Assembly: GCA_006384855.1 (NCBI GenBank) | Contig: VCJN01001923.1 | Span: forward strand, 38,706-102,705 | Length of the DNA stretch: 64,000 nucleotides | Source: Tetraselmis striata | Lineage: Eukaryota > Chlorophyta > Chlorodendrophyceae > Chlorodendrales > Chlorodendraceae | Direction: 5' to 3' | Shown here: positions 1 to 64,000 of the stretch, piece by piece | Layout: every line of letters begins with the position of its first letter | Position numbering within the stretch: position 1 is the first letter of the stretch | Position numbers and translations under genes: made by a program | The notes under the pieces: model-generated | Database searches by the model: none | What the model was told of the DNA's origin: nothing | The model's input: only the letters and a program-made list of their open reading frames with translations

Positions 1-429
1 GTCGATGAGCATGCGGTAGTGCTCACGAGATCTCTCTCCTTCAATAGAGAGAAGCAGCTCCTCAGCAGATTTGATGTCGCGAGAAGCCTCCTTGATAGCG
101 TCCTCTAATTGAGGAACGCGCCTATCGAACGGGGACGGACCCTCCGAAGGGACAGCCTCGTGATCGTTGTTCCCAACACCGATGCATGGGGGTACAAGTA
201 AATAAGACAATGGCTGGAAGTAGCAGCAAGCGGTGGAAGAGGGACATGGTGCTCAGGTTCGTGACAGATCAGTAGTAGAACAGACGTAAAACAGAGCGCC
301 GGTAAGCACGACGAGAGAATGAGCAATCATTCTGACAGCCGCCGCATTATATGCAGCGGGCTACGGCACGGAAAACCGGCATTTTCAAATGCCGGTCTCC
401 AGCTGTATACTTCGCAAGCTGCGTACAGC
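1..429. other. No gene seen at left edge
   Basis: Short unrelated reading frames only. I see no conserved motif, RNA gene or clear repeat until the repeat copy that starts near 430. Confidence 0.5.
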
Positions 430-770
430 TACATCCACGGCAATTGAAAACGCTCAGTCACGGAAAGCCCTACTGGGGAGGCGACGCTCCGTTTATACAG
501 AGTCGCTATAGTTGATGAAGCAATAAATTGCATTCTACATGACAAATTAGAATATTAGATAAGGCTGGTGACGGAATTTCCAACACTGTTGGGTTGTAGT
601 TACATGAGCTACCTGCAGAGGGCGATCAAAAAAACAGTGTTGGGTCACCGTCTGAAACACTGCCAGCAAAATATGACCTGTCACCGACCACGAAAGTTCC
701 GCCCTACCCGTTTGGGCGTCGGCCCATTCGAGTAAAATACGAGTTGGGGCAAGCCCCATCTCGCGTGGAG
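430..770 (+). repeat. Dispersed repeat R1 (inner part) with a short LINE-tail insertion
   Basis: This stretch matches the inner part of repeat family R1, which also occurs at 14076-14547, 21428-21591, 41546-42300 and 54131-54254. Shared landmarks are the run around AAGCCCTACTGGGGAGGCG, the run GACGGAATTTCCAACACTG and the run GTCACCGTCTGAAACACTG. Between ACACTGTTG (near 583) and ACAGTGTTG (near 640) sits about 45 bp resembling the reverse-complemented end of the local LINE tail (TTACATGAGCTA). The copy at 14.2 kb lacks this insert. I infer a tiny 5'-truncated LINE insertion. Confidence 0.6.
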
Positions 771-1121
771 CAAATTATTTCAGAAGTGCGATTCATACTG
801 GTAGCGACTACGTAACATCGCGACTACGCGCAAAAAAAAGTGCAATGTGAGGGAGGGTCTGACGCCATAACTGGAAAATTTCCCATTCCCCAGTAAAATC
901 CACGGCGCCGTGAAGGCGGGAGAGGCCTCGGCCGGTTCGCCCAAAATAAAGGCCGTAAGTCCTTGGTGCTGACGTAATAACCTGACTACTACTGATAAAA
1001 TCCCTAAACTCCGGAACTAACAACCCAAAAATATGACAGAGTTACCCCAATCCCGGGCACTCCGGCATATGTTCGACAGTTTCGGATTCACTTCCGCCAT
1101 GTAGTCAATAATATGCAGGGC

Positions 1122-1145
1122 ATTATTATTATTATTATTATTATT
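1122..1145. repeat. (ATT)n microsatellite
   Basis: About eight tandem ATT units, directly upstream of a LINE 3'-tail copy. Confidence 0.9.
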
Positions 1146-1152
1146 GTTCAAG

Positions 1153-1235
1153 GTCGCTGTAGAGGACCTTTCTGATTGCCCTTTTTTTTGGTGATTTCCG
1201 ATATCGCCTTGTGCTGCTACCCGTAGCTCATGTAA
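1153..1235 (+). repeat. LINE 3'-tail copy (family R2)
   Basis: About 83 bp beginning GTCGCTGTAGAGGACC and ending GCTCATGTAA. The same tail is at 48710-48792 and 61511-61582 on the plus strand, and at 2927-3010 on the minus strand. At 61.5 kb it follows a retroelement ORF, and at 48.7 kb it is bounded by a 15-bp duplication, so it is read as the 3' end of a non-LTR retrotransposon. No clean target duplication is visible at this copy. Confidence 0.7.
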
Positions 1236-1239
1236 CCTA

Positions 1240-2220
1240 CCTTTCCATGTTTTGCAATTTTCCGTAATATTGTTGATAAATTACGCACCCGAGTAGGTCC
1301 CACTGCCCGCCGATTGTCCCGGCAGAATCATGCCATGCCATGCCATGCCTGAGCGGTTCCTTGAACAATTATTTAAGGATTACAATTTTGACTTAACTGT
1401 CTAGCAGAACAGGGTGAAACCCGGCTCTTGCAAAACATGTGCAATTACAAACAGCACCTTCCTAACTTAGCCACTCTTGGACAGTTGCAAAACATGGTGC
1501 GACCGTCACCATTCGCGCGTCAACCGCAATTTGGGAATTCGCTCCCGGCGCCGCCACGCAGTGCACGCATCCCGGCGCGCGACTGCAACAGCGGACGGTA
1601 GGGCCGGTCGTCGGTGCACCCCCCCTACTGCCGCCACCGGCCGATGCGCGAAGCGCGCGCTTACATATATACGCGAATTGACGTATATACCCCCGAGCTC
1701 ACGTAGTCGCTATATATTTTTCGCCGCGGGCGCGCAGCATCGGCGATATGAGATAGAAGGCGCACCGTTGGGATCACGGTGCCGTATCGGCAGTGCGGCT
1801 TGTAGTCGCGCCCCATCGCCGATCCGCCCCATCGCTCGTATGTGCGGCGGTTTCTAAGGGCTTGCGTGTTGGCTCAGCCTACATGATTGTCGCCATGTTG
1901 TCACCTGCCACGGCGGCGCGATGGTTGGGATCGTCGCCCCGCCATATGATGGCATGATGCGATGATTGAGCGTCGCTTAGGGGCCGGGGGCGGGCGCCGT
2001 CTGGCCGCCGGCCGTCTACACCCTGTTAGGCAATTTGCCATACCCCGATTTGCACCATGTTTGGCGACTACTGTACACCCTTGCCTGTTTTGCAATCTGC
2101 CGCTACTCGGTATTGCATCCTGTTTTGCAAAAGCCCTCGGTTTGACCCTATTCTGGAAACTAAGTCAAACTGTACCCTGTTTTGCAATTTTCCCTTATTT
2201 GTAAATAAATAGTAGTCGCC
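1240..2220. other. Non-coding stretch with repeated TTGCAAAACA motifs in opposite orientations
   Basis: TTGCAAAACATG occurs near 1430 and 1485. Its reverse complement (GTTTTGCAA) recurs near 2085, 2120 and 2185, so motif groups face each other across about 500 bp. This is the usual look of subterminal inverted repeats in a non-autonomous DNA transposon, but I could not fix its ends or a target duplication. No convincing coding sequence is seen inside, only frames without recognisable domains. Confidence 0.35.
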
Positions 2221-2540
2221 ATGTGCAGCCCGGCCAGAACCCCCGCCGCCGGCCCGCGGGCATCCGTACCGTACCCGGGTACTGTGGCAACGAGTTTGAC
2301 GCATCATGCCATACATATGCAGCTATGCGGGACAGCGATCAGATCATCAATGTAAATAACAAAACAATTTTTAAAATAAATAATTGCGCGATTACGCGAA
2401 GCCTTGTACGGTTGGACCGCACACGCCTGCTAGGTAGGTATATTACGGTTTCAAGTTGAGTATGTCTTGCCAAAATGTCGCGCAGGCTGTTTTATACGGT
2501 CCAGAGCGAAATTGGCAGAGAGTCCATCGTCATGCATACT

Positions 2541-2832
2541 ACTGGTGTGAATTACAAAAAGGCCAGCAAACAATCCACCGCTAAAGGCAGTACTAATAAT
2601 TACTTGAGCTATACCAATAAAAGATGAATAAAGATGAAGTTTGTAGTGCGCTTTTGTGAAAGCCCTTATGTAATTAATTTATATAATAAAAGATGAATAA
2701 CATAGTCGCTACTTCTGGCGGTACCGTTACCAGTGGAAAAGCGAGCACGCGTGGCCCGGACTCGCGCGAATCACTCATCCATCCCGTGGCGGGATGCGGG
2801 CCGCTTTTAGCCGGCTTGCTGTGCTGATCTTT
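2541..2832. repeat. Dispersed hairpin repeat R3, two opposed pieces
   Basis: The left piece starts ACTGGTGTGAATTACAAAAA. The right piece (about 2762-2832) is the inverted 3' half, with a GGCTAAAAGC hairpin and a second hairpin of CATCCCG with CGGGATG arms. Other copies are at 42288-42450, 51156-51400 (tandem), 51608-51760 and 52378-52510. No coding capacity is seen. Confidence 0.6.
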
Positions 2833-2926
2833 GGCTTTTAGGGATGCGGCTAGCGAGAGGATGGCGATGATGCGAACTTGTACCCGTACGGTATTTAGCG
2901 TGTGTAGGTATTCGCCATATGTTATT

Positions 2927-3010
2927 TTACATGAGCTAAGGCAGAAGGCGATGTCAGGAAATCACCAAAAAAGGACAATCAGAAAGGTCCTCTACAGCGG
3001 CTGTGTATAT
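2927..3010 (-). repeat. LINE 3'-tail copy (family R2), inverted and diverged
   Basis: Reverse complement of the R2 tail: it begins TTACATGAGCTAAGGC and ends at AGGTCCTCTACAGCG. It is more diverged than the 48.7 and 61.5 kb copies. Confidence 0.6.
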
Positions 3011-3384
3011 ATAGTAGGTTGTGATGCTGATGATGATGGACACACGCATAAACAGCAAGAATATTGCGTACGAAGTAAAGAACAATCGTACTCGCTGTAG
3101 GATCATGTGATCATCACACCGGGTATAATAAATAAATGAAAGACCACGTACCCAGGTACCGGTACCGTAATCGCTGTATCACATGCTACCTACCGGTACC
3201 TGTACCCAGATAAATTCCGTGATCGTACGGTGTAAAGCCCATGTCCGAAAACCCGCTAGATCGAGGATTCAATCCGTAAGATGTCACATACAGCGACCTG
3301 TATTCGACCCGAGAAGGTCCTAGATTAGCGCAAACCTAGGACAGAATGAGAGAAAATCTACGGCGTCGTAGATTAGCCGGGGGA

Positions 3385-3895
3385 GCCTCTCGAGATCGGG
3401 ATACGATGCAAGTTGCGAGACCCGCCTCGCGGGCCGCGCACGGTGTTCAAGTTGTCTCGTACGTTGCTCGTTTTTTTTTCCCGCCCCCGGGACAGGACTG
3501 GCACCAGTGAAACCCTTGCAGCGTCTCTACGACGGCCGTTTAGGCAGCAATCCGTTGCTCGTATTACCGCCTGCAGTCAAAGATAAAGGGATACATACCA
3601 GTATACCAGAGAGCCGTAAGAAGATAGGGGGCAAAGGAAGGGTCCGAGACAATTCTGCCCACATTATTCTGCCCCCCCCCCCCCGCCCCCCCCCCCTTCG
3701 CCCCTTCGGATTATTCTAGCCGGTAGGCGAAGGGGGCGCAGAATAATTTGGAGCCCCGAGCTGTGGTGACGGCTCTCCGATACTGGTATTTATCGCTTTG
3801 TAAATAATACGAGCAACGTACGAGACAACTTGAACACCGTTCGCGGTCCGCGAGGCGGGTCTCGCAATTTCCATCGTATCCCGATCTCGAGAGGC
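3385..3895. mobile_element. Foldback/MITE element with ~87-bp inverted ends
   Basis: The left arm 3385-3471 (starting GCCTCTCGAGATCGGGATAC) and the right arm 3809-3895 are near-perfect reverse complements. Both contain the stretch of GCAACGTACGAGACAACTTG in inverted order. The roughly 337-bp interior holds a fragment of repeat R1 from 3480 to about 3553 and a long C tract near 3670. There is no transposase. Superfamily is unknown because no clear target duplication was seen. Confidence 0.75.
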
Positions 3896-3997
3896 CCAGA
3901 GCAAGAACATCAAGCACGCGTTCCTGAAAGCATCCGACTTCAATACATGCATAACCCATTTTGTAGATCAGCTAAGTCGGGCGCGCCCTAAGACCAC

Positions 3998-4697
3998 ACT
4001 CGGCATATATAGATTCCAAAACGCGATATCCAAAAGGCGGCTGCCTGATTAGGATACCAAAGCGGTACGTTTTGGAGATTGGAGCCCTCATACCCCGACT
4101 TGGCATAACCTTCATAATCCAAAATGGCCGAAATCGGGCCCGATTATGGAGGTGGCGCCGCTCTCCAAAACGAAATCCCCAAAGGCGCGTGCGGTGTGCC
4201 CGCGCCTTGTGGGCTTCTGGCCCCGTCCCGCCGAGGCCCATCGGCACACATCCGCACCCACCCGCGCCGGCCCGTGCCGGATCCCGCCACTCGTGCTCGA
4301 CCTAGGGCCATGTAGACTGCCTCACGGGCAGTCAACGTACGGCTTGGACGGACTGCGACCGTGCGTGAGTGGTAGGGCAGTGCCGCCTTGGGGACCGTGG
4401 CGACTGCCACCGCGCCCGCCTGGAATAACGAGTTGCACCTACCTATCGCCTTCACCCACGCACAGCACGGCGCCTTATCCGCGACGAGTGCACGACCAAC
4501 GTGCCGCTGCCACGGCAACAGTCCAGCCCGCAGCGGGATACTAGCGAGCGAGTAGGGGTGCTACGCTGGTTTGCTACGCTATGAATGCTGTCGCGGCAAT
4601 GCGGCGGCCCGGGCCGTGGCCCGGATGTTGCGGCATTGCGGCGGCCGGGGCCGCGCCCCTGCATTTTGGAGAGTAAATTTTGGAATCTATGCCGAGT
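3998..4697. mobile_element. MITE-like element with short terminal inverted repeats
   Basis: The left end ACTCGGCATA, then TAGATTCCAAAA, is matched by the inverted right end TTTTGGAATCTATGCCGAGT, differing by a TA insertion. The interior is GC-rich and has no conserved domain. Reading frames within it look like by-products of GC content. No convincing target duplication flanks it. Confidence 0.6.
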
Positions 4698-4949
4698 CAG
4701 CTACAAGTGCTGCTCAGTGGTACGGGAACTAGGCACCTGTCGTTGCGCTCTTTCAGGGTGCAGCACGAGTAGACATAAAAGCAGCCATAACAGTTGAGTC
4801 TGCCATCTTCTAGTTTTCGCTGCGTTACACGCAGCGATGTTAAAACTGTCTCGTAACCTGTTGCGAGCAAGGTCACCCGAGGTTGTTCAAGACCACACCC
4901 GGCTCACCACCCGTGTGTGATATTCTCATCCGTACGTCCGTGTGTTACC

Positions 4950-5872
4950 ATGCCATATGGAGAAGAACCCGTCGTTGAGCCGACGCTCGAATCGCTACAC
5001 GCAGACATGAAGGCCCAGTCTACACTGTTGCGCGAGCTCGCAACTGCGTTGGCCCAATTGACGGCTCGTGACCGCGTTGCTGATGGAGATGGGGCACATG
5101 GCTCCGGTTCCGGGCAGCGCATCGCGAGACAGCCGACAGGCAGCGGGGGAGCCGCAGAGCGCCCCGACTTGCTAGAGCTAGGCAGCCCCGAGCAGCCGTG
5201 TCGGAGCAAAATCCGTGAGTGGTGAGGATGACTACCTCGCGATGCCACAGCTATTGCAGCGAGCAGAGTCTGGTTACGAGGTCGTTCGACCGTTTAGCCG
5301 AGTGCATGGACTCTTCCCCCTGAGCACCGACCTAACGAACGAGTACCTCAAGCAGGATGACCGGCGTCTGCCGGCCCATGAGGAGTATCTATGGATGCCG
5401 TGTTTCGGCGCCCACATGGCCGCACTTTTCGTAGCTCTCGACGAGCTGCTACCCTACGTCCTTGGTGCAAGTCAGGACTTCGTTCACCCCCTACCTCGCG
5501 AGAAGCTATCTATTTGAAACAACCACGCATGTACACCTTTCCTTTCGCCGAAGCCATCGCCAAGGCGTTTCGTTTTTGTTTGGCATTCCTACGGAGGCTT
5601 AATGAGGTCAAGCGTGTGCACGGTGACCAAGGTGTTCTGGACGTGCTGTGAGCCCAGCACTCAGCAGAGCTCAGCCTGCTTCTGAGCATATGGGTTCCAC
5701 GATTTTTGGGGACCTCATGAGGGACTACGAGCCTCGCGTCTTCGAGGCGACCGCGGCCAGCCGCGCAAAAGCAATTGCTACTGCTCGGGTAGTGGCAGCG
5801 GCTACAGGACGCGGGCGTGGACGAGGACGTGGTGGTGGACGCGGGCGTGGCCGCGACGGTGAGCACGAGTGA
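4950..5872 (+). pseudogene. Gag-like protein of a tyrosine-recombinase element (broken)
   Basis: The reading starts at the ATG at 4950 (MPYGEEPVVEP) with a likely coiled-coil segment (LHADMKAQSTLLRELATALA). It hits a stop near 5223 and continues in another frame as GEDDYLAMPQLLQRAESGYE. A further frame change leads to a tail ending in an arginine-glycine-rich stretch near 5805-5870. This order (coiled coil, globular region, RG-rich basic tail) is typical of gag proteins of DIRS-group retrotransposons. A recombinase follows at 6.4 kb in the same orientation, but no reverse transcriptase lies between. At least two frame breaks make it non-functional as it stands. Gag assignment is inference from layout, not a recognised domain. 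Confidence 0.5.
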
Positions 5873-6383
5873 CGGTGTGGGGCGCCTTTCGTCGGAGCTA
5901 TTGGAGCTTTGCGAGGCCACCTTTCGGTGGCCGCTGCAAAGCGCACTCTAGTAGCTCAACGGCGGGATGAGCGCCATGTGTAAGGACCTGACCCCCCACC
6001 TTACAGACTTCATTTAGACCTTCCTCGGTGCGGCGCTTCTTACAGCTACAGCCGAGTGCGGCTCAACCATCCGCACACCTGCACATATGGCGGCTCCACC
6101 AACCGCCTCCCGTACCATCTCATCACTGCGTCCGTCGGTTGTCACACTGCGTGTTTCAACTGGTTCGCAACGACCAAGCTTCGCGCGTGTACGTTACGCG
6201 CGTGACATGCGCTACGAGCCCGAAGGGCGCGCGGGGCGGCCCTCTTACCTGAACCTAGCCCCGCAAACCCGTACTGGTGCTACCGCAAATCCGTCCAGCA
6301 ACTACCGGCCAACCGCTGGGAACCTAACCGCTGCTGCCGAGTACTTTGCAAACATTAGTCGCCCCTTGACACTCTGTCGGTAA

Positions 6384-7460
6384 AACGACGCACTTACGTA
6401 ATTGACGAGCCCGAAGCTGTCGCTCCCTGGGCTGCTTCACTGCGATCTCGACTGCATGATGCTTTCGGCTCAGACGAGTTAGGGCAGCGGACGCTCAACC
6501 TGCTCTCCAGCTCTCTCACCGCTCAGACACTCAAGAGTTACGCCGGCAGACTGTCTCAGTTCGCGGGGTTCTGCCACGATTCCGAGAACATCAGCCCGCG
6601 GGAGGCGACCACTGCTATTGTTGTCCGGTACGTTGCCTGGATTGGTGAGCGAGGGCACATTGGAGCTAAGTCGTTGCAGCCCTACATGTCTTCAATCAAC
6701 ACGTTCTTCGAGCTGCACAACCTCGACCCAGTCGCCAAGGACAGCCTTCACCTTACTTCAGCTATGCGTGGACTGATGCTGCGGCAGCCCCGTCTGGAAG
6801 CCACCCCTTTGCGAGTCCCTCTGTATGCTGATGTAGCTTACACCTTCGTCGAGCGAGAGGGCCGAGTTAGTTGTGTCTGCTCCCACCACGAAGTACCAGT
6901 ACGATGTGTGAGCCCTCGTGGCCTCGGTTGTCAACTTCATGTTCTTTGCCAGGGGACTTACTGGCGTGTCTTGCCGAGTGCGGGATGTGCATGTCGACGA
7001 TTACAACATCACCTTGCAGGTGTACCGCGAGAAAGGTCGCGCTGGCCGACGGGGTCCCGACGACCTGCGCGTGCGTGCTTCTCCTACCGGTGTCAAAACA
7101 CCCCCGATCGAGTTGCACGTTGCTTGGCTGAGACAAACTTCTGGGCAGTCACCCCAAGCGAGCAGTCAAAAGCTTGGACCGCCGCTACAATGTCGGACTG
7201 GCAGTCTACATCCGTTCGTCTTGTCGGTGCTGCCCCTCCCGCCAGCACTTCCTGGACCTCACACAGCCTTCGCAAGGGAGCAGCGTCTACTACCGCTAAC
7301 GCCATCGGAGCTCCATTGTCCCACATTCGCTACCAAGGCGGCTGGGCCACTAACTCCGACATCGTTCTGGACTACATCGACCCCAACGTTCTTCACTTGA
7401 ATGCATGGTTCTTCTTTGGCCACATCGTGCCCCTCCATCCGCCACTTCCAAGTCCAACAT
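6384..7460 (+). pseudogene. Tyrosine recombinase of a DIRS/Crypton-like element (frameshifted)
   Basis: The N-terminal SAM-like part reads TAQTLKSYAGRLSQFAGFC and continues to about 6900. The reading then shifts frame (FMFFARGLTGVSCRVRDVHV) and shifts back near 7190. The C-terminal part carries HSLRKGAA, a GGW box and VLDYIDP. Together these supply the R, H-x-x-R, W and tyrosine nucleophile expected for a phage-integrase-type recombinase. Such enzymes insert circular element DNA by site-specific recombination. Two compensating frameshifts (near 6900 and 7150) break the ORF. It follows the gag-like relic, and the two probably belong to one internally deleted element. It is only distantly similar to the recombinase at 46.4 kb, so it belongs to another family. 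Confidence 0.8.
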
Positions 7461-7937
7461 GACTCCGCAGCGGTGGCCTTCCCGGTGTCTCCTTCATGAC
7501 ATGGCGCTACCCCTTCTCCGTCAATCCACCGCTCTCTCCGTTCGCTCATGACTGGCAAACCAAACTTCTCACTTTCCAGCCGGCCCTAAACACCGGGCGA
7601 AGTACTGCGTATGTACTAAAATCCCAGCGAGCCGGCGCGGCTACTAGTACTGGTAGCGTGATCATACCATCCAGTGAAACGGCGGACCGTCCGACGACCG
7701 GACAACCCACCTGTTGGCATGCGCCCACAGTGGCGTGAAGAGCAGGCCCTCCATGAGGACACCACCACAGCCAGCATGGATACATACAGATATCAGGAGC
7801 AACATAACGCCGGGGCCGGCACCTTTCTGGCCGCGCTACGAGGCGGCAGAGTGCATTAGACAGCGATCCGCACGGTCGTAACTGCAAAAAAAATCGCAGG
7901 CACCCAACTCCCACCAGCAACCCGCCGCCACATACGC
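7461..7937. other. Spacer between recombinase relic and ORF1-like relic
   Basis: No domain or repeat boundary could be identified. It may contain the right end of the 4.9-7.5 kb element. Confidence 0.4.
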
Positions 7938-10514
7938 GTGCTACAACGCCCATCCCACCTACTTCTCACCGGCCTCCCCGCCGGCACGGACGATGCCCCC
8001 CATGTGGCCCTACTGTTCGGCGATCTGGTGGCCCCGCACCAAGCTATGAACGAGGAGTCGCGCGGCCGGACTGTGACGAACCTGGCCCGCATCCTCAGCC
8101 CCGAAATCGGAGTTCAAATACTTCCAGCAGACGTCGGAGTAGTGATTCGCCGTCCCCCCAAACCCACCGCCGCCGACCCCGTTGCACCGGGTGGCATTAG
8201 GCTCCCCACCACCACCGGGTCCGTCTTCCTACGACTGGCCCGCAGAGAGACATCCGTGAGCGTTCTACATACCCAATGGACAGGAGAAGGCACAGCGTTC
8301 CTCGACCGACAGGGCCGCCGCTGCTCCACCCGCCTGCTCGGAGCGCCGCACCTCGACGACATCGAGCGGCCGGTACACCAGGTGTGGCTTCGGCCCCCCT
8401 CGTTCAGAGGCATCACGGAGGCCGACATATGGTTGCGCCTGGCGGAGGGCCTTCTCCCAGCGTATGACCAACCCCAGCCAAGTGAAGCGACGACAGACCA
8501 ACCGGCGGCGACACCAGCAGACGTCCTGGCACTCGCTGGAGTGAGAGCCTGGGTCGAGTACGAGGCCAACACATACGCAGACGACGCCGTCATCTGCCCC
8601 CCGACCCGCACACTACTGACCCTCCTGGAGGTCCGCGAGGTATGGAAAGCCCGCCGCTCAAATCAGCCGACTCGGTGCGCCTCAAACTCCTCGATCCTGA
8701 AGCGGCGCGCCTACCCCAGGATGTGTGCCGCGACGAAGTACTGGCGCTGCCGTTTGGCGACCAGTCGCATGGCCGAGTAGTGATCCAAGTCACAGTAGAA
8801 CACAGCGAGGACCGAGAGGACCAGCCAACCACCCCACTCCCATGAATATTGCCGCCGGCGCTATCCAAACAGTTCTTCCGATGCGCACTGACGGCCATAG
8901 CGATCTGCATCGGCCCCCTGGCCAACCTGGAGCTGCCGACGGTGGAGCGGCTGGCGGAGGCCATCGCAGCCACCATCAGCCAGCGCATCAACACACCTCC
9001 GGAGCTGCAACACGCGCAGTGGCCGACGGACACCATGACAGCCGCCGGCGTCGAGTTGTACCACCACCACACCGAGCCGACACTGCTGCGCGTGGGAGAC
9101 GACAACCTCTGTGTCATCTCCCTCGGCCAAGAAGACGAGGAGTTCGCGGACACCCTGCGCCTGGAAGTGGCCCTCACTTCCCATGTCGCACTACTGCGGG
9201 CGATACGCCTCCGCACCATCGTCATCTACCTCACTGAGTCCGAGTTCGACCCCTCGGCGCTGCTCATCCACCCCTTCAGCCAGACGATCCGGGAGGCGGG
9301 AGAACTGGGAGTCAATGTTGGTCACAACCATATCGTCCGACACGCAGCGATAGGCCGGCGAAAGAAGGCCCGGAAGACCGCCCCAGCGTCCCTCGCCCTG
9401 CGAGCCACCGGACGCCCAATCTACACCCTCACCATGCAGCTGACCGCCCACCACCTCATCATCATCGGTGGTACCCGCAACACCGACAGAACAGACCAGT
9501 GGCGCAAGACAGTGTCGACAGCGTGCGGGAAGATCAAGGCCGCGCCAGCCCCGGCACCAACCGAGAGGCGCCCTGCCGACACATCGCCAGCCCCACCACC
9601 AACATGCCCAGTCCAGCTGCCACTTCCAGCGACCCCAACAACCCAGATCGCAACCGAGGTCCGCGACCCCCCCCCCCCCCCCCCCGCAGGGTTCGAGCAC
9701 GTACCACCGAGGCGCGGAGCGGTCGCAGACGCAGTGGAAGCCATCGACCAGCGCAGAGGAGCAACATAGCGCGCCCCCGCCCGGAGCAGCCCACCCAGCC
9801 CCTGCACCTACAGCCACAGCCCCAGCGGCAACTGCCATGCCTGGAGCACAGACGGACGACGAGGAGGAACTGAAACTCAACTACGAGGAGAACGACGGCG
9901 CCATGGAGGTGGACACCACTCAGGGCGCGGCAGCAAAGACACCAGGCCTGGCAGACATATTCCTCGATTCCCCCCAGCGCTCAACAGTGCACCGCACATT
10001 CAGGGAGGGCACACCCAATGGCAGCACTGAGAGACTAGCAGAACTCCACCACCTCACCACAGCAGCCACAGAGCTGCTTGCACAGTCCTCTCCTGCCAGT
10101 CAACCAGCACTAGCCGCCAAACTGGCCAGCCTCGCAGCAGGGACACACCCGCTACACAACCCACAGCGCCTCTCCATCCAGCTGGAGCGCCACCCCAGCC
10201 AACCCACCCCAGCCAGCAAGGGCAAGGCAGCCACAACAGCCAAACATAAGAAGACGCAGCCCAGGGCCGCAGCCGCTCGGACGGCGCCACCCGCAACCGC
10301 AGCAGGAGCAAGCCGCGCCTCTCTGGCGCCCACGGCTCAGACAGCGAGTGGGAGACGGACGAGGAAGCAGCCCACCCGTCCAGCAGCTCACACCAGTAAG
10401 CTGCTGAGCGAGCCAATGCAGCACCACCCAACCCTGCTGCCTCAAGAACACCGCCCACCACTAGCCCTATGCCCGGTGCAGCTCACACACCAACACACAC
10501 CCTACACACAATGA
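7938..10514 (+). pseudogene. Long unknown retroelement-type ORF (ORF1/gag-like), broken
   Basis: Three consecutive frames read as one protein of roughly 850 residues. The first piece (7938 to about 8640) contains HVALLFGDLVAPHQAMNEES. A frame change leads to 8642-9769, interrupted by an in-frame TGA at 8843-8845, with LPTVERLAEAIAATISQRIN downstream. A second change at the C tract near 9670-9685 leads to a proline/alanine-rich, basic C-terminus ending at 10514. The C tract is an obvious site for slippage. I do not recognise a catalytic domain. Size, low-complexity tail and position among retroelements suggest an ORF1 or gag-like protein, but this is a guess. The translation stays free of stops for hundreds of codons, so the sequence is probably not very old. 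Confidence 0.45.
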
Positions 10515-10798
10515 ACACACAATCCGATTCCCACTACCGCCACAAACAACACACACCCAATTCCATGCTGGAGGTAGGGCATCGCAGCCCCCATCCACCA
10601 ATCATACTAGCCGGCTCAGCGGTGCATAAATACTGAGCACCACATAGCTATTCCGGTCAGCCCCCTTCCCCCATCATACCTTGGTAGCTGCAGGCGGGAC
10701 GCTTCGGCTGCCTAAGCTTGCCTGCTGAGCTCTGGATGGGATAGGCCTGACTTAGGTACGGACAACAGGAGGGCGCTGCTGTCCTAGCTTCAGCCCAA

Positions 10799-10970
10799 TG
10801 GAAGGAGGAGGGGCTTGGACGCACTGGAGGACGGTCGTTAGCTTGAGCTGTAATTACACCTAGTGTTCCCTACCATGGTCAGAGATAGCAGGTCCTAAGA
10901 ACAACTCAGTCTGGGCCAGAGGACGCAGCAGACTAGCACTTGTTATCAATTTCAATTTCAATTTCCTGAC
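10799..10970 (-). repeat. Element terminus, family E (copy 1)
   Basis: On the plus strand this starts ATGGAAGGAGGAGGGGC and includes CCTAAGAACAACTCAG. It ends in a GAAATTGAAATTG-type repeat when read on the minus strand. Similar segments lie at 28150-28235 and 30340-30512, and the start is repeated at 26808. In the 28-32 kb region the segment lies at the downstream side of CACTA-like coding pieces, so I read it as the 3' terminal region of that family. Confidence 0.5.
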
Positions 10971-10971
10971 A

Positions 10972-11628
10972 ATGCGCGCGATGGAGCTCCTGTTTGAGCA
11001 GGCGAAGGTGACCAGGTACGCCCACATCCCCCCATGGGCGTGTGACCAGCGCGAGTATGTGCAGTACAAGTTCCAGCAGTCAGTGCTAGAGGGGCCCGAG
11101 ATATACAGGGATAAGCTGCAGCTGCTAGGCGTGGAGCAGCTCATCCAGCACCCTGGCACGTGGGGCTTTTCTGAGCCCGCCCTGAGGCCAAGATGGGGTC
11201 AGCCAGGGCACATTAACTAGTACCCCGTCACTGCCAGGAGGTATCAGCACCCGGCGCTTACGAAGGCTGTGGCCGGCTTCGTGACATACGGGGATCACGC
11301 GGGGTGGCTGGAGAAGCAAGCTAAGGCTCGTGCTAAGTGGGAAGCGCAACAAGAGAGGAGGGCGTTGGAGGAGGACTACCTTGCCAAGCGCAATGAGCGT
11401 CTTCGGATGCTCGTTGTGCCAGGTGGGCGCGAGAGGCTGGCTGCCAAGGGCAATTATTCCCCCAGCCGCGATCCCATGTTCAATGGGCAGGATAAGGCAC
11501 CTGGCATTAAATATGTCATGGACCTGCCCGAGGTGCCGCCACCACCTAGGGGGGTGTATGATTATGATGCATGGGTGACAGATTTTCTGGGGCAGTTCAG
11601 GAAGCCGGGGAAAAGGCGGCGTCGCTGA
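10972..11628 (+). pseudogene. Unknown transposon-type protein with one in-frame TAG
   Basis: A continuous plus-strand reading of 218 codons starts at MRAMELLFEQAKVTRYAHIP and stops at 11626-11628. It is interrupted only by TAG at 11218-11220. The first half looks globular. The second half has a charged helical segment (EKQAKARAKWEAQQERRALE) and a very basic C-terminus (KPGKRRRR), as in nucleic-acid-binding proteins. I do not recognise the family. It converges on the minus-strand gene at 11.9-13.2 kb and abuts an element terminus at 10.8-10.97 kb, so both are probably genes of one transposon. It could alternatively be two exons with an unresolved intron around the TAG. Confidence 0.45.
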
Positions 11629-11697
11629 TAGTCACCAGCATGCATAGGCGGCGGCATTGCAAGAGGATGCCAGCATGTGTGTAAGTACATTTTCAAC

Positions 11698-13225
11698 CTA
11701 TTTCTTTGCCGCACGGGATGTGTTAAAGGTTTGCTCTGGGAACTTGCGCTTCAGGCTGGCCTGTGTCTGCTCATGCTTCTTTTGCTTTACCTTAGCCACA
11801 TGCCCAGTGCCCAGCCAATCTGCGCAGCCATAAAACATCACCATCCCTATTAGTGACATGTTGAGTAAACACAATGACTGCAAATGACATCAAAATATAA
11901 TTGCAGCATACCTTCAACACCACAATTGTGCCATTAGTTAGTCCTTGTGGCATTGAAGATTCCTGTGGCATCAGCAACTAGCTGAATGCTGAGAGACTCC
12001 CCGGGTTTGATGAGCCCCTCCTTCAGCAGTAGCCTGGCGCGATGCTGAAGCACCAGCTTGAGATCCAGTGTGCTTGATATCATGTCCTCCGTAGTCCTGA
12101 GCCCCACAGCAGCCAGCTCCTCCTCTTGCCCTTTCAGCATGTCCTCCACTGATGGCCACTTGATCATCAAGTTGCCATATGACAGCACCATCTGCACCTG
12201 CTTCTCCATGTCCGCGTCCCACTTGGAGCTGCTGAGGTTGATGAGACGCTGAAAGGCATCTTGAGATAGCTTCAGGTCAGTGTAGATCTGCACAGCGTTG
12301 TGCTCCCACGGCTTTCTAATGGCCAACAGGGTACGCCTCTCTGCTGCTTTCAAGTGATGTTTAAACTGCTTAGACTCCAATATGGAGGCCAGCAACTCGG
12401 GGTAGTTGGCTAGGAGGGCGCCTAGGATAAAGCGGGGGGGGGGGGGGGGGGGGGGTGCGCGGCTCGCACATCCGTTGGCTGGCCCACTAGGTTTGCCTCC
12501 TCCACGATGCCCGCCTCCTCCCCGTGCTCCATGTGCGTCGACATCGCCTTGCTCCTGCTGCTGCTCCGCTCCTTCGTCACCGCCGGAAGGGGCTCCGAAC
12601 TGTGCGCCGGGCCCGCCCTCCGCATACACAGATTGCCAGCTGTCGCCGCCTCCGACTGCGTGGGTGAGCCACGCCTCCAGCTGCTCGGACTTACGGCCGA
12701 TGAACTTGCGCACCGTCGCTCAGGTCATCGCCTCCCGCAGCTTGTAGGACAGGCCTGCCGGCCGCTCCCTCCCCGGCTTCTGGCCCCCGCCCTCCTCGTC
12801 ACTGCCGCTGCCCTCACTGCCAGTTGACTCAGCCTCGCTGCCATTTGACTCAAACATGAGCCGTATCTTGGCTTTTAGGCGCGCTACCTTCTTGTCGCGC
12901 TTCCGGCGCAGGATGTCCGCTTCCACTCGCGCCCTCTCCTCCGCCGCAAGTTGTGACCGCAGCTCCTTCTCCACGTCTTTCTGCATGTTGACAACCTCCC
13001 TCCAGCAACGCTCCGCCTCCTCCGAGGCCGTCGCTCTCTTCAGCAGGTACTTGACCTCTGACTCGAGGTTTTGCAGCTGCGTCGACACACGAGTCGTCGC
13101 TGCTGATGCCTGCGACGACGGCCCGGCTGGCATGCCGCTGCCGCTGGCACCCGCCCAGCCTCCTCCATCACCACCGGCATCGCCGCGGCTTTCTCAGACT
13201 GCCGTTTCTTTGACTTGTAGCCCAT
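11698..13225 (-). pseudogene. Unknown coiled-coil transposon-type protein, split by one TGA
   Basis: The main reading runs from 13133 down to 11934 in one frame. It is broken only by TGA at 12720-12722, between KLREAMT and ATVRKFIGRK. An ATG at 13225 (MGYKSKKRQSEK) lies in another frame and would need a frameshift. Features in order: a heptad-like coiled coil (around LQNLESEVKYLLKRATASEE), a basic helix, an acidic serine/glycine linker, a myb/homeodomain-like stretch (VRKFIGRKSEQLEAWLTHAV), a G/C-tract-encoded proline run, and a C-terminal helical domain (WEHNAVQIYTDLKLSQDAFQ) ending near VADATGIFNATRTN. A further exon-like piece (DWLGTGHVAKVKQKKHEQTQ) lies at 11698-11883. The family is not recognised. 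A transposase accessory or DNA-binding protein is possible. Confidence 0.45.
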
Positions 13226-14075
13226 GGTACCCGGACGGGGACGGGGGGACGAAGGGCAAAAGACGTGGCTGTTGTAAGCAAAGATGTTATGCAAGCTGCT
13301 GTGACATGCCGTGGAGGGCAGATGTTGCATCCCGACTGTACGCGGCCGCCAGGTCGCCCCCATCGCCTGCGCACCAGCCGCCTCCCGACAACGCCTGTAC
13401 TACCCCCAAAGGGCTTCATTGGCAAAGGTACCTACAAGGTCTCTAGACATAGGTCGGGCACTGTGGTGACTTCCAGTACGGCCAAAGGTACTGGAGGGCG
13501 CGTACGCGTATGTTATAATGTCCGATTTTCGGGCCCGGAACTGCGCTGTGCAGCGCCCCCGCTCCGTCAGGCGCGCCTCCGCAGTCCTGAATTCAGAGAG
13601 GGCTAAACTTCCTTGTCTACCTCCCTTTGAAATGTTTCGAGCTGTGTTCTGGGGGCTTCCTTTTTTCTCCCTGCACCTAGGGTATGAGGGTGTCGACACC
13701 ACCCGCCCGCGTTGTTGGCGCCGCCGGTAATCGACCACGGGCAGTACTGATGTTCTGGCACAGAGAAGCCAATGTACGGCACTTAGTGGTACGTGCCGCC
13801 CATTGCGAGAACAACGGTCAACCCCATACCCATCAAATATTATAAAATCATCATCGTTCGCCAGACTGGACCACTCTCTTAGTTTTGTGCTGGCCTCCTG
13901 CCCACACAGCCCGCCCTCCCTCCCTCTTTTGTGGCTCTTTTCCGCAAGTGCCCCGCCCTTTCCGTGTAACCAAGCCTGCGCGCTTTTTGGCTACACGTCC
14001 TTGCCTCCCTCCCTTTGAATTGAAGTACTGAAGCGGCAACGGCGCGCGTGGGCGCGGGCTCGTGGTTTTTTTTTT
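13226..14075. other. Spacer without recognisable gene
   Basis: Short frames only. Two near-identical phrases, CTACCTCCCTTTGAAATG (13.6 kb) and CCTCCCTCCCTTTGAATTG (14.0 kb), hint at a small duplicated element, but ends could not be fixed. Confidence 0.4.
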
Positions 14076-14547
14076 CGCCCCCGGGACAGGACTGGCACCA
14101 GTGAAACCCTTGCAGCGTCTCTACGACGGCCGTTTAGGCAGCAATCCAGTTACGGAAAGCCCTGGGTAGGCGACGCTCCGTTATAGTCATCAAGCAAATT
14201 GCCGAAGCATTTCGCAAGACTAATTGGAGACCAGTGACGGAATTTCCAACACTGTTGGATCACCGTCTAAAACACTGCCATCAAAATACCCGGCACTGAC
14301 CACGAAAGGTCCGCCCTGGTACACGCGAGCCACTAGTCGCTAAATAGATCTTCACACGGGTATTTTCATGGCAGTGTTTTAGACGGTGATCAAACAGTGT
14401 TGGAAATTCCGTTTCGGGCGTTCAATTAGTCTTACAGAATGCTTCGGCAATTTGCTCGATGGCAATAGGGGAGCCTCGCCTGCCTATCGCTTTCCGTAAC
14501 TGGATTGCTGCCTAAACGGCCGTCGTAGAGACGCTGTCCCGGGGGCG
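14076..14547. mobile_element. Long hairpin (foldback) element made of two inverted R1 copies
   Basis: The plus-strand R1 arm starts CGCCCCCGGGACAGGACTGG and runs to about 14300. The inverted arm runs from about 14350 to the end CCCGGGGGCG. Almost the entire 472 bp can fold on itself; the spacer around 14325-14345 is short. The right arm lacks about 28 bp of the outer sequence present in the left (CACTGGTGCCAGTCC region). This copy has the uninterrupted ACACTGTTG site that is disrupted by insertions at 0.6 and 41.7 kb. Confidence 0.8.
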
Positions 14548-15180
14548 ACAAACCAAAAAAATCTTCACACCGTGCAAATATCACCTAGTAATAACCTATT
14601 CCCTAGCCCTGGTTGTACAATGCGTACATTAACACGGCGAGCCGTCTCCCATGGTAGCTGCGGTTCGCCAATATCTTGGGGATTTGCAATTTTCGCTAGC
14701 ACGCGCTGCGAAGGGCATGGTCCACTAGTTGGAGGGTGTATAAGGCTGAATCCGCATACCACAGAAAACGATTCGATGCTGTGTGGTGAGGAACCTACTC
14801 ACAAATTTGACTTGTATCAATATCCCTTTTGAAATGGAACTTGTTGCAGCATTTCAAAGTCCCAGCGCAGTCATCGTCGCCACCAACATAGTTATGTCAG
14901 GTTGGCAGCCGTCGCCCTGCAGTATACATTGGCTTTGCAACCAAAATCATAGACGTCAGGGTGCATGTATCACGATTAAAATATTGCGCTGCGGTAGTGA
15001 TTGCACCGATGTTCACCTTTGACATCATTTCTTCGCGAGTGAGATCCTTAAGCATAAAAGGTGCTTCTTCCTTATGGATGCTTTCAATGCGTTGCACGCA
15101 GCGCCCCAATATATTTCTGCTCATTACGTGGTAAGATGTTGTTATTGTTCCTGGCACTGCTGCGCCGGCAGAGGCAGGGC

Positions 15181-18100
15181 TCACTTGACCCACTCCTCGC
15201 GCCCCACCACCGGCGTCTCTTCAGCACTGACCACTTCTGACAGGGCCTCCGCCAATGGCAGGTCGGGCCGCGCCTTGCCTGCGATCACAAGCATGACCTC
15301 CATGAATCCTAGCAGGCTGCTACCCACCGCCTCTTGCACCCCTGGAGTGGCGCTGCGCCACTGGCGCACAGCGATGTCAAAGTCCACGGACTTGAGCGAC
15401 CCCTCGGGCGCAAAAATGCCCGAGGCGGCCGCCCAGCGGCGGAACTTGCCCGACTCCACAAAGCGCAGCCGGCTGCCGTCGTCACCGGTGCGCACAGACG
15501 TTATGGAGAGGTAGATGGCGCGGCACTTGGCGAGCAGGGAGCTGCAGCAGGCATGCTCGCCGTGGTCATCCTCCACAGGATCAGAGTCGTCGCCCTCCAG
15601 GGAGGGGTGGCACTCATCAAAGACACTCTCTGTCACCTCATCTATAGGGCCGTCCGCTTTGTGCATGCGGCGAACTATCTGTTGTTTGGGACAGATGGCG
15701 GGGAGCGCGCGCGTGTGTGTTGGTGGGGGGGGGGGGGGGGGGGTCAGTAGACGAAGTAAGTAGCCCAATTGGTTTATGCCACCGAGCACAAACCAAACAA
15801 AAACCGGAATTTATCTCCAGGCAGCGCACGTGCTCCACAGCGTCCTTGCAGCATGCGCGGAACATGAGGACCGGAAAAGAAACCCTAAGAACATACGTTG
15901 ATGGTGGTTTAAGGGCCTCACCACGTCCCGGATTGGCAGGCCAAATAAGCCCTCCATCACGGCATGCACATATGTACGTGCATACATGCCGGCAGGCTCC
16001 GTCCTTTGGCCATGTATTGTACTAGCGAGGCCCGCATTTCACGAAGCGCTAGCACACAGACGGCTGTTGTTAGATCGCCCTATCTGCATCACTCTACTCC
16101 AATAGTGTACGGATATCAGATCACTTGCGATGCTTGGGACAGCAGATATACAGTACCATGCTTTCGCGAGCGAGACGGCCGTACGGCGTGGTCATCTCGA
16201 TATATTACGCCGCGGATTACATAAAAACGAGGGTGGTTGGTTTCCTTGTCGTGTTGTATGACATCGGTAACAGAAAAAACCTCGACAATATCAATACTCC
16301 AACGGCGAAAATGTACAAATCGTTACGGATTATTTCATTGGAAGTCTACGCCTACCTTGAGGATACAATTACGAATACAACGGATAGCAAGCCAGGGTAG
16401 CAACGAAAAGCTGACGATGAAACCAGGAGCCCCGGTTGTGTGTCTGTAGGCTTGATATCAGCAGTGACTTTGCTACCCATTGCATTTTTGGCATCCATTG
16501 TCGCGTTCCTAACACCAAGCCCTTATTTGTCATCGCTGTCTACAGCCAGCCGCAGTTCCAGTGCATATATATATGTGTGTGTACGTTGGGCTTTGGGGGG
16601 AGGGGGAGGGGGGGGGGGGTAGCCACACCCGCAGCGTGGCCAACAGCGTGCCCAGCTTGACGGCCTCATCCACAGGGCTCACGATGTGCTTGTGTGGCAG
16701 GTGGTAGTCCTTGCACCGGCACTCCCCGTCCGGGATGTAGTTGCTCCGCCAGCGCCGCGACGAGCCGCCACTGCCCGCCGCCGACTGCTTGCCAGCAGAA
16801 GCGCCGGCACCGGCTGCCGCGCTGCCGTGGTGCGTCGCGGGTCGCAGCATGGGCTTTGGCTTCACCCCCGAAGGCACCTCGTACATCACGCGCTTGGAGC
16901 TACTCGCGCCGTTGCCGCCCCACACCGGCCGCTGCTTGAGGGCCGACTTGCCACTTGCCGTACGGCTCTGCGGCGGCGGGGCGGCTCCCTGTGCAGGGGT
17001 GGACGGAGGCAGCGGCAGCCGCGCGCCGCCGGCGGATTCCACAGGCCGCCTAGCCCCGTTGGCTTTACTCTCTGCCAGGGGCGGCGTTCCCCCGTTTGAG
17101 GAGCCCATCAACACCGCCCGCGCAGATGTGGTCATGGCTGCGTTGGGGCAGGGCACCATAGATGAGCAGCGCAATTGCAAGGGCAAGATAGTATGGTAAG
17201 AAATGAGGACATTCGCGTCATATGGTTTCGGAGCATAATGATTCGCGCAGTCTCACTCTGAATTTGTTGGTTGGATTCATGTCCGAGCAAGGGCTGTTCC
17301 AAGGGGGCATTGTGTACGAATGCCGTTCTTAACCCATTCCCGATTTTTTTCGAATAAGTATTCGCAGAACAGATTAGCCATGCAGATTCCGAAATGTTGA
17401 ACTTTGATCATGGAGTGAGGTGGTTCCGGCGCGTTTGAAATTTCAGAGGGGCAGTATACCTATTTCTGTGCACGCAGAGTTAATTCAGGTCATTACATAC
17501 TCGGAGCACGAATGGCATGGTGGTTTTGTGCTGTGGATCCTTTGGAGCACTTCCAGCTTACAGAATTCACTGTGCCGAGTGTAAAGTGGTTTCGGTGGGA
17601 CGCGGGGGTAACGGTGTGGTTCCTTTGGTGAGAAATGCATGGGGAGGGCGGCGGACCTGTGGGGCTGGCGCGCTTTGGGCCCTGGACTTGGGACTGGGAG
17701 CGCTGCAACAGGGGCGCCGAGCTGCGCTCCTGGCCCGCCGGGACACCCATGACCGCAACCCCGGCATGGTCGCCCAACAGCCTGCCGGCCTGCGCCCCGC
17801 CTGCGCTGCTTCTCCCCCCGCCCGGAAGCGCCTGCAGCCGCACAAACCGCTGCTGCTGCTGGCTCCGCGCGCGCGTCAGCTTCGGTGAGGCTCCCAGCGC
17901 GGTGTTGTCTGCGAGCAGCGGCCCCGGCACAGGGCGCGCGTCCATCGGCGGCAGCGACGTACGCTTGACGCTGCCCGCCGTCCGCAGCAGGCCGCTGTCC
18001 TCGTCGCTAGTGTTGGGCAGGCCGCCGCCCCGCGCAAAGGCATCAAGCGACCGGTGCAGCGCCGGGGCGAGGCCCACCCGCTCTCCTTCCCGCTGTTCCT

Positions 18101-21002
18101 GGAACCTGTCTCCCGTTTCCTCCTCCCCCTGCGAGTAGTTTGACCTAGGCCCTGCCCCTGGCATCAGCACGTTACGGCCGGGGCAGGACTTGCTGCGTGG
18201 TGGCGGTCGGCGCAGGCTAGGGAGCGGTGGACTTCCGAAAGAGTTATGGACGTCCGATATGGATGGACCATCGAAAATCTCCTTGGCCCAGTCAGGGAAG
18301 TCGCCGTCGCCGCTGCTACCCCGCCTTGTCAGTGCGCCGTCATCACTGCCGCTGTCCGTGCTGGTGCGGCTGCTGGTGCTGAGCCCGGTGCTGCTGACCC
18401 CGCTGCCGCGCCGGCTGACTGCGGTCATGGAGCTGGCGTCGCTCCCCGACTCCCAGCGCAGGCTGTCCATGCTGCCATGCGCCTGCGGCAGCAGCAGCTC
18501 CGCCTCCGCCAGCGGCACCGGAGTATCGATGGCCATGGAGGGATGGTTGTTCACCTCCAGCAGCAGCGGCTTGAGCGCAGAGTCCAGAAGCACATCAAAG
18601 CCCATCACCTGCGGGTTCAAACCGATAAGCATCACCCAGCGACAAACATCCTCGGCGCTCCGGCAGACACACCAACATGGTGCGGCTCCAGCATGCCGCA
18701 AGCCACGGCAGTCCCCTCAGTGTCACATCGGCAATGTGTCATCGCGGCACTCACAGGGGCGGCAAGCACGGGAGCAAGCACCTGAAACAGGTTGGCGCCG
18801 TCGCTCTTGGCTTCCTCGCACGCCTCCATCACCGGCCCGTGCAGCGCGGCCACGGTGTTCCCCGCCAGCTTGCGCAACGCATCCCACAGCCCCTCCACAT
18901 CCTCTCCCCTCCCGCGCAATTCCTGCACGCCAGGCATTCAAAGCCCCAGCCCGCCGCTTGAAATCAGCGCGCTTGTCCACCCTGACCGCCCAGACTAACG
19001 CCGCCCCCCCTTGGCGGCAAAAAGCCGCCTGGGGACAGTGGGCAGTGGTGTTGCCGAGAAATTCTGCTGCGGCATCCCCCATTGCTCAGACACCATGATT
19101 CCGACATACCGGCGAGCACGCTCAATTTGAATGCCCTCAATGTCCAAGCCCTGCCGTTGTGGGTGAGCCTTGAAAGTGGCGAGCAAGTTTATGCGCCCAG
19201 CAAGTCCTTAGAATCGCGCATCTTGTGAATATGTATAATCGACACGGCAACCAAACGCCGTGTCCGCAGCCCCTGCCGTGTAGGAAAGCGCTGGCGCGCC
19301 CCGTACAAGCCGCTGAGTCACAAGAGGAAGGTATGGACTGGGGATACTTACGTCCATGACGGCATCGAGGGAGCGCTTGGAGCCGCTGCCGCCCGTGGCG
19401 TCGTCCTCGCCGCCGCGCACAAAGGCGTCAGAGTGCTTGTTGAGGGAATAGTTGGTGAGGTGGCAGTTGACCTTGTCCTTGGAGGCCGCTGTTGGCTTCT
19501 TGTAGCGCTCCGTGCAGAGCCGGACCAGACCCTGAGGGGGCGGGGGGACATGCGCGAGGCGGATGCGTCACAGGCGCTCGCCAAGTGGCTCTGTCCACGC
19601 CTGAATGAATGCATGAAAAAGACACGCACACACACACACAACAACTCATGCATGTACGTGGCATATATCATGCCATTTATTTTGTTTCCGGGTCTCAAAA
19701 CAATGCACTGTTTTGCTACGTCACGTCCAGAGTTCTACAGATATGTTTTCATGGCGCATTCTGATGAATTTCAACAAGTTCATAATTTTCCCAGGAAAAG
19801 GATCAAGAGTGATAATTATGCCCGACCTTAGACTGTGTTTACGGGATGTGAGCCTGGACCACGTGCGGCCCTGCCCAGTCCAAGCATGCCATGCGGGAGC
19901 AAGGACAAGAGATGTCTGCAGGCTGCTGGGTGACAGCACCTTCTTGCTGAGAAATGCTCGGTACGAGCCGCCTGCAGAGGAGACCAGCACGTAGAGGCGC
20001 AGATCGAACTTCATGCCGTCCAGGAGGTAGGGGTCCGGCATGTAGTGCTGGGCGATCCACTGACCCGAGGCCGGCACACCGCCCACCTTGGCCACAAGGT
20101 CCTCCCAAGCGTTGGTAAGGAATATGCCGGTGCCCTGTTGCACGCACGCTTCGGTAGCTCAGGACCCCCCCCCCCCCCCCCCCCTTCTCACCCCCTCCAT
20201 GCCTGATTGGCTCCTCAGCTACCTGCCAGCAGAGGGAGGTAGGCGAGAGGGGGGGGGGGGGGTCCTGCTACCTGTGAGCCGCCATCCGGCTTGACGATCC
20301 AGAACTGTTTTTTAGAGCAGGAGTGCATCGCCTCCTTCAGCGCCAGCTCGTCCCCCGGCAGCATGTAGCTGCGCGCCCAGAAGTCAAAGTCGTTTGGGAA
20401 GATGGCCGCGGCCTGTTGCATAATGTGGGCGAAGGGTACCTGTGTGGAGGGGCGGGACCGCTGAGCAGCTCGTTGCGCAGCCATCTCTGCTGTGCATCTG
20501 GATAGGATTGGGGTACGAGGGGTGTGCGCGGCTGGCGGCCTGGCGCCTGCTCTCCCACCTTGTTGCAAAACACGTTCATGCGCGGGTAGCGCCCGATGAG
20601 CTGCGTGGATGGCAGATCCCGTACCAGGCGCACCACTTTGTCTTTCTGGCATACCCAGTACAGGCCTGCATGCCAGGATAGGGGCAGAGGGAGTGGGGGG
20701 AAGCCCCAGCCATCAGACCTACACCGGGAGCCTATAACCCTTCGGCCTCTGCTGGCAGAGTTGGCGGGCATGCACCGTGCCAGCAGTTGGCAGCACGACG
20801 CAGAGGGCTCACCCGCGCCCGCCTCCGCCCTGTCGACCGCCTCCCAGCCCAGCTTGGCCGCCACGCGCTGCAGCACCGGCACCGTCGCGGGCGCGGCGTA
20901 CGCGCTGCACAGCTTGAAGGCCTTCTTGCGCTTGGCGGTGCGCTTGCCGCCGCTGCCCTCCCGACTGCCTGGCATGGCGCCGGCGGCACTGTCGTCGCTA
21001 GG
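15181..21002 (-). CDS. TTLL: Tubulin tyrosine ligase-like protein (TTLL family), multi-exon
   Basis: TTLL enzymes ligate amino acids, mostly glutamate chains, onto tubulin in cilia and basal bodies using ATP. Exons read on the minus strand with consistent phases are 21002-20813 (ATG at 20975), 20665-20559, 20439-20272, 20134-19940, 19531-19352, 18922-18782, 18608 to about 17640, a piece ending at 16629, and 15678-15181 (stop TGA). ATP-grasp motifs appear in order: QFWIVKPDGGSQ joined to GTGIFLT, KFDLRLYVLV, HLTNYSLNKHSDAF, and GFDVLLDSALKPLLLEVNNH with the metal-binding E and N. A long serine/proline-rich C-terminal extension follows, then a SPVDEAVK segment and a final helical domain. The 5' exon and the exon joint between 17.64 and 17.19 kb are unresolved. 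Several introns carry G or C homopolymers. Glutamylase rather than tyrosine ligase is likely, but subtype is not established. Confidence 0.9.
20155..20262. repeat. Intron with a poly-C tract followed by a poly-G tract
   Basis: The TTLL intron between 20134 and 20439 carries about 18 C near 20165-20184 and about 12 G near 20251-20262. The tracts are complementary and could pair in the pre-mRNA, bringing the splice sites together, or form G-quadruplex-like structures. Similar single tracts occur near 15.73, 16.61, 57.59, 58.75, 59.19 and 59.86 kb in other introns. Confidence 0.8.
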
Positions 21003-21262
21003 CTGCTGGGCGCCCGACCGAGGGGACGGGGAACGAGTCCCCACCCCGCTACAGCCTGGCAGGTGGCGGGCCAGAGGACTCCGTGCAAATAGCGGCCACA
21101 GGTGCTGGCGACATAGGGTCCTTCGTGCCAGGAGAGCCTCGGCCAGGCGGTATCCCTGGCGGGCACTACAACGTGGTATGTCCGTCCTGCATACCTGTAC
21201 GTGGATGACGACGAGTAAAAGCCCCCGAGCTGGTGTCGACGCCGCCTGAATGTACTACGCAC

Positions 21263-21303
21263 TGCAATCTGTGGAAGACGCCTTCTGCTGCTAGCTCATG
21301 TAA
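21263..21303 (+). repeat. Fragment of LINE tail R2
   Basis: Contains GCCTTCTGCTGCTAGCTCAT, then GTAATTCTATTATC, matching the last 30-40 bp of R2. It lies just upstream of the TTLL gene's 5' end. Confidence 0.55.
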
Positions 21304-21427
21304 TTCTATTATCTGTGGAAGACGCCCAACCTGCTTTGTTCAGCTGAGCGCCCGTCGAACGAGCTGAGACCCCATCACCCTAATACAATCACCCTAACCG
21401 GTAGGATAGGACGGCGGTATTTGTTTT

Positions 21428-21591
21428 CCCGCCCCCGGGACAGGACTGGCACCAGTGAAACCCTTGCAGCGTCTCTACGACGGCCGTTTCGGCAGCAATC
21501 CAGTTACGGAAAGCCCTGGGTAGGCGACGCTCCGTTTCAGTCATCAAGCAAATTGCCGAAGCATTCTGCAAGACTAATTAGAGGCCAGTGA
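21428..21591 (+). repeat. Dispersed repeat R1 copy
   Basis: Starts CCCGCCCCCGGGACAGGACT and ends near AATTAGAGGCCAGTGA, in the same order as at 14076 and 41546. R1 copies always sit directly after a T-rich run. Confidence 0.85.
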
Positions 21592-21999
21592 TTCTATCCT
21601 TGGTTATCGAAGCGCTCGCTACGACCAGGAAGGATTCCTGTCCAACAATCACCGCCGCGGACGAGCGGCAGGCCGCCTCGAAACCGACGATGATGGTCAT
21701 GTGTATTTCGCCAACTTCGGAGCTGTGGTGACAGTGGCGGCGAAATTGTGTTATTTTCTTGGAAAGGGCGGAAGCACGGCCGCTCGCTTCGCGCGCTCTC
21801 CGCTTAGCGGCTAAGCGGCGGCGCGGCGTTTTGAATAATTTTAACAAATTATTCCACGCCTACTGACAGCAGCTGCATCAGCTGAGCCAGCTGAGGAAGC
21901 GTTGCCCTCCAACGGGCAACAACCGCAGGAGCGACGGGAGAGGAAGATCAAGCAACAGCAATGGGTCAGGGTGTAGTGGGCCGTGGGGTTCGTAGGAAC

Positions 22000-22670
22000 C
22001 AGGGTTCTGTTCGGACCGAACTGAATTCAGGGAGTCCGGCCGAATACAGTTCGGACCGAACTGAGCCGCGCGCACTTCGGATTTGAATTGAACTATTGAA
22101 ATGTCCGAACTGCCCGAACCGAACTGAGCTCTATCCGAACTTATACCGAACTTCAAACGAAATGCGATATGAATATGCATTTAACTAGCTGATGCAATGG
22201 GTAAGATCCAGTGGTAACGTATTGCAGCCAACATTTTGGTGTCGTTAGATGTCTCCATGTCTTCGTCGCCGCGTTCATGAGACGTGGTGGGCGGCGACTC
22301 CACATTTGGATTGACGGTGGACAGGGTTTAGGTTTCATTGGGTGTTGGGAGTGTGGAAGTGATATCTGCTGGACAGCTTTATGGCGGCCGGTGCACCAAT
22401 TGGTGCACCTTGTCTGAAGGCAGGGGTTTTGGGGTTGCGCGGCAAGTTTATTCTCACCGTAGAACACCTTATTATCTCCATGCACGCACGGACGTTGCGG
22501 TAGCTCGATGGGGTCATATTTGATGAGTTACGGAGAAGTTCGGAGGCCCCCTAGTTCGGGCGATCTTCGAGGCAGTTCGGTCCGGAACTTACTGAATTCG
22601 GGGGGTTCAGTTCGGTTTCGGCCCAAACTCCCGAACTACCTTGAACTGAACCGAGTTCGGCACAACCCTG
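22000..22670. mobile_element. Non-autonomous hAT-type element (MITE) with 8-bp target duplication
   Basis: The ends are CAGGGTTCTG and the inverted CACAACCCTG, and the element is flanked by perfect GTAGGAAC copies at 21992-21999 and 22671-22678. An 8-bp duplication and CAGGG-type ends are hallmarks of the hAT superfamily. Subterminal regions (22000-22150 and 22550-22670) hold many copies of a GTTCGG/CCGAAC motif in both orientations, probable transposase-binding sites. The interior has no coding sequence. Removing the element and one GTAGGAAC restores a continuous host sequence. Confidence 0.88.
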
Positions 22671-22984
22671 GTAGGAACCTCGGCTATCCCGCTACAAGTA
22701 GTTAGGGGATCTGCAAGATTAGGGGGTCTGCGTAGTTCCGCCTCCTTTATCGCTCAAGTCGTATCGACAAGACTGCAGTCAAGCCTCTATCCCTCTTGCA
22801 CCGCCTCGCACCCCTGCCAGACCGCATCATGGCTCCCAGCCCGAGTCGCCCGACAGAGGCCGAGGAAAACGCTCACCTCGGAACCCCAGCAACGCTGGTG
22901 CACAGCACTAGGCTCCCGCATGACTTCCTACAGTGTAATAATGGGGATATTGTTATAATGTAATACCATGTATTTATCATGTAA

Positions 22985-25180
22985 TCTTATTACCAGTGTA
23001 ATGACACTCGTCTGTAGTAATTATGTGACATACTCGTGATAAGCTACATCAGGCGCATGTCCCTCATCATCACAACGCATCATCAACAGTGTATTTCGGG
23101 TCTGCCTCTAGAGAAGCCCGACAATCTGGCTGCGCTCTGGCCTAATCTGCGATAGCGCGCGCGACAGTGCCAATGAGCGGGCGCGCGGAAGTGGGCGCGG
23201 CGAGGCGCGCGGGAGTGGGCGGGCGAAATAAATCATTTACATCCGGTTTTGGCCGGGACCGCCACGGCGGCCGCGGCCTGCTGCTCGCGGGTGGAGGCAG
23301 CGGCGCGGCTACTGCGGCCTGGCTGCCGCCCCGCGACCCGAACGCCCCACCGCCCGCCCTAGCCCCGACACCACCCCGGCCCTGGGCCGGCACTCCAGCC
23401 GTCGGCTTGGGCGGGCTGCTTGGCCTTGTTGGCCGAGGGCTCCGGGCTACTGTCCTCGTCGACGTTGTTGCCGGGAACGGCTTGCGTGGCGGCCATGTTC
23501 TTGACCGCGTTGGTGTTGTGCTTGATGATGCCGCCCGCCCTCTTCGGCTGCTGCGCCAGCACGCCCACCAAGCCGTGGAGCTTTGGCGACGCAGCGGTGC
23601 CCGGCAGCGGCACTGACACGACCTTGTTGCGTTAAACACTCGATACGATCGTCTTACCGCCAAACGTAGGGACTGGGCGGGGGTCTGACACAGCAATTGC
23701 GAAAGTTAGTATGCTTGTTGATTGCTTGTTGCGGCGGTGGCTGCGTAATCGAACAAGTGCGAAAACAAACGCGACTCACCTGCACGGCTTCCGAGTGCGG
23801 GCGTCACCGCCTCCTCGCCCTTGAACATCACGTTAGAAGGGCGGCACTTGCCGGATTGGTAGTACCTCCTCAGCTCGCTATGCTGCTATGCCTCTGCAAG
23901 GTCCAGGGCCTTCGCGAGTCGGTCCTCGCTCGGCAATGGTCTCTTCTTCCTACCTGCTTTGCCGTCCTTGCCTCATCTTGGAATCAAGTAGTACCGAGCG
24001 AGGCGACTCCTCAAGCACGTTCCCCTGTGTCATATACATCAATCACAAGGTGCACCGTCAGCACAATCCACAAGGATGGTCGCAGTGGGGTTTGGAGGAA
24101 GGGGGGAGGGGGTGTACGCTCGGAACGCGGCCATGACGGTCTCCTTGGCGTAGATGTGGTTTGCGGTTGTGTAGCCAGCACGGTAGTTGAAGGTAGCGCA
24201 GCAAATCCGCTCGATGTAAGTACGGGGACGCGGCGATGGGAAACTTCGGCGTCTTCTTCAGAGGGTAATGGATCCCCGTCTGAGTGTCGCGCGGCCATCC
24301 ATCGTCAAAAACATCCGACAGCACTGCCTTATTTATCCTTGGTTGCATGAGCAACAGCAAAAACGCGGCACGGAGCGGCCAACGCCCGTGAAATTCAAAT
24401 CCTCTGGCACGCAGTCATGTCAGCCACCCGCCGACTCACATTACCTTTCAGGGTGGACTCCAGTCCCCGGCTCGTAGTGAGAGTATGGGATGGACCGTCG
24501 ACCGACGCGATCTTAACGCCAGTGCCCATGTCAAACCATGCGGCGGGGAAGGGGGGGGGGCTCGGGTGCTGGGTTCAAGATATGAGCACTACGCGTCGCG
24601 TCGGCCGGGTACGTACGAGGGAGAATACAGCGTGACGACACCCAAATCGGACACTTCAAAACCTGCCCCGAGCAAGAGCTTCTTCCCGGCTTCGTCGTAC
24701 TGCTTTCGTTCATCGGCGCAGTTGTTCAGTATGTCCGCGAAAGTATCGCCGAACGCGTCCTCGCCCCATGGTTGCTCTGGGTGAACGCGGATATGGCTGT
24801 TGGTCGCATGGCCGCGAAGCAGTGCTTGCCGCACGTCCTCAACGATTCGGCATGTGCTGCACAGAGTACCGAGTGGTATGGGCATGCCCTCATGCATCGC
24901 AACTTTGCCGTAGGGGGTGCCTTCAATTAGCTTGGCGTGGGTGGCCATGATGGAGGGTGCTGGGGCACGAGTAGCTGCGGTACTGTCTGGCGGGCGCGAT
25001 TGTGCGCCAGGTAGGCACAACTGTTGTTTTCAAAAAAACTAAGTCCGGCGCCACGCCTGGACGACTTCTCATCGCGCTCCGCTGTTAGATAGCCCACCCC
25101 GGCTTGCTGCGTAGCCATAGCGTAATATCCCGTATATATACCGTATTTAGCGTTAACATGATGACACACATTTTCTACAA
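22985..25180 (-). mobile_element. Unknown repeated element, family R4, copy A (longest)
   Basis: Homologous blocks occur in copy B (49331 to about 51090) and copy C (35090-35840, opposite orientation). All share an end with GTGACATACTCGT (copy C: a variant), then AGAAGCCCGACAATCTGGCT or its close variant, then exon-like blocks in the same order. Copy A extends further than B, to at least the first exon at 24948. I could not determine terminal inverted repeats or a target duplication, so the class is open. It could be a DNA element or a dispersed gene family. Confidence 0.55.
23142..24948 (-). CDS. Unknown multi-exon gene of family R4, copy A
   Basis: The first exon starts at ATG 24948 (MATHAKLIEGTPYGKVAMHE) and runs to about 24590. 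It includes LCSTCRIVEDVRQALLRGHA and FADILNNCADERKQYDEAGK. Further exon-like pieces include TGIHYPLKKTPKFPIAASP (near 24250), SDPRPVPTFGGKTIVSS (near 23690) and KRAGGIIKHNTNAVKNMAAT (near 23540). Equivalent pieces in copy B read almost the same (GGIIKHNSNAVKNLAATQAF). In copy A a TAA follows SSV where copy B reads on as SKAQRNKV, so copy A may be damaged, or an intron boundary lies there. The conserved CxxC near the N-terminus may bind metal. Function unknown. It lies head-to-head with the gene at 25453, about 500 bp away. Confidence 0.45.
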
Positions 25181-25452
25181 AATCTTAATTCGGCCGTAGC
25201 TACTCCTTGACGGGGAATGTGTCGCAATATCTGGCGTACTCCGCTTTTAGATCGACTGCACGCGTCTGCACAAAGCCCAAACATTGAGACAAGCGGCTGA
25301 CTACGTCAAGGCTGCCAACAACTTGTAGTGCAGCAAAGTTGTCGGCTTCTCCTAGCTACCGAACCCAAACCCAGCTACTCCACCAGCACCCGCCCGCCGC
25401 CGGCACCCGTTATCGTTACCCACTATATCCACGGTTCCTTGCCTCGCGCAGT

Positions 25453-26291
25453 ATGACCAAGCGCCACCGGGAACACGAAGCGTACGACGACGTCCCTACG
25501 GAGTTCAGCCGTTACCTCACCCAGCAATTGGTGGAGAGGGGGGGCATCCATCTCGAGCCGGGGTGGGTTCCAACCCGCAGGACCAACACCAACGTGTATG
25601 CCTCTCTCGACAAGGAACAAACATGTATGGCCGGGCATCCTCGCCGTTGGGGCAGAGGGTCTCCGGGGCTGACAGTTCTTCCGTATATACGCGCCGGGCG
25701 ATACTAGGGTTTCGGGTAGAGATATGTTTAGCGAAGTTGACCGGATATGGCTCGCTGCGGCACGGGCTCAGATGTACCGCGCCCTGAAAGTGTGCATCGA
25801 GAAAGACCCACTAGCAAACCCAAAGCTGCAGGAAGCCTTCGTCGACCAGCGCAAGCTGCTCATGGCAATAGCGCTCGCGGCTACGGCCCTGCTGTCCCGC
25901 TCCATGCACTTGAACCATCCCCGTGACACGTTGATCAATGTGCGCAGATTGATGGAGGCCGCCAAGAATTTGGAAGCCGACATGGCGGATTGCATCGTCC
26001 CCGATTGCCCGCACCCAACAAGTTAGTGCACCTGCAGCACTCAGGGCAGGCTTCCTGCTGTACCCCAACATCCCGTGGGGCGTGGACGAGGGCACCGGGC
26101 GAGCGGCCGCCGTAATGATTCACATCATGCATGGGCGGATAGATACCGGCAGCCATGATCTTGTTCTAGACTGGTCGACTCACAAAATGTTCATGAGATG
26201 CTCAAGCCCCCTCGGAGAGTATATAGACTGCGGACATAGACTCCATCAGGCAACGTGCTTAAAGGTAGAGATGAGGCATAGTTGCCCGTAG
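25453..26291 (+). CDS. Unknown multi-exon gene, divergent from the R4 copy A gene
   Basis: ATG at 25453 gives MTKRHREHEAYDDVPTEFSR and an open reading to about 25615. A second coherent block at 25724-26026 reads WLAAARAQMYRALKVCIEKD, followed by an alanine-rich helix. A third, from about 26035 to the stop at 26289-26291, reads LLYPNIPWGVDEGTG and GEYIDCGHRLHQATCL. The blocks are in different frames, as expected for exons with short introns, but I could not assign all splice sites. No domain recognised. Its divergent placement next to the R4 gene suggests a second gene of the same element or a shared promoter region. Confidence 0.35.
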
Positions 26292-26864
26292 CAACTACAC
26301 GGGATATCAAGGGCAGGGGGGAGCTATTGACAATATGGAGTGCCAAGAGATGGGTTCCGCGGATCCGTTCATAACATCAGCACACACCTCGAGCTTTCGT
26401 TGCGCGGAGCAGCAGGGTTAGGTGTGGAGGGTGGTGCGGGATGGTGTTGGGCTGAGCACGCTGCTGCGCGCAGAGCAGCATGGTAGCTATGCAGAGGTGC
26501 ATGATAGTACCAGGAGTAGATAATCCTTATCTAGATTTGGGCTAACCATTACCGGTAGGCAAAGCTACATGTGTAGAGCATGGTGCGGACATGTTGTGGC
26601 TATGCATTTGCTGTGCGGGGCAAGTAATAATAGTCTGACAAGCTTTACCCCTATGACTGTACCAACTGTGTCACCTCCCTTTGCAGTCCCTCGTACCCAA
26701 CAGACTGCCCACATGGGTTGTTTAAAACCGCCGTCGATTCAGATGGCCGAGAAGGCTAGGTTTTAGGCGCTGGGCGCTGGGCAGCGGCGCGGAATTGATG
26801 GGTAGACATGGAAGGAGGAGGGGCGTGGGCGACAAGGAGAAAGGCCGGAAGCTGCATCCGTAAT
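26292..26864. other. Spacer including the start of a family-E terminus
   Basis: No gene is seen. From about 26808 the sequence ATGGAAGGAGGAGGGGCGTG matches the terminal region at 10799. This segment is interrupted by the PiggyBac-like insertion at 26865 and resumes after 28127. Confidence 0.45.
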
Positions 26865-28127
26865 CCCTAGTGCCTCGTGGATTATTGTTGGTGTGAATAA
26901 ATCCAACAAGATTTTGTTGGGTCGCGGGTTTTGGTAATTAGTACGTATTCAGTTGCACGTAGGTACTCGACGAGGCGCGTATCTCTAGGATACGGGCTGC
27001 GGCCGGACCTACATAACCGCCCCACCCATCGCATCAGCGGGCTCGACCAAGCAGATATCGGCTCGTGCACCATCCCATGCCGCGCGGACCGGGTGAACTA
27101 CGGGGAAGGGGATCTACCGGCGGCAGCCGGGGCGGCGGGCTTGGGGTGTGCCGGCCTACTCGCGGCGGGTGTGCTTCTGGCGGCGGATGGCGGCCTTGTC
27201 GCAGTGCAGGGGATGCTGCCAAGAGTCCCGGTTGTGCTTGCTGCCGGGCATGCATAGGGTCACGCCGCACTGCACGCAGTAGAACGAGCTCTAGTGCTCC
27301 TCGCCGTCCTCGCGGTAGCAGCGGGCACAACGGAGCTGCTTGGTCTTGCCGCTCTCCCATCGTCCGTGGTTGGCAACGGTGTGGTTGTCGCCATCTGGCG
27401 AAGCTGAGCCAGAGCTTCAGCAGGTCGACGCGGCCATCGCCGATGGGCAGCCCCTCGAGCAGTCCAGGTGGCAAGGTACGCTGAGCCTCCCTCTGCGTTG
27501 TCGTGTCCTTCAGCCTTTGCATCGTTGTGCCGCCAATCGAGTCCGAGGCTGTCGCACGGGGCGGCACGAAAGGGGCTTCATGGCCATTGGGGGCAGCGGA
27601 GACCACTTGGCCACGGGGGGCTGAGGCGGCGCTGTTAGGCTCGCGGCCAGCGTCGGGCTTCTCGACGCGGATGGTGTGGGCAGACTAGATGGCGATTGCG
27701 GAATACCCGTCCTATCGTACAGCCCACTTGCCCTCACCGACCGACTCGATCACATCGCCGAACACACGGGCACGTTGCTTGCGCTTTTGGTTGCCAGTCA
27801 GGGGTAGCACGGTGCCTTGGCGGCCCGAGACACGGACTCCAATGGTGACAGTTGGTCTCATGGCACTGGTGGGTGGTGGGTGGGTGGGGCGGCCCGGGCT
27901 TTGATATTAAACTTTTTGAAAAAAGTGGGAACGGCCGATAGCACTTTTCGGTCAATGCAACTGCACTTTACACTTTTGGCGGCGACTGAGTGGCACCTGG
28001 GCCGACCCCAAATGTGTGGAAATACCAATGGAATGCTTGGCAAGATCCCGGAAAGACAGCCTGAACCTTGTTGGGTATATCCAACAAATGTTGGATATAC
28101 CCAACAATAATCCCCGAGGCACTAGGG
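26865..28127 (-). mobile_element. Internally deleted PiggyBac-like element
   Basis: The left end CCCTAGTGCCTCGTGGATTA and the inverted right end (reading CCCTAGTGCCTCGGGGATTA on the minus strand) form terminal inverted repeats of at least 27 bp with one mismatch. PiggyBac elements characteristically begin CCC(T/A). The expected TTAA duplication is not visible: flanks are TAAT on the left and TTCC on the right. Inside, on the minus strand, lie an N-terminal piece and a C-terminal cysteine-rich piece of a transposase, but not the catalytic core. The element interrupts a family-E terminal segment. Confidence 0.65.
27156..27861 (-). pseudogene. PiggyBac-like transposase remnant (N-terminus plus cysteine-rich C-terminus)
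   Basis: The N-terminal reading starts at ATG 27861 (MRPTVTIGVRVSGRQGTV) and continues with RKQRARVFGDVIESVGEGKW. The C-terminal reading (about 27394-27156) has LRCARCYREDGEEH, an in-frame TAG at 27291-27293, then FYCVQCGVTLCMPGSKHNRD and HPLHCDKAAIRRQK. This CxxC...CxxC...C...H...HC pattern matches the zinc-binding domain that ends PiggyBac transposases and binds their terminal repeats. The RNase H-like catalytic core expected between the pieces is missing, so the protein cannot catalyse transposition. The N-terminal assignment is weaker than the C-terminal one. Confidence 0.6.
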
Positions 28128-28149
28128 TTCCCATAACGGTTAGATAAAG

Positions 28150-28235
28150 CATATCCTAAAAGCAAGTCGGCTTGGGCAGTGGAGAGCAGGAAGTCGGCAT
28201 GTTGTAAATCAATTTCAATTTCAATGGGGAAGCAT
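28150..28235 (-). repeat. Element terminus, family E (copy 2)
   Basis: AAGCAAGTCGGCTTGGGCAG and the (TC)AATTTCAATTTCAAT motif match 10890-10970 and 30425-30512. It continues the segment split by the PiggyBac-like insertion. Confidence 0.55.
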
Positions 28236-29779
28236 AACTTTGATCGATTACATTTACCAGCTTTAGGAAATTCAGGTAGTAGTGCATGGTCATTGTGTTA
28301 TGTATGCACCACGCATACTGCCCCGCATCCCGTGAGGACATGCCAAACATGGATAAGTGTTGGTATGTCACTATGTCCGGATCAGCATAGAAGCAGCACC
28401 GTTTGTCCTCGATGTGCTTCAGTGCGACAGGGAAGGCGTCATGCCCCTTGCGAATGTTTGGCCGAAGGAGCGCCTTGCTCTTCCACACACCAGAACCGAG
28501 GGGAGAGCCTATCATCATGCGCTCAGCTGCGTGCGGTCGGCACACAGCGAGGGTGAGGTCCGGCACCGAAGTGCTGGTGTGGGTCATCTCCAAGAAGTAC
28601 AGCACTTGCCCAACAAACACGTGGTTGTCATGTTGCTCCACCTCGGCACGCCTGTCTCGCATTATGGCATGCTTGCCGTACTCATCAGTGGGCACCCACT
28701 GCTCGTCCCATGTCATGTGCTTGAACACCACATGCCTCCGTGTCTCGGGCTTGTCATACACAACCTGCATGTGTGTGTATACCTAAACTCAATAGGGCGA
28801 CCCTATGTAGGCAGTTTGGAGTCGGGCATGGGAGGAGGGGGGTGCCTTTATCCAGTAGTTGCGCTTCCGTCCTTGTGTCATGGTATACGATATATAGGTA
28901 ACCGGGAATGATTTCCCCTCCCCTATCTTGCATTGGTGATACATATTGTACCTGCGGGAAAGTGCAAAAACCTCATTAATCATAATAAACAATCAGAATA
29001 TATCATTTTCGACCGCGGATAAGAGTGAAATCGACTCATGTCCGTCGATTTCACAAGCCGCATTTCCTTTGCTAGCGCGACCGGGGCAGTGGGGCGTTAG
29101 CGCGCCGCGGTCGGGGCAGCGGCGCGCCAGCGCGCAGCAGGGTAGCAACGCGTAGCAGGGTGCGCAACAAATGGGCGGCTGACATGGTATTAGGAAGTTG
29201 AGTATATACCCGGATCATGCTGCGTTAAGATTATTATGACCTATGACTAGTGTTACGATTCCAGCTAATTGGGAGCTAGGTAGAGGGCGGCATGGGACCG
29301 GGGGGGAGGGCGGGGGGTTCACTTGATTTCAAGCGGGTTGAGCCCCCTTGTTTCATATTCGTCCTTCCGGACCGGCTCATGCTCCAGTGTGCCAGTTCCT
29401 TGACAATACTTATCCAGCGCCATTGCGCAGTCCGTCCATGTGGCGGCGGCGCCTGAGGTGCCGGGATGCACAGCGGCGCCCCTGCAACGCGGTCCCGTGC
29501 CCTCAAACATTTCCACCGCATCTTTTGCGCCAGCGACCTCCCTCTGTCCCACAATAAAGCATGGCCGCCACAAATGCAAGATAGGGAAGTCTGGGCCCAG
29601 GCATGCACGCAACAACTTGATGCGTGCCTCAAGTAAGAACTGCCGCCCGTATGCCCGCTCCGTGTCAGTGGTGCCACCGCCTCTGGCCACGCACTTCACG
29701 TCCCACATTGGCATATGACATTTTGCATGTATTCATATGACAACAGCCTAGACACAATGCGTATGAGGGCAAAAGGCGG

Positions 29780-29812
29780 GCGGGGGGGGGGGGGGGGGGG
29801 GCGGGGGGGGCG
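29780..29812. repeat. Long G tract
   Basis: About 30 bases, nearly all G, with single interruptions. Confidence 0.85.
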
Positions 29813-30339
29813 CACAGTGCGCTCCATCCAGAGCTCTTAGTCGCGGGCAGTGCTGCCCCTTGCCGCCTCTTGGGCTTTGACTCGGCAGACCAGATTGTGC
29901 ACGTTAAGTTTCATCATCTCACCAGGCAAATACATGCTGCACATCAACGCATAGATCAGCAAGCAGTTGAAGCCCTCCTCTCGCTACTTCTTGATGCACT
30001 CGTTGAGACGATGGCACTCCTCGTTGTCAGCAGAAGCGTCACACTCCTCGCAGTCCTTCACGTAGTGGATGACCGCTCCTTGCAACAGCATATGCCACAT
30101 AACCAGCAGATGCCAGGTGTTGATGCTCTGCGATGTCATACATATCCCTGCAGGAATTGCCGCGCATGTCACGTACTCAGCAGAGTACGATGCATGAGCA
30201 GCGGGTCGATGCTGCAACTAGCGGACCAACAACAAGCGGACCGCTTGGGGCTCTATGCCGAACTGGGCGCGGAAGACGGAGAAGCCGCGAAGCCAGTGAT
30301 AGTAGACATGCGGGGCAGCCGAAGGCTGCAACGGTAGGA

Positions 30340-30512
30340 GGCGGGGATGGAAACAAAAGAGGAAGGCCGGTAGCCGGAGTTGTAATACATATATGTGTCC
30401 GTGCTATGGTTAGAGATGGCAGGCCCTAAGAACAACTCGGTTCGGGCGGCGGAGAGCAACGAATTAGCATGTTGTAACTCAATTTCAGTTTCAATTTCAT
30501 ACTCAGCAGACA
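30340..30512 (-). repeat. Element terminus, family E (copy 3)
   Basis: GGCCCTAAGAACAACTCGG and AACTCAATTTCAGTTTCAAT match copies 1 and 2. It lies inside the CACTA-like relic, which suggests two nested or tandem elements between 28.1 and 32.9 kb. Confidence 0.55.
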
Positions 30513-33133
30513 ACACCCCACTACAGCGGAGCTGGGCTGAGTTACTCCTAGCAATAGCAGCGAGGGGCCCTCGCCCAAGGACCAACACTGCCACAGTCTC
30601 CGCGAAGTGCAGGAAGTCCTCGCATGTCCAGTTGGCACACACCACACCGCTAGTGCTGCCTGACGGCAGCATCGGCCAGACTGGCATGCCAAAGTCACTG
30701 GTCAGAGCGACCGGCGCCATCCGCATGTCCATCTTTTTCATCTTGGGCCGCATATCATGCGAGGGCACACACATATCAGCAACGCCCTTGCGGAAGGAAC
30801 CACGGGCGGGCAGCATCAGCGATGTAAAAGATGACAAACCTTCAAGGTGCCGACATACTCCCAAAAGTCCTTAACTACCCCCGGCAGTGCATGTGCATGT
30901 GCTGTCGGCAGCGGCCACAAGTCAATATAATTAGCTTATATACAGCAGCAAGCGCACAAATGGAGACATGCCCGATGTGCCGGCTATCGTCTGCACGAGG
31001 CGCCATGCGCCGGCCTCCACTGCCAGATACCGCATATCTGCGCTGGACAGCTACATGTGGGCATCCCCGCAGTAGGCAATGCTGGGTTCGTAGTCATCGT
31101 CGGCAGTCTTTCCCTGCGCTGCATCCCTCACCACCATGTGCACGCCGTTTGTATATAGCCGTCGCAGGAAGGGGCGTTTGGACGGCAGACTCCGACGTAG
31201 TACTTGCATGCAGCCGAAGCCGCCCATGTATGATCAGCATCATCCGGAGTAGTAATGCGATATCTGCATGCAGACACATAGCGCATGCACAGTCATACCT
31301 TTTTTCTTGTCCCTGCCCTCCGTACTCTGTAGGAGCAACCGTGCAACGATGTAACTCCACCACGCTTCATAGCCTTGAAGCGTCCATGCATGCATGTCAG
31401 CAAAGAAGACGCCAATGCATATCTGTGGTCCATCATCCCACATGCATTGTGCAAATCAGTGCTATATGCCGGCAGCGGCCAATCGCATGCCAGCATGCCC
31501 ACTTCAGGTTGACAATGGGTGCACACGATGTTGCAAGTAACGGCGCCCTCAGGACTTATTGCCATCGATGTCAATCACCTCATACACATCATGAACAGTC
31601 AGCGCGCCCTCCGCGCTCTGCGTTATGGCAATTGCCTTGAGTGTCTCCTCCACTACATATATGTCAATGTGCTTTGGTGCAAATAAAGGGCCATGGGATG
31701 ATGATCAACACTTTCATGTAGCGCTTCTCCCCCCGATTTGATGATGGCATGTCTTGACACATGCAGTGATAGACCACACCGCGCTACAATAGGTCAAAAC
31801 CACCCAACTATAATTATACTCATATATCTCGAAGCATGTAACAACACTGGGGTACGAACCTAATGCCAGATGTCCAGCAAGTATATGCTTTGATGTAGTG
31901 CAGCTCCACCCGATCTCCACATAAATCATACACCCCGTTGTCTTTGTGAGAAAACTGCCCGTTGGTGGCAGCATCCATGGCCTTGCAGGCTTCAGAGTTC
32001 CAAAACCCATTGATAGATTGGTCTCTGCATATGCCTCGGCGCAGAGCCCATTCCTCATCCCCAAGGAGTTGCTTCACCACATGCATCGTGTTTCGTGCAA
32101 CAACAATGACTCATTTAAGCTTTGCGCTGACAATGCTGCCGATGAGTGGGGGCAAACGGAAGGGGGCGGGGGCTCATCACCTCACAGACGACGTTGAAGT
32201 CGTGGTAAAACTTGCGCGGTTGAGGCGTGGCGGGGCGCGGGTGACGCGGTGATTTGGGTGTCTAGCGCGTCAGATTGCAGCGAGGGCAGCGGTCGTCGTA
32301 GCTCCAGTCACCATCCAAGGAGTGGCCGTACCGATGCTCGTCGCACGGGCAGCAGTGAACGATGTACTTTTTATATGTTCGGGACGTTCATGCATTGTTC
32401 CACTTGGTACCACGTCTCGGTAAGCTCTGACCCGTCCTTCGGTAGCATGTGGTTCTTCAGCAGCTTCAACATATTCTCGAACGCCGCCGTCTTTATGTTG
32501 TGTTCCAGCTTCCACTCACAGAGATTGAGCGCGGCCTCCATCAGGGTAGTGGAGTGGGCACCACTGTACAATTGACGGCGTATGCTGCGAAGGGGTGGAG
32601 GATTATGTGTTAGCAACGGACTAGTGTGCGCCACACACCCTGGGAGGGGGAGTCGACACGATACATGCTCACATCTTCCCGTCGTCGCATTTCCCTCGAG
32701 CGTTGCTCGTCCCGGTCCTGAAGTCATACTTCGCGCCAGCGTCTCCTTCACTGTCGCTGTCGCTGCGGCTGTCGTCATAGGGGTTGCCTTCCACAACCCC
32801 CGCGACAATGCCTTCGGCGTCGCTATATATCGGCGTCGCTGTCGGCGTTCAGAAGTTCGCGTAGCTCTTGTAGGTGCACATGCGCGCAAGCATGTAAACG
32901 AACGCGCGCGTAACCGTCATCTTCAACAAACCATCGTTTACACCTTGCTAGTGCGATATTCTTACCAATGCCTAAACTTCGGGGCAGTAACCCGGGCAAG
33001 CACCCCCCGAAGGCACGGTCGGTGGGTGCCTAAGGGGCGCACCGCCGGTAAGTCGTCAATGGCGCCTTAAGGCAACCTGCGAGTGAAATCGCTCAGCTGG
33101 TTTGTCGTCAAGTACAGCGGTTATATCTCCGAC

Positions 33134-34529
33134 TCAGTTAGCTTCGTTGTAAATCACCTTCATCACTAGCTCCCTATCCGCCGGGTCTGCGTCCTCGTTA
33201 TCCCATATACCAACTGACGACCCGGATGTTGGGTGATGCACAAGGGTGGCTATCACATATGGCGGCGGTGGGCCTATGGCAGCATGTGTGACGGGACATT
33301 GGGGAGGGCAACAAGGGGGGGGGGGGGGGGGGCGGGCGGGCGGGGGGGGGGAGGCGGGGGGGACTACCTGGCCGAGAAAGCTCCCCCGCGTCCTGAACGT
33401 CTTGGTTATGATAGTGCCCACGTGAAGCTCGGCATTCTTCTCTTGCGCTGCGATGCTTGCTGCCATGCCGCCATCAGACGACACCGAACGCCCCTCCCGG
33501 CCTCCCCGCCGCTGGGTAGTGCGGAGCTCGCTGATTCGTTTCGGGGAGACGGGGGCGGCGGAGAGGGAGGCGGGCGGGGGCGATGGCGTTGGCGACGGTA
33601 TCGATGCATCACCCGGCTCGCCCCGCGTTTCGGTTTGACCGAGTCCGGACGGAGCAGAGGCGTCACGGACGTACGGTGCAGCAGGGGCGCCATCACCACC
33701 GGCTGCGACATGCGCGGCGGTGTCCGGAGGCTTGATGCGCGCATCCGTCCATCTGTGAGTGTCATAGAAGTGAATCCTCGAGGCAGAGGCGCCACACGCG
33801 CGACAGCACCTTATCTTGGTCACCTTTTCCCAAATCCCTGCGGCAGCGGTCTAGCCCTCCTTGCCCTCAGGAATACGGCGCTTGGAGTTGCGATGCCTCA
33901 TGGCACACCACTACTTGGCACCGGCGGCTCGCATCGGCGGGGGTTGGTAGGAGCTAGTCACTCGCGCTCACGCTGTTGCGATGCATGGTAAACTGCCCGC
34001 GGGACTTGTAGCAATTCGGCAGGTTTGAGCCATACAATCCCGGTCACGTTTTCTGCGAGAAGAGTGGCAATATACTGGGAGGTCGTGTCTCGCTTCAACT
34101 CCGCAGTTGCAACTTTGGCTTCCGCGGCCTGCATCCGACCAAGGATATCCAAGAGACCATATGCAAGTCTGTCATGTATAAGTTGCTCAAGCAGCCATCA
34201 AGGCGATCTCTCAAGACCATAGTAGAGTTTATCTCTTGAATTCAAATCCACCAGCGCATACATATATACACCGTGAGACATTTAAGGCACTTGAGCATGG
34301 GATAAGCAGCTTCTCATACATCATTGTGCTTGGGATACGCCATACATGCAGTTGTTGCGATTAGCTCTTCGTTTTTCTGGAGTACTTCCTCAGCTTGAGA
34401 TTGTGCGTGAGAACGCGTAGTAGCGACCTCTTTGGCTAAGGCCTCCGCCTCGCGCTTGATCCCCCTTCTTTCTGCCCTGGAGTGATGAAGTGCCTTATGT
34501 TCCTTCGCCGCCACGCTCTGCACACCCAC
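33134..34529 (-). CDS. Unknown minus-strand gene fragments (coiled coil, possible tudor-like end)
   Basis: Pieces 34529-34314 (LHHSRAERRGIKREAEALAK, coiled-coil-like) and 34152-33958 (MDILGRMQAAEAKVATAELK) are helical. About 33440-33134 contains AELHVGTIITKTFRTRGSFL and, after a G/C-tract interruption, SVGIWDNEDADPADRELVM ending at the TAA at 33134. The last two resemble the strands of a small SH3/tudor-type module (G-x-x-I-x-K-x-F ... G-x-V ... D-N-E-D), but this is tentative. The pieces may be upstream exons of the CACTA-like gene or a separate gene. Function unknown. Confidence 0.3.
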
Positions 34530-34593
34530 CCGGCATAGGATTCCATTTGGCTCTGAACTCTTCCCGATACGTTACGGAGATCGGGCAGCCGCC

Positions 34594-34596
<3 letters not shown>

Positions 34597-34641
<45 letters not shown>

Positions 34642-34656
34642 GGGGGGGGGGGGGGC
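34597..34656. repeat. (TG)n microsatellite followed by a G tract
   Basis: About 20 TG units, TTT, then about 16 G. Confidence 0.95.
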
Positions 34657-35089
34657 GGAGACATGCGGCGCCAGCAACGGTGATATTTCCACAAAGAACT
34701 GAAGACCATTTGGCGCGCGATTGACGAGTCTCGGTGTTGCAGATTTTTTGCCCTCCTGATGCGCGTGAACCTCTCCGCACACAAAACACCAATATTACTT
34801 GACCATCCCTGCCGGTCCCCAACCGCCCTACCTACCACTGCATTAGCACGGCATATCACATGACATTAGACATGCAAACCCGTGCTATACTCTGCACTAC
34901 TCTCACCTACATGCAGTGTTGGGCCGCCGTCTACAACTGTGAGACAATCATGCAAGATGTGTTGTCTACACAGTCAGACATGTTGCGGTGATGCTGCGAG
35001 GACCGGAACGGTGAGACATGTTGCGTTGCAGCCAGAACCGGAACATCAGACAGGTTGCGATGCAACGAGGACCGCAGCTGAGGACAAGG

Positions 35090-35840
35090 CAGTGATGCTA
35101 GCGCTGTCTTTGACGAATATTGGCCGCGCGACACTCGGATTCCTTAGTCTAGCTCGAGGTCTGCGAGGTGACGCCGCACTAGGAAGCCGCATGTGAGTCG
35201 CGTTTGTTTTCCCACTTGTTCGATTACACAGCCACCGCCGCCGCGACAAGCAATCAACACGCATACTGACTTGCGCAGTTGTTGTGTCAGACCTCCGACG
35301 CCGACAGTTGGCGTAGACGAGGGCAGTAGCCCGGAGCCCCCGGCCAAGAAGGCCAAGCAGCCCGCCAAGCCGGCGGCTGGAGGGCCGAGGTGGTGCCGGG
35401 GCCAGAGCGGGCGGTGGGGCGCTCGGGTCGCGGGCCGGCCGCTGGCGGGCCGACGACGTAGCAGTTGCCTCCACCCGCGAGCAGCAGGCCGGCCGCCGAG
35501 GCGGTCCCGGTCAAAACCGGATGATGTAAATAATTTTTCCGGCCGCCCACTGCCGCCCGCCTCGCCGCCCACTGCCGCGCGCCCGCTCACTGGCACTGCC
35601 GCGCGCGCGCTATCGCGGATTTGGCCAGAGCGCAGCGAGATTGTCGGGCTTCTAGGGGCAGATGCAAAAATAGTACGCGTTGGATGATGCGTCGTGATGA
35701 TGAGTGATATGCGCCTGATGCAGTTTATTACGTGTATGTAGTCACGGAATGACAACAGACTAGTGTCATACTACAGGTAATATTACATGATAAATGATTG
35801 TTACATGATAAATACATGATACTAAAGTGTAATTACGAAG
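35090..35840 (+). mobile_element. Family R4, copy C, internally deleted and inverted
   Basis: Its reverse complement matches copies A and B from the GTGACATACTCGT-like end, through AGAAGCCCGACAATCTCGCT, to the segment encoding the proline/alanine-rich exon. It then jumps from CCTCGTC directly to GTCTGACACAACAACTGCG, skipping the block that encodes KRAGGIIKHN and PVPTFGGK in the other copies. The deletion makes this copy non-coding. Confidence 0.7.
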
Positions 35841-36265
35841 TCGCGCGGGAGCCTAGAGTTGTCGTTCATGGGGCGTTTGCCGAGATGCATGATGATGTGT
35901 GGCAATGGGGGCGGATCGGTTGATGCCATCGTCTAACCCGATGCGGCATGTGTTGCTTGCCACAGACTCCATAACTTCATCAAAGTGCATGGCGTCTCTG
36001 TTGGCGTAAATATATCTGCCGGGGGCAGTGGCTTGATACGGCCCACAGCGGGCGGCCACACGGCTCTTGAGCTGGATAGGTTGTCTCCTGGTGAATCGGT
36101 TGGTTGGGCATCGTAGCCGCATCGCACTGACCGATCTGCCGACCCGACCGGTCCCGGGCCAATTGGTTATCCTATTTGAGGCACTCCTCTGGACCTCCCC
36201 TGACGCCCTGGTAGTCATCATGACATTTATGTCTATAGTGTTGAGCCCCTACTTCCTGTAGTATG
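35841..36265. other. Spacer next to the Ginger element
   Basis: No gene or repeat recognised. Confidence 0.4.
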
Positions 36266-36284
36266 TATATGTTAAGACCCATGT

Positions 36285-36700
36285 ACGGAAATGCCATGTG
36301 TATACACAGGTCATGTGTATACATTGACCTGTGTGCACACATGTCATTATCTTGCCTCTTTATACACATGTCGATACCGTAATGACCTGAGTGTACACGG
36401 GTCATCTTCACTTTGACCCGTGTACGCACAGGTCACTTTTATGACCCATGTACAAACATGTCAAATTGATCATCATGACCCGTGTACACACTGGTCATTA
36501 CGGTACCGACCTGTGTATACACGGGTCACCAATGATGACTTGTGTATACACAGGTCAGATTATTTTTTGACCCATGTAGCGCTACACACAGGTCATTTTT
36601 TTGACCTATGTACAAACACCTATATTTTCGTGTACATAGGACATAACGAATTCGACCTGTGTGCGAACATGTCTTTCTGGATGTCCCATGTACCGCTTAC
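36285..36700. repeat. Left subterminal array of ~12 palindromic units
   Basis: About a dozen units of the form GACC(T/C)(G/A)TGTRTACACAGGTC, each a near-perfect palindrome with a TGTGTACACA core, are spaced by 10-25 bp. Many are diverged in one arm. They match the right array 39120-39735 and probably bind the transposase. Confidence 0.9.
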
Positions 36701-36799
36701 TGGGACCGAAACTACAAGGATTCAAAACGCCCGACGTTGCGGCTCTTGTGCGCCCGGCGGTGCGAAGCTACTCTACGGGCGTGCGCATTTCAAACCGGG

Positions 36800-39019
36800 C
36801 CGCCAACATCTACCCAGATGCATACAAGCTCTTCCGCCCCGCCCGCCCCAAGTGCCAACAAGGCAGAGGCCGAACTGACCCATACCCTAGGTATGGCAGA
36901 CCTGGCCAAAGCTGCGGCGTTTGCGTCAGAAAGCGCCCACCCCCGGAATGATGCCGCGGAAGCCGCCGCCGCCGCTGACGCCACCACGAGGCAGCCGGCC
37001 ACGCGGCGCTGGAGCGCTCCGCCGCCATGGCACTCCACCGCATAGCGTTCAACGATAAACTGGCCATGTGGATGGAATTTGTGGGCAGACACAACATCAC
37101 GCTGCTTACATAGGAGGCTTGGCGAACTGCCAAGCGCGATGTCGTGGCATGGCGACTGCCGAAAGGGTAGGTTCTCATGCGTGATCTGCCCCCCGCCCCC
37201 TTGCGCGCAGAGCTTCAGATATGCGTGATCGTGAGCATAGCATGACGCCGAACGCGCCTGTTCGAACGCGCATGTTTTGCATCATAGGTCCACCTCTGAT
37301 CTTGCAGTCTGACAACGGGAGGGAGTTTCTCAACCTTGTTGCACGCAGTGGCTCTAACAATGGTAACATGGCTGTAGCAGTGGCTCAGTCTAACAATGTT
37401 TCGCCCGATAACACTGGTTGTAACAATGTTATTGACTTTGCGCGCATGCCCCTGATCGTCTTGTTGGTACATGTGTTACTGATGCTCAAGGCCAAGCCGC
37501 AGTAGGTGCCGGTGCCGCACGAGGTGAGATGACAAAAGCAGACCTCCCTGAGGTATATACCCACCCCCTCCCCCCCGGCTCTATTCCCTACTGAGCAAGT
37601 GAGCATACACTGACTGCGGCTTTTATGTGGCCTTGCAGATGGCGACTTCACTGAAGCAGTTGTGGCCCGGGTGCACCATGGTAACAGGGCGCCTTAGGCA
37701 CAGCCCAAGCAATGGCGGCAGTGAGCGTTTCAACCGCACCATTGAAGAGAAGGTGCGCCTCTTCTGTTGTGAGCACAACACACCGAACTAGCCGGTGGCG
37801 GCTCACCTGGTAGCATGGCAGTACAACATTAGCTTTCGCTCAGCCATCTAGCATGGCGACATGCGCACCCCATTCATGATCGTATATGCCGCATATAATA
37901 CTTCGAATGCCAACCCCTGATATGCTGTCTGATGCGCGGATGCCGTATGTTGCAGTCTTTGGTCAGGTGCCGCGTGTTGGCCTGCAATCCCCGCGCCTCA
38001 GCCATGACCTGGCCAACTCGCTGACCACGGAGGCGGACCTCAATGCTGCACTAGGCTTGCCGCATGACAAGGCCATCGATGATGACAGCCCCGCTGCATT
38101 TGAGCCGAGGGTACAGGATGCAGCAGCCCCGCCCACTGATGGCCTTTCGGCAAAGCTTGCCAGCCCCGCTGCATTTGAGCCGAGGGCAGAGGATGCAGCA
38201 GCCCCGCCCACTGATGGCTAAGCAGGTGCGACATGCGCACCGCATTCAGGAATAGAAATGCCGCATGTATTGTTTGGAATGCGTTCTACTGATATACTGC
38301 TTTATGCGCAGGTGCCGCAGGTCAACCTCATGCGCATGGGCGGGTGGCACCGCGGGAGTGCAGCCCTGGCCCTGGCCACAAGGAAGATTGGAACCCATTG
38401 ACATCCATTGTTGCGTGCAAAGCTTATGTGGCTGATGGAGTGTGTGTGATAGGCCAGAGGATACCTACGGAAGGGCCTCTGAAGGGGCACCAATGCAAGG
38501 GATGCGGGATGTTCTACCACAACATCTGCACAGGTAATACAGGTGCCATTTCCCCATGTCCGTGCAAATATATACTGTGAATGCATACTGACACAATTCA
38601 TGTGCGCGCAGGAGGGACAGAGGAGGGCTACTGCAGCGAGCAATGCCCCTCTATAGGGCTCGGCTGGCAAGGGGACATCTTCGCCCCAGCTCTGCAAGAC
38701 CCGGCGGAGCAGCCGCATGATAACAATGGCACCGCAGAAGGCCAACATCATGTGACACCTGCTCTACGCAAACGCCCTCTCGACCCTGTAGGCTCTCCTG
38801 AAGATGCAGCTGAATGCTTTAGGCGGAGTGTTAGATCGGTGTCCCTCCATGGCGGGCAAGCAAGGTATGATGAAGTGCAGTTGCAAGGGGGCATGCAAAA
38901 CCAACGCTTGCGCCTGCCGAAAAGCTGACCGTAAGTGCAACTCTAGATGCCACAACGGCAACGCCACTTGCGTGAATTTGTATGACGCAGATGCGTCCAC
39001 CAGTGGGGGAAATGTGTAG
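36800..39019 (+). pseudogene. Ginger-type integrase/transposase with zinc finger and CXC-type C-terminus
   Basis: The N-terminal block (37046-37170) reads AFNDKLAMWMEFVGRHN. The integrase core has GPPLILQSDNGREFLNLV with the second catalytic D at 37311-37313. After an intron-like gap comes GRLRHSPSNGGSERFNRTIE with the catalytic E at 37723-37725. PYVAVFGQVPRVGLQSPRL (near 37945-38000) is the conserved motif after the core. A C2HC/PHD-like zinc finger follows (GHQCKGCGMFYHNICTG and EEGYCSEQC, 38344-38650). Last is a CXC-type cysteine cluster (38876-38974: CSCKGACKTNACACRKADRK then CNSRCHNGNATC). The order resembles KRBA2/SCAND3-type integrase proteins related to Ginger transposases. The first catalytic D was not found, and in-frame stops (for example after HNTPN and FRSAI) show decay. 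Confidence 0.8.
38065..38220 (+). repeat. Two tandem ~70-bp coding repeats in the Ginger ORF
   Basis: The peptide SPAAFEPRVQDAAAPPTDGL recurs as SPAAFEPRAEDAAAPPTDG with nearly identical DNA. It lies between the integrase core and the zinc finger, probably a flexible linker expanded by duplication. Confidence 0.85.
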
Positions 39020-39119
39020 AAAGTGACAGAATGTAGTGGAAAACCCGGTGAAAACCGGTTTAATTTGATATATTTGAAAATCAACTGCAATTTGCGCAAT
39101 GTTCGCACTTGGGCCATAC

Positions 39120-39735
39120 CGGGTGATAGCCATGTGTACACACAGGTCAGTTTGCATGGCCCAAGTAGCAAATCTGGTCTGAAAGTGGCGTGTTCGCACT
39201 TTGGGCATTCCCCATGTTTGATTTGTGTATACATGGGTCACCAATGTAAAAACAGACCTAAAACCCGACACCTTGCTTGCACATGGAGCATCTGTGAAAT
39301 AAATGGCCTGGGTGAAAGCATGTACATGGGTCATATGTCATGTGACCTGTGTACAAACAAGGCAGCGATGTTCGCACTACTTCGGTCATTTTCTATGACC
39401 TGTGTATGTGTACACGGGGCGATTTCAAGTGACATGTGTGTACACAGGTCATGGTCAAAATGACCTATGTGTACACATGTCAATGTAAGAGACATGTGTG
39501 TACACATGGCATATAAGGTAATGTCCTTAGTACACACAGGGCACCTAAATGCCATGTGTACATTCCCTAATTTTGGTACATGCCCTAATTTTGACCATGA
39601 TCTGTGTACACAGGTCAATGCAAGTGACCTGTGTGCACCGGGAATATAAGGTAATGCCCTGTGTACACACAGGGCACCTAAATGCCCTGTGTATACACAG
39701 CTCATTTTGACCATGCGCTGTGTACACACAGGGCA
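39120..39735. repeat. Right subterminal array of palindromic units
   Basis: About a dozen GACCTGTGTACACAGGTC-like units. Toward the right end they shift to a (T)GCCCTGTGTACACACAGGGC variant, also palindromic, so the outer and inner units differ by the flanking triplet. Confidence 0.9.
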
Positions 39736-39761
39736 TTTTCGTACATGGGTCTTAACATATA

Positions 39762-41026
39762 CACCCCTCCACATAAGTTTGGGGTCCTTTTTTGGCTGAA
39801 TATGAAATGAAAAATACTAGGGTATCTAAACGTAGGGCTTTAGGGCTGGAACCCGGGAATGTTTTAGGTTGTTATAAAACCTTTTGCTTGATAGGATCTA
39901 AATTATAACCTATTACCCTAAGAATAGGGTATTGCGATCTGGCGCGGGGCTCAAAGGGCATGACGCAGTCATGCACAACAATACATGTTATTGGCACATA
40001 TATGATGGCCCACATGCATAGAGCATTGTATGGTGCAATGCCCGTAGATGTGTGAGGAAACATAGTAGCTCGCGGGTTGGGTGGGTTTGGGTGGGCATAG
40101 TCACGTAAGGCAGAGTGGGCACACGTGCGTGTGACGATGCTAGGACCAGTGCAGTTCTGCCCACTGCAAGCGACACCCCCTTGACTTCAAACGCTTATAG
40201 CGGCTCAGGGAGTGCTCCAAAAATTCTAAAAAAATGCGCAAAAAAATCCTTGCGTCAAACGCGGGAGGTGAATTTCGAGTTTTGAGCACCTAATTTGCAC
40301 GTTTGGACCACTTTCTAGCGATGAACATAAAATACATCAATCACGGCATCCTTTCGCAACACTCAACCTCAACATGGGGGCGTAGCTTTGCGCTATGTGT
40401 GTCCCCTTAATCCATACGCATTTGTGTGACAGTGTTATGAATGTAGATGCACACGGGCGGCGCAAACTTGCCACATGCTCCCTCTCTAGCCATGTCCTCG
40501 ATGGCCAACAACATTGTGCTGTTTTCAACATATTATTTTTGCTGATATTCAAGCATTTAATAGCGCGCTGCTATGTGGCATTCTACTTGTGATTCGGCGC
40601 AATTGCCATGCGTGCACGTGACCCCCATTGATGCGCTCTCGCCTAAGCCAAGGAGGGCTCAATAAGCCTTTCATGCGTGAGTAGGCAACAATAACAGCAC
40701 CATTTTTGGCCGAACATCACGCCATGTAGTGGTGAAACTGTAATTTAGGGCTTGTGCAATACCCTTAGTGACCTAATCTTGGTGCCCCACACATGTTGTA
40801 GGTGAACCTTACACTAAAGATGGCAGCATGCCAGTACGGCGTGGATTTGCGCGTTGGATGTATGCGTACGAAGGGATGGCGCAACTTGTTATTTTCCAGT
40901 GCAAGTTTTACACGCATTGATTTGCCATTTCTCGAGGGGCGCAGAACGACGCATGCCCTGTCGCACGGTTAGGCCTAGAGCGCGCCCCCATTTTTTCCCA
41001 AGTCGACCTCGCCCTTAGTCACTTGC
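39762..41026. other. Spacer without recognisable gene
   Basis: Somewhat AT-richer than its surroundings. Only short frames, no repeat copy of the families above. Confidence 0.45.
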
Positions 41027-41545
41027 ATGCAATTGCCCACGCCGTATTTTCTACATGACATGCACATGTCGAACAAAACTGCAAAACCCAAACTTATGTG
41101 GAGGGGTGTACAACATTTGTTATTACACTGCTTGCACGAGGCACTCCTCGTAGCAGACCACGTCGTCATTAAATTTGATCGCGGGGACAACCTACCAGTA
41201 CTTGCCGGGCGCAAGATCGGGCCCGTCCAGACGAACCCCCTCCCATTCCGCGGTAAGTACCAGGAGTTTATTGCGCAGTACATCTCGCGCGGCGAAAATG
41301 GGATGAGGACCGTCAAAAATAAACGGACGAAAGATATGAAAACCGTTAGCGGGGCTATGGAGCTCCGCCACTGCCGCCACCACGCGGCTTTTTCAATTCC
41401 CGATAAAAACCGACGCGTAGCAGTACTTACAATAGTATATCGGGCACTCGTACACGATGACGACGCGCTCAGTAAAATTAAAGAAAATTTCGCCCGGTAT
41501 AGGCCGGTCGTAGAACTGGCCTACTCGTCGTTTTTCTTTTTCTTT
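41027..41545 (+). CDS. Unknown open reading frame, doubtful
   Basis: The frame from 41027 stays open into repeat R1 at 41546, so any true C-terminus lies upstream or was replaced by the repeat. It contains KLMWRGVQHLLLHCLHEALL and AVLTIVYRALVHDDDALSKI. No family recognised. It may be a truncated gene or chance. Confidence 0.25.
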
Positions 41546-42300
41546 CCCGCCCCCGGGACAGGACTGGCACCAGTGAAACCCTTGCAGCGTCTCTACGACG
41601 GCCGTTTAGGCAGCGATCCAGTTACGGAAAGCCCTAGGTAGGCGACGCTCCGTCAAAGTCAACAAGCAAATTGCCGAAGCATTCTGCAAGACTAATCGAA
41701 CGCCAGTGACAGAATTTCCAACACTGTTGTATAATAGTTACATGAGCTAGCTGCAAAAGGCGATCAGGAAACCACCCGAAAAGGCAATAAACGAAAACGT
41801 CCACTACAACAATTGCGCGGTGGGAGCAGCACCAGAAGAGGGTGCGGAATGAACACGGGCAAACACATCAGAGTATCAGACTTGGCCGTCTGCACTCCGG
41901 CAAAGAGAATGCCGCCAAGGTACCTGAGACTGGTACCGCCAAGGCTGAGACTCGCTGGAACAACCCCACCGCGTGCGCGACAGGTGATGACGGAACTCAA
42001 CGGGCTGGCTGGCAACAAAGTTTCGAAGAGCCTGGACGGACTGACCACGCACGAAGGAAGCATAAAGTCGGGGCGGAAAAACCGCCACGGAAGTTGCGCA
42101 CAGCAAGTAACACCGCGAAGATGTAGACCCCCTGTAAAAGGGGACTTTCCGAGGCGGCCGCGGTCCTCAACCACAAAAGGGACACTGTTGGATCACCGTC
42201 TAAAACACTGCCGTCAAAATACGCGTTACTGACCCCGAAAGGTCCGCCCTACCCGTTTGGACGTCCGCCTTACCGGTACTCGTCATCGTACAGGTGTGAG
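41546..42300 (+). repeat. Dispersed repeat R1 copy, interrupted by a LINE fragment
   Basis: The R1 sequence runs from CCCGCCCCCGGGACAGGACT to 41729, is interrupted, and resumes at about 42182 with the GGATCACCGTCTAAAACAC stretch through the GGTCCGCCCTACCCGTTTGG part that is also present near 690-720. Confidence 0.85.
41730..42181 (-). mobile_element. 5'-truncated LINE fragment inserted in R1 with 9-bp target duplication
   Basis: The insert is flanked by ACACTGTTG at 41721-41729 and 42182-42190. On the minus strand it starts near GTTGAGGACCGCGGCCGCCT, reads VEDRGRLGKS then VYIFAVLLAVRNF, and ends with the tail CAGCTAGCTCATGTAAC. It is homologous to 61168-61582 over some 340 bp and lacks part of the R2 3' untranslated segment. 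The ORF has several frame changes relative to the 61 kb copy. Confidence 0.8.
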
Positions 42301-42450
42301 CTACAAAAAGGGCAGTAACAAATCCATCTACTGCTAAAAGTAGTACTAACTAAAAGATCAACACACAGCAATCCGCCTCGAGGAGGCCCGCATCCCGCAT
42401 GAGGCGGGATGAATGAGTGATGCGCGCACGGTTCAGAGTCCTGGCCACGT
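42288..42450 (+). repeat. Dispersed hairpin repeat R3 copy
   Basis: Starts CAGGTGTGAGCTACAAAAAG and includes the hairpin CATCCCGCATGAGGCGGGATG-type pair, followed by GTTCAGAGTCCTGGCCACG. Confidence 0.75.
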
Positions 42451-42705
42451 CATCGTGCAGGTTGTACCGGCAGACCGCGTACCTGTACCTCTGCCTGTAC
42501 CTGCAGTGGACATGGCGAACCCCCGCCCCCCCCACATTCCCGCCCCGCCCAGTCAAAACCCCCTTCCCGCACTCTGCCCCGTCTCGCCTTCGCGGTGATT
42601 TAATACGCTCGAAAGCCGCACGATGCATCACATAATTCGTCGTCACATGGGCGGGGCCGACTGTTGGTACGCAGAGCGTGGGGTACCGGAGCTACGGGTA
42701 TTTAT

Positions 42706-42906
42706 AAAACTGTAGGGTTTCCTTGAGAGGAACGACCTAGGAAACCCTGGTTTTCGCAGCGCCGTCAGGGTTAAGTGACGACCCTGCCGGCCCGGTACGC
42801 CAGTACCGGCCGGCGCCGGTCCGACGGCGCCCTTTAACCGAGTATAAAGGGCGGCCGCGGACCGGGGGCGCCTTCAGTTGTTGGAAGGCACCCGACTATA
42901 TTGTCT
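42706..42906 (+). repeat. Split direct repeat A1
   Basis: 201 bp, starting AAAACTGTAGGGTTTCC and ending ACTATATTGTCT. The same length is found at A2. It includes GAGTATAAAGG (a TATA-like box), so it may carry the promoter. Confidence 0.95.
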
Positions 42907-42996
42907 TCTACGACTGGTACATTTTCGTTTCGTCTTCGACTACAAAAATTCAAATTTCTTCTGCGTTCTGTAGTGCGTTTGATCCCGGCACTCACC

Positions 42997-44046
42997 ATGG
43001 CTCGCTCCGCGAGTCCGTCTTGGGCGTGGCTCCTTGTCTCGCTTGTGGTGCTGTCACCTTGCGTTCTCGTCTCTGTTTTAGCAGTGGACAAGTTTGAACT
43101 CGTCTGGAACGAGTTACTGGACTCTCGCAGAGCTCTTCGTGAGCAACTCGTTACCCGCGAAAATCATCTCACTGTCCTAGGTGGTGATACTCCACCTGTA
43201 GACGGGGTAGCTGAATCTCCCCCTCTCGTCGCCGCTAGACAGGCAGTTGCTGATACGTCTGCTGCTCTACTCCGTATTGAGCGTGAGGTCTCTGAGCTTA
43301 GGCAGGCAGTCGCGTCGTCGAGCGGTCCGTCTACTTCGGCTTCAGCTTCGAAACGCGTCGCGGAGGGGGACGCCGACTACGACCGCAAGGGCAAGAGACC
43401 TGCTCAACCTCCGGCGGTGGAAGCTCCATCTCGCCTCATCAACGCACCTGAGGATGGATGGCTAGACAAAGATGGTAAGGTTCACCGCCGCCATACCGCT
43501 GACGCTCGTAACCTTCAGCGCGACCTAGACGACGTCTTCCAGATCTATGACTTTTTGGCACCGGCGGAGGAGCCTCTGCGTGACTTAGTGGAGGACGGCA
43601 CCGATCTTCCTGCTTCTTCGCCAGCTTCGTCTGCGGAGCTGTTCAAGTCGATTACCGCAGCTCTAGCTTTGTGCACTACTGTGGCTCTTCGGATTAACAA
43701 GCGTGGCAAGAAGCTGCATGTAGAACACGAGTACGGCGCGGAAGTCGCCAAGGAGTTCGATGCTGTGGACCCTCTCGGCGAGAAGGGCTCAGCCGACAAC
43801 AAGGAGCTGAAGAAGGCGCTGGAGAAGGTCAAGGCCAAGAAACCTTCTTCTTCCTCTTCGCGCGCCAAGCCTTCTTCCTCTTCTCGCAAGCCAGAGTCGT
43901 TTCGCCGCGGGAGCGACAACCGGAGGGAGAGCGGCCGCCGCGAGGAGAAGCCTCCTTCTGGTCGATCTTCTGCTGCAGACATCACCTGCTATCGCTGCCA
44001 GAGGAAAGGACACTTCAGTAGGGACTGCCCGAGTGCTCGTCGCTGA
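42997..44046 (+). CDS. gag: Gag-like protein with CCHC zinc knuckle (PAT-like element)
   Basis: Binds and packages element RNA. ATG at 42997 (MARSASPSWAWLLV) is preferred because it follows a CACC context and the A1 leader. The N-terminus is hydrophobic and membrane-like. A coiled-coil segment follows (LLRIEREVSELRQAVASS), then a low-complexity linker, a central globular part (RRHTADARNLQRDLDDVFQI), a lysine/serine-rich stretch, and a C-terminal knuckle CYRCQRKGHFSRDC at 43987-44028. The stop is TGA at 44044-44046. The ORF is intact at 349 codons. A hydrophobic N-terminus is unusual for a DIRS gag and could be chance composition. Confidence 0.85.
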   Translation: MARSASPSWAWLLVSLVVLSPCVLVSVLAVDKFELVWNELLDSRRALREQLVTRENHLTVLGGDTPPVDGVAESPPLVAARQAVADTSAALLRIEREVSELRQAVASSSGPSTSASASKRVAEGDADYDRKGKRPAQPPAVEAPSRLINAPEDGWLDKDGKVHRRHTADARNLQRDLDDVFQIYDFLAPAEEPLRDLVEDGTDLPASSPASSAELFKSITAALALCTTVALRINKRGKKLHVEHEYGAEVAKEFDAVDPLGEKGSADNKELKKALEKVKAKKPSSSSSRAKPSSSSRKPESFRRGSDNRRESGRREEKPPSGRSSAADITCYRCQRKGHFSRDCPSARR

Positions 44047-44501
44047 AGCTGCGGAGTCTGCAATCCTCCTGGCCTGGCCAGTGATGGTGTTCGTGTAGCT
44101 GCAGTTAGGCCTCCGGGCAGCTGTTAGCCCTCCTCCGGGAGCTGAGCTCAGGCTCGTGTTATCGCAGCTCTGATCTCCTCCGGGAGAGTCACCTGTTAGA
44201 TGGTGTATCCTCGAGAGATACCTCGTATGTAATGTACATGATGTTCCCTGCGACTCTTTGCTGCCCCTGGCAGTTGTCCCCCCAACTTTCACTAAGTTGG
44301 CTGATGATGCATTCGTGTGAAGATCGGCACACCCTGTGTGACGATTCATATCTCTCGTTGTGTCGGAGCGATATTTATTTTGAAAATTCTGTTATTTTCA
44401 GTTTCAGACGATTGTGACTTCAAACTCACTGTTTGATTCATGCAGCAGTCATCCAAGCTGCTTGCTGACCACTATGATGCTGTCTGTGGCGTTGGCATTT
44501 T

Positions 44502-46568
44502 GTGACAGTTTTATCGTCGGCTAATTTTGAGCTCCCTCATGAGCCAGCTCTGGACGTCAATTCCCCTGTGGAATCAGCTGGTGTTATCCGCGATGGCTGG
44601 CAATTTTGGGACAGCATTACTGATTCAGTCAGAGACAGTCAGGTCAGAGACTGGGTCAGGCATGGCTACCGTATGAACTGGGCTGATGGTCCGGCACCAC
44701 CCAGCCACCTGCCAAATCACCCTTCCGCGCTGCAGCACCCCGATTTCATTGATGGGCAGATCGCTCCGTTATTGCCGCTGGGCCATATCAGAGAGGAACC
44801 TGTGCGCCATGTGGTGCTGAATCCTTTGGGTGTGGTCCCCAAACCCCATGGTGGACTCAGGCTGATCTGCGATCAGCGGCATGTCAACAAACACTTGGTT
44901 TACACTCCCTTCAGGATGGAGTCGTTATCTAAGCTGTCAGACCTGGTGAATCCCGGCGACATGCTGACCAGCATGGACCTGACCCAGGGCTACTACCATG
45001 TCCGCCTCCATGACTCAGCTGCACCTTACAGCGGGTTTGAATGGAGAGGAAGATTCTACACCTGGCGAGTTCTATGCTTCGGGCTGTCTGATGCCCCTCG
45101 CTGCTTTTCTAAAGTTATGGGAGTCCTGGTGCGACACTGGCGCAGTAAGGGCATCAGGATGCTCTGCTATCTGGATGACTGGTTGTTCATCTCTGGCTCT
45201 GTCAGAAAGGCGCATTTAACGACTCAGCGAGTGCTGGCCGATGTTGAGCGCGCCCATGTCAACATCAACTTCAAAAAATCCAGTCTGCGCCCTAGCTCCA
45301 CCATCACCCACCTGGGGTTTGACCTGGACACCGTGGCCGGCACCTTCTCTGTGCCTCAGAAGCGATGGGATGCCCTTCAGCTTGACATCCAGTCCCTACT
45401 GCATGGCCACCGCAAGCGCCACAAAGTCAAGTTCTTGGCCAGCTGTACTGGGAAATTGATTTCCATGGGGCTAGCATTGGGCCCAGTTTCTCGCCTCTTT
45501 TCTAGAGGTCTGTATGCCAACATTGCGCAAGCAGAACAGTGGGGTCACCACGTTGCCCTCTCTGAGGAATCCCGTGAAGAGCTACGGTTCTGGGCCCGAG
45601 TGTCTAGGCAGCAGTTTACTGGGCGCATCGTACCTGACCTGGACAGCAAACTGTCCGTTTTTATGGAGTGTGATGCTTCAGGCATCGGCTGGGGCGGTTT
45701 AGCCAGACCGACTGATGGCAGCTCAGACCCCGTCGCGAAAGCTCATGGCTTCTTCCTTCCGTGGGAACGCGTCGAGTCCTCGACACACCGTGAGACTCGT
45801 GGTCTTCTCTTCGTTTTGAAGTCCCTGTCACACCTGATCGCAGGCAGACGAGTGCAAGTCCAGGTGGATAATAAAAGTATGCTACCGGTTTGCCGGCACG
45901 GCTCTCGCTCGAGCCTGTCGCTGAACTCTGTCGCTCAACAGGTCTACCTCTTGTGTCTCTCCTTGGGAGCAGCTCTCTCTATTGTGTGGGCGTCCCGGGA
46001 TGAGAATCCGGACTCCGACGAGATTTCCAAGATGCTCGACAAAGATGACTGGCAACTGCTGCCCAAGTTTTTCCGGCGCCTCAGCCTGAAGTGGGGCATC
46101 CACCATGTCGACCGGTTCGCATCCGACCTGAACCATCAAGTACCGAGATTCTACTCGCGGTTCTGGTGCCCAGGATGCGAAGGAGTCGATGCTTTCAGCC
46201 ACTTCTGGGGTGGTAATGTGAATAATTGGATTAACGCTCCGTTTAGCTGCATTGGCCGAGTTGTGCGCAAGCTGAAAGCTGACCGCGCAGTCGCTACAGT
46301 CATAGTACCGCTTTGGCCTAGTCAGTCCTGGTGGACTTTAGTAGCTCCTGACGGTAGGCACCTGGCTGACTGTGTGGTCGATTGGGTCATGCTCGACAGC
46401 GGCGAAGAGCTATTCAGTTCTGGCGAGGGCAGTGGTAACAGCCGCCCGAGCTGCTCCAGGAACTGGCGCGTCCTTGCTCTGCGCATCGACTGCCGGCCCA
46501 GCGCGCGGCGCTCCCCAGCACGCCATCGCTGCCTCCACCCGCAGTGGTGTGACAGTCACGGCCCATGA
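44502..46568 (+). CDS. pol: Reverse transcriptase-RNase H polyprotein (PAT-like element)
   Basis: Copies element RNA into DNA. The frame is open for about 688 codons without a stop. No ATG lies near its start, the first in-frame one being in HGYRMNWADG, so translation may begin at a non-AUG codon, by frameshifting or after splicing. RT motifs: VPKPHGGLRLICDQRHVNKH, LTSMDLTQGYYHVRL with the first aspartate, FGLSDAPRCFSKVM, and YLDD at 45168-45179. RNase H motifs: FMECDASGIGWGG, HRETRGLL and VQVDNKSML. The C-terminal domain (HHVDRFASDLNHQVPRFYSR, then VIVPLWPSQSWWTLV) is the conserved tail of DIRS pol proteins. It overlaps the recombinase frame between 46372 and 46568. Confidence 0.93.
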   Translation: MTVLSSANFELPHEPALDVNSPVESAGVIRDGWQFWDSITDSVRDSQVRDWVRHGYRMNWADGPAPPSHLPNHPSALQHPDFIDGQIAPLLPLGHIREEPVRHVVLNPLGVVPKPHGGLRLICDQRHVNKHLVYTPFRMESLSKLSDLVNPGDMLTSMDLTQGYYHVRLHDSAAPYSGFEWRGRFYTWRVLCFGLSDAPRCFSKVMGVLVRHWRSKGIRMLCYLDDWLFISGSVRKAHLTTQRVLADVERAHVNINFKKSSLRPSSTITHLGFDLDTVAGTFSVPQKRWDALQLDIQSLLHGHRKRHKVKFLASCTGKLISMGLALGPVSRLFSRGLYANIAQAEQWGHHVALSEESREELRFWARVSRQQFTGRIVPDLDSKLSVFMECDASGIGWGGLARPTDGSSDPVAKAHGFFLPWERVESSTHRETRGLLFVLKSLSHLIAGRRVQVQVDNKSMLPVCRHGSRSSLSLNSVAQQVYLLCLSLGAALSIVWASRDENPDSDEISKMLDKDDWQLLPKFFRRLSLKWGIHHVDRFASDLNHQVPRFYSRFWCPGCEGVDAFSHFWGGNVNNWINAPFSCIGRVVRKLKADRAVATVIVPLWPSQSWWTLVAPDGRHLADCVVDWVMLDSGEELFSSGEGSGNSRPSCSRNWRVLALRIDCRPSARRSPARHRCLHPQWCDSHGP

Positions 46569-47724
46569 GTCGGCCATCACCCGTGGGTGTACATCCGCCT
46601 GGCCGTGTAACCCGGTGGCCCCCTCCGATGTGGCCGGCACATCTCTGTTTAATGCTTTGATCTCTTCAGCTCCGCAACAGTGGGCTGCTGGCTCTAATCG
46701 TGGCTATGCCTATATATGGAATCGCTTTGTGATGTTCTGCGAAGCTCGGTCACCTCCCATGTGCCCAATGCCAGCAGCCCCGATTGTGGTGGCTATGTTT
46801 TTACAAGCTCGGTTGGACGCCCGTTCTACCAACAGCTATTCAGTGATCAGGTCTGCGTCTGCGGCTATATCGCAGATGCATCGGCTGAATATGCATCCCA
46901 GTCCTACCTTATCCCCGTGTTGCACCTCTGTCCGGGCAGCAGCCAAGCGCACCCTGGGGCTCGCCGTGAAGAACGCCAAGGAGCCCTTCGCATGGTCTGA
47001 CATCGCGAAGCTGGTCCGCCTTCGCTGCAAGGACGACTCAGGTATTTGTTCCTGGATAGTGGCATTTGCCGCAGCCGTCAGTTTTGCCGGCTTCTGCCGC
47101 TACAGCGACCTCCGGGTCCTCCGGTGGGAGGACGTCTCCTTCCTCCCGACTTACCTGGAATTCCGCTTCGTGAAGCGCAAGAACGACCAGCACCGCCTGT
47201 GTGGCAAAGTGCGGGTCGCCAAGATGCACGGCGCCGTGGTGTGCGTATATGGACTCCTGTGACGGTACCAGGCAGTCATGATCCGCTGGGCAACACCCAC
47301 CCTACCAGTGTTCCCGGGGTTCAGCGGCACAGTCCTACGGCACAAGGGCGAGCTGGGGATGGTTCCTTCATCTTCCCCTATTGAGTACCCCACATTCAGA
47401 CGCTACCTCGCACGGTGGTTGGGCCCGCTGCTCACCCCTGTGATGACTGAATCCGCTTTCCTGTCCCGATTCGGCACCCAGTCCAGCCGAAGTGGCGGCG
47501 CTTCCGCCGCCGCTAACGCAGACATCCCGTTCGCAACATGGGGCCAGCATGGTGGCTGGAAGTCAACATCTGCTCAGCTCCGCTATATGGGGCTGGATGA
47601 AGAGCACGTCCTTTCCGTGTCGCGAGCGATTCTGTCACTTGCCGAAGAGGACGAACTGGACGATGGTGACGGTGACGGTTCACCATCCGACACTGACTCG
47701 AATCCCTCCCGGGAAGCAACTTAG
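46372..47724 (+). CDS. Tyrosine recombinase (PAT-like element), split by one TGA
   Basis: It integrates the circular cDNA by strand exchange at a short core, here probably AAAAC. One frame is open from 46372 to 47724 apart from TGA at 47260-47262 (GLL, stop, RYQAV). The N-terminal core-binding part contains WAAGSNRGYAYIWNRFVMFC and MFLQARLDARSTNSYSV. The catalytic part has FAGFCRYSDLRVLRWEDV with the first arginine, TQSSRSGGASAAA with the second arginine (47488-47490), GGWKSTS and LRYMGLDEE with the tyrosine (47584-47586). The histidine usually opening the H-x-x-R box is replaced by Q or S here, so activity is doubtful. The acidic C-terminus is rich in D, E and S. A real start site is not resolved. 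The TGA may be a mutation or readthrough site. Confidence 0.88.
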
Positions 47725-47870
47725 GTCCCGTTCTAGTGGCATTTTTTGTACCGTACCGGTAATGCCCCATTCCTACATCTGTACCTAACTGAATGTAATC
47801 CACTATGTGATTTGGCTTACTTATATCCGTGTACGGGCCCCGCCAGACCGGCCACTGTTCTTTCATCTGT

Positions 47871-47938
47871 TGGATCTTTCGGTCCCAGCCGACCCCGTAC
47901 ATTTTGATGCAAAATCTACGCTGTGTAGCTGCGAAAAC
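47871..47938 (+). repeat. Split direct repeat B1
   Basis: 68 bp, starting TGGATCTTTCGGTCCCAGCC and ending GCTGCGAAAAC. It is identical to B2 except for a T/C-type difference near the end (CTGTGTAGC against CTGTCTAGC). Its upstream neighbour CGCCAGACCGG is the inverse of CCGGTCTGGCGG before B2. Confidence 0.95.
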
Positions 47939-48134
47939 TGTAGGGTTTCCTTGAGAGGAACGACCTAGGAAGCCCTGGTTTTCGCAGCGCCGTCAGGGTT
48001 AAGTGACGACCCTGCCGGCCCGGTACGCCAGTACCGGCCGGCGCCGGTCCGACGGCGCCCTTTAACCGAGTATAAAGGGCGGCCGCGGACCGGGGGCGCC
48101 TTCAGTTGTTGGAAGGCACCCGACTATATTGTCT
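47934..48134 (+). repeat. Split direct repeat A2
   Basis: 201 bp matching A1 nearly base for base. It overlaps B1 by AAAAC. Confidence 0.95.
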
Positions 48135-48494
48135 CCCACCCACCCGCCCGGAGACAATTATTCGCTTGTGTAGTACGTTTCCGGATGCTGCTCGATTTAG
48201 ATTAGGGATAGTCTGGTTAGTTGTGAAAGCACCCGAGGTGGGGAGTGAATATCATTTTGATATACGTCATCCCACAGGGGTGTTGCGTGTCCGATAAGCC
48301 CAGGTGCGGCAGCAATTAGTTAGGCTTTCCTAACATCTTAGCCGTGATGAGAGGCCGAGAGCAACATAGCGGAATGTACTGTCCTGATGAGCCACGTGAT
48401 CGCTGGTGGCATGTAATTTACAAACACCGGCGGGGGCTCGGGACGCGCGGCGCCTTTCCGGACACCATCCGGTCTGGCGGCCCCGTACCAGTCG

Positions 48495-48562
48495 TGGATC
48501 TTTCGGTCCCAGCCGACCCCGTACATTTTGATGCAAAATCTACGCTGTCTAGCTGCGAAAAC
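48495..48562 (+). repeat. Split direct repeat B2 (right end of element)
   Basis: 68 bp matching B1 and ending GCTGCGAAAAC. Host sequence (ACGCTGCAGTATT) follows. Confidence 0.95.
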
Positions 48563-48709
48563 ACGCTGCAGTATTAATCCCGCCACGCTCGCGGAAAATG
48601 ATGCAAGGATTATTCGCTAGCGAATCCTGTAGTCGCTGTCAGTCGCTAATGCCGAGTACCTAAACGCTCCATCATGGTTGGCGTTGGCGAAACGATAATG
48701 AACTCACGG

Positions 48710-48792
48710 TCGCTGTAGAGGACCTTTCTGATTGCCTTTTATTTTGGTGATTTCCGATATCGCCTTCTGCTGCTAGCTCATGTAAATATCAC
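48710..48792 (+). mobile_element. 83-bp LINE tail insertion with 15-bp target duplication
   Basis: ATAATGAACTCACGG occurs at 48695-48709 and 48793-48807, flanking an R2 tail that begins TCGCTGTAGAGG and ends ATGTAAATATCAC. This is the hallmark of a very short 5'-truncated non-LTR insertion. Confidence 0.9.
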
Positions 48793-48807
48793 ATAATGAA
48801 CTCACGG

Positions 48808-49330
48808 CCTATAAATGTATACGCGCCAAGGCAATACATGCAGTGAAGTACAATGCATCAACTGCGGAAACTGGACACGCACACCATCGGCATCACGTGG
48901 ACCAATCATGTTAAGGTAAAATCACGCATATATCACAAAATGTAAACGAATTCACATGCCACCGTTCCAAGTCAGAGGTAGGTGTTGCCAAAGCATGGAT
49001 GTCACTTCAGCAATCCGTCTTACTTCGAATGTATTGAGATATGTACTTTCGTCACATCACCATTATGTGCACTCATGACCAACTAACTCGTCCCACCAAC
49101 GCTCCCGTTCCACATCCCCCTCCAACCACGCATGCCCATCCCACGAAGCCGCCTCCAACACCATGCCAAGGACCTTGCAGGTGCTGATTTGAGCTTGTGC
49201 TTGAGCTCGAGCTTGTGCTGATGAATGAGCGGTCCCTGCGAGGTGAGCATGAAACCCCAAGTCTACACTAGCTAGGCTCCCGGACTCCCTTGTTATCAGC
49301 TTGTATTATCTTGTATTTGCCCCGTATTCT
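48808..49330. other. Spacer without recognisable gene
   Basis: Only short frames. A small run of GAGCTTGTGCTTGAGCTCGA-like tandem words lies near 49190-49220. Confidence 0.45.
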
Positions 49331-51090
49331 TTCTAGTATAATGGCACTCGTCAATAGTCATTCCGTGACATACTCGTAATAAATAACTGCATAATGCGCA
49401 TATATCACACGTCATCGCGACGCAATATCCGCGGTGGTGTATCCGTATCTGGCTCTAGAAGCCCGGCAATCTCGCTACGCTCTGGCCTAATCCGCGATAG
49501 CGTGCGCGGCGGTGGGCGGCGAGGCGCGCGGCAGGGGGCGCGGCGAGGCGCGCGGCAGTGGACGGGCGGAATAAATAAATTGCACCCGGTTTCGGCCGCC
49601 GGGACCGCCACGGCGGCGGGCCTACTGCTCGCGGGCGGCTACAGCTGCCAGCACGGCGGTCTGGCGGCCGGCCCGCGACCCGAACGCCCCACCGCCCGCC
49701 TTGGCCTCAGCATCACCCCGCCCCCGGGCTGGCACTCCAGCCGCCGGCTTGGCGGGCTGCTTGGCCTTCTTGGCCCGGGGCTCCGGGCTATTGCCCTCGT
49801 CGACGTTCTCGCCGGGGAAGGCTTGCGTGGCGGCAAGGTTCTTGACCGCGTTGCTGTTGTGCTTGATGATGCCGCCCGCCCTCTTCTGGTGCTGTGCCAG
49901 CACGTTCTCCAAGCCGTGTAACTTTGGCGACGCAGTGGTGCCCGCCAGCGACAGCGACTTGACCTACCTTGTTGCGCTGAGCCTTCGATACGATCGGCTT
50001 ACCGCCAAACGTAGGGACTGGGCGGGGGTCTGACACAACGACTGCGAAAGTCAGAATGCGTGTTGATTGCTCGTCGCGGCGGTGGCTGTGTAATAATTGA
50101 ACAAGTGCGAAAACAAACGCAACTCACCTGCGTCTTCATTCCGAGTGCGGCGTCACCTCGCAGACCTCCTCCTCGCCCTTGAACATCACGTTTGAAGGGG
50201 TTTCTTGCCGGCTTGGTAGTGCCTCCCCAGCTCGCTCTGCTGCTAGGCCCTTGCAAGGTCGAGGGCCTTCGCGAGTCGGTCCTCGCTCGGCGATGGTCCC
50301 TTCTTCCTACCGACTTGGCCGTCCTTGCCCTCATCATGGAAGTAGTGCCGAGCGAGGTAGTTCCTCACGTTCCCCTGCTTCATGTACATCACAAAGTGCG
50401 TCGTCAGCACAACCCACAAGGATGGTCGCAGTGGGGTTGGAAGGGAGAGGGGGTGTACTTTCGGGACGCGGCGATGACAGTCATCTCCTTGGCGCAGATG
50501 TGGTTTTCGGCTGTGTAGCCGGCACGGTAGTTGAAGGTAGCGTAGCAGATCTGCTCGATGTACAGGGGCGCGGCGATGGGAAACCTCGGCGTCTTCTTTA
50601 AAGGGTAAGCGCTTTAGAGGGATCCTTATTGCGCAAGGATCCCCGTCTGAGTGTCGCGCGGCCATCATTAGTCAAAGACAGGCGGCAGCACCGCCTTATT
50701 GTCCTAAGCCGCAAGAGCCGCAATAAGCCGCAAGAGCAACATCAAAAACGCAGCACGGGGCGGTCGACGCCTGTGAAATTCAAATCCTCTACGCAGTCAC
50801 GTAAGCCACCCGCCGACTCACTGTACCTTTCCACTGAGACAATAATAGCCCCCCGCTCGTGGGATTATGGCATGGACCGTCGACGTACGTAGGCGTTCTT
50901 AACGCCGGTACCCATGCATGTCAGATCATGCGTGGGCGGTCCGGGGGGGGGGGGGGGGGGAAGGGGGGGGGGGAGGGTGCTGGGTTCAAGATCTGGGCAC
51001 GCGTCGCGTCGGGTACGGACGAGGTAAAATACAGCGTAATTCACCCTCATCGGACGCTTGAAAACCTGCCTCAAGCAGGTTTTTCCCACG
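49331..51090 (-). mobile_element. Family R4, copy B
   Basis: Shares with copy A the end CTAGTATAATGGCACTCGTC-like sequence and all exon-like blocks down to the block near 51050-51080 (GCTTGAAAACCTGCC). There the homology stops, and the first exon seen in copy A is absent. A long G tract interrupts it at 50940-50970. Confidence 0.65.
49405..50690 (-). pseudogene. Unknown R4 gene, copy B, 5'-truncated
   Basis: Minus-strand blocks: LARHYFHDEGKDGQVGRKKG (near 50340), SDPRPVPTFGGKPIVSKAQR (50036-49975), QKRAGGIIKHNSNAVKNLAA (near 49890), ending in a proline/alanine-rich exon. It reads through where copy A has a stop after KTIVSSV, so copy B is better preserved here. Without the first exon it is probably not a complete gene. 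Function unknown. Confidence 0.45.
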
Positions 51091-51155
51091 AAGGAAATAA
51101 GCATGAGATCGGGGCGGAAGGACCGCCATAGGCAGCTGTATATTAATTTACTGTA

Positions 51156-51400
51156 CATTGCACTGGTGTGAATTACAAAAAAGGGCAGTTCCCCAGAATT
51201 AGAAAATCAACACAGCAAGCCGCCTAAAAGCGGCCCGCATCCCGCATTGCACTGGTGTATATTGCACTGGTGTGAATTACAAAAAGGGCAGTTCCCCAGA
51301 ATTAGAAAATCAACACAGCAAGCCGCCTAAAAGCGGCCCGCATCCCGCATAAGGCGGGATGGATGAGTGATGCGCACACCGTTCAGAGTCCGGGCCACGC
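51156..51400 (+). repeat. R3 hairpin repeat, tandemly duplicated (~105-bp unit)
   Basis: Two adjacent copies each run from GTGTGAATTACAAAAA(A)GG to GGCCCGCATCCCGCAT, joined by a short TATTGCACTGGT bridge. Each contains the AAGCCGCCTAAAAGCGGC hairpin. Confidence 0.85.
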
Positions 51401-51607
51401 GAGCACGTACGAGCGACGTACGAGCGTAGTATATTGCACTGGTACCCGTAGCGACTACTCGCTCGTACGAGCGACGCGCCCACTGCGCGCATACTAGTAC
51501 GGGCGGAAAAAACAGTATTTACGGGCGGTAGTCCGAGCGAAGCGTATTATACTCGTACACTCGTATGTACCAGCAGGGGTAACCCCTGGTACCATGCGGT
51601 ATCGGTA

Positions 51608-51760
51608 CGAGTACTGGTGTAAATTACAAAAAGTCCAGTAGAAACAAATCGTCCACCGCTAAAAGCAGTATTGTATGCTAAAAAAGATCAACCTGAACAC
51701 AGAAAGCCGCCAATAAAAAGCAGCCCGCATTTCGCATCCGGGAACGGGTACTGGTGTAAA
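51608..51760 (+). repeat. R3 hairpin repeat copy plus a restart
   Basis: TACTGGTGTAAATTACAAAA appears at about 51610 and again near 51750, with the CAAATCGTCCACCGCTAAAA element between. Confidence 0.7.
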
Positions 51761-52377
51761 TTACAAAAAGGTCGATCAGTAAGGCAGGTCCGATTTAATG
51801 TTATGTTTTAGTACTCTACTTTCCGGAGAAACAGGGGGGGGTGGGGTTCACTTTTAAAGTGGCCTCAACTTTATGTTCACGTACTTAAGCAGTACTTGGC
51901 GGCTGGGAGCGGTGCATGAGCGGCTGGGGGCTCAGCCCCGCACAGCCGCCGTGACTATACCGTGTTGGTTACGTGGATAGCGTCTAGAGAACGCACGGAA
52001 AGTCTTGAATATTGTAAGTCTTTAATATCCAGGCCAGGCATACAGCAGCTAAGCAGCATCATACTACATGGAGGGGTGACTAGGCCACCGTATGGTTGGT
52101 TTGTCATGATGCGGACTGTAATATGGTGATGGTTCAAAAAAGTGCCCCACCCCCTCTCCATTTTATGCTTGCATATATGGCAGGGAACACCCTCTTGCAC
52201 ACAGCCATGCATTGAAACCATTAAAAAAGTCATGCTAGTGGTGGTAATTATGCAACTTTGGGCATGTTCTAATAAGTACTGTGAGATCAACATAAATAAA
52301 GTAGAGGGGGGTGGAAACAGAGGGGGGGGAGGGGGGGGGGGGGGGGTTAGAAAACATAAAATTAATTCGGACCTGCC

Positions 52378-52510
52378 TAACAAATCCACCGCTAAAAGCA
52401 GTCGTACTAAAAGATCATAAACACAAGCAGCTTAAAAACGGCCCATATTAACCCGCACGAGGCGGGTTGCTGGATGAGTGACCCGCGTCCAGTTGGGAAT
52501 CCGGGCCACA
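52378..52510 (+). repeat. R3 hairpin repeat copy, 5'-truncated
   Basis: Starts within CAAATCCACCGCTAAAAGC and ends near GGGAATCCGGGCCACACG. Confidence 0.7.
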
Positions 52511-53140
52511 CGGGTGAGCGATGGGGATCCACACACGCGCTGCACAGCAATTTCGGCAACGGGATGGCGGAAGAATCTGCGCCGTATGATAAGGCAGCGA
52601 GCATGCACGATCTCGAGCCCCCGCCAAGCTCAGGACCCCGAGAAAATCTTATGATAAAGGCGTCTTGGTGAGCCGAGGTGGTGCTCAGAGTGTCTCGCGA
52701 TGAGAGGGAACCCCGATCCGCGGCCTGGCGTGCGACAGCGCGCACCGTGCGGCGCACCCCCTTGCTGACCTCACTCACAGTGCCAAAGACCATGCCCGTG
52801 TACTCCGACATGTCGGGGATGTCTCGATGTGGGGCCTTGTGACCCGGCCGGCTCCGTGTTGTGCCACGTCGCATCTCGCATTGCCAGCGCCCGTTGCATG
52901 AAGCCCAACATGGAGTGCTCAAACCTATCCACAGCCGGGGCCCGCGCACCACAGTGTAACTACTTAACAGTTTTCGGTGCCGCCGCATATTCTTGAATTG
53001 CTCCAGTGACATGGGCTTCAACCTCCGAGAATCATAGCTCATGGTCACGACATTGAAGGCCATGAGGGAGAGCTCTCCGTCCGGCACGGGTAATAATGTC
53101 CTTGAGCTCGTCCGGGTACGGTGTTGCCAAAAATAAAGCA
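52511..53140 (-). CDS. Unknown minus-strand coding-like stretch
   Basis: The reading from 53141 includes LKPMSLEQFKNMRRHRKLLS and MVFGTVSEVSKGVRRTVRAV. It lacks a recognisable domain and runs into repeat R3 below 52510, so its end is not genuine. It may belong with the fragments at 53.7-54.1 kb. Confidence 0.22.
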
Positions 53141-53189
53141 TTGCCTGCTAGAACAAGCGATTCACCTCCCGGCTTACAACGATGCCCAA

Positions 53190-53690
53190 ATCGTGAACAC
53201 AATGATCGCGAAAGGCGGCAGCGACAGCCTCGTGTTGTGCGGCATCTCCAAATGCCGGGAGGTTATGAATCTTTTACAGTTTCACAATACATGTATTAAT
53301 GATTCATATCAACCCATATAGCGTTGTGCACGGCAATGCCATACTTGCGACAGTCACAACCAATCGAGACTTGAAGACAAAGGTGGTGGTGCGCATTGGT
53401 GGTTCAGAGACCATGTACTACAATGTTTTTTAGAATACAGAAATGTTACAAGTTGGCACCACCCATCCACTGGGTCAAATATTACTGCTATCGTCGGAAA
53501 TGGTCGACATGCCAGGCCGACCTCTAGCAGCACGCCCATTGCCAACGGCTTCACCGTGGAGTCAGACGGAAGCGTGAACACAATGATCGCGAAAGGCGGC
53601 AGCGATAGCATCGTGTTGTACGCGCAAGTGGGCGTAGTCTCCAAATGCCGGGAGGTTCATGAGCGCGTACTAGCCATAATGGAGGTCGAC
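53190..53690 (+). repeat. Duplicated ~80-bp coding-like segment
   Basis: GTGAACACAATGATCGCGAA occurs at about 53192 and 53573, each followed by similar sequence through CCGGGAGGTT. The second copy reads VNTMIAKGGSDSIVLYAQVG and ends at a TAG near 53696. The duplication is partial (the second copy has an extra 15-20 bp). Confidence 0.7.
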
Positions 53691-53699
53691 AATTAGGTG

Positions 53700-54112
53700 A
53701 TGGGGTTGGGCTTTGTCGAGGGCAAAATGATATGACTCCCAACCACCGGGACCATGCATGGGCTCGGTAGAAAAAAAAGTACCCGGCGGCGACCTCCCGC
53801 AGCTCATGCGGAGTCATGACCGTCCGCTCAGTGGGGATGGCCACCGTCCATATGCCCGACGCCGCGTCGAGCTTACCGACTAACAAGATCCGTTCCCCAC
53901 AGGATCTTATGTGACAGGTTATGTGACAGGGAGAGTGCACACCTCATTTTGAAGCCGCGAGTAGTTGGCATGGTCAAGGAATGCCGTGAGCTCCTTTTGC
54001 GAGCTCGACGCAGCCTCCGCCTCATCAAGCCCTCAAGCTCCATCACGCGGGCGTCCGCATCGTTGAGGTGGCCAGCAGCAGCCGCTTGAAAGCGCCCCCA
54101 GGCATCGCGCAC
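53700..54112 (-). CDS. Unknown minus-strand gene fragment
   Basis: Two coherent blocks: RDAWGRFQAAAAGHLNDADA with a basic segment MRRRLRRARKRSS (about 54112-53940), and GERILLVGKLDAASGIWTVA followed by MTPHELREVAAGYFFFYRA (about 53910-53760). The second could be a small beta-rich domain. Not recognised. It resembles N-terminal pieces of transposon genes. Confidence 0.3.
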
Positions 54113-54130
54113 CTAGTACTGGTGCCTCCA

Positions 54131-54254
54131 ATTTGCTTGATGGCTATAACGGAGCGTCGCCTACCCTGGGCTTTCCGTAACTGGATTGCTGCCTAAACGG
54201 CCGTCGTAGAGACGCTGCAGGAGTTTCACTGGTGCCAGTCCTGTCCCGGGGGCG
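54131..54254 (-). repeat. Dispersed repeat R1 copy, inverted
   Basis: Runs from GCTATAACGGAGCGTCGCC to CCTGTCCCGGGGGCG. A second tiny R1 start (CCCGCTCCCGGGATAGGACT) lies at 54311-54334 in plus orientation. Confidence 0.85.
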
Positions 54255-54618
54255 AAAAAAGCTGGTGCCTGCACCTGTATCGCCTCCCGCATACGGTGCC
54301 CAGTTTTTTTCCCGCTCCCGGGATAGGACTGGCAGCGACAGTAAATAGATTCTGATGTAGTCGCTACAGGTAGTAATCCTTAGTCAGGCGTGAGGGCAGG
54401 GTACCTGTATATGTCTACCGTATCTTACAAATACGTGTACCTTCCCGTAATACGTATGCGGCAATATATTCCGAGAGACCAAGCCCAGACAGAAAAAGGA
54501 TTTATGGCCGCTATCATGATATCATCAGCATCGCGATCTCCAGTTCACTCCCTTGCCACTACCCGTATGTGGTGCTGGTCTGTTAGTTACCTCGCCGCTC
54601 GATTATATGGTGTCTAGA

Positions 54619-56688
54619 ATGGGCCGGCTTACCGACTCGCTGAAGTCGCGCTGTTGCGGAAAGCTGCAGACTTCCTCGGCCGAATCCATGTGCACTATTG
54701 ACTTGGACCGCGCCATGGGGGGCGACTCCGCACGGCAGCTGGCGCCGGGGTCGGGCGACAACCGCTATGACTGCAAGTCCGGCAAGGCAATCGACGAACA
54801 AGACGTTATTTTCCTCGCAAGAAGCCACAGGCCAGCAAATGGCTCCTCAGATGCAACCGCTATGTCGCTGTTGCAGCCACCGAGACATGGTTTCAGCCCC
54901 GAGTCTCACTCACTGGCATCGTCGGCGTCCTCCGGCGACGAATTCGGCCTGTCAGACATCTTACAGACCACGGAATTAAATAACGCGTCCCGAGCCAGTG
55001 CGACTCCAAAGCGAGCAGCCTCGACACTGATAGACAGTCGCTCAGACGTGTTCGATTCCTCAAAGGTCGTAGCGACGGTAGAGGAGCCTCTAACTACGCT
55101 AGCACTGGAGATGTTGGCGGGCGTAGCGCAGAAACTCAACCTGGATCGGCACAAGCTAAGAAGCTTCGTGCGAAAGGTCGAGCTCGGGATGCTCCCGCGT
55201 GATTATCACTGCGTGCTACACGTTCTTGACGTGTTGCAGTTAGTATATCTGCAGACAACGGCGGGAGGTAAGAGCACTCAGAATGGCCGCTACTCTGCTG
55301 CTGCTGCTGCTTTGCTCTGACCGCCAGTGTTGTTGAGCAAACGTCGTTGGGTCTCTCTCTCCCTCTCTCTCTACATATAACACTGCCCTAATATTGTATA
55401 TATATAGAGTAAGAACTCGGATTTTTTTGGATACGGGTATAAGCAGGAACGGGAGAAGATTTTTTCACTTTATCCTGAGTACCCCCCCCCCCCCCCCCCC
55501 CACCGGACTCCCTAGCGCCTTGCCCATATCCTTGCATTTATGCCTCTGGATTCGCGCCAGCGCAAGTAGCGACAAACGGGGACTACTCGTATTCATATTT
55601 CTGTCGAGTCGGATGCACTCGTTTTCAATAGTTGCTTCGACATACCCCCATCCATCTAACGACACGGTAACTAGATTCAGTTACATATAAGCCAACTGAT
55701 CTCACCACCGCAAGGGCATGCCCCTCCAATTTCCTGGTGGTGACGCATAAGCTTACTTCGGCTTGTGGCACATGCGCCTGTTCTGGAGGCTAGTCATTCC
55801 CAACAGCCCTCGTCGGCTGAGGGAGTCGAAGGTGTCGAAGGTGAAAACTGAGCAGAATTGCTGGCTGCACCTGCAGGGCCAATCGAGGATATCTGTCAAG
55901 ACCCAGTTGTCAAGCTTTCCGTGCTTGTAGCTGCCCTTGCTCATGACTTTGGACATCCGGGCTACTCGAATGGATTTCTGGCGAGCAGTGAAAGTGCTCT
56001 AGTGGCAAAGTACGGCAAGACATCCACGCTGGAGATGATGCACATCGATAGCATGCGCAGGTGCTGCGCGGAGCCTGACTCGAACTTTCTGGACGGGCTT
56101 GACACCGCCGTTCAGAAGCGGGTGTTTAAGTACACCGAGGCCATCATCCTGTCAACCGACATGTCCAGGCACGTGGAGTTTCTGAATGCCGAGGCGCCTA
56201 CTTGCCCTGAGGAGCTCATCATTTTCAAGCTGAAGCTTGCGATGAAGGGCGCCGACTTGTCCCACTGCGTTCGGAAATTCGGCGTACACTGCGGCTTCGT
56301 GGAGAGACTCAAGGCAGAGTTTTACAAGCAAGGGGACGAGGAGCGCGAGCTGCGGCTGCCCGTGAGCGCGGGTATGGACAGGACAGAGAACTACCGGCAG
56401 ATGGCCAAGTCACAAGATTACTTCCTGTCCAACTTCATTTTGCCCATGTACGACGCATGGTTAAAGCACAGCGAATTCAACGGGATGGTGAACGATTTCT
56501 CACTTGTACTGCAACGCAACATCTCTAGCTGGGCGCTTCTGCATGCCGAGCCTAATCTAGAAGACTATGAAGCGACAAAGTCAAGCACCCCGGTTCGGAA
56601 GATTGCCAAGAGCATGCCCCGTAAGTCATTGTCAGCTTGTAGCCTGCGGTCGCAAGAGCAAGTTGAGAGGATGTATGGGTTGAAATAA
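54619..56688 (+). CDS. PDE: Class I 3',5'-cyclic nucleotide phosphodiesterase
   Basis: Hydrolyses cAMP and/or cGMP. Exon 1 is 54619-55267 (ATG at 54619, MGRLTDSLKSRCCGKL), exon 2 is 55877-56688, with a 609-bp intron; phases agree. An alternative in-frame acceptor near 55851 would add seven residues. The catalytic domain begins around LALEMLAGVAQKLNLDRHKL. Motifs: DYHCVLHVLDVLQ (general-acid and metal histidines), VAALAHDFGHPGYSN (HD pair), ILSTDMSRHVEFL, KGADLSHCVR (metal aspartate), and SQDYFLSNFILPMY with the invariant glutamine. The roughly 180-residue N-terminus is serine-rich with no GAF or membrane domain seen. The frame is open upstream of the ATG, so an earlier start or exon is possible. 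TGTAA lies about 50 nt after the stop. Confidence 0.93.
55478..55501. repeat. Poly-C tract in the phosphodiesterase intron
   Basis: Nearly uninterrupted C, about 22 bases. Confidence 0.9.
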
Positions 56689-56739
56689 TGGGCCCCTTAT
56701 TTGGAGCCGCTCAGTCCTCGGATCGCGTCATGGAATAAC

Positions 56740-56744
56740 TGTAA
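56740..56744 (+). terminator. Likely poly(A) signal TGTAA of the phosphodiesterase gene
   Basis: TGTAA is the usual volvocine polyadenylation signal, here 52 nt downstream of the TAA stop. Position fits a short 3' UTR, though such a short word can occur by chance. Confidence 0.5.
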
Positions 56745-57112
56745 ATTTAAACACATGCGTCTGGCTGTGTCACGTGGTTGAATAGCATACTTTCTGCAAG
56801 CGGATTGCAGGCAACACTGCTGTGCAGTCACAGGATACAGTGATCCACTTTCCCAGCTTGCAGGAGACATATCCCAACGCTATTAGTTACTGGTCGTCTG
56901 AGAATCTTTCAAGGAATGTACCATACCACACGTGCCCTCAAAAGGTGGGCCCGATAGCGAGCGGGTCCTCCACTGTATGCCCATGCTGCCACTTCTGCCA
57001 GTGCCCATATCCCTCCGATGGGGAGGGACGGAATCAAGTGGCAATGTAGCCGCATATGGCCGCTTACATACCTGCTGCGGAGCAGCGGGTTAGCCTTAAG
57101 GTGCCATGGGTA

Positions 57113-57117
57113 TTACA
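57113..57117 (-). terminator. Possible poly(A) signal TGTAA of the ERdj3 gene
   Basis: TGTAA on the minus strand, about 35 nt after the TGA. Another is at 57064-57068. Either could serve. Confidence 0.4.
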
Positions 57118-57150
57118 GCTTGATGAGAATGCTTCTTCACGAGGAGCGCC

Positions 57151-60042
57151 TCACAGCAGCGACATGGCCGCCCCCTGGAACGCGCTCTTGACGGCATCCT
57201 TCTGCGCGGTGCTCAGGCTGTTGGGGAACGCAACATGGTAGGTGACGTACAGGTCCCCGTGGCGGTGAGCCTGCAATGGCACACACGGGGCAAGGAGGTT
57301 GAAGCGTGAGCCGAGGGCTTTCCTATTGCAGATGACACTTTCTGCTGTGACACCCCGGAAAAGAGCAAGGCACAAGGGGGTTCAAGAGCGGTGGGGGCTT
57401 TGAGGTGGAAGCGAGAGGTCACAAGGCAGCGCAGAGAGACGCACGTTGTCCATCAGCGGCATGCCCTCGCCAGGGATACTGGCCACCTGGCCCGGCTTGG
57501 TCACGCCCACCGCCTGCAGGACGACGGTGTGCCCGTCCAGGTGCTTGAACTGCAAAGCAGCAGCAGGCCAAGTATAGCGGGGCGGGGGGGGGGGGGGGGG
57601 GGGGGGTTGAGTGTGGCGCGAGAGGCAGAGGCAAAAGAAGTGAGAGCCGGGAGCCGAGGGGATGCCGCGGGCAGCGCACCTCATGCCGGAAGCCGGTCAG
57701 AGCCTCCACCAGATCAATGGTGTGGCTCAGGTGGAGGTCGTTTCCGTCGCGCCGGAAGAAGGGGTGCCTCAGCTGCCTGAGAACAAACTACTCCGCGGAG
57801 TCGAGCACAGGAGGCAGGCATGGATTACTCATGGATAAGGGCCAGGCAGGGCAAGACAGTGGTCAGGCAAGAAGCAGCATTCCGAGCCAACAAGTAGCCA
57901 GCTTGTAGAAGTACAAAGCACCGACTGCCGGTACAAAGCACCAAGTGTAGGAATTTATCACGCTCAAGTTCAAGTGATCGGCACGGGGCATCAGGCAGAT
58001 GGACAAACCGACCCACATGTTGAAGTTACCGACATGCACCTTCATGGACGTGATGGCGATGCTGCAGATTTCATGTCACCAGGTTCCAGACATGTGACCC
58101 ACACCCAGAATATCGCATTATTTCTGAAATGCACATTGGAAAAAGTATACTGGTAGTGTAGCTTACTGTCGCTATACAGTAGTGAGCGGGGGGAGGGGGG
58201 CGCACGATGAGGTCGCCGGGCTCGCCATCAATGAGCGGCTCGCCCTCTTCAAACTGGTTGATCTGCTGCCCGTGCATCATGCCCGGCTCCACGTGGATGC
58301 GCAGAAATTCCGTCTCGCGCTCGTACTTAACGTTGGGGCAGTCCTCACATACCTGCGGCGTCCGATGCCACCGCCCACTCAGATCTGCCCAGTCAGCCGC
58401 GAGATCTCGGAAAGCGCAAACGGCTGCAGAGAATGTGAGAGACATCAACACCAGGACATCGCCGGTGAATGCGATGTGGGGGAGAGTCCACCAAGTAAAG
58501 GGACCAAGAAGGGGGCGTTGGGTATGCTTGCCTGTTGCGTGTACTGCTGGAACATGCCGGGACCGAGCTGCCGCGTGACCATCTTGTTCTTGCAGTTGCA
58601 CTTGCGCGTGCCGGACGCGGGCTTGATGACATTCTTGTCACGCGTGACCTGCGGCGCGGCGCGCAGCGTCCTCATGAGAGCCCGCAAACCCGCGCCTGCC
58701 GCTCGTGCAGCCAGCGCCCTACATAGGTGGATGTGTAAGGGGGGGGGGGGGGGGGGGGGGACATACCGTGAACATGGCGCCCACATAGAGGTCCTTCAGG
58801 CTGACCTCCAACTCCGCCATCACATGGTCGCCCTTCTGCGGGCCTGCGTCCTCCTCACCGCCGCCGCCGCCAAAGCCGAAGCCGCCGCCAAAAAACCTGG
58901 AAGGGGAGGGCATGCGCCACTATAAGTGAGAGGCGTGCGCGCATGCATGTGTGCGCGTGAGAGAGACTGAGAGATGGACGTATGGGGCCTTCGCACTGTG
59001 AGAAGATGTCACTGGCGCCGCCGCCGCCTCCTTGCTGCTGGCCGGCGTGCTGCTTCAGACCCTCCTCGCCATAGCGATCGTAGATCTTCTTCTTCTCCGA
59101 GTCTGACAGCACCTCATAGGCTGCAGACAGCAGAGGGGCAGCGTGTGAGCACCGGGTAGCCCCTCACGGCTGCCTGTAACCTCCCCCCCCCCCCCTCCCC
59201 CCCCTCCCCCCCACCCCACCACCACCAACTTTCCCCAACCTCGCCACCCACTCTCTATCTCTAATGGAGAGCGTACCGCTGCCAATCTCAGCAAACTTCT
59301 GGGCCGCCTCCTCCTTCTCGGCGTCTGTTCCCTTCACTTTGTCCTGCAGCAATCAACAACATCGCCGCGGCGGGTCTCTCAGGTGTGTGCGCCCATGCCC
59401 TCCCTAGCCAGCCGCATCAGCCAGCTGCCTATTGCACCTTCACAGGATCCGTCAGCGTAACAAGAGGGACAGGCCGGCGTGGGCCCCGCACCGGGTGATA
59501 CTTGAGCGCCAGCTTGCGGTAGGCGCGCTTGATCTGGTCATCACCGGCGCCTCTCTGCAACCCCAGCAACTCGTAGTAGTCCTTCCTGCGGAGGGCCGGG
59601 TGGAGCGGCGCTCATGGCACATGATCGGTGGCGGGATAGTGGGTAGGATCCAGTGCCCACGGATCCGCGCACGCGGCGGTGTGCAACTGCCGTCGCCTTG
59701 CCAAGACTGTTCGATAGAGAATGGGGGGGAGGAGGGGGGGGAGGAGGGGCAGCGACGAGGGAACTAGTGCGCGTGCCGGCCTATGCCGCTCGGAGCTGCT
59801 GACTATAAGCGGGCGAGAATTTAAAGGAACATCGACTGTTGACGGGAATTTCAACCCCCCCCCTCCCCCCCCCCTCCCCCCCCCACCCCCATCAAAGGGC
59901 TGCCTCAGGCGGGTGAGTGGAAGAGGCTGTGGGGGTCCAGATTTGAGGGAGGGAGGGAGGCTCACGCGGCCGCAAGCACAGCCGCCCACAGCAGCATGCC
60001 CAGCACGCCCAGCACGCCCACGCGAGAGCCCCGCCGCGCCAT
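57151..60042 (-). CDS. DNAJB11: ER-luminal DnaJ co-chaperone (ERdj3/DNAJB11 type)
   Basis: Delivers unfolded proteins to BiP in the ER. Exons (minus strand, phases checked): 60042-59966, 59585-59492, 59343-59277, 59120-58997, 58896-58767, 58648-58532, 58352-58206, about 57765-57680, 57549-57445, 57270-57151. Residues 1-25 form a signal peptide ([17 protein letters not shown]). The J domain follows ([20 protein letters not shown]) with the HPD split by an intron, then a G-rich linker ([10 protein letters not shown]). The substrate domain has CNCKNK and CEDCPNVK, matching ERdj3's two cysteine pairs, then [28 protein letters not shown] and [20 protein letters not shown]. The intron after exon 6 begins GC. 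About seven expected residues between GDLI and LRHPFF are missing, so one micro-exon around 57.8-58.2 kb is unresolved. There is no KDEL-like signal, as in ERdj3. Confidence 0.95.
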
Positions 60043-60316
60043 CCTGCCCTGCCGCAAGCTGTAGCAGTTGATGCAATCGTGTGTCGTGGTGGGGAGAGGT
60101 GGTGTCGGTTGACGTGCCACGGACCACACGAGCGGAGGTGCAACGAATTGCGAAGGTCTCAGCGTGCCGCTGACTGCGTACGCGAACGACCTACAGATCC
60201 GGAGGATAGTCGTTATGCGCCAGTCAAGTGCTCGCTGCTCTTCGCGCTAAGGACTGTAACTATGGATTAATACTGATGTATCCCTGTGCGTAGTATCGAA
60301 CACAACAGCATCAAGC

Positions 60317-61582
60317 GTGCATTCTCCGGACGCTCTCCCTGTAACCAAAAAGATTATCAAGCGTGCTCGCGCGCGTGAGCAGCGAGTTCGCGAGCGCGGT
60401 GATATATCAGCGCATGCGGAGGGCGCGGATGCGCGCGCCCGCTCCCTATTTTTCCCGCCCGCCCGCGGCACAGGGCCGAACCCCGCTACGGTAGTACAGT
60501 ATTACCGTACCATCGTTCCGGCGGCCTCGCGACTTGATACCCTTGCGCCTGTACAGCGCGTGCGGGCCGGGCTCCCTATCGCTTTTCCAGTCGGATCACG
60601 AGACCGCCCGCAAGATTCCCCATGCTGCTTATGCGGCCGCCGCTGCGCGGGTACTGGGCCTTTGCCCGCGCGGAGGTTCCGCGCTTGTCACTTGCCCTGG
60701 CCCAACGTGTGGTATTGATCCCTTATGGCTTCGCTCTACGGATGGCTCGAACCGGAGCGCTACGGATTTCATCGTGGATCATCTACCCATATGCCCTGTA
60801 GCGAACTACAAGCACCGCATGCATACCGCTTTGAAGAATCTGTGGGCATCTGTGGCAATTGATGCGGGGGCGGTGCTTGACCGGGACCGCTCGGGAGCCG
60901 GCGACTTGACCCTTGAGACGAGTGGGCTGCGCCCAGCGGACCGCTCGCGGCCGTCGGACCTGACGCTGGCGGGGTGGGGAGGGGCAGCGTGCGATTACAT
61001 GATCGACTTCGCGTGCGTGTCCTCCACGACCCCCACTTGGAGCAACGACCCCCGCTGGTGCATCCCGGGAATCGCGGCGACCGAGGCGGAGCATGCTAAG
61101 TTGGCAGCGGACCGGGCGTCTTCCGCCCCAGTGCAGGGTGTTCACCGGTACTACCCTTTTATTTGTGGTTGAGGACCGCGGCCGACTCGGGAAGTCCGCT
61201 TTGACTGTGGTCTACATCTTCGCGGTGTTGTTGGCTGTGCGCAACTTCCCTGGCGGTCCTTCCGCCCCGACCTCTTGCTTTCTTCGTGGTCAATCCGTTC
61301 AGGCACTTCGAAACTTTGTCGCCGGCCAACCTGCTGAGTTCCGCCGTCACCTGTCGCGCACACGGCGGGGGCTGTTGCAGCGGGTCTCCGCTTGCGTGCA
61401 TGGTACCCTGGGCGGCATTCTCTCTGCCGGTGTGCAGATGGCCAAGTCTGATGCGTGTGCTCGTGCCCACTCTGCGTCTTCTCATGTTACTGCTTCCACC
61501 CCGCAGTCGATGTAGAGGACCTTTCTGATTGCCTTTTATTTTGGTGATTTCCGATATCGCCTTCTGCTGCTAGCTCATGTAA
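60317..61582 (+). pseudogene. 5'-truncated LINE: C-terminal part of the polyprotein plus 3' tail
   Basis: The reading 60534-61172 contains a cysteine-histidine block (CPGPTCGID ... DHLPICPV) followed by KHRMHTALKNLWASVAIDAG. Then comes RPSDLTLAGWGGAACDYMID, ACVSSTTPTW, and EAEHAKLAADRASSAPVQG. After a frameshift near 61160 it continues FVVEDRGRLGKSALTVVYIF and LRNFVAGQPAEFRRHLSRTR. The zinc-knuckle and the D...E-x-x-K-like spacing fit the restriction-like (PD-(D/E)XK) endonuclease domain found at the end of some retroelement proteins; this is inference. The R2 tail ends it at 61582 with ATGTAA. The 5' limit is not defined. The reverse transcriptase domain is absent. Confidence 0.65.
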
Positions 61583-62831
61583 TTATTATCGTTCCGGCGG
61601 GGTCCCCCAACAAACCCTTACTTGCGGAACATGCCTGTCTCACTGATGGTTTCAGTGGTGCCACTCCTGTCCCGCCCAGGACAGCCGCCTATCTATCCCG
61701 ATATTGATACGAAAATGTTTATTGATGTAAATAGGAAGTGCTCGGAAACTGTTCGTGTGAATCGTGACGGACTAAAATAATCGGGATTCCAGGCTGATAG
61801 CTGGCTGAGGCAGGCCAGGGCAGGGTTAAATGGCGAATTATTTGCCGTGTTGAAGCCCATCACAGGACAGCCTGAATAAAGCGTCACAGCATTACCCATT
61901 ACAGCAAATGACGAACATAGTCATATCTGGTCACTTGATGACCACATTCTTAGTATAATTTGCATGATACGTATGTGTGATTGTATTGTCGCTGAGACCA
62001 ACCTGCTGCTTGGCATGGTTGCTTCATATGTATAATGAAAAGCTACATGCTGCGCTCACCTTGCGGGGATTGGGCCCAGCATGTGCCATCATAAACTGCA
62101 ACAACAATAAAAATGCCATTTGTCTCGGATGGTTTTTGCTTCCTGATAGTGTATGTGCATAAGCGTGAATACCGTGCTTGTTGCAGTGCTGACAGAGAAA
62201 GTGTGTATAGTTGTGTCTGTGTCAATGTGCAGGTTTGTGTATGGTATGGTTATGTTAAAACGCGCCCAGCCTGGAGGCCGAAAGAGCAGTAGCTGAAAGG
62301 GTTAGCACAAGGGGATCACCCGGCCCTAATTTGGTGCCTGGCTATAGCCCTAGATGTTTTTTGTATAGATGTGGAGAGACAAGAGGAAGGGGGGGGGGGG
62401 GGGGGGGACAGAAGCATTTGCCCCCGCCACTGCAGAGTACACATACTTTGCGGTGTGCATGGTGTGCGTGGCAGGTGTGCAGCATCCTATGTAGCACAGA
62501 CAGTACAACGGCGGATGCACCTGGCCGCAGCTGACCAGCTAGACTGTTCAGTAGAGTCGACACGGGGCCCTTGACCCTTGACCTACCCAGTAGCGCATTT
62601 GCATGCAGTGTCGCCCCAGGAGTTGAGGGCTAAAATGCCATGGAGGATGAAAACCAAATCGGGAGTCAGGTCCAGCACACAGAGGGGACACAGTCGTGTT
62701 ACCAAGGATGAGACGCTCCTGAAGCCGGTTGGCTTCCAGAGCAAAGGTGGGACAGTGAAAGCCAAGGCCATTGGCACCACAAGCATTATCTCCCTCTGTT
62801 CACGGTCTATGATGGATCCTGCACTCCAGGC
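61583..62831. other. Spacer with no recognisable gene
   Basis: Intergenic sequence with a G tract at 62388-62408. A run with TGTGTATAG/TGTGTCTGTGTCAATGTG-like words lies near 62200. It probably includes the 3' untranslated region of the minus-strand gene at 62832. Confidence 0.45.
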
Positions 62832-63776
62832 CTACTCCTCCGCAGGCTCGTCTGGCTTCTCTTTCTCGGGATCATCCTCGTCAGGATCATCTGGCTTTTC
62901 CTTCTTCTTCTTCTCCTCCTCCTCATCATCCACCTCCTCAGGGTCGCCAGGCATCGGCTTTGGCATAGGCGTTTCGAGCTTCTCAAACTCTGGAAAGATG
63001 TCCGGCCTACGGCTGGGCTGGGGCGTCAGCCATTCCTTCAAGCACGACACCACACACCATGCGTAAGAATCGTCCAGGCCGCGGCAACAAACAGCGCATC
63101 CCACAGCGGTTGACAAAAGGTGGCAGCAAGATTGGTGATGAGGGTTATGCGGGGTGGCAGCAGCTATGGCAGCACAGGCATCACATGCCCGGTGCCACGG
63201 CGAGGGACCACCTGTGGATAGTCCAGCGGCGACCGCTCCTTTTCGGTCTCCGGCCTGGGTAGGTGTTGGCCACCAGGCGCTCTCCCCGCCGGGCCACCCA
63301 CCGCCCCGCTGCAGGGGCGCAGCGGTACCCCCGGCCGCCGAAGCGAGCAGCAGCCGCGTGTTGACCTCGCCGGGCCCGCCGCGCTCGCAACTACTGTTAA
63401 AGACGCCGAGCCGCAGCTGTGTGTGACTGCTGCCATTGTGTGCTGTGTCGAGAGGGCAGGTGTGCTGCGGGGGGTGGGGCTAAGGAGTCGCGCGGGGGGG
63501 GGGGGGGGGGGGGGGGCTGTCAGCTGTATAGGGAGGCACAGGCAAATGCTGGTATGCCACGCTCGATAACTGGCTCGGCAACCCCGACGAGGACAGGGCA
63601 CTCACTTCGAAGGAAATGGAGTCAAGCAAGGCGGTTCGCGCTCTGATAGCGCGCGGGAGGGAGGTGTCGCTGTGTGACGTCCTGTCGCCGCTGCCGTAGT
63701 GGTGGCATGCTGCCATCGTCCACTCAGCAAATTGGATACTACTCGCGCCCGCCGCCCGAGCCCGCGCCGCCGCCAC
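62832..63776 (-). CDS. Unknown minus-strand gene with a very acidic C-terminus
   Basis: The last exon (about 63030-62832, stop TAG at 62832-62834) reads EWLTPQPSRRPDIFPEFEKL, then TPMPKPMPGDPEEVDDEEEE, a lysine run and alternating D/E/K/P to the end. Upstream exon-like pieces are a block near 63400-63190 (frame uncertain, containing ETEKERSPLDYPQVVPRR in one frame) and a block ending DSISFE with a GTGAGT donor at about 63605. A long G tract at 63496-63517 lies in the intron between them. I do not recognise the protein. The N-terminal pieces are serine/alanine/arginine-rich, as in organelle transit peptides, but that is weak. Confidence 0.45.
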
Positions 63777-63799
63777 TCCTGCTACTCTGCGCGAGCAGC

Positions 63800-64000
63800 T
63801 TCGGGACGTATAGTCGCTATATTATTTTGGTACCAGCAGTACGATACTGCTCGATTGCTCTTGCTTATATATAACAAGGACTATATATAAGCCACAGACA
63901 GTCGCTTAGTGTATTACATAATCCTATTATGAGGCGCACACGACATTATAGTGTGAAACGCCGATATGCTGCAGCTGTGTAAGAAAATAACCACGAAAGT
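63800..64000. other. Right edge, AT-rich, no gene assigned
   Basis: Contains TATATATAA-type words (63870-63895) that could be a core promoter or chance. Confidence 0.3.

Follow-up and report, generated by a model that had tools for sequence, protein, structure and literature searches.

Ginger2-like transposons of an alga carry palindrome arrays at both ends, candidate multi-site platforms for an element-encoded dimeric protein

The stretch of Tetraselmis striata DNA analysed here (the window, 64,000 nucleotides, part of contig C1552 in a 224-Mb assembly of 2903 contigs) contains a whole-length but inactive copy of a Ginger2-like DNA transposon, both ends of which carry an array of 22-bp palindromes. 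Three related families, newly described here, have arrays at both ends in the same genome, built from other half-sites. As the best explanation we propose that the arrays would form a platform with many sites for a dimeric DNA-binding protein that the element encodes, probably its transposase, the window copy itself being presumably dead and non-autonomous; from sequence comparison we put the probability of this reading at roughly 0.66. The features of the window element, which belongs to what we call family A, are as follows.

36266..36269, no strand: left 4-bp target site duplication, TATA
36270..36315, plus strand: left terminal inverted repeat, with tip TGTTAAGACCCATGTAC and the first palindrome inside it
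36292..36674, no strand: left array, 11 units of 22 bp each
Left unit starts: 36292, 36325, 36352, 36383, 36414, 36442, 36476, 36507, 36536, 36602, 36653
36275: additional weak left unit, overlapping the tip
37039..37152, plus strand: remnant of the N-terminal module, with one internal stop
37269..37349, plus strand: exon fragment with the second catalytic motif, LQSDNGREF
37639..37848, plus strand: exon fragment with the catalytic Glu motif SNGGSERFNRTIE and one in-frame stop
38383..38535, plus strand: cysteine-rich module
38855..39016, plus strand: C-terminal CXC-like cysteine motif KCSCKGACKTNACACRKADRKCNSRCH
39128..39735, no strand: right array, 11 units
Right unit starts: 39128, 39219, 39343, 39430, 39461, 39490, 39522, 39596, 39655, 39683, 39714
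39400 and 39625: two right units slightly under the matrix threshold
39497..39693, no strand: local duplication within the right array (39497-39560 and 39630-39693, 88% alike)
39712..39757, minus strand: right terminal inverted repeat
39758..39761, no strand: right 4-bp target site duplication, TATA

The element spans 36270-39757 (3488 bp), and the TG...CA termini and TATA duplication of the original prediction proved exact to the base. The tip TGTTAAGACCCATGTAC begins at 36270 and its reverse complement forms the 3' end, where GTACATGGGTCTTAACA ends at 39757; both are flanked by TATA, itself a palindrome. The ends read TGTTA...TAACA and the inverted repeat is 46 bp long, or 52 nt at 90% complementarity (36264-36315 and 39712-39763) if the duplication and two more bases are counted in. 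Among the 21 family A copies with both tips, 18 had identical 4-bp flanks as read by eye, the exceptions being C1419, C1511 and C2658; in four of the 18 the duplicated letters were not TATA (TATT, CATA, TACG and AATA), and 11 of the 14 with a TATA duplication lay in an RTATAY context, again counted by eye. The predicted assignment to the Ginger type is supported and can be narrowed to Ginger2-like, a label that rests on tips, duplication, target and catalytic motifs, profile support being weak. The CCGG/CCGT target duplications of Ginger1 were not seen, those here being of the TATA type, and ten scanned stretches gave no OTU or Ulp1 match.

The family A unit has the form TGACCTGTGT-NN-ACACAGGTCA. 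A symmetric weight matrix trained on whole family A elements found 22 units in the window element, 11 in each of two arrays that span 991 bp in total, where the earlier estimate was about 12 units per side over some 1 kb; the three weak or sub-threshold units listed above come in addition. The matrix found none in the element's interior and none beyond its ends, in the rest of the window (60.5 kb). Counting near-palindromes without a matrix confirmed the arrays: seven on the left against a shuffle mean of 1.03 (maximum 5) and 11 on the right against 1.38 (maximum 4), or 5 vs 0.36 and 7 vs 0.5, respectively, under other settings. The change from GACC...GGTC to GCCC...GGGC predicted near the end of the right array is only partly borne out: of the last three units, only the one at 39655-39676 has it in both arms. 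At the local duplication in the right array (39497/39630), the other 12 full-length family A copies show an alignment gap.

The predicted integrase gene is represented by exons with catalytic motifs, but only as a fragment. The exon for the first catalytic Asp and a module that we label VGD were not found in the window copy at E 1e-3. For this reason, and because in-frame stops interrupt the N-terminal module and the third exon, the window copy is probably unable to make a working enzyme. Most copies examined were likewise deleted or had stops: among the 13 full-length family A copies, the first-Asp exon was matched in only two, C39 and C1496, and the CXC-like motif, whole or in part, in all 13. 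The most complete order of modules (N-terminal, zinc/first D, second D, E, PHD-like, VGD, CXC-like) was seen in C640, a 4961-bp family B element whose CXC-like module is split over two frames; C501, a 5144-bp family C element, has the same order with the N-terminal module unmatched and a stop in the first-D exon. Motifs that may represent an H2C2 zinc finger and a DDE core were present in C39, C1496, C640 and C501. In Pfam, the matches to Integrase_H2C2 (E 0.14) and rve_3 (E 0.12) fell short of the cut-off, and retroviral integrases matched at E 0.49 with the D and E motifs aligned. The cysteine-rich module at 38383-38535, which we take to be PHD-like, had no Pfam match. For the CXC-like motif, six of the seven members of the set matched Pfam preSET_CXC, all short of the cut-off (best E 0.0088); the PDB matches included no CXC-domain structure and one sub-significant hit to an unrelated protein. 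Between families A and C no other matched module is conserved as well as the CXC-like motif (80% in C501, vs 49-71% for the rest). A coding repeat of 75 bp (like SPAASEPMAEDAAAPPTDGLAAE) occurs at 38083-38218 of the window and in C39 and C1496, its number varying between copies of the transposase gene.

Elsewhere in the window, open reading frames at 42901-47262 look like gag, reverse transcriptase-RNase H and tyrosine recombinase, as in a DIRS-like retroelement, and one at 6674-7462 resembles the C-terminus of a tyrosine recombinase, both as judged from the reading frames. Two nearly identical tandem units of 103 bp lie at 51152-51350.

Family A was followed through the genome with three queries, which gave 136 candidate places (left array), 32 (interior) and 139 (right array), of which the best 40 of 136, all 32 and the best 40 of 139 were scored. 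Arrays occupy both ends of all 21 copies that have both tips, as expected if the arrays belong to the element, although most of these copies were retrieved with the left array as query, so that the sample is biased towards arrays; C2658, retrieved by the interior search alone, is still array-bearing. Twenty of these copies were measured together, 13 full-length (2.9-5.0 kb) and seven short (641-680 bp), with 18 to 30 units each; two of the loci, C678 and C2786, have their flanking letters in common and could be a single duplicated locus. The short copies keep both arrays and little else. The first unit starts at a distance of 22 bp from the tip on the left in 18 of the 20 and on the right in 19. 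C2658, measured apart, has 8 + 12 units (20 in total), both tips and differing flanks. Left out of the main count, besides C2658, were 11 loci in which at most one tip was clear (C746, C862, C1729, C1287, C1531, C149, C2778, C2692, C2008, C2017 and C1268); ten of them hold 8-21 units each, and C2008 has two only, near a family D tip. No unit lies further in than the outer 900 bp in the 17 elements longer than 2 kb (13 A, 1 B and 3 C), which are the only informative ones here since copies under 2 kb were split at their midpoint, nor in C2658.

Short derivatives of the MITE type comprise the seven short A copies, five with identical 4-bp flanks by eye, and two family B copies of 1089 and 1115 bp, which again keep both arrays and little else. 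Miniature copies carry one to a few palindromes: one of 71 bp on C813 (L087 51-121) has both tips, the flanks TATG/TATG and one full unit, and one of 134 bp on C165 (L088 50-183) has both tips and differing flanks. Both may be internal deletions in place and would then be uninformative on the need for arrays.

The units are also tied to transposon tips from the opposite direction. The tip pattern occurs 136 times in the genome and its reversed control not at all. Sites with at most one mismatch number 394; those listed include 50 perfect units, and for 40 of these an exact transposon tip is no more than 1.2 kb away; four of the other ten are on contigs with an array match, and six were unassigned by the script, among them one on C1268, which carries a related element, and one on C1007, with a tip 3.97 kb away. 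Starting from the 69 tips listed, which are on contigs up to C1604, one meets a listed perfect unit no more than 1.2 kb away for at least 31, and likewise for at least nine of 24 tips on 20 contigs without a match among those listed in the array and interior searches; both counts are lower bounds because they take in perfect units only, among the matches listed. A host satellite is ruled out by the 40 of 50 listed perfect units near an exact tip and by the unit-free 60.5 kb of the window.

Further families were reached via DNA weakly similar (72-78%) to the CXC-coding region. In all four families each unit consists of two inverted half-sites with two bases between them, namely TGACCTGTGT in A, TGACTTGTTT in B, TGACACATGT in C and GGTCCATGT in D; the half-sites differ between families at several positions, and each change is present in both arms. 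The family B palindrome TGACTTGTTTGCAAACAAGTCA has 48 sites with up to two mismatches (control 0). Arrays lie at both ends of C2593, C640 and the two 1.1-kb copies, giving three of three elements with both arrays in the main count, with C640 measured separately; the right end of C640 has five units only, none within 50 bp of the tip, and the inner units of family B look closer to those of family A. A protein search with the family B first-D exon gave 86 matches. For family C, with the palindrome TGACACATGTGCACATGTGTCA and 99 tips (control 0), arrays occur at both ends of all four elements L075-L078 and also of C501; the left ends were located with the tip pattern, and the parts upstream differ between two copies. 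Family D, with the unit CCATGT-NN-ACATGG and a first-D exon whose protein is 58-60% identical to that of A, has 9-10 units per end and two loose mid-element matches in both copies examined. On C2017 and C2008 (L010/L034/L054 and L032), tips of family D, TGTTAAGATCCATGTGG, are found near family A sequence, which suggests that D inserted into or beside A there.

Arrays were thus present in four of the five families examined by their tips. The fifth, the distant relative C2671, has a TIR-like tip and no array in the 400 bp at that one tip (0 units vs 0.55 in shuffles), although some loosely similar words can be read there. Two candidate further families were rejected, C489 being C-like and C1384 D-like; on C1704 no tip was located in the fetched sequence, and two scans of viral contigs gave no relatives.

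Since each family has its own half-site, the protein that reads the units is most likely element-encoded, that is, the transposase. The main competitor is a host DNA-binding protein, a regulator or silencer, that binds the units and is either exploited by the element or controls it. In its favour, the arrays are near the gene, where they might serve as promoters or silencers. A single host factor, as the original prediction had entertained, does not explain why four families in one genome have different mirrored half-sites, and short copies without a gene still keep both arrays; we consider a host reader unlikely.

Whether the palindromes matter as paired strands can be judged from the two arms of each unit. 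Independent arms are expected if a dimer reads the halves separately, but not if arm pairing is the conserved property. Covariation between arms was absent in the window element (p 0.87), in pooled A (209 units, p 0.998) and in pooled C (p 0.998), and mismatches affect about 30% of the arm pairs in these two families; the pooled A test had good power, a simulated repair of 10% of mismatched pairs being detected in 40 of 40 runs. Family B showed weak covariation (p 0.017 pooled, 0.012 in C640), as did position 3 alone in pooled A (p 0.015), the latter fitting the GACC/GCCC variation noticed originally. These weak signals, and an RNA fold of the left array far better than that of shuffles (z -12.6), are what speaks for DNA cruciforms, or for hairpin transcripts feeding small-RNA silencing. 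That the arms do not co-vary in A and C points to protein half-sites rather than hairpins, and pairing leaves the constant half-site within each family and its fixed first position unexplained. Strand pairing as the reason for the arrays is on this evidence improbable, and the predicted silencing through hairpins is better seen as a possible side effect.

The arrangement of the units gave a mixed picture. Diversity in units was lower than in spacers in the left array of A (p 0.0005, with one misaligned duplicated copy included) and of C (p 0.0115), equal to it in the right array of C, and higher in the right array of A and, in the short A copies, at both ends. With such mixed signs, purifying selection acting on the units is not supported overall within A and C. 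Intervals between units fell at 27-32 bp in 94 of 138 cases, most commonly at 31 bp (seven elements, not independent of one another), and a spacing scan showed this cluster without a sharp period, so that strict helical phasing was rejected. Near the tips, the families agree in part as to where their units lie: starts at 5, 22, 42 and 69 from the tip occur together in six of the eight C and D ends listed, and starts at 22, 42 and 70 at the left end of the A copies C39, C2068, C2575 and C1419, against 5, 22 and 55 at that of the window element. The left ends of one C and one D element (C_L076 and D_C317) have seven of nine starts in common (p 0.0003, one of eight comparisons; the other seven gave p 0.0098, 0.046, 0.13, 0.14, 0.54, 1.0 and 1.0). 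Passive tandem amplification of an end fragment, a functionless, satellite-like growth carried along by transposition, would fit the local duplications (in the window right array and in the longer left array of C2575) and the several arrays in which unit diversity is not below that of spacers, but has little chance of being right given palindromes that persist in four families with different mirrored sequences, positions partly shared between C and D, and arrays at both ends even of short copies.

For the multi-site platform, the following course of events can be envisaged. Each 22-bp unit would be read as two inverted 10-bp half-sites around two free base pairs by a symmetric dimer. Some ten to fourteen such dimers would line up next to one another, inward from the first full site 22 bp from the tip, at a commonest spacing of 31 bp, or about three helical turns. 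The loaded dimers might form a nucleoprotein complex that marks and pairs the ends, which an integrase-like core would then cut and join with a 4-bp stagger. The original suggestion of a dimeric CXC-domain transposase fares well as to the dimer, which best fits the mirrored half-sites, the free central 2 bp and the independent arms in A and C, and less well as to the CXC domain, given profile matches short of the cut-off and a motif most conserved between A and C although their half-sites differ. Because it is the best conserved module between these families, the CXC-like motif could read the features that units share, while another domain sets the family-specific bases. More tentatively, and with the odds somewhat against it, there may be an ordered recognition code, in which positions near the tip are kept and all half-sites of a family are changed together, symmetrically. 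If so, the families would provide natural orthogonal transposase-site pairs, which would keep them from mobilising each other.

Subterminal repeats that serve for binding have been described in several superfamilies of transposons, and relatives of piggyBac are known to bind palindromes. Four families in one genome with differing mirrored half-sites offer a ready comparison for tracing how changes in a dimeric transposase go along with changes in its sites, and bear also on why some transposons have many sites per end. Besides Herves, the hAT elements Ac, Tag1 and Tol2 have subterminal binding motifs, as do CACTA elements; TDD-4/5, for their part, are Dictyostelium elements. Among the open-licence PMC papers listed by our searches, none was recognisable as describing dense palindrome arrays in Ginger elements. 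In the available part of their description, Ginger2 elements have TGTNR tips, 4-bp duplications, RTATAY targets and terminal inverted repeats of 50-180 bp (Bao et al. 2010, PMC2836005). The algal elements resemble this Ginger2/TDD group in their tips (here TGTTA), 4-bp duplication, TATA-centred target and integrase-like motifs. They differ in an inverted repeat of 46 bp, just under that range, in their host, an alga where that part of the text names animals and a fungus, and in the palindrome arrays and CXC-like motif, the words 'subterminal' and 'CXC' having no occurrence in that paper. The transposase of Herves, as far as the available text describes it, binds a short subterminal motif, CG/AATTCAT, at both ends (PMC3143072); unlike the 22-bp palindromes in a loose 27-32-bp array found here, that motif is not palindromic. 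The nearest mechanistic parallel is piggyBac/piggyBat, for which the accessible portion of the source describes paired C-terminal zinc-binding cysteine-rich domains that bind a subterminal palindrome (PMC11707139). There the palindrome is at the left end, whereas here an array of about ten stands at both ends, and the transposases belong to different superfamilies; the cysteine motifs may be unrelated.
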